Assembly (NCBI GenBank): GCA_944385585.1
Contig: CALWXU010000006.1
Location: forward strand, 1-45,295
DNA length: 45,295 nucleotides
Direction: 5' to 3'
Source: an uncultured Flavonifractor sp.
Lineage (GTDB): Bacteria > Bacillota > Clostridia > Oscillospirales > Oscillospiraceae
The notes under the pieces are model-generated. The model made no database searches. It was not told the origin of the DNA and was given only the letters and a program-made list of their open reading frames with translations. Position numbers and translations under genes: made by a program. Below are positions 1-45,295 of the stretch, piece after piece. How positions within the stretch are numbered: position 1 is the first letter of the stretch; each line of letters starts with the position of its first letter.

Positions 1-578
1 CGGGCCGGGTCGTGCCACACCCGCACCAGCCGCTCCGAGTCGGCCAGGATGGCGTCGATGTCCTGCACCACGCTGTCGGGGGGCAGGCCGCCGTCCTTCT
101 TGGACAGGTCCATGGAGCCCCGGGAGGCGTGGAAGCGCATGCCCAGCCGCTCCGCGGCCCGGAACTGGGCGCCGATGAGATCCCCGGCCTGGGCGGGAAA
201 CACATAGTGGTGGTCGAAGCAGGTGGTGCACCCGGTTTTCAGCAGCTCGGCCAGGCCCACCTGGGTGGAGGCGGTCACCACCTCCTCGTCCAGGTTCTTC
301 CACACCTCGTACAGGGTCACCAGCCAGGGGAACAGCTCCATCCGCTGCACCTCCGGCAGGTTGCGGGAGAAGAGCTGGTAGAGGTGGTGGTGTGTGTTGA
401 CCAGGCCGGGGTACACCGCCATGGTGGAGGCGTCGATCACCTGGTCGGCCTGCCGCAGCTCCGGGCCGATGTACTCGATGGCGTTGTCCCGGATGAACAG
501 GTTGCTGTGCTCGTGCAGGGTGTCCCTGTCGTCGCAGGAGACGATGTAGCGGGCATTTTTGATCAGCAGGGTGGACAT
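1..578 (-). CDS. Amidohydrolase, 8-oxoguanine deaminase / hydroxyatrazine-hydrolase-like, N-terminal part
   Basis: This is the first 192 codons of a metal-dependent amidohydrolase; the rest lies beyond the left edge. The start is ATG at 578-576, with AGGAGG a few bases upstream. The early beta-rich part (STLLIKNARYIVSCDD) is followed by a Gly-Leu-Val-Asn-Thr-His-His-His-Leu motif near residues 64-72, which supplies the first HxH metal ligands, and later CTTCFDHHYVFP. The His-His-His-Leu-Tyr-Gln context resembles the SsnA/AtzB/8-oxoguanine deaminase branch, which deaminates or dechlorinates nitrogen heterocycles in the cytoplasm. Family placement is fairly safe; the substrate is inferred only. 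The next gene on this strand starts upstream at 1190, so the two may form one transcript. Confidence 0.8.
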   Translation of the reverse strand, partial: MSTLLIKNARYIVSCDDRDTLHEHSNLFIRDNAIEYIGPELRQADQVIDASTMAVYPGLVNTHHHLYQLFSRNLPEVQRMELFPWLVTLYEVWKNLDEEVVTASTQVGLAELLKTGCTTCFDHHYVFPAQAGDLIGAQFRAAERLGMRFHASRGSMDLSKKDGGLPPDSVVQDIDAILADSERLVRVWHDPA

Positions 579-593
579 GGCGGAAAACCTCCT

Positions 594-1190
594 TCAGCTG
601 GGCTCGTAGGTCAGATGGTAAAAGGGGCCGATCTGGAAGGTGAGCGCGTCGGACCGGAGGAACAGGGCCCGGTCCACATAGAGATCAAAGCGGCCCGTGG
701 CGGCCTGGGCGGCCAGGGTCACCGCGTCGGGGCGGGCCTCCCCGTCGGCCAGGATGCTGCCGCTGTCGATGGACAGGCCGGCGGTGACGCTGCCGTCCTC
801 GTTGACCTGGTAGGGGAGCAGGAGCTGCCCCCCATCCCGGGAGAGCGCATACCTGGGCTCGATGACGGCGTGCAGGGTGCCGGAGGCACCGTCAGCCCGG
901 GCAAAGGCGGTGAGATAGAGGCTGGTGCCCCCCTCCTGGAGGAGGAGCAGCTCCAGCTCCCCCTCCGATTGGCTGATGGAGACGTCCTCCGGAAAGCCCT
1001 CCGGCATCTGTTCCCGGGAGAGGGTGATGGTCAATACAGTCTCGGTCTGGCTGACAATGGTATAGCCCTGCTGGGTGAGGATGCGCTCCAGGGTCACGGG
1101 CCGTCCCCGCAGCAGGAGCACCACCGCGCCGAGCAGCAAAATGATCAGAATGGGCAGGAGAAGCACGGGGAGCTTTTTGCGTGGCGCCAT
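594..1190 (-). CDS. Membrane-anchored hypothetical protein
   Basis: A 198-residue protein I do not recognise. A basic N-terminus (MAPRKK) precedes one strongly hydrophobic stretch of Leu/Ile/Val at about residues 8-27, so it is probably anchored by a single N-terminal helix with the remaining 170 residues outside. That part is beta-like, with alternating hydrophobics, and has no Cys. ATG at 1190 is preceded by AAAGGAGG at good spacing. It lies 15 bases upstream of the amidohydrolase start and is divergent from the histidine kinase; a TATGAT hexamer near 1220 on this strand could be its -10. Function unknown. Confidence 0.7.
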   Translation of the reverse strand: MAPRKKLPVLLLPILIILLLGAVVLLLRGRPVTLERILTQQGYTIVSQTETVLTITLSREQMPEGFPEDVSISQSEGELELLLLQEGGTSLYLTAFARADGASGTLHAVIEPRYALSRDGGQLLLPYQVNEDGSVTAGLSIDSGSILADGEARPDAVTLAAQAATGRFDLYVDRALFLRSDALTFQIGPFYHLTYEPS

Positions 1191-1255
1191 GGCAGCACCT
1201 CCTTTCGGTTTGGCCCTATCATATCATAGAACGGCGGGAAAGGGAAGGGGAGGGC

Positions 1256-2653
1256 GTGCCGGGGCGGGAGCTGCGGGCGCTGGCGGCGCTGCTGCTGATC
1301 AGCAGCGGGGTGATCCGGCAGGTCAGCTCCCGCTACGTCAGCCGGATGCCGCCGGAAGAGGAGCTCAACACCGCTCAGGTACAGCAGCTGCTGGAGGGGT
1401 GGGACGCCGCTGCCGGCGGCTGGCCGGCCCTGGGCCGTCAGCTGGAGGAGCTGGGCTACCAGCTCCACGTGGCCCGGGGGGAGACAGAGGTCTACTCCTC
1501 CCTGGACGCCTTCCAGCGGGATCTGCTCCAGCACAGCGGCGCGTATACCTCCTGGCCGGAGGGGCAGGCGGTGGACCTGTGGACCGGCACGGCGCTGATG
1601 GTGGGCATCCAGTCCGGGCCCTACACCATCATCTCCATCGGCCGGCCGGATGTGCCGGAGCTGTTCGGCCGCCAGCGCCCCCCGCTGGAGGCCATGCTGG
1701 TGGCCCTGCTGGTCATCGGCGTGGCGGCCATCGCCGTGATTGCCGCCCTCAGCATGGTGTCCACCCACTTCCAGGTGCACCACATCATGCGCCCGGTCAA
1801 CGCCCTGGCCGAGGCCGCCCGGCGGGTGGAGGCGGGGGACTACTCCCGCCCGGTGGGCTATGACGGGCGGGACGAGTTCACCGCCGTGTGCGCCGCCTTT
1901 GAGCAGATGCAGCGCCACCTGCTGGAGGAGCGGGAGAAGAACGCCGCCTACGAGCGGGCCCGCACCGACCTGGTGGCGGGCATCTCCCACGACCTGCGCA
2001 CCCCCCTGACCTCGGTGAAGGGATACCTCAAGGGCCTGCGGGACGGGGTTGCCAACACGCCGGAGAAGCGGGAGCAGTACCTGGGCATTGCCTACCGGAA
2101 GGCCTGCGACATGGATGTGCTGCTGCAGAAGCTGTTCTACTTCTCCAGGCTGGAGACGGGCAGCCTGCCCCTGCTGCTGGAGCGGGCGGACCTGGGGCGC
2201 TTTGTGCGGGACTTCGTGCGGGACGCGGCGGGGGAGCTGGAGCAGCGGGGCGGCCGCTTTGTCCTCCGTGGCAGCCCGGCCCCCCACCCGGTGCGTATGG
2301 ACGCCGAGCAGATGGTGCGGGTGCTCAATAACCTGACCGACAACGCCGTCCGCTACGCCGGGGCGGAGCCGCTGGTGCTCACCCTGACGGTGTGGCGGGA
2401 CCGGGCGTGGGAGAAGCTGCGCTTCGCCGACAACGGCCGGGGCGTGCCGGAGGAGCAGCTGCCCCACCTCTTTGAGCAGTTCTGGCGGGGGGACCAGTCC
2501 CGCAGCGGGAAAAACGGGGAGGGCAGCGGCCTGGGCCTGTATATTGTCCAATACATCCTGGAGGCTCACGGCGGGACCGTGACGGCCTGGAACGACGGCG
2601 GGCTGGTCTTTGAGCTGGCCCTGCCCTGTGAGGAGGAGAGCGGGCATGCGTAA
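1256..2653 (+). CDS. Sensor histidine kinase (HAMP, HisKA, HATPase_c)
   Basis: Membrane sensor kinase of about 465 residues. GTG at 1256 is preferred because a purine-rich AAGGGGAGGG lies directly before it, while the longer reading has an atypical N-terminus and runs into the divergent gene. Visible parts are a short N-terminal hydrophobic segment, an extracellular region of about 120 residues, a second membrane helix near 146-167, a HAMP domain, the H-box SHDLRTPLTSVKGY with the phosphorylated His near 245, an N-box NNLTDNAVRYAG near 358, DNGRG near 392 and GSGLGLYIV near 423. Its stop overlaps the following response-regulator start by 8 bases, so the two form a two-component system. The signal is unknown. 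Confidence 0.92.
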   Translation: MPGRELRALAALLLISSGVIRQVSSRYVSRMPPEEELNTAQVQQLLEGWDAAAGGWPALGRQLEELGYQLHVARGETEVYSSLDAFQRDLLQHSGAYTSWPEGQAVDLWTGTALMVGIQSGPYTIISIGRPDVPELFGRQRPPLEAMLVALLVIGVAAIAVIAALSMVSTHFQVHHIMRPVNALAEAARRVEAGDYSRPVGYDGRDEFTAVCAAFEQMQRHLLEEREKNAAYERARTDLVAGISHDLRTPLTSVKGYLKGLRDGVANTPEKREQYLGIAYRKACDMDVLLQKLFYFSRLETGSLPLLLERADLGRFVRDFVRDAAGELEQRGGRFVLRGSPAPHPVRMDAEQMVRVLNNLTDNAVRYAGAEPLVLTLTVWRDRAWEKLRFADNGRGVPEEQLPHLFEQFWRGDQSRSGKNGEGSGLGLYIVQYILEAHGGTVTAWNDGGLVFELALPCEEESGHA

Positions 2654-3344
2654 CATACTCATCGTGGAGGACGACCGGGAGATCGCCATGCTGGAGCAGG
2701 ATTATCTGGAGATCGCCGGCTTCGGCACCGAGCTGGCCGCCGACGGGGAGGCGGCGCTGTTGGCCGCCCTGTCCGGCCGGTTCGACCTGATCCTGCTGGA
2801 CGTGATGCTGCCCGGCCGGGACGGCTATGACATCTGCCGGAAGATCCGGGACAAGGTGGATGTGCCTATCCTGATGGTCACCGCCCGCACCGAATCGGTG
2901 GACAAGATCCGGGGCCTGGGCCTGGGGGCGGACGACTACATCGCCAAGCCCTTTGACCCGGCGGAGCTGGTGGCCCGGGTGAAGGCCCACCTGAGCCGCT
3001 ACGACCGGCTGGTGGGCGCCGGCCGGGAGTCGGAGCAGGAGCGCATCCAGCTCGGCGACGTGGAAATCCTCCCCCGCAGCTGGAAGGTTTACAAGAGTGG
3101 ACGGGAGCTCAAGCTCCCCAACCGGGAGTTCGAGCTGCTGAAATTCCTGGCAGAGAACCCAAACATTGTATTCTCCAAGGAGCGGCTGTTTGAGGCCATC
3201 TGGGGCTACGACTACGTGGGGGACAGCGCCACCGTCACCGTCCACATCGGCCGCATCCGGGAGAAGATCGAGGACGACCCCTCCAACCCGAAGCTCATCG
3301 AGACCGTCTGGGGGGCGGGCTACCGCCTTAACCGGCTATCGTAA
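2646..3344 (+). CDS. OmpR/PhoB-family response regulator
   Basis: A 232-residue DNA-binding regulator, partner of the kinase just upstream. The receiver domain has acidic residues E8-D9-D10, the phosphoacceptor Asp52 in LILLDVMLPG and the conserved Lys of IAKPFDP. The C-terminal winged helix shows LKLPNREFELLKFLAENP and a final VWGAGYRL typical of the family. ATG at 2646 overlaps the kinase stop; a GAGGAGGAGAG Shine-Dalgarno lies inside the kinase 3' end. No target genes adjoin the pair; the next feature is a hairpin and then genes on the other strand. Confidence 0.93.
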   Translation: MRNILIVEDDREIAMLEQDYLEIAGFGTELAADGEAALLAALSGRFDLILLDVMLPGRDGYDICRKIRDKVDVPILMVTARTESVDKIRGLGLGADDYIAKPFDPAELVARVKAHLSRYDRLVGAGRESEQERIQLGDVEILPRSWKVYKSGRELKLPNREFELLKFLAENPNIVFSKERLFEAIWGYDYVGDSATVTVHIGRIREKIEDDPSNPKLIETVWGAGYRLNRLS

Positions 3345-3361
3345 ATAGACAGGCAGAATGA

Positions 3362-3397
3362 AAACAGGGCCGCGGGAATCGCCCCGGGGCCCTGTTT
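3362..3397 (+). terminator. Hairpin terminator after the two-component pair
   Basis: Ten-base inverted repeat AAACAGGGCC (3362-3371) / GGCCCTGTTT (3388-3397), 18 bases after the response-regulator stop. The arms themselves carry the A and T tracts, and the T tract is short. Confidence 0.6.
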
Positions 3398-3418
3398 CAC
3401 GTCCTGCCGCCTCTGGGC

Positions 3419-3493
3419 TCACTCCAGATAGGGGCTGCCCAGGCTGTCCACCAGCGCAATGGCCGCCGCGATGACCAGCAGCCTTCTGCCGGC
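3419..3493 (-). pseudogene. Possible 3' remnant of a membrane-protein gene
   Basis: On the minus strand a stretch of 24 sense codons ends in a stop at 3421-3419 and reads like a real C-terminus (RRLLVIAAAIALVDSLG then SPYLE). It is cut by an in-frame TAA immediately upstream and has no start or ribosome site. It could be the tail of a decayed gene in this accessory patch, or chance. The rest of 3400-3634 shows nothing else I can support. Confidence 0.2.
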
Positions 3494-3634
3494 TTATCCT
3501 GAAATGTTTCGTATGCCCAGAATATATGCCGCTCCATTCACAAGGAATGGTTTCCGCCAGTGTGTTTGCTAAATTTTGATACAGCGCGCTTAACGCCGGA
3601 AAAGCGGGGACGTTTTTCGGCGCGCCGCCATGCC

Positions 3635-4210
3635 CTATCCGCGGGTGACAATGCCGGTCAAAACGGCAAGCGCCAAGCTTCCGCCCCCCACCAGGGCCGC
3701 CAGAACAGCCGCTGTCCCCAGCACAGGCAGTGGGATGGACAGCAGGACGAGGACGGCGGCCAGGCCTGTTGCCCCCCAGCAGACCAGCAGCTGGGACCAC
3801 TGTGCCTCCATGGTGCCGTCGTCCAGCCACGCCAAGCCCCGGATCAAAAAGAAGTCCATGGGCAGCATCAGCAGGAGGAGCGCCGCCAGGGCCAGCCGCG
3901 GGGCAGGGGCGGGGAGCCTGCTCAGGCTCAAAACCGCCGCCCCGGCGCACAGGACGATCAGCGCCAGGGCGCGCCCCAGCTCCCTGGACACCGACTGGTG
4001 CATCCCGTCATCCCAGTCAGGGAAGGCCCGCCGCCCGGCGGTCAGGGGGAGCAGCCCCGCCAGAAGCAGCAGCAGGCTGACCCCGGCCGCTCCGACGCCG
4101 GCCGCCCGGGGGACGGCTGGGACAGCCAGCAGAAGACCGGCCGCCATGGCGGCCAGCACCCCGGCCAGCACGGCCTTGAGGCATTTTTTTGCCTTGTCAT
4201 AGTAACACAT
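3635..4210 (-). CDS. Multi-pass membrane protein, unknown
   Basis: A 191-residue hydrophobic protein with about six membrane segments: near residues 10-30, 38-56, 80-98, 104-122, 138-158 and 162-185. The N-terminus is MCYYDKAKKCLKAVL. It has no motif I recognise. Start ATG at 4210 is preceded by GGGAGG, and the stop of the upstream gene lies only 18 bases away, so the pair 4669-4229 and 4210-3635 is probably one operon. Its Leu/Ala-rich composition is typical of poorly conserved accessory membrane proteins. Confidence 0.65.
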   Translation of the reverse strand: MCYYDKAKKCLKAVLAGVLAAMAAGLLLAVPAVPRAAGVGAAGVSLLLLLAGLLPLTAGRRAFPDWDDGMHQSVSRELGRALALIVLCAGAAVLSLSRLPAPAPRLALAALLLLMLPMDFFLIRGLAWLDDGTMEAQWSQLLVCWGATGLAAVLVLLSIPLPVLGTAAVLAALVGGGSLALAVLTGIVTRG

Positions 4211-4228
4211 CGCCTGCCGTCCTCCCTG

Positions 4229-4669
4229 TCAATTCTTTGGACGCCGTTTCCCTTTCGTGCCCTCTCCCCGCAGCTTGTCCTGATCCCGAAACTCTGTGAT
4301 CGCGATCACAAGGACGAGGACCAAGGCCACAATCGCCCATAAAAAATTCCGCTTGTACTCGTTGGCAGCGCCGGGATCCTCCTGCGTGAAAATCAGCGCA
4401 AGGAAAATGCCGACGACCAGCAGCGCAATCAGGCCGTACACCACAAAGAACACCGTCCGCACCACTTTGGGATTCGTGGTCTGGTAGGAAATGGTTACCC
4501 GATGGCCCTTGAATTTTCCTTTGTCAAACATACCGCCGTCCTGCTCCAGGTGAAACTGGCTGTGCACCTTGTTGTCGACAAAGCCGTCCTCCGGCGTCTG
4601 GGTAAACTTTTCAACTCGGGTGAAGGAGCCATCCTCATGCTCTTCTTCCCGCAGGATCTCCCGTTTCAT
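4229..4669 (-). CDS. Small protein with two C-terminal membrane helices, unknown
   Basis: A 146-residue protein. ATG at 4669 is preferred, giving MKREILREEEHEDGSF, with AAAGGAG about ten bases upstream; a longer in-frame reading to 4765 lacks a ribosome site there. The first 70 residues are polar (FTQTPEDGFVDNKVHSQFHL), followed by two hydrophobic helices near 72-95 and 110-128 and a basic tail GTKGKRRPKN. Not recognised. It is probably the second gene of a transcript that begins with the frameshifted gene at 4924. Confidence 0.65.
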   Translation of the reverse strand: MKREILREEEHEDGSFTRVEKFTQTPEDGFVDNKVHSQFHLEQDGGMFDKGKFKGHRVTISYQTTNPKVVRTVFFVVYGLIALLVVGIFLALIFTQEDPGAANEYKRNFLWAIVALVLVLVIAITEFRDQDKLRGEGTKGKRRPKN

Positions 4670-4746
4670 AAAAGCATCTCTCCTTTCTGCTGTCGGCCAT
4701 CCGAGTGACATCCGCAAGGCGGCCGATTCCTCCGCCGCGGGAACAG

Positions 4747-4924
4747 TCACCCCGTCCTGAACCACCAGCCCCCCTGCGTCAGCCCTTCCAGCATCTCCGG
4801 ATATTCCAGCCCATCCTTGTCCTCACAGCCGGCAAACCCCACCTCCGCGCTATTCTCCCGGTTGAAGAAAATCATGGCGGCAGGGTCGACAATCCCCTTG
4901 GGATCGCAGCAGGCGCAGCTTCAT
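4747..4924 (-). pseudogene. Short gene with an apparent frameshift
   Basis: ATG at 4924-4922 has an excellent GGGAGG ribosome site seven bases upstream, but its frame (MKLRLLRSQGD) stops after 24 codons. From about 4905 the neighbouring frame reads as convincing protein, CDPKGIVDPAAMIFFNREN, then AEVGFAGCEDKDGLEYPEML, ending at a TGA at 4749-4747. One indel near 4905-4910 would join them into a protein of about 59 residues. It is the first gene after the promoter at 4983-5011. Family not recognised. It may be decayed, or this may be a sequencing error. Confidence 0.4.
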
Positions 4925-4982
4925 ACAGCTTCCTCCCAAATGGTCCTATGGTGTTTTCTGTGTGCCCGGCCTGAACAGCCCC

Positions 4983-5011
4983 ATTGTACCATCTGCGAAA
5001 GGAAATGGGAA
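4983..5011 (-). promoter_or_regulatory. Promoter of the 4924-3635 gene group
   Basis: On the minus strand TTCCCA (5011-5006), 17 bases, TACAAT (4988-4983). The same module, nearly identical through the spacer, occurs at 5968-5996. Confidence 0.45.
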
Positions 5012-5073
5012 GCCCCCTCCCCACCCCTGTTCCGGCGCGCGGTGCGTGCCGGGCAGGCAGCCCGCCAGCTGCA

Positions 5074-5517
5074 TCAGCCCTTGCCGCCGCGATGGGCTTT
5101 CACTCTTGCGCACAGGGATTGGAGCCCCAGGCCGGCCAGCCCGGCAACCCCCATGGCAATCTGGACGATTTTTGCAACATCGTGCCAGGAGCTGAAAAAC
5201 TGGATGTCCCATAGATACCACCAGAAAAACGAGGGGAGCCGGATCAAAACCTGCATCGTGAGCGCAGCCGCCGCAAGGGCAATGCTTTGCCGCCGCAGCG
5301 CGATCCCCAGCAAGATAAATATAACAATGGCCAAAACGCAATACAGGAGAGAAAAAAACCATGCAAATGCTGCCGCAAACCCGGCAAAAGACATAAGCTG
5401 ATAACACTCGTTTGCAAACTGCACCGTTCCTATAAAGGACAGAAAAAGTATCAGGAAATCAATGATAAGAAATAATTTGAATGGCTTTCCCAATACCTTG
5501 TGGTTTGGTGTGCCCAT
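5074..5517 (-). CDS. Four-helix membrane protein, unknown
   Basis: A 147-residue integral membrane protein with hydrophobic segments near residues 15-35, 42-72, 78-95 and 118-138. ATG at 5517 (MGTPNHKVLGKPFKLFL) was chosen because GAGAGGAG precedes it at six bases; the longer reading overlaps the gene upstream. It follows the 5908-5543 gene by 25 bases and is likely co-transcribed with it. The DNA here is clearly less GC-rich than the surrounding housekeeping genes, which fits horizontal acquisition. No family recognised. Confidence 0.7.
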   Translation of the reverse strand: MGTPNHKVLGKPFKLFLIIDFLILFLSFIGTVQFANECYQLMSFAGFAAAFAWFFSLLYCVLAIVIFILLGIALRRQSIALAAAALTMQVLIRLPSFFWWYLWDIQFFSSWHDVAKIVQIAMGVAGLAGLGLQSLCARVKAHRGGKG

Positions 5518-5542
5518 TCTGCTCCTCTCTTTTTTTAACTTC

Positions 5543-5908
5543 TTATTTATGAAATAGGATTTCAATATCTCCATCCACAAAGCCGATCCCCACACCGCGC
5601 CTGCTCTTCAAAAGAGCGGCATATTTGCCGGCTCGGAGATATTCCCGCATTACTCCCACCATCTCACTCAAAACGTCGTCCCAATTTGAGGAGCCGCTCC
5701 ATACAAAAGGATTTTCTCTCGTATTAAAATCCGTCACTTCGTCACAGGGCCAATCTGGATCATCCAAATCAAATCGGCCGGTGCCGATCAGCTCCATCGA
5801 CCATTTTCCGTTTCCGTCGTCATATAGGTTGAGGCAGAATGCAGTCACTTCATCGGGAATCGTCTGTTTCAATAGACAATCCAGCCATTTTGATAGTTTG
5901 TGATACAC
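5543..5908 (-). CDS. Small acidic cytoplasmic protein, possibly immunity-like
   Basis: A 121-residue soluble protein. GTG at 5908 (reading MYHKLSKWLDCLL) has GGAGG eight bases upstream; an ATG at 5956 lacks such a site. It is rich in Trp and Asp (FDLDDPDWPCDEV, FVWSGSSNWDDVL) and ends GVGIGFVDGDIEILF. The compact acidic fold, the lower GC and the company of small unknown membrane proteins resemble immunity genes left over from polymorphic-toxin loci, but I see no toxin nearby, so this is only a suggestion. The promoter at 5968-5996 fits it well. Confidence 0.65.
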   Translation of the reverse strand: MYHKLSKWLDCLLKQTIPDEVTAFCLNLYDDGNGKWSMELIGTGRFDLDDPDWPCDEVTDFNTRENPFVWSGSSNWDDVLSEMVGVMREYLRAGKYAALLKSRRGVGIGFVDGDIEILFHK

Positions 5909-5967
5909 AGGAATGACCTCCACTCTTTTCCAGCCCCAGGAGGAGCGGCCCTCCAAAGCTAAAGATA

Positions 5968-5996
5968 ATTATACCATTTGCAGGAGAAAATGGGAA
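5968..5996 (-). promoter_or_regulatory. Promoter of the 5908-5074 gene pair
   Basis: Minus strand TTCCCA (5996-5991), 17-base spacer, TATAAT (5973-5968). The sequence is a near copy of the promoter at 4983-5011. Confidence 0.55.
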
Positions 5997-6068
5997 GCAT
6001 CTTCCTGTTTACCGCTCCATATCCACCACTTAACCTGGGTCCGCTCCTGCCCGAAGCAGGATATGGCT

Positions 6069-6099
6069 GGAGCCCGGCACGCATTGCGTGCCGGGCTCC
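6069..6099 (-). terminator. Strong hairpin after the rodA-like gene
   Basis: Perfect 14-base inverted repeat GGAGCCCGGCACGC / GCGTGCCGGGCTCC with loop ATT. It lacks a clear T run on the minus strand, so it may be a processing or stability hairpin rather than a textbook terminator. A related arm (GCGTGCCGGGC) recurs near 5043-5053. Confidence 0.5.
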
Positions 6100-6146
6100 G
6101 TTCTACTCTGTCTCACAGCTCCAGGCTGTCCGCCGCGGGCCGCCGG

Positions 6147-7334
6147 CTACAGCCGGCTCCGGTCCCGCAGCCAGCTGGGCAGGGAGCGCATTTTGATGCC
6201 AGAGACGATGCCCATGGCGGCGAACATGGTGATGATGGAAGAGCCGCCGTAGCTGATGAAGGGCAGGGTCAGGCCCACCACCGGGAACACATAGAGGCAC
6301 ATGCCTACATTGACCGCCACCTGGGCGATGAGCATGCCCGCATAGCCCATGGCGATCATCGCGCTCTGGGGGGAGCTGGCCCGCCGGGCCACCCAGATGC
6401 AGCGCAGGATGATGGCCGTCAGCAGGACCAGCAGCAGCAGGCAGCCCACCAGGCCGAACTCCTCCCCGCAGACGGCGAAGATCTCGTCGGTAGCGCGGGC
6501 GGGCAGGGAGGACGCCGACTTGCTCTGGGTCTGGGTGCCATTGAGGTAGCCCATGCCGAACAGGCCGCCGCTGCCGATGGCCAGGATGCTGCGGGTCTGC
6601 TGCCACCCGACCCCCTGGGTCTGCTCCGTCAGGGTATCCGGGTTGCCGGTCAGGTGGTCAAACACCACGACAAACCGCCTCATGAAATAGCGGTCCTTGA
6701 CATGCGGCCAGATCACCACCGCCGCCACCACACACACCACAATGGCCAGGAGGAACCACCGCTTCTTTACCCCGCCGGCCCAGGCCATGACCACGAAAAT
6801 GGCCAGGTACACCAGGCCCATGCCGAAGTCGCCGGTGGCCCACACCAGCAGGGCAAACATAAACAGGGTGTGCCCCGCGATGGAGAACACCGAGGCCGGG
6901 CGGCTGATGCTCCCCCCCTCCCCCAGCTTTTTCATCTGCCAGGCCAGCATGAGCACAAAGGTGAGCTTCACCACCTCGCCCGGCTGGATATTGAAGGGCA
7001 GACCCGGGATGTTGATCCAGCTCAGGTTGCCCACGTCGTCCTCCACCCCCAGGGGGGTGCGCACCAGCAGGTTGAAGCCCACATTGAACAGAAGCATCAG
7101 CTTCCAGGATTTTTCGGTAAACAGCTCGATATCCACCGAGGACAGGAGCACATAGGCCGCCACGCCCAGCAGGATGCCCACCGTCTGGACGACGAAATTC
7201 CGGTTGGATTCCGTATAGCGGGTGGCGCTGTAGATGAGCACCAGGCCAAACCCGCTGGCCAGCAGGCACAGGGCCAGCAGCAGACGGTCCCCCCGCTCCA
7301 CAAAGGCGCGGATGGAATCACGAACCCAGGACAA
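6147..7334 (-). CDS. rodA: RodA/FtsW-family cell-wall polymerase (SEDS protein)
   Basis: A 395-residue polytopic membrane protein of the SEDS family, which polymerises lipid II into glycan strands with a class B PBP. TTG at 7334 is the likely start because AAAGGAGG lies seven bases before it; an ATG at 7358 would place that ribosome site inside the gene. About ten membrane segments are visible. Family marks are DRLLLALCLLASGFGLVLIYS near the N-terminus, FNIQPGEVVKLTFVLMLAW in the middle, CGEEFGLVGCLLLLVLL, and PVVGLTLPFISYGGSS near the C-terminus. No mre or PBP genes adjoin, so RodA versus FtsW/SpoVE is not settled; the length suits RodA. Confidence 0.88.
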   Translation of the reverse strand: MSWVRDSIRAFVERGDRLLLALCLLASGFGLVLIYSATRYTESNRNFVVQTVGILLGVAAYVLLSSVDIELFTEKSWKLMLLFNVGFNLLVRTPLGVEDDVGNLSWINIPGLPFNIQPGEVVKLTFVLMLAWQMKKLGEGGSISRPASVFSIAGHTLFMFALLVWATGDFGMGLVYLAIFVVMAWAGGVKKRWFLLAIVVCVVAAVVIWPHVKDRYFMRRFVVVFDHLTGNPDTLTEQTQGVGWQQTRSILAIGSGGLFGMGYLNGTQTQSKSASSLPARATDEIFAVCGEEFGLVGCLLLLVLLTAIILRCIWVARRASSPQSAMIAMGYAGMLIAQVAVNVGMCLYVFPVVGLTLPFISYGGSSIITMFAAMGIVSGIKMRSLPSWLRDRSRL

Positions 7335-7390
7335 GGCACCGCCTCCTTTCCAACGCACGGATTGCCAGGCGATGGCTTCTCGCCGGCATT

Positions 7391-7443
7391 TGGTAATTTA
7401 GTTTACCATCTTTTTTGCGTTTGGTAAACAGGTGTGTTATAAT
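7391..7443 (+). promoter_or_regulatory. tsaE promoter with overlapping inverted repeats
   Basis: TTGCGT (7415-7420), 17 bases, TATAAT (7438-7443). The half-site TGGTAAA/TTTACCA occurs three times (7391-7396, 7402-7408, 7422-7428) around the -35, forming palindromes, so a repressor operator is possible. Confidence 0.65.
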
Positions 7444-7475
7444 CTTGTCAGAATCTTCACATTTTGAGGTGAGCC

Positions 7476-7904
7476 ATGGAACTGCTATCCCATTCGCCGG
7501 AGGAGACCGAGGACATCGGCGCCCGGCTGGCCCAGCGGCTGGGCCCCGGCGCCGTGGTGGCCTTCACCGGCGACCTGGGGGCGGGCAAAACCGCCTTTAC
7601 CCGGGGCCTGGCCCGGGGCCTGGGCATCCCCGACCGGGTCACCAGCCCCACCTTCACCATCGTCAACGAGTACGAGGGGGGCCGGCTGCCCCTGTTCCAC
7701 TTCGATATGTACCGGCTGGGCTCCGCCGACGAGCTGTTCGACATCGGCTGGGAGGACTACCTCCGCCGGGGGGGCGTGTGCGCCGTGGAGTGGAGCGAGA
7801 ACATCGCCGACGCCCTGGAGGAGGACACCGTGCGGGTGGATATCCGCCGGGGGGGCTCCGACCAGGAGCGGAGCATTACCATCACGGGGGTGAGCGCGCT
7901 GTGA
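7476..7904 (+). CDS. tsaE: tRNA N6-threonylcarbamoyladenosine biosynthesis ATPase TsaE
   Basis: A 142-residue P-loop ATPase that supports the TsaBD complex in making t6A37 on ANN-decoding tRNAs. Walker A is GDLGAGKT at about 32-39, followed by the family block [13 protein letters not shown] and [10 protein letters not shown], then a C-terminal [13 protein letters not shown] at 7476 follows GAGGTGAG. Length matches the family. Its last codons overlap the tsaB start (GTGA), so the two are translationally coupled. Confidence 0.95.
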
Positions 7905-8611
7905 AAATCCTGGCTCTGGAGTCCTCCGCCGTGGCCTGCTCGGCGGCCCTGTGCGAGGACGAGAACCTGATCGCCCAGGCCTTCCAGAACAACGGCCTGA
8001 CCCATTCCGTCACCCTGCTGCCCATGGCCGCCGCCCTGCTGGAGCAGTGCGGCGTCTCCCTGGAGCAGGTGGAGGTCGTCGCCGTGGCCGCCGGCCCCGG
8101 CTCCTTCACCGGGGTGCGCATCGGCGTGGCCGCCGCCAAGGGGCTGGCCTGGCCGGGCGGCAGGCCCTGCGCCGCCTGCTCCACCCTGGAGTCCATGGCC
8201 TGGGGCGTGGCCCACATGGGCATGGATATCTGCGCCGTCATGGACGCCCGGCGGAGCCAGGTGTACAACGCCCGGTTCCGCGGCGCCGGGGAGGGGCTGG
8301 AGCGGCTCACCCCCGACCGGGCCGTCGGCCTGGACGCGCTGGCGGAGGAGCTAAAAAACCGGGAGGAGCCGCAAATTCTGGTTGGAGACGGCGCGGTTTT
8401 ATGCTATACTAGGCTCAAGGAGCTGGGGCTGGACGTCCGGCTGGCGCCGCCCCACCTGCGGCAGCAGAGCGCCTGGGGGGTTGCCCGGTGCGCCCTGGAG
8501 CTGGCCCGGGCGGGCAGGCTCACCGACGCGGCCTCGCTGGCGCCAGAATACCACCGGCTCTCCCAGGCGGAACGGGAGCGGCTGGAAAAAGAACGAAACA
8601 AAGGGGAATGA
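7901..8611 (+). CDS. tsaB: t6A biosynthesis protein TsaB
   Basis: A 236-residue ASKHA-fold protein, partner of TsaD in t6A synthesis and of TsaE. It starts with GTG at 7901, overlapping the tsaE stop. Family signs are [16 protein letters not shown] at the N-terminus and AVAAGPGSFTGVRIGVAAAKGL around 60-82. The C-terminal third is charged and variable, as usual. In many Firmicutes rimI and tsaD follow; here upp follows three bases later, so tsaD must lie elsewhere. Confidence 0.95.
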   Translation: MKILALESSAVACSAALCEDENLIAQAFQNNGLTHSVTLLPMAAALLEQCGVSLEQVEVVAVAAGPGSFTGVRIGVAAAKGLAWPGGRPCAACSTLESMAWGVAHMGMDICAVMDARRSQVYNARFRGAGEGLERLTPDRAVGLDALAEELKNREEPQILVGDGAVLCYTRLKELGLDVRLAPPHLRQQSAWGVARCALELARAGRLTDAASLAPEYHRLSQAERERLEKERNKGE

Positions 8612-8614
8612 GCC

Positions 8615-9250
8615 ATGGATATGGAAAAGGTACACATTTTGGACCACCCGCTGCTCCAGCACAAGCTGAGCATACTCCGTGACGAGCGCACCGGCGTGAA
8701 GGACTTCCGGGAGGTGGTCTCCGAGATCGCCACCCTCATGTGCTATGAGGCCACCCGGGACCTGCCCCTGGAGGAGGTGGAGATCAAGACCCCCATCACC
8801 ACCGCCAGGTTCAAGATGATCGCCGGCAAGAAGCTTGCCATCGTCCCCGTCCTCCGGGCCGGCCTGGGCATGGTGGACGGCATCCTGACCCTCCTCCCCT
8901 CTGTCAAGGTGGGCCACATCGGCCTGTACCGGGACCCCGATACCCTGGAGCCGGTGGAGTACTACTGCAAGATGCCCAACGATATCGCGGAGCGGGACGT
9001 GATTATCCTCGACCCCATGCTGGCCACCGGCGGCTCCGCCTCCGCGGCCATCCAGTTCATCAAGAACTATGAGGTCAAGCACATCAAGCTGATGAACATC
9101 ATCGCCGCCCCCGAGGGCATCGAGCGGGTCCATCACGACCACCCCGACGTGGATATCTACTGCGCCGCCCTGGACGAGAAGCTCAACGACCACGGCTACA
9201 TCGTCCCCGGCCTGGGCGACGCCGGCGACCGGATCTTCGGCACAAAGTAG
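8615..9250 (+). CDS. upp: Uracil phosphoribosyltransferase
   Basis: A 211-residue cytosolic enzyme that salvages uracil with PRPP to UMP. The sequence is well conserved: [19 protein letters not shown] at the start, [13 protein letters not shown] in the middle, the PRPP-binding loop [10 protein letters not shown] near 133-142 and the uracil-binding C-terminus [16 protein letters not shown]. The start ATG at 8615 lies four bases after tsaB and has an AAGGGGAATG purine stretch, so it shares the tsaE-tsaB transcript. A terminator follows. Confidence 0.97.
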
Positions 9251-9265
9251 CCAATCCATAAACGT

Positions 9266-9298
9266 GCGGCGCGGGCATGGCCCGCGCCGCTTCTTTTC
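9266..9298 (+). terminator. Intrinsic terminator of tsaE-tsaB-upp
   Basis: Perfect 11-base stem GCGGCGCGGGC (9266-9276) / GCCCGCGCCGC (9280-9290), three-base loop, then TTCTTTTC. Confidence 0.85.
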
Positions 9299-9302
9299 TC
9301 TG

Positions 9303-9749
9303 TCAGCCGACATGCCGCCCTGCCTCGGCCTGCCGCCACAGGTACAGGCAGAGCAGATACAGGACGCCGGTCAGCAGGTAGGCGGCGTCCAGCAGATGGC
9401 CATTTGGAGCGCTCACACAGAAGGCGTGCAGGAGCACCAGCGCGCTCAGGAGGAGCAGCCCCGCTCTGCACACCAGCTTCCCGCCCCTCAGCCCCCTCAG
9501 GCAGAAGAGACGCCCGGGATGAAAGCGATAGCCCTTCTCCAGCACGAAACCGCATGCCAGCGTGCAGCCATTGAGGAACAGCAGAACCGCTACTGCTGTG
9601 ATCCACAGCAGCGGGATAAAGAGCAGGGCCCCCTGGTTGTCCACATCCGGGATGCCGCGCGCCAAGAGAGCCAGCGACCCAAGGAAGAAGAACAGCCCGT
9701 TCAGCAGCGAAATGCCGCAGGTGAGCAGCCAAAAGAGCTGTTTCCGCAT
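9303..9749 (-). CDS. Four-helix membrane protein, unknown
   Basis: A 148-residue integral membrane protein starting at ATG 9749 with AAGGAGG nine bases upstream. Hydrophobic segments are near residues 6-30, 42-68, 92-112 and 122-140. The sequence has several Cys (GCTLACGFV, CLRGLRGGKLVCRAG) but no motif I can assign. It is a single-gene unit: a clean promoter lies upstream (9782-9810) and the upp terminator faces its 3' end. Confidence 0.7.
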   Translation of the reverse strand: MRKQLFWLLTCGISLLNGLFFFLGSLALLARGIPDVDNQGALLFIPLLWITAVAVLLFLNGCTLACGFVLEKGYRFHPGRLFCLRGLRGGKLVCRAGLLLLSALVLLHAFCVSAPNGHLLDAAYLLTGVLYLLCLYLWRQAEAGRHVG

Positions 9750-9781
9750 AGCAGCCCCTCCTTAAATTGTTTTTCGATTAT

Positions 9782-9810
9782 ATTTTATTGTAATTCAATA
9801 AAATTGTCAA
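9782..9810 (-). promoter_or_regulatory. Promoter of the 9749-9303 gene
   Basis: Minus strand TTGACA (9810-9805), 17 bases, TAAAAT (9787-9782), in an AT-rich island. The -35 almost touches the nfnAB terminator. Confidence 0.75.
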
Positions 9811-9812
9811 GT

Positions 9813-9853
9813 AAAACGTGGCCGGCTTCCATCCGGAAGCCGGCCACGTTTTT
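9813..9853 (-). terminator. Intrinsic terminator of the nfnAB operon
   Basis: Long perfect stem AAAACGTGGCCGGCTTCC / GGAAGCCGGCCACGTTTT with a four-base loop, directly after the gltA-like gene on the minus strand. It ends in TTTT and works on paper in both directions. Confidence 0.85.
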
Positions 9854-9860
9854 GGATTCC

Positions 9861-11258
9861 CTATTTTCCATGCTTGCTCTGGAGGTACTGGTCCATGGCC
9901 GCGGCGGCCTTCTTGCCGGCGCCCATGGCCAAAATTACGGTGGCCGCGCCGGTAACCGCGTCGCCGCCGGCAAAGACCCCCTCCCGGGTGGTCTGCATGG
10001 TGTCCTCGTCCACCTGAAGGCACCCCTTCCGATTGGCCTCCAGCCCCGGCGTGGTGGAGCGGATGAGGGGGTTGGGGCTGGTGCCCAGGCTCATGATCAC
10101 CGCGTCCACCTCCAGCTCGAACGCACTGCCAGGCACCTCCACCGGCCGGCGCCGGCCGCTCTCATCCGGCTCGCCCAGCTCCATTTTGACGCACTCCATG
10201 GCCCGCACCCGGCCCTGGTCGTCCCCCAGAATCTTGGTGGGGTTGTTGAGGAAGAGGAACTCGATGCCCTCCTCCTTGGCGTGGTGGATCTCCTCCCGCC
10301 GGGCGGGCATCTCCGCCTCGCTGCGGCGGTACACCACATACACGTGCTCCGCGCCCATCCGCTTGGCGCAGCGGGCCGCGTCCATGGCCACGTTGCCGCC
10401 GCCCACAATGGCCGCCCGCCTGATCTGCTTGATGGGGGTGTCGCTGTCCGGCAGATAGGCCTTCATCAGGTTGATGCGGGTCAGGTACTCGTTGGCCGAG
10501 TACACCCCCGCCAGGGTCTCCCCCTCGATGCCCATGAACATGGGCAGGCCCGCGCCGGAGCCGATGAATACCGCCTCATATCCGTCGGCGAACATCTCGT
10601 CGATGTCGTAGGTCTTGCCGATGACCATGTCGGTCTCCAGGTCCACCCCCAGGGCGGCAAGCTTGTCCACCTCCCCCTGCACGATGGCCTTGGGCAGGCG
10701 GAACTCCGGGATGCCGTACACCAGCACGCCGCCGGCGGTGTGGAACGCCTCAAAGATGGTCACCTGGTAGCCCAGCTTGGCCAGATCGCCGGCGCAGGTC
10801 AGGCTGGCCGGGCCGGAGCCCACCACCGCCACCTTGATCCCGTTGCCCGCCGGCCGCTCCGGCATGGCGTTCACGTGCTCCCGATACCAGTCGGCCACAA
10901 ACCGCTCCAGCCGGCCAATGGCCACCGGCTCCCCCTTGATCCCCCGGACGCAGCGGGCCTCGCACTGGCTCTCCTGGGGGCACACCCGGCCGCTGACGCT
11001 GGCCAGGGTATTGGTGTCAAAAATGACCTCATAGGCCCCCAGAAAATCCCCCTCCGCCACCTTGGCGATAAACTCCGGGATGCGGACGTTCACCGGGCAG
11101 CCCGCCACGCAGGGCCTGTTCCTGCACTGGAGGCAGCGCCCGGCCTCCTCCACCGCCATCTCGGCGGTGTAGCCCAGGGCCACCTCCTGGAAGTTGTGGC
11201 TGCGGACATTGGGGTCCTGCTCCGGCATGGGCACCTTTGTCATACGCATATTCGGCAT
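9861..11258 (-). CDS. nfnB: NfnB / glutamate-synthase small-subunit-like FAD/NADPH oxidoreductase
   Basis: A 465-residue flavoprotein. The N-terminal iron-sulfur region has RCLQCRNRPCVAGCP (Cys 42, 45, 50, 54) and a second set in GRVCPQESQCEARCVRG. The FAD site VAVVGSGPASLTCAGDLAKLG follows near 143, and the NADP site AAIVGGGNVAMDAAR later. The C-terminal GVFAGGDAVTGAATVILAMG is the typical closing FAD motif. Alone it would be called GltD or GltA; with the FAD/[2Fe-2S] partner immediately upstream it fits the large subunit of NfnAB, the cytosolic electron-bifurcating ferredoxin:NADP+ transhydrogenase. Sulfide dehydrogenase SudA is the same family. It starts 17 bases after the partner ends. 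Confidence 0.9.
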   Translation of the reverse strand: MPNMRMTKVPMPEQDPNVRSHNFQEVALGYTAEMAVEEAGRCLQCRNRPCVAGCPVNVRIPEFIAKVAEGDFLGAYEVIFDTNTLASVSGRVCPQESQCEARCVRGIKGEPVAIGRLERFVADWYREHVNAMPERPAGNGIKVAVVGSGPASLTCAGDLAKLGYQVTIFEAFHTAGGVLVYGIPEFRLPKAIVQGEVDKLAALGVDLETDMVIGKTYDIDEMFADGYEAVFIGSGAGLPMFMGIEGETLAGVYSANEYLTRINLMKAYLPDSDTPIKQIRRAAIVGGGNVAMDAARCAKRMGAEHVYVVYRRSEAEMPARREEIHHAKEEGIEFLFLNNPTKILGDDQGRVRAMECVKMELGEPDESGRRRPVEVPGSAFELEVDAVIMSLGTSPNPLIRSTTPGLEANRKGCLQVDEDTMQTTREGVFAGGDAVTGAATVILAMGAGKKAAAAMDQYLQSKHGK

Positions 11259-11275
11259 CGCTCGGCTCCCTCCCC

Positions 11276-12136
11276 TCAGTGTCCGATCAGCTCATGGGCC
11301 AGCTGATCCATGCGGCAGTCGTGCCGCCCCTTCTCCTCCGCCTCCTGGGCGCGGTAGACGGCGTTGCGGTTCATCAGCTCGTCAAAGTCCACCTCATGGC
11401 CGTCGAAGTCCGGGCCGTCCACGCAGGCGAACTTCATCTTCCCGCCCACTGTCACCCGGCAGCCGCCGCACATGCCGGTGCCGTCGATCATAATGGGGTT
11501 CAGGCTGACGATGGTCTTGATGCCGTAGGGCCGGGTGACCTGGGACACAAACTTCATCATGGGGATGGGGCCGATGGCGATCACCGCGTCGTACCTCGCC
11601 CCGGCGTCGATGAGCTCCTGGAGCTTGACGGTGACGAAGCCCTTCTCCCCGTAGCTGCCGTCGTCGGTCATGATGTAGCAGTGGTCGCTGACCGCTTTGA
11701 ACTCGTCCTCCAGGATCACGATGTCCCTGGAGCGGAACCCGGCGATCACGTCCACCTCCAGCCCCGCGGCGTGGCAGCTCTTGGCCTGGGGGTAGGCGAT
11801 GGCGCAGCCCACGCCGCCCCCCACCACACAGATGCGCCTGGCCCCCTCCGGCAGCTCGGTGGGCAGGCCCAGGGGGCCCACGAAATCCTGGATGCAGTCC
11901 CCCTCGCTGAGGTCGGCCAGCAGCTGGGTGGTCAGGCCAACCTTCTGGAAGATGATGGTCACTGTCCCCTTCTCCCGGTCATAGTCCGCAATGGTCAGCG
12001 GAATCCGCTCGCCCGGCCCGTCCAGGCGCAGGATGATGAACTGCCCCGCCCGCGCCTTACGGGCGATCCGGGGCGCCTCCACCTCCAGCAGGGTCACGCT
12101 GGGGTTGAGCACCTGTTTGCGTACAATCTTTACCAT
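11276..12136 (-). CDS. nfnA: NfnA / SudB-type ferredoxin-NADP+ reductase subunit
   Basis: A 286-residue FAD- and NAD-binding subunit with one [2Fe-2S] cluster. An N-terminal FNR-type beta barrel (RAGQFIILRLDGPGERIPLTI) is followed by the nucleotide-binding ICVVGGGVGCAIAYP near 102 and the C-terminal cluster ligands GMCGGCRVTVGGKMKFACVDGP near 220-241. It is related to PyrK, but pairing with the NfnB-like gene downstream points to NADH/ferredoxin-dependent NADP+ reduction. ATG at 12136 follows GAGAAGAGGTTGAAG. Predicted transcription starts at a large hairpin about 125 bases upstream. Confidence 0.9.
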   Translation of the reverse strand: MVKIVRKQVLNPSVTLLEVEAPRIARKARAGQFIILRLDGPGERIPLTIADYDREKGTVTIIFQKVGLTTQLLADLSEGDCIQDFVGPLGLPTELPEGARRICVVGGGVGCAIAYPQAKSCHAAGLEVDVIAGFRSRDIVILEDEFKAVSDHCYIMTDDGSYGEKGFVTVKLQELIDAGARYDAVIAIGPIPMMKFVSQVTRPYGIKTIVSLNPIMIDGTGMCGGCRVTVGGKMKFACVDGPDFDGHEVDFDELMNRNAVYRAQEAEEKGRHDCRMDQLAHELIGH

Positions 12137-12203
12137 GCAGCTTCAACCTCTTCTCCGCGGTATGATCCAGCCTGTCCAAAGGGCAAGCCTCCACACAATG
12201 CAA

Positions 12204-12262
12204 AGTAAGACTGGCCACCCCGGCGCCCGCGCTGCCGCGGGGCGCCGGGCATCAGTCTTACT
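12204..12262 (-). promoter_or_regulatory. Large hairpin at the 5' end of the nfnAB transcript
   Basis: Outer stem AGTAAGACTG (12204-12213) / CAGTCTTACT (12253-12262), perfect over ten bases. Inner stem CCCGGCGCCC (12219-12228) / GGGCGCCGGG (12240-12249). The hairpin begins about seven bases downstream of the -10, at the expected +1. No T run follows on the minus strand, so it is more likely a 5' stabiliser or protein/ligand site than a terminator. Confidence 0.65.
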
Positions 12263-12268
12263 AAACCA

Positions 12269-12297
12269 ACCATATCAGTTTTCCGCGCCTTTGTCAA
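12269..12297 (-). promoter_or_regulatory. nfnAB promoter
   Basis: Minus strand TTGACA (12297-12292), 17-base spacer, TATGGT (12274-12269). Confidence 0.7.
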
Positions 12298-12319
12298 GAA
12301 AAATGTGGCCGTCCGGCCC

Positions 12320-13237
12320 TTATCCGGCACCCAGGCGCCGGGCTGCCGGCCAATACAGGGTGATTCGGAACCGGCCGCCCTCCAGGGCGGCCTCCGTCCG
12401 GCAGCCCATCTGGTCGGCCAGGGCCTTGACGATGGCCAGGCCCAGGCCGGTGTTGCGGCCGGTGCGCATCTTGTCGGAGGTGAAGAAGCGGTCGAACACG
12501 TGGGGCACGTCCTCCTCCGTCAGCTCACGGGTTTCGTTGGAAAAGCGGCTCACCACCCACCCCTTTTCCTGGTACAGGCGGATCTCCATCCGCCCCTCCC
12601 CGTGGTCCAGGGCGTTTCGGAGCAGGTTGGTGAACACCCGCAGCACCGCCCCCGGGTCGGCCCACACCGGGGGGAGGGCCTCGTCCAGCTCCACGTCCAT
12701 GTCGAAGCCCTTCTCGGTGAAGTCGCTGTAAAAGGAGGCCAGCAGGCCGGCCAGCTGGGCCCGGAGGTCCACCTGCTCCCGTTGGAGGGGGTACTCGCCC
12801 CCCTCCAGCCGGGACAGGTCGTAAAAGCTGGTGATCAGGCTCTGGAGGGCCTTGGCCCGTCCCTCCACCACGGACAGGTACTCCCGCCGCTCCGCCTCCG
12901 TGAGCCCGGGGTCGTCCAGAAGCTGCAGGTAGCCCAGGATGGAGGTCAGCGGCGTGCGCAGGTCGTGGGACACGTTGGCGATCTGCTGCCGCAGGGCCCG
13001 CTCCCGCTGGCGGTAGGCGGACTGGTCGGCCTGGCGCAGCTCCAGCAGGCGGTTGACCTCGTCCAGCAGAGCCTCCGCCGCCCCGTTGGGCACCGCCAGG
13101 CGCACCCTGGCCGTGCTCTGCCCCTCCTCCAGGGCGCGCAGCTGCCGGGCCGCCGACCGGAGGGAGCGGCGCTGGGCCCAGGCCCAGAAGCCCAGGCCCA
13201 TGCAGGCCAGGGCCAAGAGGATACATCCGATCAGCAC
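12320..13237 (-). CDS. Sensor histidine kinase of the ABC-transporter operon
   Basis: A 305-residue kinase with only one N-terminal membrane helix (residues 2-20) and almost no extracellular part, like intramembrane-sensing kinases that take their signal from an associated ABC transporter. It starts at GTG 13237, nine bases after AAAGGAGGG. H-box NVSHDLRTPLTSILGY with His91; N-box near NLLRNALDHG; G2 TGLGLAIVKAL. It is the last gene of a minus-strand series whose response regulator is the first (17488). The regulator-ATPase-permeases-kinase order suggests self-immunity or detoxification against a cell-envelope peptide. The kinase-regulator pairing is inferred from context. Confidence 0.9.
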   Translation of the reverse strand: MLIGCILLALACMGLGFWAWAQRRSLRSAARQLRALEEGQSTARVRLAVPNGAAEALLDEVNRLLELRQADQSAYRQRERALRQQIANVSHDLRTPLTSILGYLQLLDDPGLTEAERREYLSVVEGRAKALQSLITSFYDLSRLEGGEYPLQREQVDLRAQLAGLLASFYSDFTEKGFDMDVELDEALPPVWADPGAVLRVFTNLLRNALDHGEGRMEIRLYQEKGWVVSRFSNETRELTEEDVPHVFDRFFTSDKMRTGRNTGLGLAIVKALADQMGCRTEAALEGGRFRITLYWPAARRLGAG

Positions 13238-13334
13238 AGCAAAACTCCCTCCTTTCCCGGGGTGTGCCGGGCATATGGTGCGCGCCCCTGTGACGCAGCC
13301 GGGCCGGAGCGGCGGGGATGCCCTCCCCCGCCGC

Positions 13335-14087
13335 CTACCGCACGTCCCGCCGGGTGAACAGGAGCATCCCCACCCCCGCGGCGGCGGCCAGCCAGCCCAG
13401 CCCCACCCCCCAGCACCACAGCTGGTACTGGCTGGTGAGCCAGTCCTCCAGCACGGATGGCATCAGCAGGGAGTAGGGCATGAGGATGGCCGTTATCAGG
13501 CTGAATGCCTCGGTGGCCTCGTACACATTGAACAGGAGCATGGCCAGAAACACCAGGATGGGCTGTCCGATGAAGAAGGTCAGGTAGTACCCCGCCACCC
13601 AGGCGGCGGTGCTGCGCACCAGCAGGGCCAGGGTGTGGCACATGGCGAACAGGCCGCACCACACCGGCAGCGCACCAATCAGGCAGAAGCCCACCAGGTT
13701 CAGGGCCTTGCCCGCCTCCTCCCCGCCGCGGGGCAGGAGGAGCCAGCCGTACAGCAGGCTCCCCCCCACCAGCATCAGGCAGACGCCAGCCCCCAAAATC
13801 AGGGCGGCAGAGAGCTTGCCCCAGTAGACCGTCCCCCGGCCCAGGCCGAAGGACAGCTCGTTTTTCAGGGCTTCCGCCCCACCGCCGTCCACCAGCTGCA
13901 CCAGCAGCGGGGCGGCCAGGAAGCCGGTGACCATGGTGGTGGACACCGCCTCGGCCAGGTAGGAGAAGCCGCCGCTGCTGCACATGGCGGTGAACAGGGC
14001 GGTGCTGGCGGCCAGGACCGCCAGCAGGATGTAGAACACCGGCCGTCGGGAGACCTTCCACAGCTCCGCCTTGATATAGTTGAGCAC
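13335..14087 (-). CDS. ABC-2 type permease (third of three)
   Basis: A 250-residue permease with about six membrane segments, starting at GTG 14087 after GGGGGCGGGGAG. It shares with its two upstream neighbours an N-terminal amphipathic stretch (NYIKAELWKVSRRPVFYILL), a central ALKNELSFGLGRGTVYWGKL cytoplasmic loop, a WCWGVG segment and the terminal motif LLFTRRDVR. These features match lantibiotic-immunity-type permeases (LanE/LanG-like). It is weakly diverged from the two others, so the three probably arose by duplication. The upstream gene ends 22 bases before. Confidence 0.85.
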   Translation of the reverse strand: MLNYIKAELWKVSRRPVFYILLAVLAASTALFTAMCSSGGFSYLAEAVSTTMVTGFLAAPLLVQLVDGGGAEALKNELSFGLGRGTVYWGKLSAALILGAGVCLMLVGGSLLYGWLLLPRGGEEAGKALNLVGFCLIGALPVWCGLFAMCHTLALLVRSTAAWVAGYYLTFFIGQPILVFLAMLLFNVYEATEAFSLITAILMPYSLLMPSVLEDWLTSQYQLWCWGVGLGWLAAAAGVGMLLFTRRDVR

Positions 14088-14109
14088 AGTCTCCCCGCCC
14101 CCTTCTCTT

Positions 14110-14877
14110 TCAGCGAATGTCCCGCCGGGCAAACAGGGCCAGGCCGGCGGCGGTGCTGCCCAGCGTCCACAGCAGGCCCACTCCCCAGCACCAGAGCAGG
14201 TAGGCCGGGTCCCACAGGGCCACATCGGCCAGATCCAGAGGCGCGGTGAGGGTGAGACGGTAGAGCACCCCCGCCCCGGCAGAAAGCCACTCCGGCCCCA
14301 GCCGCATTATGGCCCGGAAGAAGGGCCCCAGGCCCATCAATGGCACCAGCACCGCCGCCATTGCGGGAATGGTGTGGGCGATGTTGAACATGACGGCCAT
14401 GGTGAGGGACAGGGCCCCCAGCCACAGCGGGATGTCGGAGAGCAGATAGAACAGGAAGGTCTGGATTGCGGCCCCGTCCCTCGGCCCCGCCGGGATGAGC
14501 AGCCTGCACAGCACGGCGTAGACCAGCAGGGTGAGGAAGGCCAGCAGCAGCCCCGCCCCGGCGGCGGTGAGCAGCTTGCCCAGGTAGATGCGCGCCCGGG
14601 GCAGGCCGTAGGATACCTCGTTTTTCAGGGTGCCCAGCTTGTGCTGCTCGGAAAACACCACATCGGCCACCATCACGGCCAGATAGAGGCCCATGGAGAG
14701 GAAGGGAACCAGCAGGCCTAGGCACACCCCAAAGGTGCCCTGGAACATCCCCTCCCGCCCCGTCCACCACCAGGTCAGGGCCAGGAGCGCGGCCAGGGCC
14801 ACCATAACGGACAGGTAGATCCGGTAGTAGGGCCGGGCCATCGCCTTGCCCCACTCGGCGGTCAGATAGTGCTTCAT
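14110..14877 (-). CDS. ABC-2 type permease (second of three)
   Basis: A 255-residue, six-segment membrane protein with ATG at 14877, nine bases downstream of the preceding permease. N-terminus MKHYLTAEWGKAMARPYYRI; loop LGTLKNEVSYGLPRARIYLGKLL, nearly identical to its upstream neighbour; C-terminus WCWGVGLLWTLGS ending ALFARRDIR. It is expected to form the membrane channel with the ATPase encoded upstream. Substrate unknown; cationic or lanthionine peptides and cell-wall antibiotics are the usual clients of this architecture. Confidence 0.86.
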   Translation of the reverse strand: MKHYLTAEWGKAMARPYYRIYLSVMVALAALLALTWWWTGREGMFQGTFGVCLGLLVPFLSMGLYLAVMVADVVFSEQHKLGTLKNEVSYGLPRARIYLGKLLTAAGAGLLLAFLTLLVYAVLCRLLIPAGPRDGAAIQTFLFYLLSDIPLWLGALSLTMAVMFNIAHTIPAMAAVLVPLMGLGPFFRAIMRLGPEWLSAGAGVLYRLTLTAPLDLADVALWDPAYLLWCWGVGLLWTLGSTAAGLALFARRDIR

Positions 14878-14886
14878 GCTGCCCCC

Positions 14887-15642
14887 CTACTTGATTTCCT
14901 TCTTGCAGAAGGCCAGCAGGCCGATGGCCGTGGCCCCCACAAACCACACCAGCCCGGAGAGCCAGCACAGTCCCACGTAGTCCCACTGGAAGGCCATGCC
15001 GGCCAGGGAGTCCACCATAACGTTTGGCATGAACTGCCGGATCACCTCGAACACGGGGTGGATCAGCAGGCCCAGCAGCTGGAAAACCTGGGAAACCAGC
15101 ACCAGGATGCCCACACCTGTGAAGGCGGCGATGGTATTGGAGCGGATGAGGAAGTAGCAGGCGTTTACCACGCCCAGCCCCGCCAGCCACAGGGGGAAGG
15201 CCCCCGCCAAGCAGTAGCCAACCAGGGCCCAGATCTGGCCGTCCCCGGCAGCGTGGGGGAACAAGAGCCAGCAGCCGCCCAGATAGAGGCCCAGCATAGC
15301 CAGGGCGGCGAGCACGGAGATCAGGGCGGTCACCGCCAGCTTGCCCAGGTAGATCCTCGCCCGGGGCACGCCGTAGGACACCTCGTTTTTCAGGGTGTTG
15401 TGCTTGTACTGGTCGGAGAACACAATGTCGCCGGTGATCAGCGGGGCGCACAGCCCCATGCCCAGCAGGAAGGGCACCAGCACCGCCGTGGAGGAAAAGG
15501 TGATATTGGGATTCCCCCAGCTCATGGTCAGCCAGCAGCACCCAAGCAGCACGCACTCCAGGGCCAGGCACACTGCCAGGGCGATGTAGAAATACTTCCG
15601 CTGGAAGGTCTTGTAGCACTCGGCGGCCAGATAGTTACGCAT
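14887..15642 (-). CDS. ABC-2 type permease (first of three)
   Basis: A 251-residue permease, six membrane segments. ATG at 15642 (MRNYLAAECYKTFQRKY) overlaps the ATPase stop by eight bases, the same ATGCGTAA junction seen at 2646-2653. It carries the shared loop NTLKNEVSYGVPRARIYLGKL and ends AFCKKEIK. Position and coupling to the ATPase make it the primary permease subunit. Confidence 0.87.
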   Translation of the reverse strand: MRNYLAAECYKTFQRKYFYIALAVCLALECVLLGCCWLTMSWGNPNITFSSTAVLVPFLLGMGLCAPLITGDIVFSDQYKHNTLKNEVSYGVPRARIYLGKLAVTALISVLAALAMLGLYLGGCWLLFPHAAGDGQIWALVGYCLAGAFPLWLAGLGVVNACYFLIRSNTIAAFTGVGILVLVSQVFQLLGLLIHPVFEVIRQFMPNVMVDSLAGMAFQWDYVGLCWLSGLVWFVGATAIGLLAFCKKEIK

Positions 15643-16558
15643 GGCGGACACCCCCGATCATGGCCAGGAAGTAGTCCTCCAGGTTGGCCCCCCGGCTCTC
15701 GATGCCCTGGAGGGCCACGCCGCCCTCCACCAGGGCCTGGGTCACCCGCTGGGGGGCGTCCAGGCTGCTGTAGATGCGCAGCACGTTGCCGGGGAGCACC
15801 TCGTAGTCCCGGATGCCCAGCTGCTGCTCCAGCACCAGGGCCGCCTGGGAGGCGTTGTCCACCCTGGCCTCGATGCAGGCCCGGCACTTCTCCTCCAGGG
15901 CGCTGGCGGTGATCTGCTCCAGCATGCGGCCGTTGTCGATGAAGCCGTAGCAGGTGGCCAGGTTGCCCAGCTCGGACAGGATGTGGCTGGAGATGAGGAT
16001 GGTGGTCTGCCGCTCCCGGTTGAGCCGGAGCAGCAGGTTGCGGAACTCCACGATGCCCTCCGGGTCCAGGCCGTTGATGGGCTCGTCCAGCAGCAGGAGG
16101 TCGGGCCGGTTCATCAGCGCCAGGGCCAGGCCCAGCCGCTGCTTCATGCCCAGGGAGAAGTTTTTAAAGGTCTTTTTCCCCGTGGAGGCCAGATCCACCT
16201 CCTCCAGCACCTCGTCCACCACCCGCTTGCCGGGAATGCCCCGCTGGAGGCGGTAGTACTCCAGGTTCTGCCTCGCCGTCAGGTAGGGGTAGAAGCTGGG
16301 GGTCTCCACCATGGCCCCGGTGCGGGACCGCGCCCTGGACAGGGCCCGCTCCCCCGTCTCACCGAAGAGGGAGAGCTCCCCCTCGGTGGGCACGGTCTGG
16401 GCCGTCACCATCCGGATGATGGTGGTCTTGCCCGCCCCGTTGCGGCCCACCAGGCCGTAGATCTGCCCCTGGGTGATGGTCAGGTCGGCGTGGTCCACCG
16501 CCAGGTGGTGCCCATACCGCTTGGTCAGCCCCCGGGCCGATAAAATCTCGTTTGCCAT
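15635..16558 (-). CDS. ABC transporter ATPase, bacitracin/lantibiotic-immunity type
   Basis: A 307-residue ATPase. ATG at 16558 (MANEILSARGLTKRYG) is preferred; AAAGGCGG lies upstream. Walker A GRNGAGKT at 38-45, Q-loop near 85, signature FSLGMKQR at 134-141, Walker B LLLLDEP at 154-160 and H-loop SSHILSE near 187. A C-terminal tail of about 90 residues ends NLEDYFLAMIGG, as in LanF/BcrA-type proteins. It powers the three permeases that follow and is probably induced by the regulator encoded just upstream. Confidence 0.92.
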   Translation of the reverse strand: MANEILSARGLTKRYGHHLAVDHADLTITQGQIYGLVGRNGAGKTTIIRMVTAQTVPTEGELSLFGETGERALSRARSRTGAMVETPSFYPYLTARQNLEYYRLQRGIPGKRVVDEVLEEVDLASTGKKTFKNFSLGMKQRLGLALALMNRPDLLLLDEPINGLDPEGIVEFRNLLLRLNRERQTTILISSHILSELGNLATCYGFIDNGRMLEQITASALEEKCRACIEARVDNASQAALVLEQQLGIRDYEVLPGNVLRIYSSLDAPQRVTQALVEGGVALQGIESRGANLEDYFLAMIGGVRHA

Positions 16559-16590
16559 TTGGCATCCGCCTTTCTCATTGATCTGATGCC

Positions 16591-16619
16591 AGTATAATGG
16601 CAAGGCCATAACCTGCCTT
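16591..16619 (-). promoter_or_regulatory. Possible promoter/operator of the ABC operon
   Basis: Minus strand -10 TATACT (16596-16591) with no convincing -35. The -10 sits inside the inverted repeat TGCCA (16587-16591) / TGGCA (16598-16602), which could be a regulator site. A weak -35 suits an activated promoter. Confidence 0.4.
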
Positions 16620-16726
16620 TAAGCAAAGGTGAAGAATTTCTTAAACGGGGCATGACCGGGCGGGCGGCGGCAGGCGGCGCACCGGGTCGTCGCGCCCTGC
16701 AGGCGGCGGTACCCATTTGCCGGCGG

Positions 16727-16787
16727 CCGCCATGTATGGCGGCCCTACTGCCAGAACCGGCATGCAGGGCCGCGATCTATCGCGGCC
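16727..16787. repeat. Intergenic palindromic repeat (REP-like)
   Basis: Two adjacent palindromes between the response regulator and the ABC genes: GGCGGCCGCCATGTATGGCGGCC, given here as arms GGCCGCCA/TGGCGGCC around 16725-16745, and GGCCGCGAT (16768-16776) / ATCGCGGCC (16779-16787). The string GTATGGNNGGCCCTAC also occurs at 43348-43362, so this is probably a dispersed family. Together they could dampen read-through from the regulator into the transporter. Confidence 0.45.
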
Positions 16788-16795
16788 GCTCGCCT

Positions 16796-17488
16796 TTACA
16801 GGTCGCTCATCTTGAAGCCGATGCCCCAGACGGTCTTGATATACTCCGCGGGGCTGGCCTTGGCCAGCTTGGCGCGCAGGTTGGAGATGTGGACGTTGAC
16901 GGTGTTGTCGTCCCCCATGTACGCCCCGCCCCACACCCGCTCGTAGAGCTGCTCCCGGGTGAACACCTTCTTGGGGTGCTCCATCAGCAGGGCCAGGATC
17001 TCAAACTCCCGGGCGGTGAGGGCCACCTCCTTCCCGCCGGCGGTGACGGACACGCTGTCCCGGTCCAGGGTGAGGTCCCCGTGGGTGAGCACCCGGCCCC
17101 CGCCGGACGCGCCGGAGAACTGCTTATACCGGCGCAGCTGGGCCTCCACCCGCGCCAGCACCTCCGCGTTGTCGAAGGGCTTGGGGATGAAGTCGTCCGC
17201 CCCCAGCTTGAGTACATTGACCCGATCCTCCAGCCCCGCCTTGGCGGAGAGGACGATGATGGGCATGGTCTTTTTGGATCGCATCTGGGCGATGAACTCC
17301 TCCCCGGTCAGGCCGGGGAGCATGAGGTCCAGCAGCACCAGGTCGTACTCGTACTGCCCGGCCCAAAGCGCCGCCTCGCTGCCCGAGAAGGCGGGGCGGC
17401 AGGCGTAGCCCGCCCCCTCTAAAATCCGGCAGAGGAGCTTGTTGATATCCGGGTCGTCCTCCACCACCAGAATGTTGCATACATCCAT
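16796..17488 (-). CDS. OmpR/PhoB-family response regulator of the ABC operon
   Basis: A 230-residue regulator. Receiver domain with E10-D11-D12 and phosphoacceptor Asp54 in LVLLDLMLPG, conserved Lys in FIPKPFDN; C-terminal winged helix with VALTAREFEILALLMEHP and a closing VWGIGFKM. ATG at 17488 lies one base after the rqcH stop, and a GAGGGTG ribosome site lies inside rqcH, so it is transcribed from the mrnC-rqcH side. The most likely kinase partner is the one at 13237-12320, after the four transporter genes. Confidence 0.92.
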   Translation of the reverse strand: MDVCNILVVEDDPDINKLLCRILEGAGYACRPAFSGSEAALWAGQYEYDLVLLDLMLPGLTGEEFIAQMRSKKTMPIIVLSAKAGLEDRVNVLKLGADDFIPKPFDNAEVLARVEAQLRRYKQFSGASGGGRVLTHGDLTLDRDSVSVTAGGKEVALTAREFEILALLMEHPKKVFTREQLYERVWGGAYMGDDNTVNVHISNLRAKLAKASPAEYIKTVWGIGFKMSDL

Positions 17489-17489
17489 C

Positions 17490-19217
17490 TTATTTCACCC
17501 TCAATTTCTTCGCCAGCTCGGCGTCCGGCTCCACCACCGCGGTCTGGTAGGTGGTGTACACCACCATGCCGGGCCTGGCCCCCGCCGGCTTCTTCACGTA
17601 TTTCACCGGCGTGTAGTCCACCGGCACCTTGCTGCCGTCCCTGGCCTGGGAAAACCAGGCCGCCAGCTGGGCCGCCTCGGTGAGGCTCCGGGCGTCGGCC
17701 TCGCCGCCGTCCAGCCAGAGGATCACGTGGGAGCCGTGGATCTTCTGGGTGTGGAGCCAGATATCCCCCCTGCCGGCCAGCTTGGTGGTGAGCAGGTCGT
17801 TCTGGCTGTTGTTCTTGCCCACCGAGATGCGCAGGCCGGCGGAGGAGCGGAACTCCATGGGTCTGCCGCTGACCCTTTTGGCCCGCTTGGCGGCGGTCTT
17901 GGGGCGGCGGAGGTAGCCGGTCTCGGTCAGCTCCTGGCGGATCTCCTGGAGGTCCTTCTCCCCCTCCGCCAGGGCGATGTTCTCCAGCACACTGTTGAGG
18001 TACTCCAGCTCCCGTTCGCCCTTCTCGATCTGGAGGGTGAGCATCTCCTCGGCGGTCTTGGCCTTGTTGTACTCCTTATAGTATTTGGCCGCGTTCTGCT
18101 GGGGGGTGAGCAGGGGGTCCAGCGGGATGTCCACCTCTTTGCCCTCCGGGTCATAGTAGTCCACCGCGTGGAACTGGGCCATACCCTTCTCCATCAGGTG
18201 GAGGTTGGAGGTGAGGATGTCCCCCAGCTCCCGCAGGCGCTCCCGGTCCTTTGTGGCCTCCAGCTCCCTGGCCTGGTTGCCCAGCTTGCGCGCGGTGCGG
18301 TCCCGGGCGCTGGTCACCGATTTCACCAGGTCCTGCCCCCGCTGCCGCACCCGCTCCGCCGACTCCCGGTCGGCAAAGAAGTCGTCCAGCAGCTGGGAAA
18401 AGCTCTCCTGGGGGATGCTCTCCGTTCCCGGGCCGTACTGGAGCACCGGCAGGAGGGTGAAATCCACCGGCTTGCCCTCCCGCACCAGGAGGTATGGTGT
18501 AGCGCGATTCCCCTCCACAGACCGCCCCAGCTTCTCCAGCTCCTCCGCCAGCTTCTCCGGGTCGTCCCCGGCCCGGAAGGCCAGCTCCCTGGCCACCAGA
18601 GGGGACAGGCCGGTGAAGCTGTCCAGCAGCAGCTTGTCCCACGCCTTGCCCAGGGGGTTGGCCAGGGCCAGGCGCAGATCATCCGGCGAGAGCGCAAAGG
18701 GATTCAGCTTGTCAACTGCCGGAGGCTGCCGGTAGAACAGGCCGGGGAGCAGCTGCCGCTGGCCGCGGGCCAGATCCCCGTCCACCCGGCGGGTGCAGTC
18801 CACGATCCGCCCCTCTCCGTCCAGCAGGAGCAGATTGGCGCTGCGGCCCATGGCCTCCAGCACCAGACGGCGCTCCACCCGGTCCCCCAGCTCGTCCAGG
18901 GTCTCCAGCCTGAAGTCCAGGATGCGCTCCAGGGGCGGCTGGTTCAGCTCCAGAATCCGCGCCCCCTGGAGGTGCTTGCGCAGGAGCATGCAGAACATGG
19001 GGGGCTGCTCCGGGTTCTCCCGGTTCCGCTCCGTCAGGTGGGCCCGGGGGTGCCCCGGGCTGGCGGACAGGAGCAGGCGCACATTCCCCGCCGGCCCCCG
19101 GATGTAGAACACCACCTCGTCCCGGGCGGGCTGGTAGATCTTGTCGATTTTGCCCCCCTGGACGGCGGCGCGCACCTCCGCCGCCACAGCGGTGAGGCAC
19201 AGGGCGTCTAACGGCAT
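17490..19217 (-). CDS. rqcH: Ribosome quality control protein RqcH (NEMF/Rqc2 family)
   Basis: A 575-residue NFACT protein that binds stalled 50S subunits and directs C-terminal alanine tailing of the trapped peptide. The N-terminal NFACT-N domain has GGKIDKIYQPARDEVVFYIR and the tRNA-contacting acidic-basic pair at residues 97-98, here Glu-Arg instead of the Asp-Arg known from Bacillus. DELGDRVERRLVLEAMGRSANLLLLD is the fibronectin-binding-like core, a long coiled coil spans about 290-440, and NFACT-R near the end shows GRGDIWLHTQKIHGSHVIL. The gene overlaps mrnC by ten bases. Older annotations call this a fibronectin-binding protein. Confidence 0.93.
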   Translation of the reverse strand: MPLDALCLTAVAAEVRAAVQGGKIDKIYQPARDEVVFYIRGPAGNVRLLLSASPGHPRAHLTERNRENPEQPPMFCMLLRKHLQGARILELNQPPLERILDFRLETLDELGDRVERRLVLEAMGRSANLLLLDGEGRIVDCTRRVDGDLARGQRQLLPGLFYRQPPAVDKLNPFALSPDDLRLALANPLGKAWDKLLLDSFTGLSPLVARELAFRAGDDPEKLAEELEKLGRSVEGNRATPYLLVREGKPVDFTLLPVLQYGPGTESIPQESFSQLLDDFFADRESAERVRQRGQDLVKSVTSARDRTARKLGNQARELEATKDRERLRELGDILTSNLHLMEKGMAQFHAVDYYDPEGKEVDIPLDPLLTPQQNAAKYYKEYNKAKTAEEMLTLQIEKGERELEYLNSVLENIALAEGEKDLQEIRQELTETGYLRRPKTAAKRAKRVSGRPMEFRSSAGLRISVGKNNSQNDLLTTKLAGRGDIWLHTQKIHGSHVILWLDGGEADARSLTEAAQLAAWFSQARDGSKVPVDYTPVKYVKKPAGARPGMVVYTTYQTAVVEPDAELAKKLRVK

Positions 19218-19621
19218 TCCTCTTCCTCCATCACAACGGCAAACAGTTCATTGAGCCGCTCCGTGCGGCCCTGGAGCCACAGCCAGCCGAACAGGGCCTC
19301 CAGCCCGGTGGCGGCCTGGTAGTCCGCCCGGCTGGCGTTCTGGGGCACGCTGTGGGGGCTGGTGTTCCGCCCGCGGCGGAACACGTCCCCCTCCTCCTCG
19401 CCGAGCAGGGGGAGCAGCCGCTCCGCCGCCCTTGCCTGGGCCGGGGCGGCCACGTAGCGCACCGCCGCCCGGTGCAGGCCCTTGGAGGTGGCCTTGCCGT
19501 GGAGGCACAGCCAGGAGCGCACCATCAGCTCAAACACCCCGTCCCCCAGATGGGCCAGGCCCAGGGTGCTGATGGCCTGGATCTGGCCGGGGGACGCGTC
19601 TAAATGGAAATAATCGGTCAT
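19208..19621 (-). CDS. mrnC: Mini-ribonuclease III
   Basis: A 137-residue protein with only the catalytic RNase III domain, which matures 23S rRNA ends in Firmicutes. Start ATG at 19621 (MTDYFHLDAS) follows GAGGAAC. The catalytic helix LGLAHLGDGVFELMVR at about 20-35 carries the conserved Asp and Glu; later RGRNTSPHSVPQNASRADYQAATGLEALFGWLW matches the second active-site helix. No dsRNA-binding domain, as expected. In many Clostridia mrnC follows cysS; here it heads the mrnC-rqcH-regulator series. Confidence 0.93.
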   Translation of the reverse strand: MTDYFHLDASPGQIQAISTLGLAHLGDGVFELMVRSWLCLHGKATSKGLHRAAVRYVAAPAQARAAERLLPLLGEEEGDVFRRGRNTSPHSVPQNASRADYQAATGLEALFGWLWLQGRTERLNELFAVVMEEEECR

Positions 19622-19657
19622 AAGTATGTTCCTCGGATCTCTCTCAAATAATAGGAT

Positions 19658-19686
19658 AGTATACCGCAAATTCCGCGGAAAAACAA
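19658..19686 (-). promoter_or_regulatory. mrnC promoter
   Basis: Minus strand TTGTTT (19686-19681), 17 bases, TATACT (19663-19658), divergent from the superoxide dismutase gene. Confidence 0.5.
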
Positions 19687-19706
19687 CCGGGAAAGGACGA
19701 TGCCCC

Positions 19707-20333
19707 ATGGAGATGAAGTACCCCTTTCAGCTGCCGCCCCTGCCCTATGCCTACGGCGCCCTCTCACCCGACATCGGGGAGCGCACCCTCTGCTTCCACC
19801 ACGACAAGCACTTCCAGACCTATGTGGACAACCTGAACACCGCCCTGTCCGACTGCCCGGAGTATCAGTCCAGGCCGCTGGAGGAGCTGCTCCGGCGGCT
19901 GGACCGGCTGCCGGACCCCAAACGCACCGCCATCCGCAGCAACGGCGGCGGGGTGTACAACCACTTCCTCTATTTTGCAGGGATGTGCCCCTGCTGCAGC
20001 GCCCGTCCGTCCGGCATCCTGGCCCAGGCCATGGATCGGGACTTCGGCTCCTTTGAAAACTGGAGGCTGGAGATGCGCGCCGCCGCCCTGGGGCAGTTCG
20101 GCTCCGGCTACGCCTGGCTGGTCAGCGAGCCCTCCGGCAGGCTGTCCGTCATGAAGCTGCCCAACCAGGACTGCCCCCTGTCCATGGGGCTGTGGCCGCT
20201 GCTCTGCCTGGACGTGTGGGAGCACGCCTACTACCTGGACTACCAGAACCGCCGGGCGGACTACGTGGACAACTGGTTCCACCGGATCAACTGGCACTTC
20301 GCCCAGGAGCGCTACGAGGGGTGCGGCGCTTAG
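19707..20333 (+). CDS. sodA: Superoxide dismutase (Mn/Fe family)
   Basis: A 208-residue enzyme that dismutes superoxide in the cytoplasm. Metal ligands fit His31 (CFHHDKHFQTYV), His86 (GVYNHFLYF), Asp169 and His173 (LDVWEHAYYLDY). The second-sphere pattern is Gly at 82 with Gln at 154 in LPNQDCPL, which is the manganese-type arrangement, although clostridial members are often iron or cambialistic. An unusual CPCC cluster follows the second ligand (residues 94-97). Start ATG at 19707 after GGAAAGGACG. It is monocistronic with its own terminator. Confidence 0.92.
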   Translation: MEMKYPFQLPPLPYAYGALSPDIGERTLCFHHDKHFQTYVDNLNTALSDCPEYQSRPLEELLRRLDRLPDPKRTAIRSNGGGVYNHFLYFAGMCPCCSARPSGILAQAMDRDFGSFENWRLEMRAAALGQFGSGYAWLVSEPSGRLSVMKLPNQDCPLSMGLWPLLCLDVWEHAYYLDYQNRRADYVDNWFHRINWHFAQERYEGCGA

Positions 20334-20368
20334 AGACGGCCCCTGCCCCGCAGCGCCGCCAAAGCGCC

Positions 20369-20402
20369 GACCGCCGCCCCGGTTTCGGGGCGGCGGTCTA
20401 TT
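20369..20402 (+). terminator. Intrinsic terminator of the superoxide dismutase gene
   Basis: Stem GACCGCCGCCCCG (20369-20381) / CGGGGCGGCGGTC (20386-20398), four-base loop, then TATTTT. The right arm ends on the stop codon of the convergent ECF gene. Confidence 0.85.
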
Positions 20403-20886
20403 TTGCCCGCATCAGGCGGGTCAGCACCCGCTTACAGGGCTGGAACAGGGTCAGGGCCATGGCGAAGTTGCCCACGCAGTGGAGCAGGTCGAAGGGGATG
20501 CCGCTGACCCACCAGGACAGGGCGAAGGCCCAGCCGCCGCTGACCCAGTACACCAGGGAACACAGGGCGCCGAAGCCCAGCCCAAAGGCGGCGGAGAGCA
20601 CCGCCCAGCCCAGGGGGGACTCCATCCTGCGGAAGAGCATGGCCAGCAGCACCAGCACCAGCCACACATAGGTGTAGCAGATGGACCAGAAGCCGATGCC
20701 CCAGATCAGCAGCTCCATGGCCACATAGACGTAGAGGGGGGCCAGGGCCTTCCAGCCCAGCACCACCGTGTACACGATCAGCAGGAGGGACACCGGCTCG
20801 ATGTTGGGCAGCCAGGCCAGGGCCATCTTGCTCACCCACAGCAGGGCGCCCAGCAGGGCCAGGAGCACCAGCTCCTTGGCCCCCAT
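20398..20886 (-). CDS. ECF transporter S component
   Basis: A 162-residue membrane protein with about five to six helices. ATG at 20886 (MGAKELVLLALLGALLWVSK) is preferred because TAAGGGG lies just upstream; the earlier ATG at 20910 overlaps the preceding gene. ELVLLALLGALLWVSKMALA followed by a helix-rich body (IVYTVVLGWKALAPLYVYVAM) and GIPFDLLHCVGNFAMAL matches ECF-type substrate-binding subunits, which need EcfAA'T encoded elsewhere. Ten bases upstream ends a DUF4430 protein, whose fold resembles transcobalamin, so a corrinoid is the best guess for the substrate. Confidence 0.78.
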   Translation of the reverse strand: MGAKELVLLALLGALLWVSKMALAWLPNIEPVSLLLIVYTVVLGWKALAPLYVYVAMELLIWGIGFWSICYTYVWLVLVLLAMLFRRMESPLGWAVLSAAFGLGFGALCSLVYWVSGGWAFALSWWVSGIPFDLLHCVGNFAMALTLFQPCKRVLTRLMRAK

Positions 20887-20896
20887 GGGCTTCCCC

Positions 20897-21298
20897 TTAG
20901 AATTCGTCATAGCCCACCATGAAGGTCAGCTCAAAGTGGTCCCCGTCGGCGATGGGGGTGGCGTCGGCGCTGGTATTGACCATCTCCCCGTCCTTGGTGA
21001 GCTTCCACCACTCCTGGGCCATCTCGTCCGCCGTCTCGCCGTCGGCGGTGAAGAAGTACAGCCCATAGGGCCCCTGGTTGTCCTCCACAACCCCCTCGGA
21101 TACCAGCACCGGCCCCAGATAGGCCTCCTCCGTCTCCAGAACAAAGTCGCGGGATGTGCCGTCCCCGTGGATGACCTGCACCGTCACGGTCTTGTCCCCC
21201 GCCTCCCCGGTGGGGGCGGTCAGCCGCCACACCAGCAGCAGCGCGGCGGCCACCGCCGCCAGGAGCACCACCGCCAGAAGGGTCTTTTTCTTTTTCAC
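20897..21298 (-). CDS. DUF4430 (transcobalamin-like C-terminal domain) exported protein
   Basis: A 133-residue protein with GTG start at 21298 after AGGAGG. Basic KKKK and a hydrophobic helix (residues 6-24, TLLAVVLLAAVAAALLLVW) form an uncleaved or cleavable signal, without a lipobox Cys. The rest is one DUF4430 domain: VTVQVIHGDGTSRDFVLETE, then GPYGLYFFTADGETADE and the Trp-Trp pair of EWWKLTKDGEMVN, closing FELTFMVGYDEF. Such domains bind or present small ligands outside the cell; coupling to the ECF S component suggests delivery of a cobalamin-like compound. Ligand assignment is inference. Confidence 0.82.
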   Translation of the reverse strand: MKKKKTLLAVVLLAAVAAALLLVWRLTAPTGEAGDKTVTVQVIHGDGTSRDFVLETEEAYLGPVLVSEGVVEDNQGPYGLYFFTADGETADEMAQEWWKLTKDGEMVNTSADATPIADGDHFELTFMVGYDEF

Positions 21299-21355
21299 GC
21301 TTTTCTGCCTCCTATTGGTCAAGTAGAGACAGTTTACCACAGTTCAGCGCCGGTT

Positions 21356-21931
21356 TCAACCAAAATCCCCGCCCCGCTCCGCCTTTGGCGGCCGGGGGCA
21401 TCCGCCGGGCCGGAAGGGGAACACGGCGTACCACCCCTCCCCCAGCCGCCGGACGGAGGCGAAGCAGAACAGGGGGGACAGGGGAAAGGGTCTGGCAGGG
21501 TCGAAGGGGTAGGCCAGGGAGAAGCCCTCCGCCTCCTGCCGGAACAGGGCCCGCCTCTCCCCCGCCGCCCTGGCCAGCAGGGGCTCCCCCAGCCGCCCGG
21601 CGGGGTGGGGCTCCCACCGCCAGCCGGCCGGCGGGGCGGAGCCGGCCTCCCCGGCCGCGGCCCCCGCCGAAAAGGCCAGCTCCGCCAGCGCGCCGGTGGG
21701 GGGCCAGGCCCCCTGCCGCCGGAGCTCGTCCAGGGAGAGGGTGCGGTGCAGCTTCAGCACGCCCCCCTCCGGCAGGAAGGTGCCAGCCAGGGCCCTCCCC
21801 CGCTCCCCCAGCAGCCAGGCCTTATAGAGCCCTCTCCTGTCGTCCGGCAGCTCCGCCGCAATCCGGGCCCGACCGCCCTCCTCCCGGACGGTGAGCCACC
21901 CCCGGCCGCCGTCCAGGGAAAACCGCTCCAT
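21356..21931 (-). CDS. Hypothetical protein, Pro/Gly/Ala-rich
   Basis: A 191-residue protein starting at ATG 21931 after AAAGGGGG. No signal peptide or membrane helix. The N-terminal 65 residues look like a small beta domain (GRGWLTVREEGGRARIAAEL, then GLYKAWLLGERGRALAGTFL); the middle is Ala/Gly/Pro-rich; the last third has aromatic beta-like stretches (GFSLAYPFDPARPFPLSPLF, EGWYAVFPFRPGGC). Family unknown. It is divergent from the ABC-F leader promoter, 71 bases from its -35. Confidence 0.65.
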   Translation of the reverse strand: MERFSLDGGRGWLTVREEGGRARIAAELPDDRRGLYKAWLLGERGRALAGTFLPEGGVLKLHRTLSLDELRRQGAWPPTGALAELAFSAGAAAGEAGSAPPAGWRWEPHPAGRLGEPLLARAAGERRALFRQEAEGFSLAYPFDPARPFPLSPLFCFASVRRLGEGWYAVFPFRPGGCPRPPKAERGGDFG

Positions 21932-22002
21932 GCCGCCGCCCCCTTTCCCGACTTCTCCCTCCTATTTTATGCGGGTGTGGGGATGAAATGCCCTGAGACG
22001 GG

Positions 22003-22031
22003 TTGACAGGGGCGGAAACTCCTGCTATACT
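22003..22031 (+). promoter_or_regulatory. Promoter of the ABC-F leader
   Basis: TTGACA (22003-22008), 17 bases, TATACT (22026-22031). This is near-consensus, so the leader should be made constitutively and control left to the RNA downstream. Confidence 0.85.
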
Positions 22032-22064
22032 GTGGGCGATTTGAATACGATTGGAGCTGGGAAG

Positions 22065-22076
22065 ATGCGCAAATAA
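22065..22076 (+). CDS. Three-codon upstream ORF (Met-Arg-Lys) in the ABC-F leader
   Basis: ATG CGC AAA TAA, about 26 bases after the predicted transcription start, with a GGAG / GGGAAG purine stretch upstream. Downstream are a stem of ACGGAC/GTCCGT with inner GGCCC/GGGCC (22093-22122), a small CTCC/GGAG hairpin and then a terminator. Very short upstream ORFs are known in leaders of ABC-F resistance genes, where a drug-stalled ribosome changes RNA folding. That role here is inference. Confidence 0.6.
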   Translation: MRK

Positions 22077-22188
22077 CCTTCTTTGTCTGGAGACGGACCG
22101 GCGGCCCTGGCGGGCCGTCCGTGCTGCTGTGCTCCGGCAGGAGGGTCGTTTGCTGCGCTTCCCTGTTTCGCACCCTTTTAGACCCAGT

Positions 22189-22223
22189 GGGCGCGGGAGG
22201 CCACCCCTCCTGCGCCCATTTTT
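22189..22223 (+). terminator. Attenuator terminator in front of the ABC-F gene
   Basis: GGGCGCGGGAGG (22189-22200) / CCTCCTGCGCCC (22206-22217) pair over 12 bases with a single G-U, loop CCACC, followed by ATTTTT. It lies 21 bases before the ABC-F start, inside its own leader. An alternative pairing of CGCACCC (22169-22175) with GGGCGCG (22189-22195), six of seven bases, would break the terminator. Confidence 0.8.
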
Positions 22224-22243
22224 CATGTTTGAGGTGATGCACC

Positions 22244-23734
22244 ATGGCTCTGATCGACATCCGCAGCCTGACCTTTGCCTACCCCGGCAGCTTTGACAAC
22301 GTGTTTGAGGGGCTCAATCTCCAGCTGGACACCAGCTGGCGGCTGGGCCTGGTGGGCCGCAACGGCCGGGGCAAGACCACCCTGCTGCGTCTGCTCCGGG
22401 GGGAGTACGAGTATGCCGGCGCCATCTCCGCGCCGGTGGAGTTTGACTATTTCCCGCCGCCGGTGGCCCACCCGGAGGCGGACGCCCGGGCTGTGCTGGA
22501 GGAGCTGGAGCCCGGTCTGGAGGCGTGGCGGCTGCTCCGGGAGCTGGCCGCCCTGGAGGTGGACGAGAGAGTGCTGGACCGGCCCTTTTCCGCCCTCTCC
22601 GGCGGGGAGCAGGCAAAGGTGCTCCTGGCCGCCCTCTTCCTGCGGGAGGGGGCCTTCCCCCTGCTGGACGAGCCCACCAACCACCTGGATCTGGAGGGGC
22701 GGCAGGTGGTGAGCCGCTGGCTCTCCCGCAGGGAGGGCTTTCTGCTCGTCTCCCACGACCGGGCCTTTCTGGACGGCTGCGTGGACCACATCGCCGCCCT
22801 CAACAAGCTGGACGTGGAGGTGCGGCAGGGCAATTTCTCCGCGTGGCAGCGGGACAAGCAGGCCCGGGACGACTGGGAGCGGGCGGAGAACGCCCGCCTG
22901 AAAAAAGAGATCGGCCGGCTGGAGGAGGCTGCCCGGCGCACCTCCGCCTGGTCCGACCGGGTGGAGGCCACCAAGAAGGGCACCCGCAGCGCCGGCCTGC
23001 GGCCAGACCGGGGCTTCATCGGCCACAAGGCCGCCAAGATGATGAAGCGCTCCAAGGCCGTGGAGGCCCGCCGGGAGGAGGCCGTGCAGGCCAAGTCCGC
23101 CCTGCTGAAAAACATCGAGGCGGAGGAGGAGCTGAAGCTCCGCCCCCTCACCCACCCCAAGGCCCGGCTGGTGGAGGTGAGGGACGCCGCCCCCGACTTC
23201 GGCAGCGGCCCGGTGTGCGCCCCCGTCTCCTTCACGGTGGAGCGGGGGGAGGTGGTGGCCCTGGCGGGGCGGAACGGCTGCGGCAAGTCCAGCCTGCTTA
23301 AGCTGGCCTGCGGAGAGGCCGTCCCCCACACCGGTGTGTTCTCCCTGGCCTCCGGGCTCACGGTGTCCTATGTGCCCCAGGACGCCGCCTTCCTCCGGGG
23401 CTCCCTGCGGGAGCTGATCCGGGACAGCGGCGTGGACGAGACCCTGTGCAAGGCCATCCTGCGCAAGCTGGGCTTCTCCCGGGCGCAGTTTGACAAGGAC
23501 ATGGCCGACTACAGCGCCGGACAGAAGAAAAAGGTGCTTCTGGCCAGAAGCCTGTGCCAGAGCGCCCACCTGTACGTCTGGGACGAGCCGCTGAACTACA
23601 TCGACGTGTTCTCCCGCATGCAGCTGGAGACGCTGCTCCAGGCCTGCCGCCCCGCCATGCTCCTGGTGGAGCACGACCGGGCCTTTCTGGACGCCCTGGC
23701 GGACAAGGTCGTGGCGCTGGAGGCCGCCCGCTGA
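22244..23734 (+). CDS. Lsa-type ABC-F ribosome-protection protein
   Basis: A 496-residue cytoplasmic protein with two ABC ATPase domains and no membrane part. Domain 1: Walker A GRNGRGKT (38-45), ALSGGEQ near 117, DEPTNHLD near 142. The interdomain linker (about 190-300) contains WSDRVEATKKGTRSAG and GFIGHKAAKMMKRSK, which is characteristic of the Lsa/Vml branch. Domain 2: GRNGCGKS near 341, ADYSAGQKKKVLLA near 422 (SAGQ in place of SGGQ), and DEPLNYIDVFSR near 446. These proteins enter the E site and expel lincosamides, pleuromutilins or streptogramins A from the peptidyl-transferase centre. ATG at 22244 has GAGGTG upstream. The leader carries an uORF and attenuator. No terminator separates it clearly from the van genes downstream. 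Confidence 0.9.
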   Translation: MALIDIRSLTFAYPGSFDNVFEGLNLQLDTSWRLGLVGRNGRGKTTLLRLLRGEYEYAGAISAPVEFDYFPPPVAHPEADARAVLEELEPGLEAWRLLRELAALEVDERVLDRPFSALSGGEQAKVLLAALFLREGAFPLLDEPTNHLDLEGRQVVSRWLSRREGFLLVSHDRAFLDGCVDHIAALNKLDVEVRQGNFSAWQRDKQARDDWERAENARLKKEIGRLEEAARRTSAWSDRVEATKKGTRSAGLRPDRGFIGHKAAKMMKRSKAVEARREEAVQAKSALLKNIEAEEELKLRPLTHPKARLVEVRDAAPDFGSGPVCAPVSFTVERGEVVALAGRNGCGKSSLLKLACGEAVPHTGVFSLASGLTVSYVPQDAAFLRGSLRELIRDSGVDETLCKAILRKLGFSRAQFDKDMADYSAGQKKKVLLARSLCQSAHLYVWDEPLNYIDVFSRMQLETLLQACRPAMLLVEHDRAFLDALADKVVALEAAR

Positions 23735-23756
23735 CCGGGCCGGCCCTGTCAGGTAT

Positions 23757-23823
23757 TTGTAAGATTTCCGCCAGAGAATCGTAAGGCCACGGTCGGCTGA
23801 ATGTCAGAAATGTCTGCTATACT
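23757..23823 (+). promoter_or_regulatory. vanG-like promoter with two direct repeats
   Basis: -10 TATACT (23818-23823) with no recognisable -35 at 17 bases (GGCTGA). Upstream are two direct repeats TTGTAAG (23757-23763) and TCGTAAG (23779-23785), 22 bases or two helix turns apart, ending about 32 bases before the -10. This is the layout expected for an OmpR-family activator such as VanR. Confidence 0.5.
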
Positions 23824-23838
23824 TCCCCACAGAACGCA

Positions 23839-23854
23839 AAAGCGCAAGCGCTTT
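23839..23854 (+). promoter_or_regulatory. Palindrome next to the vanG ribosome site
   Basis: AAAGCGC AA GCGCTTT, perfect seven-base arms, directly before GGGAGG. It may be an operator (LacI/CcpA-like spacing) or an RNA hairpin with a CAAG loop that limits translation. Confidence 0.5.
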
Positions 23855-23868
23855 GGGAGGTAAGCAGC

Positions 23869-24921
23869 ATGAAGAAGCAGACCCTTGCCGTCCTGTTCGG
23901 CGGCTGTTCCTCGGAGTACGACATCTCCCTCCAGTCCGCCCACGCGGTGCTCACCCACCTGGACGGGGAGAAATACGAGCCGGTCCCCCTGGGCATCACC
24001 CGGGACGGCCGGTGGTTCCTCTACCGGGGGCCCTTCGACGCCCTGCTGGACGACAGCTGGCACGCCGACCCCCGCCATCTCACCCCCGCCGTGATCTCCC
24101 CGGACCGGGGGGTGCACGGCCTGCTCCTCATCGCCCCCGCCGGGCCCTCCACCGTGTACCTGGACGCCGCCTTCCCGGTGCTCCACGGCAAAAACGGGGA
24201 GGACGGCACCGTCCAGGGCCTGCTGGAGCTGGCCGGCGTGCCGGTGGTGGGGTGCGGGGTGCTCCCCTCCGCCCTGTGCATGGACAAGGACGCGGCCCAC
24301 CGGCTGGCCGCCGCCGCGGGGGTGGCGGTTCCCCCCTCCGCCCTGTTCCGCTCCGGGGAGGACATGGCCCTGCTGCCCGGGCGCACGGCGGGGCTCGCCT
24401 ACCCCCTCTTTGTCAAGCCCGCCCGGGCGGGCTCCTCCTTCGGCATCTCCAAGGTGGATTCCCCCGACGGGCTGGCCGCCGCCGTGGCCGCCGCCCTGGA
24501 GCACGACTACAAGGTGGTGATCGAGGAGGCCGTCCCCGGCTTCGAGGTGGGCTGCGCCGTGCTGGGCAACGAGGAGCTCACCGTGGGGCTGGTGGACGAG
24601 ATTGAGCTGTCCGGCGGGTTCTTCGACTTCACGGAGAAGTACCATCTGGTCACCTCCGCCATCCACGTGCCCGCCCGCATCGCCCCGGAAAAGGCGGCGG
24701 AGATCCAGGAGACGGCCAAGGTGCTCTACCGGGCCCTGGAGTGCCGGGGCTTCGCCCGGGTGGATCTGTTCCTCACACCCGGCGGGCACATCGTGTTCAA
24801 CGAGATCAACACCATCCCCGGCTTCACCGCCCACAGCCGCTACCCCAGCATGATGAAGGGGGTCGGCCTGGACTTCCCCCAGCTGCTGGACAAGCTGATC
24901 GGACTGGCGGTGGGCGCATGA
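23869..24921 (+). CDS. vanG: VanG/VanC-class D-alanine:D-serine ligase
   Basis: A 350-residue ATP-grasp ligase. GGCSSEYDISLQSAHAVL at the start, HGKNGEDGTVQGLLELAGVPVVGC near 106, SALCMDKDAAH near 139, KPARAGSSFGISKV, and NEINTIPGFTAHSRYPSMM near 311 are ligase landmarks. The omega-loop reads FFDFTEKY at 251-258; Glu-Lys-Tyr here is typical of D-Ala-D-Ser ligases (VanC/E/G), whereas VanA/B D-lactate ligases have Lys-Gln-His and housekeeping Ddl a Tyr-containing variant. The product would replace terminal D-Ala with D-Ser in peptidoglycan precursors and lower vancomycin affinity. ATG at 23869 after GGGAGG. The following VanXY- and VanT-type genes confirm the assignment. Confidence 0.88.
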   Translation: MKKQTLAVLFGGCSSEYDISLQSAHAVLTHLDGEKYEPVPLGITRDGRWFLYRGPFDALLDDSWHADPRHLTPAVISPDRGVHGLLLIAPAGPSTVYLDAAFPVLHGKNGEDGTVQGLLELAGVPVVGCGVLPSALCMDKDAAHRLAAAAGVAVPPSALFRSGEDMALLPGRTAGLAYPLFVKPARAGSSFGISKVDSPDGLAAAVAAALEHDYKVVIEEAVPGFEVGCAVLGNEELTVGLVDEIELSGGFFDFTEKYHLVTSAIHVPARIAPEKAAEIQETAKVLYRALECRGFARVDLFLTPGGHIVFNEINTIPGFTAHSRYPSMMKGVGLDFPQLLDKLIGLAVGA

Positions 24922-25643
24922 GGGGCACGCTGTATCTGGTGAACCGGGCCCACCCCCTGGCCGGGGAGCCGGAGGCGGAGGCCCTGTCGCCCGTGGACGG
25001 CAGCCGCCCCCAGATCCGGCTCCACCAGCGGGCCAGGGTCATGCTGGACCAGCTGCTCACCGCTGTGGACGGCAGGGCCGCCATCGTGCCGGTGAGCGGC
25101 TACCGCCCCCGCTCCGAGCAGCAGGCCATCTGGGACGGCTCCCTGGCCGAGCACGGGCAGGCCTTCACCGAGACCTACGTGGCCCGCCCCGGGTGCAGCG
25201 AGCACCAGACCGGCCTGGCCATCGACCTGGGAGAGAGGCGGCCGGACATCGACTTCCTCTGCCCCGCCTTTCCCGACGACGGCCCCTGCGGGGCCCTGCG
25301 CCGCCGGGCCGCCGACTACGGCTTTGTGCTCCGCTACCCCAGGGGCAAGGAGGCCGTCACCGGCATCGGCCACGAGCCGTGGCACTTCCGCTACGTGGGC
25401 TGGCCCCACGCCAAGCTGATGGAGAAGCACCACCTGGTGCTGGAGGAGTACCTGGCGTGGCTCCACGACTTCCCCCTGGGGTCAGAGCCCCTGCGGTATC
25501 AGGGGCTGGGCCGGAGGTTTGAGATCAGCTATGTGCCAGCGGAGCAGGCGGCGGGGCTGGAGCTCCCCGCCCGGGTGCCCTGCCAGCAGTCCGACACCAA
25601 CGAGGGCGGCGTGGTGCTGACGGTGTGGAGGGACGCGGGATGA
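24918..25643 (+). CDS. vanXY: VanXY-type D,D-dipeptidase/carboxypeptidase
   Basis: A 241-residue zinc peptidase of the VanY/VanXY family, starting with ATG at 24918 in an ATGA overlap with the ligase stop. VSGYRPRSEQQAIW near 55, GCSEHQTGLAIDLGE near 93 (ligands His96 and Asp103) and the catalytic EPWHFRYVG at 153-161 with His156 are all present. It removes D-Ala-D-Ala dipeptide and terminal D-Ala so that only D-Ser-ended precursors remain. No signal peptide is visible, which fits cytoplasmic VanXY rather than membrane VanY. A tail of about 55 residues after the catalytic core (GRRFEISYVPAEQAAG and beyond) makes it longer than VanXY-C. Confidence 0.87.
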   Translation: MRGTLYLVNRAHPLAGEPEAEALSPVDGSRPQIRLHQRARVMLDQLLTAVDGRAAIVPVSGYRPRSEQQAIWDGSLAEHGQAFTETYVARPGCSEHQTGLAIDLGERRPDIDFLCPAFPDDGPCGALRRRAADYGFVLRYPRGKEAVTGIGHEPWHFRYVGWPHAKLMEKHHLVLEEYLAWLHDFPLGSEPLRYQGLGRRFEISYVPAEQAAGLELPARVPCQQSDTNEGGVVLTVWRDAG

Positions 25644-27760
25644 GGGGAAACACACTGGGGGGCTTTGACCGCTTCCGCCTCCCCGCCGCCCTGCTGGTGG
25701 CGGCCATCCACACCGGGCCCCTGCTGTCGGTGAGCCCCTTTGCCAACGACCTGCTCACCGACATCTGGGGGCGGATTGCCGTCCCCTTCTTCTTCGCCGT
25801 CAGCGGCTGGTTCCTGGTGCCCAGGCTCCGGCGGGAGGGGGTGGCGGCCCTGGGGCCCTTTCTGAAGAAAACCCTGCTGCTCTATCTCCTGTCCGCCCTG
25901 CTCTACCTGCCCCTGAACCTCTACAACCACACCCTCCAGGACAGCGGGGCCGCCCTGCTGCGGGACATCTTCTTCAACGGCACCTTCTACCACCTGTGGT
26001 ACTTCCCCGCCCTGGCGCTGGGGGCCTGCATCGTCTGGGCCCTGGTGCGGGGGCTTGGAAAGCGGGCCTGGCTGCCCGCGGTGCTCCTCTACCTGATCGG
26101 CCTGCTGGGGGACAGCTGGTACGGCCTCACCGCCGCCCTGCCGCCGGTACGTGCCGCCTACGAGGGGATGTTCCTCTGCTTCGACTACACCCGCAACGGC
26201 CTGTTCTCCACCCCCATCTTCCTGCTGCTGGGGGGCTGGCTGGCCCAGCGGCCCCGGCGGGGTGGGGCCGGGCGGTACAGGGCTGGCCTGCTGGTCTCCC
26301 TGGCCCTGCTGACGGCGGAGGGCCTGCTGGTCAAGCACTTTTCGCTGGCCCGGTTCGACGCCCTCTACCTCACCCTCCCCCTGTGCGTAGGGTTTCTCCT
26401 CCTGTGGCTGGCCGCCCTGGAGCTGCCGGCCATCCCCGCCCTCCGTGGGTGGACGGCGGCCATCTATGTGCTCCACCCCTGGTGCATCGTGCTGGTGCGG
26501 GGCGGGGCGCGGGTGGTTGGCCTCACCGGAGCGCTGGTGGACAACAGCCTGGGCCACTACGGGGCGGTGGTGCTCCTGTCCGCCCTGCTGGCCCTCCCCT
26601 TTGCCTTTCTCCGCCCCGCCAGGGCCGACCCCAGGGGGAGGGCGTGGATTGAGATCGACGCCGCCGCCCTGCGGCACAACCTGTCCGCCCTCTCCGCCCT
26701 GCTGCCCCAGGGCGGAAGGCTCATGCCGGTGGTGAAGGCCAACGCCTACGGCCATGGAGACCTGACCGTGGCCCGCATCTGTGCCGGGGAGGGCATCCGC
26801 GCCTTCGCCGTGGCCACCGCCTCCGAGGGTGCGCGCCTGCGGCGGGGCGGCGTGCGGGGCGCCATCCTTGTGCTGGGGTACACCGGCCCCCGGGAGGTTC
26901 CCCTGCTGGCCCGCTGCCGCCTGACCCAGACCGTGGTCAGTGCCGAACACGCCCGGGCCCTGGACGCCGCCGGACATCGGATTGCGGTGCACCTGAAGAT
27001 CGACACCGGCCTCCACCGGCTGGGCATCCCCTGGGACGACGTGGAGGGCCTGGTGGCCCCCTTTGCCTGCCGGAGCCTGAAGGTCACCGGCGTGTTCACC
27101 CACCTGTCCGACGCGGAGGCCCTGGACGAGGCCAGCCAGGCGCGCACCCAGGAGCAGCTCCGGCGGTTCCAGCAGGCGGTGGAGGGGCTGCGCAGGGCCG
27201 GGTTTGACCCGGGGGCGGTCCACTTCCAGGGCAGCTACGGCCTGCTCAACTACGGCGGCCTGCCCTGCGATTACGCCAGGCCGGGCATCGCCCTCTACGG
27301 GGTATTCAGCGCTCCGTCGCACCATACCCGTTCGGCGGTGGAGCTGCGGCCCGTCCTCTCCCTCCGGGCACGGGTGGCCCAGCTCCACCGCCTGGAGGCG
27401 AGGGAGGCGGCGGGCTATGACGGCTCCTTCACGGCCCGGCGGCCCACGGTGCTGGCCGCCCTGGCCATCGGCTACGCCGACGGCTGGCCCAGGAGCCTGT
27501 CCAGCGGGGCGGGGCGGGTGCTCCTCCACGGCCAGCCGGCCCCTGTGGCCGGCCTGGTGTGCATGGACCAGCTGCTGGTGGATGTGACCGACATTCCGGA
27601 CGTCTCCCCCGGCGACATCGCCACCCTGGTCGGCCGGGACGGCCCCGCGGAGCTGTTCGCCGGGCAGACCGCTCTGGCCGCCGGCACCATCACCAACGAG
27701 CTGCTCTCCCGCCTGGGGCCCCGCCTGCCCCGGCTGACGGTTAACGACCTCCCGTCATAA
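25640..27760 (+). CDS. vanT: VanT-type membrane-bound serine racemase
   Basis: A 706-residue fusion. Residues 1-330 form an acyltransferase-3-like membrane domain with about ten helices (PAALLVAAIHTGPLL, VPFFFAVSGWFLVPRL, LYVLHP-like YVLHPWCIVL); residues 335-706 are a fold type III alanine-racemase domain. PLP Lys366 lies in VVKANAYGHG, and the second catalytic Tyr near 612 in AIGYADGWPRS; VCMDQLLVDVTD closes the dimer site. VanT imports or senses L-Ser and makes D-Ser for the ligase. ATG at 25640 overlaps the vanXY stop (ATGA) with GGAGGG upstream. This gene is found only in D-Ser-type van clusters, so it is the strongest evidence for the cassette. Confidence 0.9.
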   Translation: MRGNTLGGFDRFRLPAALLVAAIHTGPLLSVSPFANDLLTDIWGRIAVPFFFAVSGWFLVPRLRREGVAALGPFLKKTLLLYLLSALLYLPLNLYNHTLQDSGAALLRDIFFNGTFYHLWYFPALALGACIVWALVRGLGKRAWLPAVLLYLIGLLGDSWYGLTAALPPVRAAYEGMFLCFDYTRNGLFSTPIFLLLGGWLAQRPRRGGAGRYRAGLLVSLALLTAEGLLVKHFSLARFDALYLTLPLCVGFLLLWLAALELPAIPALRGWTAAIYVLHPWCIVLVRGGARVVGLTGALVDNSLGHYGAVVLLSALLALPFAFLRPARADPRGRAWIEIDAAALRHNLSALSALLPQGGRLMPVVKANAYGHGDLTVARICAGEGIRAFAVATASEGARLRRGGVRGAILVLGYTGPREVPLLARCRLTQTVVSAEHARALDAAGHRIAVHLKIDTGLHRLGIPWDDVEGLVAPFACRSLKVTGVFTHLSDAEALDEASQARTQEQLRRFQQAVEGLRRAGFDPGAVHFQGSYGLLNYGGLPCDYARPGIALYGVFSAPSHHTRSAVELRPVLSLRARVAQLHRLEAREAAGYDGSFTARRPTVLAALAIGYADGWPRSLSSGAGRVLLHGQPAPVAGLVCMDQLLVDVTDIPDVSPGDIATLVGRDGPAELFAGQTALAAGTITNELLSRLGPRLPRLTVNDLPS

Positions 27761-27764
27761 AACG

Positions 27765-27793
27765 AGGGCCGGAAGCTTCCGCTTCCGGCCCTC
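27765..27793. repeat. 29-bp hairpin direct repeat, left copy
   Basis: AGGGCCGGAAG, CTTCCG, CTTCCGGCCCT plus C: a perfect inverted repeat that lies five bases after vanT and could serve as its terminator. Identical to 28010-28038. Confidence 0.9.
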
Positions 27794-28008
27794 CAGGCTG
27801 TCGAAAAACCCTCCCCGAAGGAAAGCCTCGCAGAGTTCCTGCGGCCGCAGCCGCAGGAATCAAATCAAAATCCGTCATTTCCAAGGACATGTGCCTTGGA
27901 AATGACACTTCTCATGGTGGAAGGGGTGACTTTTTCGCAAGAAAACGAGCCCCTCCCACCATGCAATCTTTCTCGAAAAAGCGGCTTTGCCGCTTTTTCG
28001 ACACGCTG
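27794..28008. mobile_element. MITE-like element of nested hairpins
   Basis: A 215-bp segment with 15-bp inverted ends: CAGGCTGTCGAAAAA (27794-27808) and the complement of CAGCGTGTCGAAAAA (27994-28008), 13 of 15 matching. Inside are four further hairpins: TTCCTGCGGC/GCCGCAGGAA (27836-27859), GTCATTTCCAAGG/CCTTGGAAATGAC (27874-27906), CATGGTGG-AAGGGG with CCCCTCCCACCATG (27913-27963, one mismatch) and TCGAAAAAGCGG/CCGCTTTTTCGA (27973-28001). No coding capacity. The 29-bp repeats abut it on both sides (one spare base on the right). This explains the whole vanT-to-28051 gap. Confidence 0.7.
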
Positions 28009-28009
28009 A

Positions 28010-28038
28010 AGGGCCGGAAGCTTCCGCTTCCGGCCCTC
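28010..28038. repeat. 29-bp hairpin direct repeat, right copy
   Basis: Identical to 27765-27793. It lies 12 bases downstream of the phosphodiester glycosidase stop on the minus strand and may act as that gene's transcript end. Confidence 0.9.
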
Positions 28039-28050
28039 TCGCATGCCGTT

Positions 28051-29610
28051 TTATTCGTTGACAAAGACCTGCAGGGTGGTGGTCAGCTGACGGCCGGGGC
28101 TGGCCAGGGTCTGCCCCTTGTAGTACATGGCGGTGGAGCCGCCGCCGTCCAGGCAGAAGGCGTTCACGCAGCCCAGCTGGCTCATCAGCTCCCGCATCTG
28201 CTGGATGGTGGCGGAGGAGACGCTGACCAGGAGGAGCTTGTTGTCCGCCGTGGCGCCCACTGCGGTGCGGGGGGCGGAGCTGTTGGCGCTGAACCGGCTG
28301 GGATCCGTGGCAAAGACGGCCTCCATCTGGCTCACCACGGCGCCGTCCTTGATCAGGGAGGGGCCGCCGGACACGATGGTCTGCACGCCCTCCAGCTCAA
28401 AGCCCTCCGGGTCCACGTTGGCGTACAGGTAGGGCTCAATCGCCACGGCGCGGCCCATCTGGGGGATCTGATACCAGGTGGTGGAGGTGACCTCGGTGCT
28501 GGAGTAGAGCACGAAGCCGTTGGCGGGGATGGTGATGGTCTCGCCGCTGGAGACGGTGCGGTAGTTGGTGGTGACGCCGTTCTCCACCACCAGCACGGCG
28601 CCGGGGTAGGTCACCGGGAAGGAGGCGCCCCGGGCCGGGGTGTAGAGCACCGACTGGTTGGCAAACTGGGACAGGACGTTGACCTCAAAGCCGGACCACT
28701 CCTGGGCCGTGCCGCTGTCGGTGGTCTTGACCCGGAAGAACATGGGCGGGCGTCCGAAGGTCATTTTGTTGTCGGCCGTGATGCCGATGGAGGCCATGCC
28801 GGTGGAGGCATAGAGGAACTCGCCGTCCACCATCACGTGGCCGATGGGGTCCTGGATCTCGTCGTAGGAGTTGAAGTAGTTGGCGTTGATCACCGCCACC
28901 GCGCCGGAGGAGGCGCAGATGTCGGAGAAGGAGCGGGTATTGTTCAGCTTGCCGTCTGGCAGGTTGGCCCGGACGCTCACCCGGGAATCGTTCATGTTGA
29001 CGGTGATCACCTTGGCGCTCACCGTGCCGGAGGGCAGGGAATAGCTCTGCTGGGTGAGGGTGGTGGGGTCCGCCTTGGGGGTGGTCTTTTCAATCAGGGT
29101 CTGGACCTGAGACAGGCTGGTGAGGGCGCTGGCGTCCACCGCGCCGTCGGCCACCACCACGATCTGGTTGGTGGGCTCGTACTCCACCGTCAGGCCCAGG
29201 TTCTCGCTGACAAAGCGCACAGGCACAAAGGTGCGGTTGTTCATGGCCCGGGCGGGCACGTCCATGGTCACCGGCTGTCCGTCGACCAGGGCGGCGTTGG
29301 AGCCGATGGTGAGCTCCACCTCCACGCCGTTGAGGCTGCACAGCACGCCGTTGGTCTCAGGGACCCAGGTGGCGCTGCCGCCGAAGGCCTCCAGCACCCG
29401 GGCGATGGGCAGGAGGGTGCGCCCGCTCTCCGCCACGGGCACCACCTGGCTGTTGGAGGTGTCGATGGTGGTGGTCTCGGAGCCGATGACGCACCAGGGG
29501 CTGTTAAGCTTCAGGGCCACCACCTGGGTGGGAGAGGCCGCCAGGGCGGCGGGCAGCAGGGAAATCAGCATCGCCAGAGACAGGAGCAGGGATAACACGC
29601 GCTTTTTCAT
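28051..29610 (-). CDS. Secreted phosphodiester glycosidase with copper-amine-oxidase-N-like domain
   Basis: A 519-residue exported protein. Signal peptide residues 1-25 (MKKRVLSLLLSLAMLISLLPAALA). A stalk domain follows (about 30-155) with GRTLLPIARVLEAFGG and RTFVPVRFVSENLGLTVEYE, the pattern of the copper amine oxidase N-terminal domain common on clostridial surface proteins. From about 190 it is a NAGPA/phosphodiester glycosidase domain: AVINANYFNSYDEIQDPIGH, then GGPSLIKDG, RTAVGATADNKLLLVSV and CVNAFCLDGGGSTAMYYKG. It probably trims sugar-phosphodiesters of teichoic acid or other envelope polymers. ATG at 29610 follows GAGGAAG. Confidence 0.88.
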   Translation of the reverse strand: MKKRVLSLLLSLAMLISLLPAALAASPTQVVALKLNSPWCVIGSETTTIDTSNSQVVPVAESGRTLLPIARVLEAFGGSATWVPETNGVLCSLNGVEVELTIGSNAALVDGQPVTMDVPARAMNNRTFVPVRFVSENLGLTVEYEPTNQIVVVADGAVDASALTSLSQVQTLIEKTTPKADPTTLTQQSYSLPSGTVSAKVITVNMNDSRVSVRANLPDGKLNNTRSFSDICASSGAVAVINANYFNSYDEIQDPIGHVMVDGEFLYASTGMASIGITADNKMTFGRPPMFFRVKTTDSGTAQEWSGFEVNVLSQFANQSVLYTPARGASFPVTYPGAVLVVENGVTTNYRTVSSGETITIPANGFVLYSSTEVTSTTWYQIPQMGRAVAIEPYLYANVDPEGFELEGVQTIVSGGPSLIKDGAVVSQMEAVFATDPSRFSANSSAPRTAVGATADNKLLLVSVSSATIQQMRELMSQLGCVNAFCLDGGGSTAMYYKGQTLASPGRQLTTTLQVFVNE

Positions 29611-29787
29611 GGGATCTCTTCCTCACTTTCCATAGATTTTGGATTGCCCCGATTCGTCGGACGGCTGGGGCTGCCGCCAGATTTCCTCCCAGCCTCGGCT
29701 ATTTCGGATGCTTATGGATACTGTACAACATTTTCCCCGGCAAAACAATACGTCCGCCCCGCCGGGGCAAACTTTTTTCACGGAAAA

Positions 29788-29823
29788 GGCGGGCCCCGGC
29801 CGATGATCCGGCCGGGCCCCGCC
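29788..29823 (-). terminator. Terminator of the ygiQ-like operon
   Basis: Stem GGCGGGCCCCGGCCG / CGGCCGGGCCCCGCC, 15 bases with one mismatch, loop of six; CCTTTTCC follows on the minus strand. The rest of 29611-29787 holds nothing I can support beyond an AT-rich stretch that may contain the promoter of the glycosidase gene. Confidence 0.7.
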
Positions 29824-29835
29824 TGGCTGTCCGCG

Positions 29836-31818
29836 CTATCCGCGCCCCCTCCCCTTCCGGGGACGGGCGTTCTTCTTGGGCTTGGCCGCCGCCCAGCCCG
29901 CCTTTTTGGCCGGGCGCTGGCGGGGCTGCTTCTGCTCCCCGCCCCTGGCAGAGGCCCGCCCGGGGGCAGACCTCCCCTTCTCCGGAGCGCCCCTCCCCGC
30001 CGTCCGCTCCCCCTCCTTGGCGGGCTTGCCGGGCCGGAGCAGGCAGTGCTTGCCGTAGCCGATCAGATCCTCCCGGTGGGTCCGGCGGAGGGCCTCCCGC
30101 ACCAGGGGACGCTTCTCCGGCCGCTTCCACTGCATCAGGGCCCGCTGCATGGCCTTCTCGCGGGGGTCTCTGGGCACATACACCGGCTCCATGGTGCGGG
30201 GGTCGATGCCGGTGTAGTACATGCAGGTGGACAGGGTGCCCGGCGTGGGGTAGAAGTCCTGCACCTGCTCCGGCTGCCGCCCCGAGCGGTTGAGCCACTC
30301 CGCCAGCCGGACCGCGTCGTCCAGGGTGCAGCCCGGGTGGGAGGACATGAGGTAGGGCACCAGGTACTGCTCCTTGCCGTACTTCTGGTTGAGCCGCTGG
30401 TACTTCTGCCGGAACTTCTCATACACGGCGATGTGGGGCTTGCCCATGTAGTCCAGCACGCCGTCCACGCAGTGCTCCGGCGCCACCTTCAGCTGGCCGG
30501 ACACGTGGTGCTTCACCAGCTCGGCGAAGAACTCCCCACTCTGGTCCTTCAGCATGTAGTCAAACCGGATGCCGGAGCGGATGAACACCTTCTTCACCCC
30601 CGGCACCGCCCGGATCTTGCGCAGCAGCATCAGGTAGTCGGTGTGGTCGGCGTCCAGGTTGGGGCAGGGCTCGGGGGCCAGACAGGCCCGGTTCCGGCAC
30701 AGGCCCGCCTTCATCTGCTTTTTGCAGGCGGGCCGGCGGAAGTTGGCGGTGGGCCCCCCCACGTCGTGGATGTAGCCCTTAAAGCCGGGGTGCTTTGTCA
30801 GGGCCTCCACCTCCCGCAGGACGCTCTCATGGCTGCGGGAGGAGATGATCCGCCCCTGGTGGAAGGCCAGGGAGCAGAAGCTGCACGCCCCGAAGCACCC
30901 CCGGTTGTGGGCCACGGAGAAGCGCACCTCCTCGATGGCCGGCACCCCTCCCATCTCATCGTACATGGGGTGGGGCTCCCGCACGTAGGGCAGCTCCGCC
31001 ACAAAATCCAGCTCCTGGGTGGTCAGGGGCATGGCCGGCGGGTTGACGATGAGCAGCCGGTCCCCGTGGCGCTGGAGGATGGCCCTCCCCCGGATGGGGT
31101 CGTGCTCCTCGTACTGAATCTGGTTGGCCTGGGCATAGGCGCGCTTGTCGGCGGACACCTCCTCAAAGGAGGGGCACTCTATCTTGGGATAGGCGCAGGC
31201 CGAGGGGTCGCGCGCGAGAAAGGCGGTGCCCCGCACGTCGGTGATCTCCCCCACGGGGGTGCCGGAGGCCAGGCGGGCGGCGATCTCCCGGGTGGCGGTC
31301 TCCCCCATGCCGTAGACCAGCAGGTCGGCCTGGCTGTCAAGGAGCACCGCCCGGCGCACCTTGTCCTCCCAGTAGTCGTAGTGGGCGAAGCGGCGGAGGG
31401 ACGCCTCCAGCCCGCCGATGACCAGCGGGATGTCGCCAAAGGCCTCCCGCACCCGGTTGGCGTAGACGATCACCGCCCGGTCTGGCCGCAGGCCGGCCCG
31501 GTTTCCCGGGGAATAGGCGTCGTCGTGGCGGCGGCGTTTGGCCGCGGTGTAGTGGGCCACCATGGAGTCGATGTTGCCGCTGGACAGCATCACCCCCAGC
31601 CGGGGGCGGCCCAGGGCCTTGAAGGCCTCGGCGCTCCGCCAGTCCGGCTGGGCCAGGATGGCCACCCGGTAGCCCTCGGCCTCCAGCACCCGGGAGATGA
31701 TGGCCGGGCCGAAGGAGGGGTGGTCCACATAGGCGTCGCCGGTGATAAGCAGGAAGTCGTAGCCGTCCCACCCCCGGTCCCGCATATCCGCAATGCTGAC
31801 GGGTAAAAACTGATTCAT
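29836..31818 (-). CDS. YgiQ-family radical SAM protein
   Basis: A 660-residue cytoplasmic protein. The N-terminal cobalamin-binding-like/UPF0313 domain begins [20 protein letters not shown]; the [4Fe-4S]-SAM motif CFGACSFC lies near residue 307, followed by [20 protein letters not shown]; the C-terminal part has [21 protein letters not shown], an invariant-looking stretch of the family. The last 65 residues are a basic Lys/Arg/Gly/Pro tail ([20 protein letters not shown]), probably RNA-binding or disordered. ATG at 31818 overlaps the preceding stop (ATGA), so it is translationally coupled to the phosphatase-acetyltransferase. The reaction of YgiQ proteins is not established. Confidence 0.9.
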
Positions 31819-32993
31819 AGGTTCATCCAATCTTCTTTTACAGTATATCCGATGTCCTTCTCCAGGATATCCAGAGGCACCCGGGCCCCCTGCTCCTCCC
31901 CCACCTTGACGAAGCCGTACTTCTGATAGAAGCGCTGGGCCCGCAGGTTGTCCGGCGCACAGCGCAGGCGCAGGCGGGTGCGGCCCAGGGGGCGGAAGGT
32001 GGACACCGCCTGCCCCAGCAGCTGCACCCCCAGGCCCTGGCAGCGCAGCTGGGGCATCATATAGAAAAATGGTATGTAGCCCGCGCCCTGGCCGGCATCC
32101 CGCTCCAGATCCAGGTGGAGGACGCCGGCTGGCTCGTCCCGGCGCATGGCCCATAGGACCGCTTTGTTTGGCCCCTGCTTCCAGCAGCGCAGGGCGTCCT
32201 TCACAAAGCCGTCCCCGTCAAAGGGCGCCGACGTGCCGTGGATGCTCTGCCAAGCCTCGTGGCGGGCGGCCCGGAAGCGTTCCGCCTCCTTCCGCATGTC
32301 CAGCGGGCGGAACCACAGGTTGGCGTCGCCGCTCCCCCCGTCCCGGGCCTTCCACCACCGCTGGCGGGCCAGGGTGGAGATCTCCTCCGGCAGGTGGGTG
32401 TTGTCGTTTTCAAAGACGGTGCGGGCCCGGTCCCCCTCGATCTCCAGGCAGGTCACCGCCGTGTTGTCGCTGTGACCCAGGCCGTCCATCTGGCCGGGCC
32501 CCAGGCCCCGGATGGCCGCCTGGAGGCAGCGGATGGCGGTGCCGTGGGAGAACAGGGCGATGGTCTGGCCCGGGTGGGCGGCGGCCAGCTGGAACACCGT
32601 CTTTTTGATGCGCTCCTGCACCTGGGCAAAGGTCTCGCCGCCCCGCACCCGGAACTCCGGGGCGCTGTGGTTGAAGCGGATCAGGTTCAGGGCGTCCTCC
32701 TGCTCCAGCGCGCCCCAGGGCCTGTCCTCCCACGCGCCCAGGGAGATCTCCCGCAGGCCCGGGGTGGTGCGGAGCTCCAGGCCGTGGCTCAGGTAGACGG
32801 CCCGGGCGGTGGTCCTGGTGCGGAACAGGTCGCTGGCGTACACCGCGTCGATGGGCACCTCGGCAAAGCGGCCCCGCAGGGCCGCGATCTGCCGGTAGCC
32901 GTTCTCGGTGATCAGGCTGTCGTACCAGCCGTGGACACGGCGGTAGAGATTTCCCTCCGCCTCCGCGTGGCGGATCAAGTAGACGGTTGTCAT
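31815..32993 (-). CDS. Histidine phosphatase - GNAT acetyltransferase fusion
   Basis: A 392-residue two-domain protein. Residues 1-200 are a phosphoglycerate-mutase-like histidine phosphatase: [12 protein letters not shown] with the catalytic RHA at 8-10, [25 protein letters not shown] and the second catalytic His in [11 protein letters not shown]. From about 215 a GNAT domain follows: [40 protein letters not shown] (acetyl-CoA loop RCQGLGVQ) and [20 protein letters not shown]. Both parts look complete, so the gene is a genuine fusion and not two frames. Substrate unknown. ATG at 32993. Confidence 0.87.
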
Positions 32994-33127
32994 GGCTGTG
33001 CTGCACCTCTGAAATCCATTTCTTTCCCTCTCCTGCAGGGTATTCTCTGCCAGCCGGGGCCGCCGCTCCGCCGGGCAGGCGCGGATGCCGCGCCATTCCG
33101 AACCGCCCCGCCGCCGGCGTTCCTTCT

Positions 33128-33457
33128 TTAGATCCGGCAGCCGTCCAGCGCGTCGTGGACGACTCCCTCGAAGGAGTCCCCCGCGCCCCAGTCGAAGCGG
33201 AACAGGCCCTCTCCGCCCCCGCCGCTGGCGCAGTGGACCCGGGTCCTGCCCGTGAAGTCGTCCAGGGTGACGGTGAGGGTGAGCCGGTTGCCCGCCCGGT
33301 AGTAGTGCTTTTCAAACACCAGCACGATGCACCGGCCTCCGCTGGGGTGGTTTATGGCGTAGGCGTCGATCTCCTCGCCGGTGACGCTGTCAAACACCGC
33401 CTCCCGGATGCGGTTGGCGCAGTCCACCACATCCAGGGACACAAAATAGCTGTCCAT
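33128..33457 (-). CDS. Small conserved protein, DUF6054-like
   Basis: A 109-residue soluble protein with CIVLVFEKHYYRAGNRLTLT, DFTGRTRVHCASGGGGEGLF and FRFDWGAGDSFEGVVHDAL. The Phe-Glu-Lys-Tyr-Tyr and Gly-Gly-Gly-Gly plus Phe-Asp-Trp-Gly-Ala-Gly signatures resemble the family I recall as DUF6054; no function is known. It is a paralogue of the gene just upstream, 19 bases away. The Gly-rich loop is kept here but eroded in the paralogue. It is the last gene of the pyr series. ATG at 33457. Confidence 0.7.
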   Translation of the reverse strand: MDSYFVSLDVVDCANRIREAVFDSVTGEEIDAYAINHPSGGRCIVLVFEKHYYRAGNRLTLTVTLDDFTGRTRVHCASGGGGEGLFRFDWGAGDSFEGVVHDALDGCRI

Positions 33458-33476
33458 GTTACGCTCCCTTCTCCGC

Positions 33477-33821
33477 TCAGGCCAGGTAGGGGAACAGCTT
33501 CTGCCGCAGGGCCTCGCTGTACTCCTCCGCGGCGGTTTTGCTGTCGCCGCTCTGCTGGAATGCCCCTGCGCCGCCGGTGACCACCCAGTAGAGCCGGGTG
33601 CGGCCCTCCAGGCTGTCGAGCACCGCCGTCATGGTCAGGCGGCTCCCCGTCCGGATGAAGTATTTCTCAAAAATCAGCACCATGCCCCGCAGCTCGTCCC
33701 CCTGCCGCAGCTCGTGGCAGTCCACCATTTTGCTGGTAAGCCCCGCCTTTTCCACCAGCTTAGACACGGTGCGGGCCGCCTCGGCCACGGTGAGGGACAG
33801 GTAACAGCTGTTGCGCTCCAT
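33477..33821 (-). CDS. Small conserved protein, DUF6054-like paralogue
   Basis: A 114-residue soluble protein, ATG at 33821 (MERNSCYLSLTVAEAARTVS) ten bases after pyrD ends, with GGGGGG as ribosome site. GMVLIFEKYFIRTGSRLTMT and SLEGRTRLYWVVTGGAGAF align with the neighbour at 33457-33128, but the Phe-Arg-Phe-Asp-Trp-Gly motif has become QQSGDSKTAAEEY and a longer C-terminus LRQKLFPYLA. The two probably diverged after duplication. Function unknown. Confidence 0.68.
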   Translation of the reverse strand: MERNSCYLSLTVAEAARTVSKLVEKAGLTSKMVDCHELRQGDELRGMVLIFEKYFIRTGSRLTMTAVLDSLEGRTRLYWVVTGGAGAFQQSGDSKTAAEEYSEALRQKLFPYLA

Positions 33822-33831
33822 AGGCGCCCCC

Positions 33832-34869
33832 CTACCAGGGCAGCACGCCGCCGGTGAGCTGGGCCACCCGGGCCAGACCCTGCTCCTCGGCCAGCTCCGC
33901 CAGCCCGTCCCGCACCCTGACGGGGGCGTAGGGGTCGGCAAAGCAGGCGGTGCCCACCGCCACGGCGGAGGCCCCGGCCAGCATGAGCTGGGCCGCGTCC
34001 TCCCCCTTGGATACCCCGCCCATGCCCAGGATGGGCAGATCCACGGCCTGGTGAACCTCCCACACCATGCGCACCGCCACGGGCAGCACGGCGGGGCCGG
34101 ACAGGCCGCCGGTGTTCATCCTCAAAATGGGCCGCCGGGTGCGCACGTCGATGCGCATCCCCCGCAGGGTGTTGATCAGGGACAGGGCGTCCGCCCCCGC
34201 GTCCGCCGCGGCCCTGGCGATCTCGGTGATGTCGGTGACGTTGGGGGAGAGCTTCACCATCACCGGCACCGTTCCGGCGTGGGCCTTGGCCACCGCCGTC
34301 ACCTCGGCGGCCAGCTCCGGCCGGGTGCCGTAGGCCAGGCCGCCGGCCTTCACGTTGGGGCAGGAGATGTTGACCTCGATCAGGTCCACCCCCGCCGCCG
34401 AGAGCTTCCCGCACATGACGCCGTACTCCTCCGGCGTGCTGCCGGAGATGTTGGCGATCACCGCCAGCTCGTGCTTGCGCAGCTCAGGCAGCTCGTGCTC
34501 GATGAAGGCGTCCACCCCGGGGTTCTGGAGCCCCACGGAGTTGAGGATGCCCATGGGGGTCTCGGCGATGCGGGGGGGCGGGTTGCCCTCCCGGCGGTGG
34601 AGGGTCAGGCCCTTGCAGCAGATCCCCCCCAGCTCGCTGAGGTCGTAGAACTGGCCGTACTCCCGGCCGAACCCGAAGGTGCCGGAGGCCACCACGACGG
34701 GGTTCTTCATGCACACCCCGGCCAGGGTGACGGACTGGTCCACGGCAAAGGACTTTTTCTCCGGGCGGACGGTCTCGGAGCCGGAAATACGGGCCCTTTC
34801 CGGCTCAGGCGTGCAGACCGGCCCGCCGGCCGCCTCCGGACAATCGAAACGCTTCTCCCGCTCAGACAT
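33832..34869 (-). CDS. pyrD: Dihydroorotate dehydrogenase, class I-B catalytic subunit
   Basis: FMN enzyme that oxidises dihydroorotate to orotate with PyrK as electron outlet to NAD+. SVTLAGVCMKNPVVVASGTFG, KGLTLHRREGNPPPRI, GILNSVGLQNPGVDAFI, LIEVNISCPNVKAG (with the catalytic-base Cys of class I-B), VMVKLSPNVTDIT and PILGMGGVSKGEDAAQLMLAG are all present. ATG at 34869 (MSEREKRFDCPEAAGG) overlaps the pyrK stop and follows GGAGGAGGT; this gives 345 residues, including an unusual N-terminal extension of about 43 residues before the normal family start. No better internal start with a ribosome site is seen. Confidence 0.93.
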   Translation of the reverse strand: MSEREKRFDCPEAAGGPVCTPEPERARISGSETVRPEKKSFAVDQSVTLAGVCMKNPVVVASGTFGFGREYGQFYDLSELGGICCKGLTLHRREGNPPPRIAETPMGILNSVGLQNPGVDAFIEHELPELRKHELAVIANISGSTPEEYGVMCGKLSAAGVDLIEVNISCPNVKAGGLAYGTRPELAAEVTAVAKAHAGTVPVMVKLSPNVTDITEIARAAADAGADALSLINTLRGMRIDVRTRRPILRMNTGGLSGPAVLPVAVRMVWEVHQAVDLPILGMGGVSKGEDAAQLMLAGASAVAVGTACFADPYAPVRVRDGLAELAEEQGLARVAQLTGGVLPW

Positions 34870-35641
34870 TCCAGTCCACCTCCTCCGCGTCAAAGACCGG
34901 CCCATCCTTGCAGACGTGCTTCATGGTACCGTCGGCCATCTGGATGGCACAGCCCAGGCAGGCCCCCACGCCGCAGGCCATCCGCTCCTCCATGGACACC
35001 TGGCAGGGCACGCCGAATTCGGCGGCCGCGGCCGCCACGTTTTTCAGCATGGGCCTCGGCCCGCAGGCCAGAACAGCCGTGAAGCTCTGATCTTTTTCCA
35101 GGATATCCCGCACCTGGGCGTCCACAAAGCCGTGCCGCCCGGCGCTTCCGTCGTCTGTACAGAGATACACTTCTTCACAGCACGCCTGGAAACGGTCGGC
35201 CAGAATCACGCGGTCTGCAGAGCGGAACCCCAGCACCGCCACGGCGTTTTTCTGGAAGCACTCGCCATAGCCCAGCAGAGGGGGCACGCCGATGCCGCCC
35301 CCCACCAGGAGGTAGCGCCCCCCCTGCTCCACGGCAAAGCCGTTGCCCAGGGGGCCGATCACGTCCACCTGGTCCCCCGCCTGCCGGCGGGAGAGCCAGC
35401 GGGTGCCCTCCCCCTTCACCTCAAAAATCAGGGCGGCTGTGTCCTCCGGCTCGTCCGGATAGGCGAGGGCCACCGAGATGGGCCGGCGGAGGAGATTCCC
35501 CTCCCCGCAGGCCACGTGGAGAAACTGCCCGGCCCGGAGGCCCAGCTCCTCCACCATCTTCCCCACCTCCAGAACCATCCAGTAGGTGGTGGGGTTGAGC
35601 CGTGTCATCCCCACCACGGTGCAGCGCTTTTGTATCGGCAT
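34862..35641 (-). CDS. pyrK: Dihydroorotate dehydrogenase electron transfer subunit
   Basis: A 259-residue FAD and [2Fe-2S] protein that carries electrons from PyrD to NAD+. ATG at 35641 (MPIQKRCTVVGMTRL) is preferred with AGGGGGATT upstream; an earlier TTG overlaps pyrF. FAD site RRPISVALAYP, NAD site YLLVGGGIGVPPLLGYG, cluster ligands CGVGACLGCAIQM and HVCKDGPVF near the end. It lies between pyrF and pyrD, overlapping the latter by eight bases. Confidence 0.94.
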   Translation of the reverse strand: MPIQKRCTVVGMTRLNPTTYWMVLEVGKMVEELGLRAGQFLHVACGEGNLLRRPISVALAYPDEPEDTAALIFEVKGEGTRWLSRRQAGDQVDVIGPLGNGFAVEQGGRYLLVGGGIGVPPLLGYGECFQKNAVAVLGFRSADRVILADRFQACCEEVYLCTDDGSAGRHGFVDAQVRDILEKDQSFTAVLACGPRPMLKNVAAAAAEFGVPCQVSMEERMACGVGACLGCAIQMADGTMKHVCKDGPVFDAEEVDWNV

Positions 35642-35675
35642 GGAGCAAATCCCCCTCTGTCCTTCTGCTGTCCGG

Positions 35676-36602
35676 TTACGCAAAGGAGACGAACCGGCAG
35701 ATGTCGTCCCGCATGGCGATGGCGGCGTTCCGGGCCGCCTCCTGGTAGTCCTCCCCGTTCCTCCCGGTCTTTTGCCAGGCGCAGATGATGCCCCGGGAGG
35801 AGTTGACGATGGCGCCCTTCCCCCCGGCCTGGAAGGCGTACTGCACGTCCTCGGCGGTGCCGCCCTGGGCGCCGTAGCCGGGCACCAGCAGGAAGGTGTG
35901 GGGCATCCGGGCGCGGAGCTTCTGCAGCTCCTCGGGGTAGGTGGCCCCGGCCACCGCGCCGGCCCGGGTGTAGCCGTATTTCCCCTCGGTGCCCGCGCCC
36001 CACTTCTCGATCAGGTCGGCCATGAGGCCGTACACCGTGTCGCCCTCCCCGGCGGTGACGTTCTGCAGCTCACCGGAGCCGGGGTTGGAGGTCTTGGCCA
36101 GGATGAACACGCTCTTGTCCCGCTCGCACGCCACCTTCAAAAAGGGGTTGACACTGTCCGCCCCCATGTAGCCGTTGAGGGTGACGCAGTCGGCGTCAAA
36201 GCCCTGACACAGCTTCTCCCCCACCCTGGAGGCCCCCAGCCAGCCGTCTGCGTAGGCCTCCGCGGTGGAGCCGATGTCCCCCCGCTTGATGTCGGCGATG
36301 ACGTACATGCCCTCCTCGTGGGCGTAGCGGATGGTCTGCTCCAGCGCGGACATGCCGTGCCAGCCCAGCCGCTCATAGTAGGCGGACTGGGGCTTGACGG
36401 CGGGGACGATGCCGCACAGGGCGTCAATGAGGCCCTTGTTGAACTGGAGCACGGCGTCGGCCGCCCCCTCCAGGGTCTCGCCGTACCTGCCGTAGGATTG
36501 CCGCCGGATGTGCTCCGGCACATACTCCGGCTTGGGGTCCAGCCCCGCCACCGTGGGGTTTTTCAGCGCGATGATCTTCTCCTGCAGCACGTCAAAGGAC
36601 AT
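35676..36602 (-). CDS. pyrF: Orotidine 5'-phosphate decarboxylase, type 2
   Basis: A 308-residue enzyme that makes UMP from OMP. Type 2 members are about 270-310 residues and carry the active-site motif DIKRGDIGSTA, here at 104-114. Other signs: NPTVAGLDPKPEYVPEHI near 15, VKPQSAYYERLG near 69, VTLNGYMGADSVNPFL and FLLVPGYGAQGG later. ATG at 36602 lies three bases after pyrC, with GAAGGAG in the pyrC end. Confidence 0.95.
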   Translation of the reverse strand: MSFDVLQEKIIALKNPTVAGLDPKPEYVPEHIRRQSYGRYGETLEGAADAVLQFNKGLIDALCGIVPAVKPQSAYYERLGWHGMSALEQTIRYAHEEGMYVIADIKRGDIGSTAEAYADGWLGASRVGEKLCQGFDADCVTLNGYMGADSVNPFLKVACERDKSVFILAKTSNPGSGELQNVTAGEGDTVYGLMADLIEKWGAGTEGKYGYTRAGAVAGATYPEELQKLRARMPHTFLLVPGYGAQGGTAEDVQYAFQAGGKGAIVNSSRGIICAWQKTGRNGEDYQEAARNAAIAMRDDICRFVSFA

Positions 36603-36605
36603 GTC

Positions 36606-37889
36606 TTATTCTCCTTCCCGGTAGACGACCCGGCCGCCTACAATGGTATATTTTACTTTTCCCTTTAAGGTTTTCCCGCCGAAGGGGGTGTTGCGCCCTT
36701 TGGAGGCGAACCGGCTGGGGTCCACCACCCACTCCTGGTCCGGGTCGAAGATCACCATATCGCCGTCCGCCCCGATGGACAGCCGGCCCTTGGTGGGCAG
36801 GCGGAGGATACAGGCCGGGTTGATGGTGAGCTTGCGCAGGATGTCGGACAGGCTCATCTCCCCGGTGTGGTAGAGGTAGGTCAGGGTCACGGCCAGGGCG
36901 GTCTCCAGCCCCACCATGCCGCTGGGGGCCTCGGTGAGGGGCCTCGCCTTCTCCTCGGCGGAGTGGGGGGCGTGGTCGGTGGCGATGGCGTCGATGGTGC
37001 CGTCCTTCAGGCCCTCGATGATGGCCTCCACATCCGATTTGGTGCGCAGGGGCGGGTTCACCCGGGCCAGGGCGCCCTGGGTGAGGATCTCGTCCTCGGT
37101 GAGGGAGAAGTACTGGGGGCAGGTCTCGCAGGTGATCTGCACCCCCTTGCGCTTGTACCGCCGCACCAGGGCCACCGACTTGGCGGTGGAGATGTGGCAG
37201 ATGTGCACCGCCCCGCCGGTCTCCTCGGCCAGCATGGCGTCCCGGGCCACCATCAGCTCCTCGGCGATGGCGGGCCGGCCGTTGAGCCGCAGCTGCCGGG
37301 AGACCCGCCCCTCGTTCACCGCGTAGTTCTTCACCATGTCCGCGTCCTCGCAGTGGGACAGGATGGTCAGGTTCTGCCGGTGGGCCAGGATCAGCCCGTC
37401 CCGCATCAGGTTGGCGTTCTGCACCGGCACCCCGTCGTCGGACAGGGCCACCGCCCCGGCCTCCTTCAGGGCCTCGAAGTTGGTCAGCTCCTGCCCCGAC
37501 TCCCCCACCGTCACCGCCCCGATGGGCCAGACGTGGACGCCGCAGGCCTGGGCGGCCTTCTGCTTGATGTAGTCAATGCGCTCCGGGCTGTCGGTGGCCG
37601 GCCGGGTGTTGGGCATGCAGGCGATGGAGGTGAACCCCCCGTGGGCCGCCGCCGCCGCCCCGGTCTCGACCGTCTCCTTGTGCTCAAAGCCCGGCTCCCG
37701 CAGGTGCACGTGCATATCCACCAGCCCCGCGCATACGGTCAGGCCCCTGGCGTCAATCTCCTGGGCGTCCGGCTCGGTGATGTTGCTCCCGATCACCGCC
37801 ACCCTGCCGTTTTCCAGCAGCACGTCCATCACGCCGCCGATCCCCCCCACCGGGTCCACCAGCCGCCCCTGCCGTATCAACAGCTTCAC
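36606..37889 (-). CDS. pyrC: Dihydroorotase
   Basis: A 427-residue zinc amidohydrolase (class I type) cyclising carbamoyl-aspartate to dihydroorotate. GTG at 37889 (MKLLIRQGRLVDP) is preferred since AAAGGAG lies seven bases upstream. GLVDMHVHLREPGFEHKE contains the HxH metal ligands His60 and His62; LSHCEDADMV, GAVHICHISTA and DAIATDHAPHS provide later ligands and the catalytic Asp. It heads the pyrC-F-K-D series; carbamoyl-phosphate and aspartate transcarbamylase genes are not in the window. Expression is probably controlled in the leader (37934-37981). Confidence 0.95.
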   Translation of the reverse strand: MKLLIRQGRLVDPVGGIGGVMDVLLENGRVAVIGSNITEPDAQEIDARGLTVCAGLVDMHVHLREPGFEHKETVETGAAAAAHGGFTSIACMPNTRPATDSPERIDYIKQKAAQACGVHVWPIGAVTVGESGQELTNFEALKEAGAVALSDDGVPVQNANLMRDGLILAHRQNLTILSHCEDADMVKNYAVNEGRVSRQLRLNGRPAIAEELMVARDAMLAEETGGAVHICHISTAKSVALVRRYKRKGVQITCETCPQYFSLTEDEILTQGALARVNPPLRTKSDVEAIIEGLKDGTIDAIATDHAPHSAEEKARPLTEAPSGMVGLETALAVTLTYLYHTGEMSLSDILRKLTINPACILRLPTKGRLSIGADGDMVIFDPDQEWVVDPSRFASKGRNTPFGGKTLKGKVKYTIVGGRVVYREGE

Positions 37890-37984
37890 GAAATCACTCC
37901 TTTCACGAAACCCCTTTTCCGCGCCCGCCGGCGCACACAAAAAGAGGAGGACACAGGCGCACGCTCCCGTCTCCCCTCCTCCAT
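37886..37984 (-). CDS. Possible leader peptide of the pyr operon
   Basis: ATG at 37984, about ten bases after the predicted +1, opens a 32-codon frame (MEEGRRERAPVSSSFCVRRR and onward) that runs right through the leader terminator and stops in an overlap with the pyrC GTG (GTGA). The ribosome site is weak (GAGAG). Composition is Arg-rich. Leader-peptide control of pyr genes is known for enteric pyrBI; here it is only a possibility. Confidence 0.35.
   Translation of the reverse strand: MEEGRRERAPVSSSFCVRRRARKRGFVKGVIS
37934..37981 (-). terminator. Terminator-like hairpin in the pyr leader
   Basis: Minus strand GAGGAGG (37981-37975) pairs with CCTCCTC (37950-37944); the interior adds GGA/TCC, AC/GT, GG/CC and GC/GC. 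TTTTT at 37943-37939 follows. It lies 45 bases before the pyrC start. Confidence 0.6.
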
Positions 37985-37999
37985 GATCTCTCTTTTTGT

Positions 38000-38028
38000 A
38001 TTATACCTTGAAACAGGCGGAAACACAA
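38000..38028 (-). promoter_or_regulatory. pyr operon promoter
   Basis: Minus strand TTGTGT (38028-38023), 17 bases, TATAAT (38005-38000). Confidence 0.7.
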
Positions 38029-38102
38029 TATTTAGCAGCGGTTTTTTCCGGATTTCCGGCTATACTATCCTCGGACGCAGATGCAGAAGGGAGCGAATCA
38101 GC

Positions 38103-38279
38103 ATGACAAAGCACGCGTTTCTGGAGGGCATGGGCCTGGGCGTTCTGGCCGGTGCGGCCATTGGAATGGCCGTGGCCGCCAAGGGGATGCAGAGCCCCGA
38201 CATGCGCCGGATGGCCCGGCGGGCCGGCCGCAAGATGAACCATATGCGGGCCGATCTGGCGGACACGCTGGGCCTGTAA
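38103..38279 (+). CDS. Tiny glycine-rich membrane protein
   Basis: A 58-residue protein: MTKHAFLEGMGLGVLAGAAI begins one membrane helix with a small-residue zipper (Gly/Ala every three to four positions to about residue 26), followed by a basic amphipathic tail MRRMARRAGRKMNHMRADLA. ATG at 38103 follows AAGGGAG; a TATACT at 38061 is a likely -10, and a strong terminator follows, so this is a real single-gene unit. Function unknown; it may oligomerise in the membrane. Confidence 0.72.
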   Translation: MTKHAFLEGMGLGVLAGAAIGMAVAAKGMQSPDMRRMARRAGRKMNHMRADLADTLGL

Positions 38280-38287
38280 CCGGAGAA

Positions 38288-38320
38288 GGGGGGCGGGCCC
38301 TATGGGCCCGCCCCCCTTTT
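38288..38320 (+). terminator. Intrinsic terminator, shared by convergent genes
   Basis: GGGGGGCGGGCCC (38288-38300) / GGGCCCGCCCCCC (38304-38316), loop TAT, then TTTT. It lies between the tiny membrane protein and the convergent HTH regulator. Confidence 0.85.
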
Positions 38321-38322
38321 CC

Positions 38323-38862
38323 TCATCTGTCATCGGCCCGGTAGGCCATAAGGACATATTCCCAGTTTTCCGCCCCAGGCTTGGAGGTGCCATGGGTGCG
38401 GAGATAGCTGTCGATAAGCCCGGCCAGCTCCACCCGTTCCTCCGGCTTCAGGTGGAGTGCGCCGAATTTGAACAGCTGGCAGTCCGCCTCCCCCTTCACG
38501 CCGCCGGCCTCCGCCGTATGGAGGACGCGCCGGAAGGTGCCGTCCACCAGCTGGGCGGCAAGGGCCTCGCGCTCTCCCCGGTACTCGTCCATCCGTCCCA
38601 GGTTGAGATGGATCTCCACATCCGCAAGCCGGTAGTGGGCGGCTGGGCTGCCGCTGACCGCTGCCCGCTCGGCCACGCCCAGCTCCACCAGCTTCCTCAG
38701 ATGCTCGTGGGCGGCGGTGGGTGAGAGCATCATCCGGTCCGCCACCGCGCTGGCCGTCATGGGACGGCCTGTGCGGCGCAGCAGGTGGAGGATGTCCTGC
38801 CGCACCGGGTTGAGCAGGATGCGAAACTGCCTGCGGTCGTTCAGCTCCACAATTTTTGTCAT
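38323..38862 (-). CDS. HTH transcriptional regulator (ArsR-like winged helix)
   Basis: A 179-residue protein. ATG at 38862 follows AAAGGAG. The N-terminal 80 residues form a winged helix: RILLNPVRQDILHLLRRTGR, MTASAVADRMMLSPTAAHEH (recognition helix), LRKLVELGVAERAAV. The C-terminal 95 residues (HYRLADVEIHLNLGRMDEYR onward) form a helical sensor or dimer domain ending ENWEYVLMAYRADDR. This layout matches helix-turn-helix proteins found in Clostridia near transporters. Target unknown; the promoter region 38863-39029 shows nothing else. Confidence 0.8.
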   Translation of the reverse strand: MTKIVELNDRRQFRILLNPVRQDILHLLRRTGRPMTASAVADRMMLSPTAAHEHLRKLVELGVAERAAVSGSPAAHYRLADVEIHLNLGRMDEYRGEREALAAQLVDGTFRRVLHTAEAGGVKGEADCQLFKFGALHLKPEERVELAGLIDSYLRTHGTSKPGAENWEYVLMAYRADDR

Positions 38863-39029
38863 GGCGAGGTATCTCCTTTCTCTGTCCCACACCGGGCCTG
38901 ATCTCTTTTCATCCCTATTAAAACGACCAATGGCGTAAAATATTTGCCCGGCAGAGGCGTGCGCACGCACTCCAGGCGAGAAAAGAGCCGTCACTGGTGC
39001 ATATGCAGCTTATGGAACCGATATCCGGG

Positions 39030-39755
39030 CTATTCCTCCTCCCGCTTCCCCTCAATGGGGGGCTGCAGGCCGATGAGATCATCCACAGGCAGGGAGAAGA
39101 GGATGCCCCTGGCCTCGGTCGTCAGGCCAGCCGCGCGGTTGATTGCCTCCATGATGCCCCGCTTGTGCTCCTTGGGGGTCAGGATGGCCACGACCTCCTT
39201 CTCCGGCTGGAAGGTGAAGCCCAGCATGTTCTCCATATCCTCCATGCCCACGCGGCGGGCATAGAGCACGGTGCCGCCCCGGGCGCCCTCGCCCCGGGCC
39301 GCGTCCATGACGGCGTCCACGTTCCCGTGGTTGACCACCGTCAGAATCAGGGTGTACTGCGTCGTCTGTTCCATGGATTCCGCCTCCTCTTCCGTTCCCT
39401 CCCGGGCCAGATATTCCTCCTTACACAGCACATGGGGGACCTGTGCGCTCACGCCGGACAGGGGCACGGTAAACAGGATGCCCTGCCCGGGCCGGTGGAT
39501 CTGGAATTTCTCCGCCGTCAGGCGGAGGATCTTCTCCACGCAGGGCTCCGGCACCAGGCTGAATACCACATCCTTCTCCGTCTCGGACAGGCCGAAGTAG
39601 TCCAGGATCTTGGAGCTGGCCGTGCCCAGGCCCATGCAGAGGTAGTCAAAGTGCAGGTTGTGGGCGCGGAACAGGCTCACCGCCTGGGCCCCCTTGTCCC
39701 GGTCGATGATGGTGACCATCAGCTTCAGCCGGGGCAGCTTCTTCCCGCCGCTCAT
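39030..39755 (-). CDS. Tandem PII-like signalling protein
   Basis: A 241-residue protein made of two PII/CutA-like ferredoxin folds: about 10-105 (LKLMVTIIDRDKGAQAVSLF, LPVEPCVEKIL-type helix) and about 130-230 (YTLILTVVNHGNVDAVMDAA, RGGTVLYARRVGMEDMENML, EKEVVAILTPKEHKRGIMEA). The second copy resembles GlnB-type domains most. It starts with ATG at 39755 in an ATGA overlap with the DUF1538 membrane protein, so the two must act together; a PII protein coupled to a transporter suggests energy- or nutrient-dependent gating, as GlnK does for AmtB. Ligand unknown. Confidence 0.8.
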   Translation of the reverse strand: MSGGKKLPRLKLMVTIIDRDKGAQAVSLFRAHNLHFDYLCMGLGTASSKILDYFGLSETEKDVVFSLVPEPCVEKILRLTAEKFQIHRPGQGILFTVPLSGVSAQVPHVLCKEEYLAREGTEEEAESMEQTTQYTLILTVVNHGNVDAVMDAARGEGARGGTVLYARRVGMEDMENMLGFTFQPEKEVVAILTPKEHKRGIMEAINRAAGLTTEARGILFSLPVDDLIGLQPPIEGKREEE

Positions 39756-41281
39756 GCCTCCACCTCCTCGTCGTCATAGTCGATGATGCCGTCCACCAGC
39801 TGGATCTCCAGCTCCTCAGCCGGGGTGACCTCCTGGGTGCGGCGCACCTTCCACTTGTAGAACAGGCCCAGCAGCTGGATGGTGATCAGCGGCGTCATGG
39901 CCACCATGGACACCACGCCGAAGGCGTCTGTCAGCACATCCCGGCCCAGGGTCTCACAGGCGCCCATGGTCAGGGGCAGCAGGAAGGTGACCGTCATGGG
40001 GCCGGAGGCCACGCCGCCGGAGTCAAAGGCGATGCCGGTGAAGATCTTGGGGACGGCAAACATCAGGGACAGGGCGATGGCATAGCCTGGCACCAGCAGG
40101 TAGTAGATGGGGATGCCCAGGCACACCCGCAGCATGGCCAGGCCGATGGAGATGGACACGCCGATGGACAGGGCCAGGCCGATGGCCTTCTGGGGGATAG
40201 CGCCGCTGGTGACCTCCTCCACCTGCTTGTTGAGCACGTGGACCGCCGGCTCCGCCGCCACGATGAAGTAGCCCACGATCATACCGATGGGGACCAGGAT
40301 CCAGTAGACCGGCAGCTCCGCCAGCGTGCTGCCCAGGTAGTAGCCCGCGGGCATAAAGCCCACGTTGACGCCGGTGAGGAACAGGACCAGGCCGATGTAG
40401 GTATAGACCATGCCCACAACGATCTTGATCACCGCGCGCTTCTTGAGGCGGATGGAGATGATCTGGAACAGGGCAAAGAACACCACAATGGGCAGCAGGC
40501 CCAGGGCCACCTCCTCCATATAGGCGGGCAGTCCGTTGAGGAAGGCACGGCCCGCGTCCTGGGAGTTGAGCACCAGGGGGATATCAAACGGGGTATAGGC
40601 CACATCCGTGGAGTGGTAGCAGACGCCCAGGATCATGACCGCCAGGATGGGGCCCACGCTGCACATGGCCACCATGCCGAAGTTGTCCTCCTCCTTGCCC
40701 CCAAAGGTGGCCAGGCCAGTACCCAGGGCCATGATAAAGGGCACGGTGATGGGCCCGGTGGTGACGCCGCCGGAGTCAAAGGCCACCGCCAGGAACTCGT
40801 TGGGCACAAAGATGGACAGGACGAACACCCCGATATAGAGCACCAGCAGGATGGGCGCCAGGGGCAGGTTGAACCGGGTGCGCAGCATGGACGCCACCAG
40901 GAACACGCCCACGCCCACCGCCACGGTGAGGATGATCACCATATCCGGAACGGCCGGCACCTGATTGGCCAGCACCTGGAGGTCCGGCTCGGCGATGGTG
41001 ACAAACACGCCGATGAGAAAGCAGACCACGACCACCACGGGCAGCCTGCTGCCGCCGCCCAGCTTGCGGCCCATCTGCTCCCCGATGGGCACCATGGCCA
41101 CGTCCGCGCCCAGGGAGAAAAAGCCCATGCCCAGAATCAGCATGGCCGCCCCCAGCAGGAACAGGAGCATGGTCCCGTTGGGCATGGGGGTCAATGTAAA
41201 GCTGAGGATCAGTACGATGACCGTGACGGGCAGTACTGAGGTCAGCGCCTCCGAAATCTTTTCCTTGAGTTTTTTCCGCAT
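39752..41281 (-). CDS. DUF1538 membrane protein, putative transporter
   Basis: A 509-residue polytopic protein (about 12-14 helices) built from two repeats. Each repeat has the same core: AVAFDSGGVTTGPITVPFIM near 165 then DNFGMVAMCSVGPI, and GIAFDSGGVASGPMTVTFLL near 415 then DAFGVVSMVAMTPLI. Inverted or tandem duplicates with helix-breaking Gly/Ser/Asp motifs are typical of secondary transporters, so ion or solute transport is likely, but no substrate is established for DUF1538. ATG at 41281 after GAGAGGTGGAG; translationally coupled to the PII gene. Confidence 0.85.
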   Translation of the reverse strand: MRKKLKEKISEALTSVLPVTVIVLILSFTLTPMPNGTMLLFLLGAAMLILGMGFFSLGADVAMVPIGEQMGRKLGGGSRLPVVVVVCFLIGVFVTIAEPDLQVLANQVPAVPDMVIILTVAVGVGVFLVASMLRTRFNLPLAPILLVLYIGVFVLSIFVPNEFLAVAFDSGGVTTGPITVPFIMALGTGLATFGGKEEDNFGMVAMCSVGPILAVMILGVCYHSTDVAYTPFDIPLVLNSQDAGRAFLNGLPAYMEEVALGLLPIVVFFALFQIISIRLKKRAVIKIVVGMVYTYIGLVLFLTGVNVGFMPAGYYLGSTLAELPVYWILVPIGMIVGYFIVAAEPAVHVLNKQVEEVTSGAIPQKAIGLALSIGVSISIGLAMLRVCLGIPIYYLLVPGYAIALSLMFAVPKIFTGIAFDSGGVASGPMTVTFLLPLTMGACETLGRDVLTDAFGVVSMVAMTPLITIQLLGLFYKWKVRRTQEVTPAEELEIQLVDGIIDYDDEEVEA

Positions 41282-41302
41282 TGCTCCACCTCTCTTTTTG
41301 AT

Positions 41303-41359
41303 TTACGCGCTGTCAAGCCTCCTTTGATACTTCTCTCCCTCTTCCTGCAGCTCTTCCAT
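41303..41359 (-). CDS. 18-residue small ORF upstream of DUF1538
   Basis: ATG at 41359 has an unusually good GGAGGTGA ribosome site; the frame reads MEELQEEGEKYQRRLDSA and stops at 41303, 21 bases before the DUF1538 start. It is a charged helix. It could be a leader peptide or a small protein, or chance. Confidence 0.35.
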   Translation of the reverse strand: MEELQEEGEKYQRRLDSA

Positions 41360-41377
41360 ACACACTCACCTCCTCCG

Positions 41378-41423
41378 AAAAAAGCGGCCTCTGGTCCATC
41401 AACGGGCCAAGGCCGCCTTTTTT
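41378..41423 (-). terminator. Terminator of the peptide ABC operon
   Basis: AAAAAAG plus GCGGCC arms on one side and GGCCGCCTTTTTT on the other, loop around ATCAAC; CTTTTTT on the minus strand. A small bulge interrupts the stem. Confidence 0.75.
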
Positions 41424-41430
41424 CCGCTTT

Positions 41431-42354
41431 TCAATTTATTTTATCACATTTTGGCCCGGATTTTGTGAAGAAACTGTTAAGTTTCCTATGCGAAGGATTT
41501 CGTATTTTGGAGTCCAGCGCGTCCCGCAGCCCGTCACCCACCCCCTGGAGGCAGAACACGGTGAGCAGCATGCACGCCGCCGGCGGCACCCATACCCAGG
41601 GCCGCTCCGCCAGGACCGGCAGGCTCGCGGCGTACTGGATCAGGCCGCCCCAGGACGCCTGGGGCGTGCGGATGCCCACGCCCAGGAAGCTGAGGCTGGA
41701 CTCGGACAGGATGGCCCGCCCCGCCCGCAGGGGGAGGGCGCACCACACCGGGGAGATCACGTTGGGCAGGATGTTCCGGCGCAGGATCCGCCCCGTCCGC
41801 CCCCCCAGGGCCCGGGCCGCCAGGACGTACTCCTTTTCCCGCACCGAGAGGGTGTTGCCGTACACCAGCCGGGCGATGTCCGTCCACCCCAGCAGGCCCA
41901 GCACCAGCACCAGGTTGACCGCCGACGGCCCTGCCAGGGTTACCAGGCAGAGCACCAGCACGATGCTGGGAAAGCTCTGGAGCACGTCGGCCAGGCGCAT
42001 GATCCAGAACTCCCACGCCCCCCGGCGGTAGCCCGCCAGCAGGCCCAGGGGCACCCCTACCAGGGCGCTGAGGGCCGCCGAGCACAGCCCCACCCCCAGG
42101 GACACCCGCCCGCCGTACACCAGCCTGGCCAGGAGGTCCCGCCCCACGTCGTCGGTGCCCAGGGGGTGGGCCGCCGAGGGGGGCGCCCAGAAGCCGGCCT
42201 CCAGGTCGCTGGCGTAGGGCTCCAGCCCCAGCAGGGGGGGCAGCAGGAGCACCGCCAGCAGCTCCGCCGCCAGAATGGCCAGGCAGAGCGCCGCCCGCCG
42301 GTCCCGGAGGAGCCGCGCCAGGGGGCTCCTCCCGCTCCGCTCACCCCTTCTCAT
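41431..42354 (-). CDS. Peptide/nickel-type ABC permease, DppC/OppC-like
   Basis: A 307-residue inner-membrane permease. N-terminal cytoplasmic RDRRAALCLAILAAELLAVL then HPLGTDDVGRDLLARLVYGG, the usual OppC signature, RVSLGVGLCSAALSALVGVP, and the EAA loop VREKEYVLAARALGGRTGRI. About six helices. ATG at 42354 overlaps the oppB stop by 14 bases. Where relatives end near GDGLRDALDPR, this one continues another 20 residues (SKIRNPSHRKLNSFFTKSG) before stopping. No ATPase genes follow; a terminator lies directly downstream. Confidence 0.9.
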   Translation of the reverse strand: MRRGERSGRSPLARLLRDRRAALCLAILAAELLAVLLLPPLLGLEPYASDLEAGFWAPPSAAHPLGTDDVGRDLLARLVYGGRVSLGVGLCSAALSALVGVPLGLLAGYRRGAWEFWIMRLADVLQSFPSIVLVLCLVTLAGPSAVNLVLVLGLLGWTDIARLVYGNTLSVREKEYVLAARALGGRTGRILRRNILPNVISPVWCALPLRAGRAILSESSLSFLGVGIRTPQASWGGLIQYAASLPVLAERPWVWVPPAACMLLTVFCLQGVGDGLRDALDSKIRNPSHRKLNSFFTKSGPKCDKIN

Positions 42355-43300
42355 AGCGCACCCTGGGGTCGGCCAGCCCGTAGACCAGGTCCAGCAGCAG
42401 GTTGGTGAGGAGCACGGTGAGGGCGATCACCACCGTCACCCCCATGACCACGGCGTCGTCCCGGCTGTCGATGCCGTCAAAGAGCAGGCTGCCCATGCCG
42501 GGCCAGCCGAACACCTGCTCCACCACCACCGAGCCGCCGATGATGTGGGGGATGTGGCTCAGGATGGTGGTGAGCACGGGGATCAGCGACCCGCGGAGGG
42601 CGTGGCGCACCATCACCGCCCCCTCCCCCAGGCCCTTGGCCCGGGCGGTGAGGATGTAGTCCTCCCCCAGCCCCTCCAGGCAGGCGAAGCGGGTCTGCTT
42701 CACCAGCTCCCCCACGCCGCTGAGGCACACCACCCCGGCGGGGAGCGCCAGGTGGCGGAGCAGGTCCCCTATGCCGGTGAACACCCCGTACTCGTACATG
42801 CCCTGGGAGGGCAGCCAGCCCAGGACCACGGAGAACACCAGGATTCCCACCAGGCAGAGGAAAAAGCCGGGCACCCCGAAGCTGACCAGGGACAGGGCGG
42901 AGGCCGCCTTGTCCCAGGCCGAGCCCGGCCGCCAGGCGGCCAGAATCCCCAGGGGGAGGGCGATGGCGACGGCCAGCAGCACCCCCGTCCCCGTCAGCAG
43001 CAGGGAGGGCCCCACCCGCTGGGCGATCATCCCGGCCACCGACCTCCCGGTGAGGTAGGATTCCCCCAGATCCCCCCGGAGCAGGCCGGAGAGCCAGTCC
43101 AGATACTGGACCGGCAGCGGCCGGTCCAGGCCGAGAGACGCCTCCAGCGCCGCTTTCTCGGCGGCGCTGGAGGCGCTCCCCTCCCCCATCAGGTCGGTCA
43201 CAGAGCCGGCGGCCAGGTGGAGCATCCCAAAGACCAGCAGGGTGATGCCCAGAAAGACGGGGATCGCCGTCAGCAGACGGCGGCGGATATAGCGTCCCAT
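42341..43300 (-). CDS. Peptide/nickel-type ABC permease, DppB/OppB-like
   Basis: A 319-residue permease with six helices. N-terminus MGRYIRRRLLTAIPVFLGIT; ASLGLDRPLPVQYLDWLSGL and LLRGDLGESYLTGRSVAGMI are the OppB hallmark; EAA loop near EDYILTARAKGLGEGAVMVR; end LLTNLLLDLVYGLADPRVRY. ATG at 43300 with AGGAGG upstream. It forms the channel with the OppC-like protein. 110 bases separate it from the binding protein gene; that gap contains a palindromic repeat. Confidence 0.92.
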   Translation of the reverse strand: MGRYIRRRLLTAIPVFLGITLLVFGMLHLAAGSVTDLMGEGSASSAAEKAALEASLGLDRPLPVQYLDWLSGLLRGDLGESYLTGRSVAGMIAQRVGPSLLLTGTGVLLAVAIALPLGILAAWRPGSAWDKAASALSLVSFGVPGFFLCLVGILVFSVVLGWLPSQGMYEYGVFTGIGDLLRHLALPAGVVCLSGVGELVKQTRFACLEGLGEDYILTARAKGLGEGAVMVRHALRGSLIPVLTTILSHIPHIIGGSVVVEQVFGWPGMGSLLFDGIDSRDDAVVMGVTVVIALTVLLTNLLLDLVYGLADPRVRYEKG

Positions 43301-43324
43301 AGCTCGATTCCTCCTGCACTTCCG

Positions 43325-43366
43325 GCCCCCAAAGGGGGCACGGGCCGTATGGGCCGGCCCTACGGA
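43325..43366. repeat. Intergenic palindromic repeat (REP-like)
   Basis: GCCCCC/GGGGGC hairpin (43325-43339) followed by GGGCCG-TATG-GGCCGGCCC and CTACGG. The GTATGGNCCGGCCCTAC-like string matches 16733-16750 in another intergenic region. It may protect the binding-protein mRNA end, giving more oppA than oppBC product. Confidence 0.45.
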
Positions 43367-43410
43367 GGTTTTCTCTTTTGCGTTTTTCCCGGCGGCGGCG
43401 CGCGCCCGCC

Positions 43411-44982
43411 TCAGCCGCTCCGGTACTCCCAGTCCCACACGTTCTCGTTGGAGAAGGTGGAGGAGGGGTAGTCGATGCCGTCCACCGCCGGGGACTGGAC
43501 GTGGAGGGTGCGGCTGAACCACAGGGGGATGAAGGGCCGCTCCTCCGCCAGGAACGCCTGGAACTCCGCCACCAGGGCTTGCCGGGCCGCGGGGTCGCCC
43601 TCCCCCTTGATGGCGGCGATGAAGTCGGCGTAGGGGGTCAGATCCGCCACGTGGAAGATGTTGTTGCCCTGGGTAAACCGGCTCTCGGTGAACCACAGGG
43701 GAAGGGCGCCGGGGGTGTGGCTGGCGATGGCCATGTCATATTTCCCGTCCGCCATGCCGGCGAACAGGGTGGCGGAATCCACCGTCTCGATGACCACAGA
43801 GATGCCCGCCTCGGCCAGCTCCTGCTGCATGAGGGCGGCCAGGCCGGCGCGGGTGGACGTGCAGGCCAGGGTATAGGTCCGGCCGTCATAGCCCCCCTGC
43901 TCCAGCAGGGCCTTCGCCCCCTCCACGTCCCGGCTCCAGGTCAGGCCGCTGTCATATCCCGTGCCGGGGGTCAGGTCGGAGGCCGCCGGCTCCCCCAGGC
44001 CCTGGGCCGACTGAAAGCACAGCGTCGCCTTGTCCAGGGCCAGGTCGATGGCCCGGCGCACCTGGGCGCTGGGGATCGTCTCGTTGTTGAGCATCAGCTC
44101 GTAGAAGTAGTTGGGCACCGTGCCCTCCACCACCGTCAGGCCCGCCTCCCGCGCCACCTGGGCATCCTCCACCGACACGTTTCCGCCGAAGGCGTAGTAG
44201 TCCAGATCCCCGGCGATCAGGGAGGTGAGCAGGTTGGACTTGTCGATCACGGTGATGACCAGCCGGTCGAAGCCGGGCGCCCCCAGCTGGTAGTCCCCGT
44301 TGGCCTCCAGCACCAGCTGGCTGCCCGGCGTCTCGGAGACGAATTTGCAGGGGCCGGAGCCGATGGGCGCCTCCCACAGCTCCAGCGTCATGAGCTCCGC
44401 CGGGTCCGTCCCCTCCAGCAGATGGGTGGGCAGGACGTAGTACTCCCGGTTTTTGTCCAGCAGGAAGTCCTCCGGCGTGGTGGGGGCCTTGAAGGTGAGC
44501 TTGAGGGTGTATGTGTCCACCGCCTCCGCCCCCAGCGTCTCCCCTTCCACCGCCGCGCCGTTGTCGTCGGTGCCGGCGAGCACCGCGAAGGCGCCCCGTC
44601 CCAGGGTGGGGCAGTCCGGGTCGGTCAGCAGGGCGATGGTGTCCGCCCAGTGCGCCGCCGTCACCGGGGTGCCGTCGTGAAAGGCCGCCCCCTCATCCAG
44701 ATGGAACAGGACGGCATATCCGCCGTCGGCGCTCTCCCAGGAGGCGGCCCCCCGGGGGTCCAGGGTACCGTCGGCGTGGACGTAGGCCAGGCGGTCGTAG
44801 AGCTTATCGTAGATGATGCGGGAGTAGTTGCTCCCCGACGGGCTGTTGTAGGGCATCAGGGAGTCCCACGCGTTGGACAGGCCGTAGCGCACCACCCGCT
44901 CCCCCGTCCCCGCGCCCCCGCCGCAGGCGGCCAGGGAGAGGGCCAGGAGCAGGGCCAGAACCAGAGTAAACAGCTTCTTCAA
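43411..44982 (-). CDS. Peptide/nickel ABC transporter substrate-binding lipoprotein
   Basis: A 523-residue family 5 solute-binding protein. TTG at 44982 (MKKLFTLVLALLLALSLAAC) is preferred since GAGGAG lies seven bases upstream; the lipobox LSLAAC places the lipidated Cys at residue 20. The mature part shows RYGLSNAWDSLMPYNSPSG, HLDEGAAFHDGTPVTAAHWA, the family-typical region near 65-100, then IGSGPCKFVSETPGSQLVLEA-type (split here) and VRRAIDLALDKATLC. It captures peptides or metal chelates outside and feeds the OppBC-like channel. ATPases must come from elsewhere. Its start region overlaps the duplicated glmS tail by none but abuts it. Confidence 0.9.
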   Translation of the reverse strand: MKKLFTLVLALLLALSLAACGGGAGTGERVVRYGLSNAWDSLMPYNSPSGSNYSRIIYDKLYDRLAYVHADGTLDPRGAASWESADGGYAVLFHLDEGAAFHDGTPVTAAHWADTIALLTDPDCPTLGRGAFAVLAGTDDNGAAVEGETLGAEAVDTYTLKLTFKAPTTPEDFLLDKNREYYVLPTHLLEGTDPAELMTLELWEAPIGSGPCKFVSETPGSQLVLEANGDYQLGAPGFDRLVITVIDKSNLLTSLIAGDLDYYAFGGNVSVEDAQVAREAGLTVVEGTVPNYFYELMLNNETIPSAQVRRAIDLALDKATLCFQSAQGLGEPAASDLTPGTGYDSGLTWSRDVEGAKALLEQGGYDGRTYTLACTSTRAGLAALMQQELAEAGISVVIETVDSATLFAGMADGKYDMAIASHTPGALPLWFTESRFTQGNNIFHVADLTPYADFIAAIKGEGDPAARQALVAEFQAFLAEERPFIPLWFSRTLHVQSPAVDGIDYPSSTFSNENVWDWEYRSG

Positions 44983-44988
44983 TTCGCT

Positions 44989-45080
44989 TCTCCTCACTCC
45001 ACGGTCACCGACTTGGCCAGGTTCCGGGGCTTATCGATGTCGCAGCCAGCCCCACAGGCCTTCCGGCCTGCGGGGGCCCC
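44989..45080. repeat. glmS-tail direct repeat, left copy
   Basis: 92 bases identical but for two substitutions to 45204-45295 (offset 215). On the minus strand it encodes the sixteen residues CDIDKPRNLAKSVTVE plus stop, a GlmS C-terminus, preceded by a hairpin-rich stretch. No ORF of glmS size can precede it, so it is a non-functional copy. Confidence 0.85.
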
Positions 45081-45082
45081 CT

Positions 45083-45203
45083 CTGCTTTTATCTGCTCGG
45101 GCGAAGTAAATTCGCCCGGCATCAAGATTTTTTCTCCGAAAAAATGCTTGTACGCGCCGCAGGCGCGAATGCGGGGCTGCGACAGGATGGCGTTCATATC
45201 ATC
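45083..45203. repeat. Hairpin-rich spacer between the glmS tails
   Basis: Contains CGGGCGAA/TTCGCCCG (about 45098-45119), ATTTTTT/AAAAAAT (about 45128-45145) and GCGCCGCAGGCGC. Readable as peptide on the minus strand (YKHFFGEKILMPGEFTSPEQ) but without typical protein character. Probably part of a dispersed element. Confidence 0.45.
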
Positions 45204-45295
45204 TCTCCTCATTCCACAGTCACCGACTTGGCCAGGTTCCGGGGCTTATCGATGTCGCAGCCAGCCCCACAGGCCTTCCGGCCTGCGGGGGCCCC
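45204..45295. repeat. glmS-tail direct repeat, right copy
   Basis: Matches 44989-45080 at 90 of 92 bases and runs to the window edge. The repeat may extend beyond it. Confidence 0.85.
45209..45295 (-). CDS. glmS: Glutamine--fructose-6-phosphate aminotransferase, last 28 codons
   Basis: The final residues CDIDKPRNLAKSVTVE are the nearly invariant GlmS C-terminus, which closes the active site; GlmS makes glucosamine-6-phosphate for the cell wall. Stop TGA at 45211-45209. The preceding twelve codons (GAPAGRKACGAG) come from a palindromic GC-rich stretch and are not normal GlmS sequence, so this copy may itself carry an in-frame repeat insertion or be a second broken copy. The rest lies outside the window. 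Confidence 0.6.
   Translation of the reverse strand, partial: GAPAGRKACGAGCDIDKPRNLAKSVTVE

What the first reader, a model, noticed from the sequence alone, without database searches (positions are those of the whole stretch)
23869..27760. VanG-type vancomycin-resistance cassette (ligase, VanXY, VanT) without vanR/vanS
Three coupled genes form a minimal D-Ala-D-Ser pathway: a ligase with FFDFTEKY in its omega-loop, a VanXY peptidase with SEHQTGLAID and EPWHF, and a serine racemase with PLP Lys in VKANAYGHG fused to an acyltransferase-3 membrane domain. Enterococcal vanG operons carry regulators and vanW/vanY; here none adjoins, so control must come from elsewhere or be constitutive. A native chromosomal set in a commensal would be a reservoir for transferable resistance.
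Basis: partly seen in the sequence, partly recalled or inferred. Interest (0 to 1): 0.85.

Follow-up and report, generated by a model that had tools for sequence, protein, structure and literature searches.

The report
VanG resistance operon with distant switch
A gut bacterium related to Flavonifractor carries three genes predicted to change its cell wall so that vancomycin would bind poorly, and its matching VanR and VanS-like regulator genes are not beside them but on a separate piece of the genome, from where they likely switch the operon on.

Summary
In detail: vanG, vanXY and vanT lie at 23869-27760, joined by ATGA overlaps, with no vanR/vanS beside them. The ligase passes the curated VanG cut-off and its closest solved structure is VanG; a separate Ddl lies elsewhere. 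The cassette is an ordinary VanG-type operon (VanG over cut-off in 45 of 200 family genomes sampled).

The title's 'without vanR/vanS' is only local. A VanR above its cut-off and a VanS-like kinase lie on another contig, divergent, and 11-bp VanR-box-like repeats (23746-23789) precede vanG, the best such array in the window. The split is shared: VanR is off the vanG contig in three congeners and 1.6 Mb from vanG in a single-contig genome. A supported branch parts the own VanR and 11 of 14 detached ones from all 38 operonic VanRs in the tree; ten VanRs on the same side come from genomes without detected vanG. Promoters beat shuffles for the box in 9 of 10 unlinked-VanR genomes and in 2 of 12 where VanR was not found.

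Control in trans, inducibility and resistance are inferred, not measured. The window's boxes are degenerate. No sign of mobility was found.

The parts
23746..23789 (+). Four 11-bp VanR-box-like direct repeats upstream of vanG: 23746 CTGTCAGGTAT, 23757 TTGTAAGATTT, 23768 CCGCCAGAGAA, 23779 TCGTAAGGCCA. A further look-alike, 23801 ATGTCAGAAAT, lies in the spacer between the -35 position and the -10; the register between (23790) does not match
   Evidence: Model built from 41 relatives with vanR/vanS beside vanG: best place in the window on both strands; in-register sums of two or more repeats are highest here; 0 of 300 shuffles reach it; GTAAG core kept in all 7 promoters aligned
23818..23823 (+). 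Predicted -10 hexamer TATACT with TG one base upstream; the -35 position 17 bp further up (23795-23800, GGCTGA) is poor
   Evidence: sequence; TGNTATACT shared with L032 and L033
23869..24921 (+). [quoted passage not shown]
   Evidence: NCBIfam VanG above cut-off; PDB 4fu0 443 bits; D243, F252 and R324 as in VanG relatives (and VanA), unlike DdlA and the genome's own Ddl
24918..25643 (+). vanXY-like D,D-peptidase, ATGA overlap with vanG
   Evidence: PF02557; best PDB hit 4f78; below curated NCBIfam cut-offs
25640..27760 (+). vanT, acyltransferase-3 membrane domain fused to a serine racemase domain, ATGA overlap with vanXY
   Evidence: PF01757, PF01168, PF00842; VanT-G C-terminal model above cut-off; Asn, as in 4ecl, where two alanine-racemase entries shown have Tyr and one Gln
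27764..27793 (.). Hairpin after vanT (13-bp stem, 4-base loop); the scan calls it terminator-like for the - strand only, there is no T run on the + strand
22244..23734 (+). Neighbour, probably not part of the operon: Lsa-type ABC-F gene 134 bp upstream of vanG, same strand
   Evidence: NCBIfam ribo_prot_ABC_F 434 bits (cut-off 380); Lsa model 674.5 (cut-off 750); found in the held flanks of 0 of 80 relatives, some of them short

Best explanation
Window 23869-27760 carries a VanG-type operon (ligase, VanXY-like peptidase, VanT) that is predicted to replace D-Ala-D-Ala by D-Ala-D-Ser in the cell wall and is likely switched on in trans by VanR and a VanS-like kinase, whose genes lie on another contig of the same genome. 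Shown: the three genes; a separate Ddl; a VanR above its curated cut-off and a VanS-like kinase on contig C11; VanR-box-like repeats before vanG; the same split in relatives, including one single-contig genome. Inferred: the kinase senses a glycopeptide or cell-wall stress and phosphorylates VanR, which binds the repeats and recruits RNA polymerase to a promoter lacking a good -35; VanT makes D-Ser, VanG makes D-Ala-D-Ser, VanXY removes D-Ala-D-Ala, and MurF and later steps build precursors that bind vancomycin weakly.
For: Genes. Own Ddl elsewhere. VanR (374 bits, cut-off 350) and VanS-like kinase (best model VanS, 352, cut-off 400; next model 176) on C11. Promoter repeats; published VanRG consensus (T/C)CGTANGAAA(T/A)T in three direct repeats (PMC4405338, passages). 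The motif also lies just upstream of vanR in the own genome (L029:5908) and between vanR and sprT in L175-L177. Split shared: vanR off the vanG contig in the three congeners shown and 1.6 Mb from vanG in single-contig G078; VanR also off the vanG contig in F. plautii ATCC 29863 and Flavonifractor sp. An10. Contrast: fewer than 15 of 300 shuffles as good in 9 of 10 unlinked-VanR genomes, against 2 of 12 where VanR was not found; U test p=0.0003.
Against: The window's boxes are degenerate: 14.3 bits, against 20 or more in 28 of the 41 training promoters; the other 13 training promoters lack a clear site themselves. F. plautii's promoter is weak (28 of 300 shuffles as good), as is L200 (23 of 300); two genomes without a found VanR also pass. 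The box model was seeded by me with a motif first seen by eye in these promoters. VanXY and the kinase miss their curated cut-offs. The recognition helix of this VanR differs from the operonic consensus. In E. faecalis VanRG does not bind its own promoter (PMC4405338), unlike what a box upstream of vanR here would suggest. VanR also occurs in 14 genomes without detected vanG. The genome is a MAG-like draft, 81% complete. No expression, binding or MIC data.
Confidence: 0.75

Rival explanations
1. The operon is expressed constitutively, or only by read-through from the upstream ABC-F gene, and VanR has no role here.
For: No terminator-like site was found on the + strand between the ABC-F stop and vanG, the ABC-F gene has a near-consensus promoter at 22003-22031, and vanG has a TGNTATACT -10.
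Against: The box array is the best in the window and is kept in relatives whose held flanks lack the ABC-F gene.
Confidence: 0.13
2. Another two-component system drives vanG, for example one of the two other OmpR-type regulators in the window or a DacRS-like system.
For: OmpR-type regulators share direct-repeat sites (general knowledge); PMC11326576 (passages) cites work in which DacS induced the vanG cluster in C. difficile 630, while it finds no vancomycin response of DacS in R20291.
Against: Only the C11 protein passes the VanR cut-off among the 24 matches in the genome; the boxes are mostly absent where VanR was not found.
Confidence: 0.07
3. The cassette is a cryptic or silent relic that gives no resistance, as proposed for some clostridial van operons.
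For: Incomplete or cryptic vanG-type sets are reported in clostridia (PMC5073890, PMC4405338; passages).
Against: All three frames are intact, the motif residues compared are kept, and the four genomes of the genus shown by the sample all have the ligase.
Confidence: 0.05

Closest known systems
vanG operon of Enterococcus faecalis BM4518 (vanURS, then vanY-W-G-XY-T)
   Same: Ligase, VanXY and VanT of the G type in the order G-XY-T; VanR-type direct repeats upstream of a promoter with a poor -35 (PMC4405338, passages)
   Different: No vanU, vanR, vanS, vanY or vanW beside the operon; VanR and VanS-like genes on another contig; boxes degenerate and in 11-bp steps
vanG-type cluster of Clostridioides difficile (vanR, vanS, vanG, vanXY, vanT)
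   Same: Three-gene G-XY-T core (PMC11326576, passages)
   Different: There vanR/vanS belong to the cluster (their adjacency is recalled); here they are far away
vanGXT without vanRS in Paenibacillus thiaminolyticus/dendritiformis (PMC11273654, passages)
   Same: G-X-T core without adjacent regulators, in genomes that also have vanRSY
   Different: A parenthesis there; no promoter sites or trans control in the passages seen
Unlinked VanR/VanS-like pairs of the same family (this work: G022, G118, G182, G078, G160 and others)
   Same: VanR 372-383 bits on the VanR model; VanS 66-77% identical over nearly full length in nine vanG-bearing relatives
   Different: Also present in genomes without detected vanG (G064, G074, G160 and others); in G078 and G160 vanR and vanS are themselves not adjacent

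Membership tests
VanG-type D-Ala-D-Ser resistance operon | Ligase of the VanG family, not housekeeping Ddl | tested here: met
   529 bits, cut-off 495; control genomes 0 of 14 at E<=1e-110; groups with 19 other VanG rows (83/92) apart from the own Ddl, DdlA and VanA, with long-branch warnings
VanG-type D-Ala-D-Ser resistance operon | VanXY bifunctional peptidase | tested here: inconclusive
   Best hits are the VanXY-G model and structure 4f78, zinc-site motifs present, but below both curated cut-offs
VanG-type D-Ala-D-Ser resistance operon | Membrane serine racemase VanT | tested here: met
   VanT-G C-terminal 497 bits, cut-off 460; AT3 domain; closest structure 4ecl. The full-length VanT-CELN model is missed (542, cut-off 900)
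VanG-type D-Ala-D-Ser resistance operon | vanR/vanS (and vanU) in the operon | tested here: not met
   None beside the operon
VanG-type D-Ala-D-Ser resistance operon | VanR binding repeats at the resistance promoter | tested here: inconclusive
   Repeats stand out against shuffles and the rest of the window but are degenerate; binding not tested
VanG-type D-Ala-D-Ser resistance operon | Inducible vancomycin resistance, D-Ser precursors | not testable with these tools
   needs MIC and LC-MS
VanR response regulator (NF033117) | Curated score cut-off | tested here: met
   374 bits, cut-off 350
VanS histidine kinase (NF033091) | Curated score cut-off | tested here: not met
   351.7 bits, cut-off 400, though the best model by far (next 176); so 'VanS-like'

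The most novel reading that the evidence does not exclude
The unlinked VanR/VanS is an old chromosomal cell-wall stress system of the Oscillospiraceae, kept also where no vanG is detected, and the vanG operon is one target plugged into it through promoter repeats; operonic vanRS-vanG clusters would be a separate or later arrangement.
Probability: 0.3. Interest if true: 0.7.

Novelty: new variant of a known kind. Interest (0 to 1): 0.5.

Why it matters
Screens that call a van operon incomplete because vanR/vanS are not adjacent would mislabel these commensals as regulator-less or silent. If control in trans is real, a resistance operon can be run by a resident chromosomal sensor, which bears on how van clusters are assembled and on whether a G-XY-T core alone can be a regulated unit. 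It also offers a natural experiment on what VanR/VanS do in genomes without vanG.

Tried and rejected
Extra VanR boxes in the genome: the pattern YGTAAGAAAWT gave 3 sites, control 0; one lies just upstream of vanR on C11, one inside a coding frame, one is half of a perfect hairpin between an ftsL-like and a PBP-like gene (named from their sequences), so only the first was kept. A stricter pattern in 12 relatives gave 1 site in 1 genome, which I did not follow. Rfam: no match in the window.

D243/F252/R324 as D-Ser-specific: recalled from the VanG structure paper, which is not held; VanA shares all three in my alignment, so they separate Van ligases from Ddl, not Ser from Lac.

Contig-end artefacts: of the 17 vanG genomes whose VanR is not just upstream of vanG (my reading of the places), G165, G058, G013 and G079 look like operons cut by contig ends and were not used as unlinked cases; G091 and G032 were kept apart.

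Rows dropped: VanR tree, 2 of 71 rows by a length filter (L066 and one row from a genome without detected vanG). Promoter test, 3 of 15 VanR-not-found loci not located by the script. A first version (11 against 12, with G032 among the 11) gave p=0.0002; there 9 of 12 located detached promoters held YGTMAG and 0 of 12 VanR-not-found ones did.
Full report
WHAT IS THERE. The window is a whole contig (G000:C6, 45,295 bp) of a 2.42-Mb, 198-contig genome, 81% complete. On the + strand lie vanG 23869-24921, vanXY 24918-25643 and vanT 25640-27760, each joined to the next by an ATGA overlap. The closest VanG in the named-genome scan is that of Flavonifractor sp. An10 (93% identity), then F. plautii ATCC 29863 (81%); so the host is probably a Flavonifractor or near it. 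This is inference from one gene; no formal taxonomy was run.

ENZYMES. The ligase scores 529 bits on the curated VanG model (cut-off 495). In the PDB its best match is VanG 4fu0 (443.5 bits), then VanA entries (313-331), then Ddl (at most 249). The genome's other ligase (G000:C2, upstream of a MurF-like frame judged from its sequence) matches Ddl (249 bits) far better than VanG (126) and passes two Ddl models. The third hit looks like the start of a biotin carboxylase (judged from its sequence). In a 23-row tree the window ligase sits in a six-row set (95/91) with Flavonifractor and near VanG proteins; all 20 VanG rows are parted from VanA, DdlA and the own Ddl (83/92), with warnings about long branches. 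VanXY has its best structural match in 4f78 (209 bits) and carries the SxHxxGxAxD and EPWH motifs, but lies below the curated cut-offs (205 of 500; 204 of 250). VanT has an AT3 domain and an alanine-racemase-type domain and passes the VanT-G C-terminal model (497, cut-off 460), not the full-length VanT-CELN one (542, cut-off 900). It has Asn, as 4ecl does, where two of the three alanine racemases printed have Tyr and one Gln; that this position sets Ser preference is recalled.

REGULATORS. The genome has 24 matches to the VanR model; one, on C11 (5142-5837, - strand), passes the cut-off. On the same contig a VanS-like kinase (7421-8605, + strand, start codon my choice; 352 bits on the VanS model, cut-off 400) is transcribed away from it, with a collagen-like gene and a SprT-like gene between. 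Neither is at a contig end (C11 is 31,510 bp).

PROMOTER SITES. Of 80 named-genome relatives kept (one search had more matches than the 80), 41 have vanR and/or vanS just upstream of vanG and 39 do not (some loci are cut by contig ends). A 23-position model, seeded by me with the motif and trained on those 41 promoters, has the consensus ATCGTAAGAAAATCGTAAGAATT, two 11-bp repeats; 28 of 41 score 20 bits or more, the other 13 lack a clear site. It agrees with the published VanRG site (T/C)CGTANGAAA(T/A)T, three direct repeats at the E. faecalis resistance promoter (PMC4405338, passages). The window was not in the training set. Its best place, both strands, is 23745 (14.3 bits; next elsewhere 11.1). 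Summing three in-register repeats gives 19.1 bits at 23746 and -2.8 at the next separate place. For a single repeat the best place is 27935, inside a multi-copy intergenic repeat, so single boxes mean little. The pattern TYGTAAG-N14-16-TYGTAAG, written after seeing the window, occurs once in the genome, here; control 0. The GTAAG core is kept in all seven promoters aligned, among them An10, F. plautii and a Flavonifractor MAG. The four repeats end five bases before the -35 position, which is poor; the -10 is TATACT.

IS THE SPLIT REAL? In a family sample a VanG-model match at E<=1e-110 is in 71 of 200 genomes, 45 of 200 over the curated cut-off, including the four genomes shown from the window's genus. 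I gave the 54 of 71 with 459 bits or more to the VanR search: 39 of 54 have a VanR (E<=1e-84, 37 over cut-off); by my reading of the places, in 22 one lies just upstream of vanG and in 17 it lies elsewhere. Four of the 17 (G013, G058, G079, G165) look like operons cut by contig ends. In G078, one contig of 4.31 Mb, vanG is at 2.379 Mb, vanS at 3.990 Mb and vanR at 4.002 Mb. In the three congeners vanR is divergent from a sprT-vanS pair and the box lies between them. F. plautii and An10 have the same type of VanR on a contig other than that of vanG; F. plautii has a second VanR, next to a VanS of operonic type. I did not look further for VanS in these two.

A SEPARATE LINEAGE. In a 69-row VanR tree a branch with support 100/90 puts the own VanR, 11 of 14 detached VanRs and 10 of 15 VanRs from genomes without detected vanG on one side, with the long-branched outgroup, and all 38 operonic VanRs with the rest on the other. 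The matching VanS proteins are 66-77% identical over nearly full length in nine vanG-bearing relatives (G182, G022, G118, G078, G056, G068, G089, G050, G030) and 74% over a partial match in G019; G045 had none. The others matched at 41-51%, one fragment in G119 at 50% and one short piece in G019 at 81%. VanS also occurs at 60-70% in four genomes without detected vanG (G064, G074, G143, G160); in G160, one contig, vanR and vanS are about 190 kb apart. Pseudoflavonifractor phocaeensis carries both an operonic pair and an unlinked pair. So 'regulators moved out of the operon' is not the only history; two lineages coexist.

NATURAL CONTROL. Among 10 vanG promoters of unlinked-VanR genomes, 9 have a best score that fewer than 15 of 300 dinucleotide shuffles reach; among 12 located promoters (of 15) of genomes where VanR was not found, 2 do (U test on scores p=0.0003). 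The window has 0 of 300; An10, F. plautii and the MAG pass in 2 of 3, F. plautii failing with 28 of 300; G032 passes. Genomes are incomplete, so some 'not found' may be missed genes, and related genomes are not independent.

AGAINST. The boxes in this lineage are degenerate (TCAG for TAAG, GG after it), and the recognition helix of its VanR differs from the operonic consensus (HIRRLREK against HIARLREK, and V for A just before it). This may be co-variation or weakening; I cannot tell. In E. faecalis VanRG does not bind its own promoter (PMC4405338), whereas here a box lies upstream of vanR. Fourteen genomes have a VanR at E<=1e-100 without detected vanG, so VanR is not a private vanG regulator.

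KNOWN OR NEW. PMC11273654 (passages) mentions vanGXT without vanRS in two Paenibacillus that also have vanRSY, and vanRS without ligases in several bacteria. PMC11326576 (passages) cites an unlinked system, DacRS, acting on vanG in C. difficile 630, and finds DacS unresponsive to vancomycin in R20291. My searches (capped listings of an open-licence library, for example 15 of 71 papers) showed no title or abstract about a conserved unlinked VanR/VanS for vanG in Flavonifractor; most papers were not opened. Verdict: the operon is an ordinary member of the VanG kind; the conserved remote regulation is a new variant.

MOBILITY. No mobile-element domain among 30 window ORFs scanned (8 had no match and some of these may be the wrong frame); downstream genes are syntenic in L032 and L034. 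VanG-type ligases do occur in two Subdoligranulum records filed as plasmids, among 60 of 594 plasmid records listed; the one I opened is typed non-mobilizable.

Noticed in passing
window 22003-23734: Lsa-type ABC-F gene upstream of vanG with a near-consensus promoter (22003-22031), a tiny reading frame MRK* (22065-22076), a very stable leader fold (z -6.3) and a terminator-like hairpin (22186-22220) before its start: looks like a ribosome-sensing attenuator. Not found in the held flanks of 80 relatives.
   Followed up: partly
window 27794-28010: Intergenic repeat just after vanT; 30 matches in the own genome counting itself, eight others of 150 bits or more at 74-91% identity.
   Followed up: partly
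L029:5964-6806: Collagen-like gene between vanR and the SprT-like and VanS-like genes; collagen-like matches also lie beside vanR in An10 and F. plautii, none seen in L175-L177.
   Followed up: partly
G160:C1 and G078:C1: Single-contig genomes in which VanR and VanS genes are themselves apart (about 190 kb and about 10 kb).
   Followed up: partly
L253, L258 (Pseudoflavonifractor phocaeensis): One genome with both an operonic vanRS-vanG and an unlinked vanR/vanS pair.
   Followed up: no
L064 (Pseudoflavonifractor sp. An184): The vanG frame read from its start ends after 91 residues; possibly a broken gene or a sequencing error.
   Followed up: no
OY725857.1 and OY725879.1 (plasmid records of Subdoligranulum variabile): vanG-type ligases on records filed as plasmids, one with vanXY and vanT.
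   Followed up: no
L230:1498-1530 (G000:C69): A VanR-box-like word forms half of a hairpin between an ftsL-like and a penicillin-binding-protein-like gene.
   Followed up: partly
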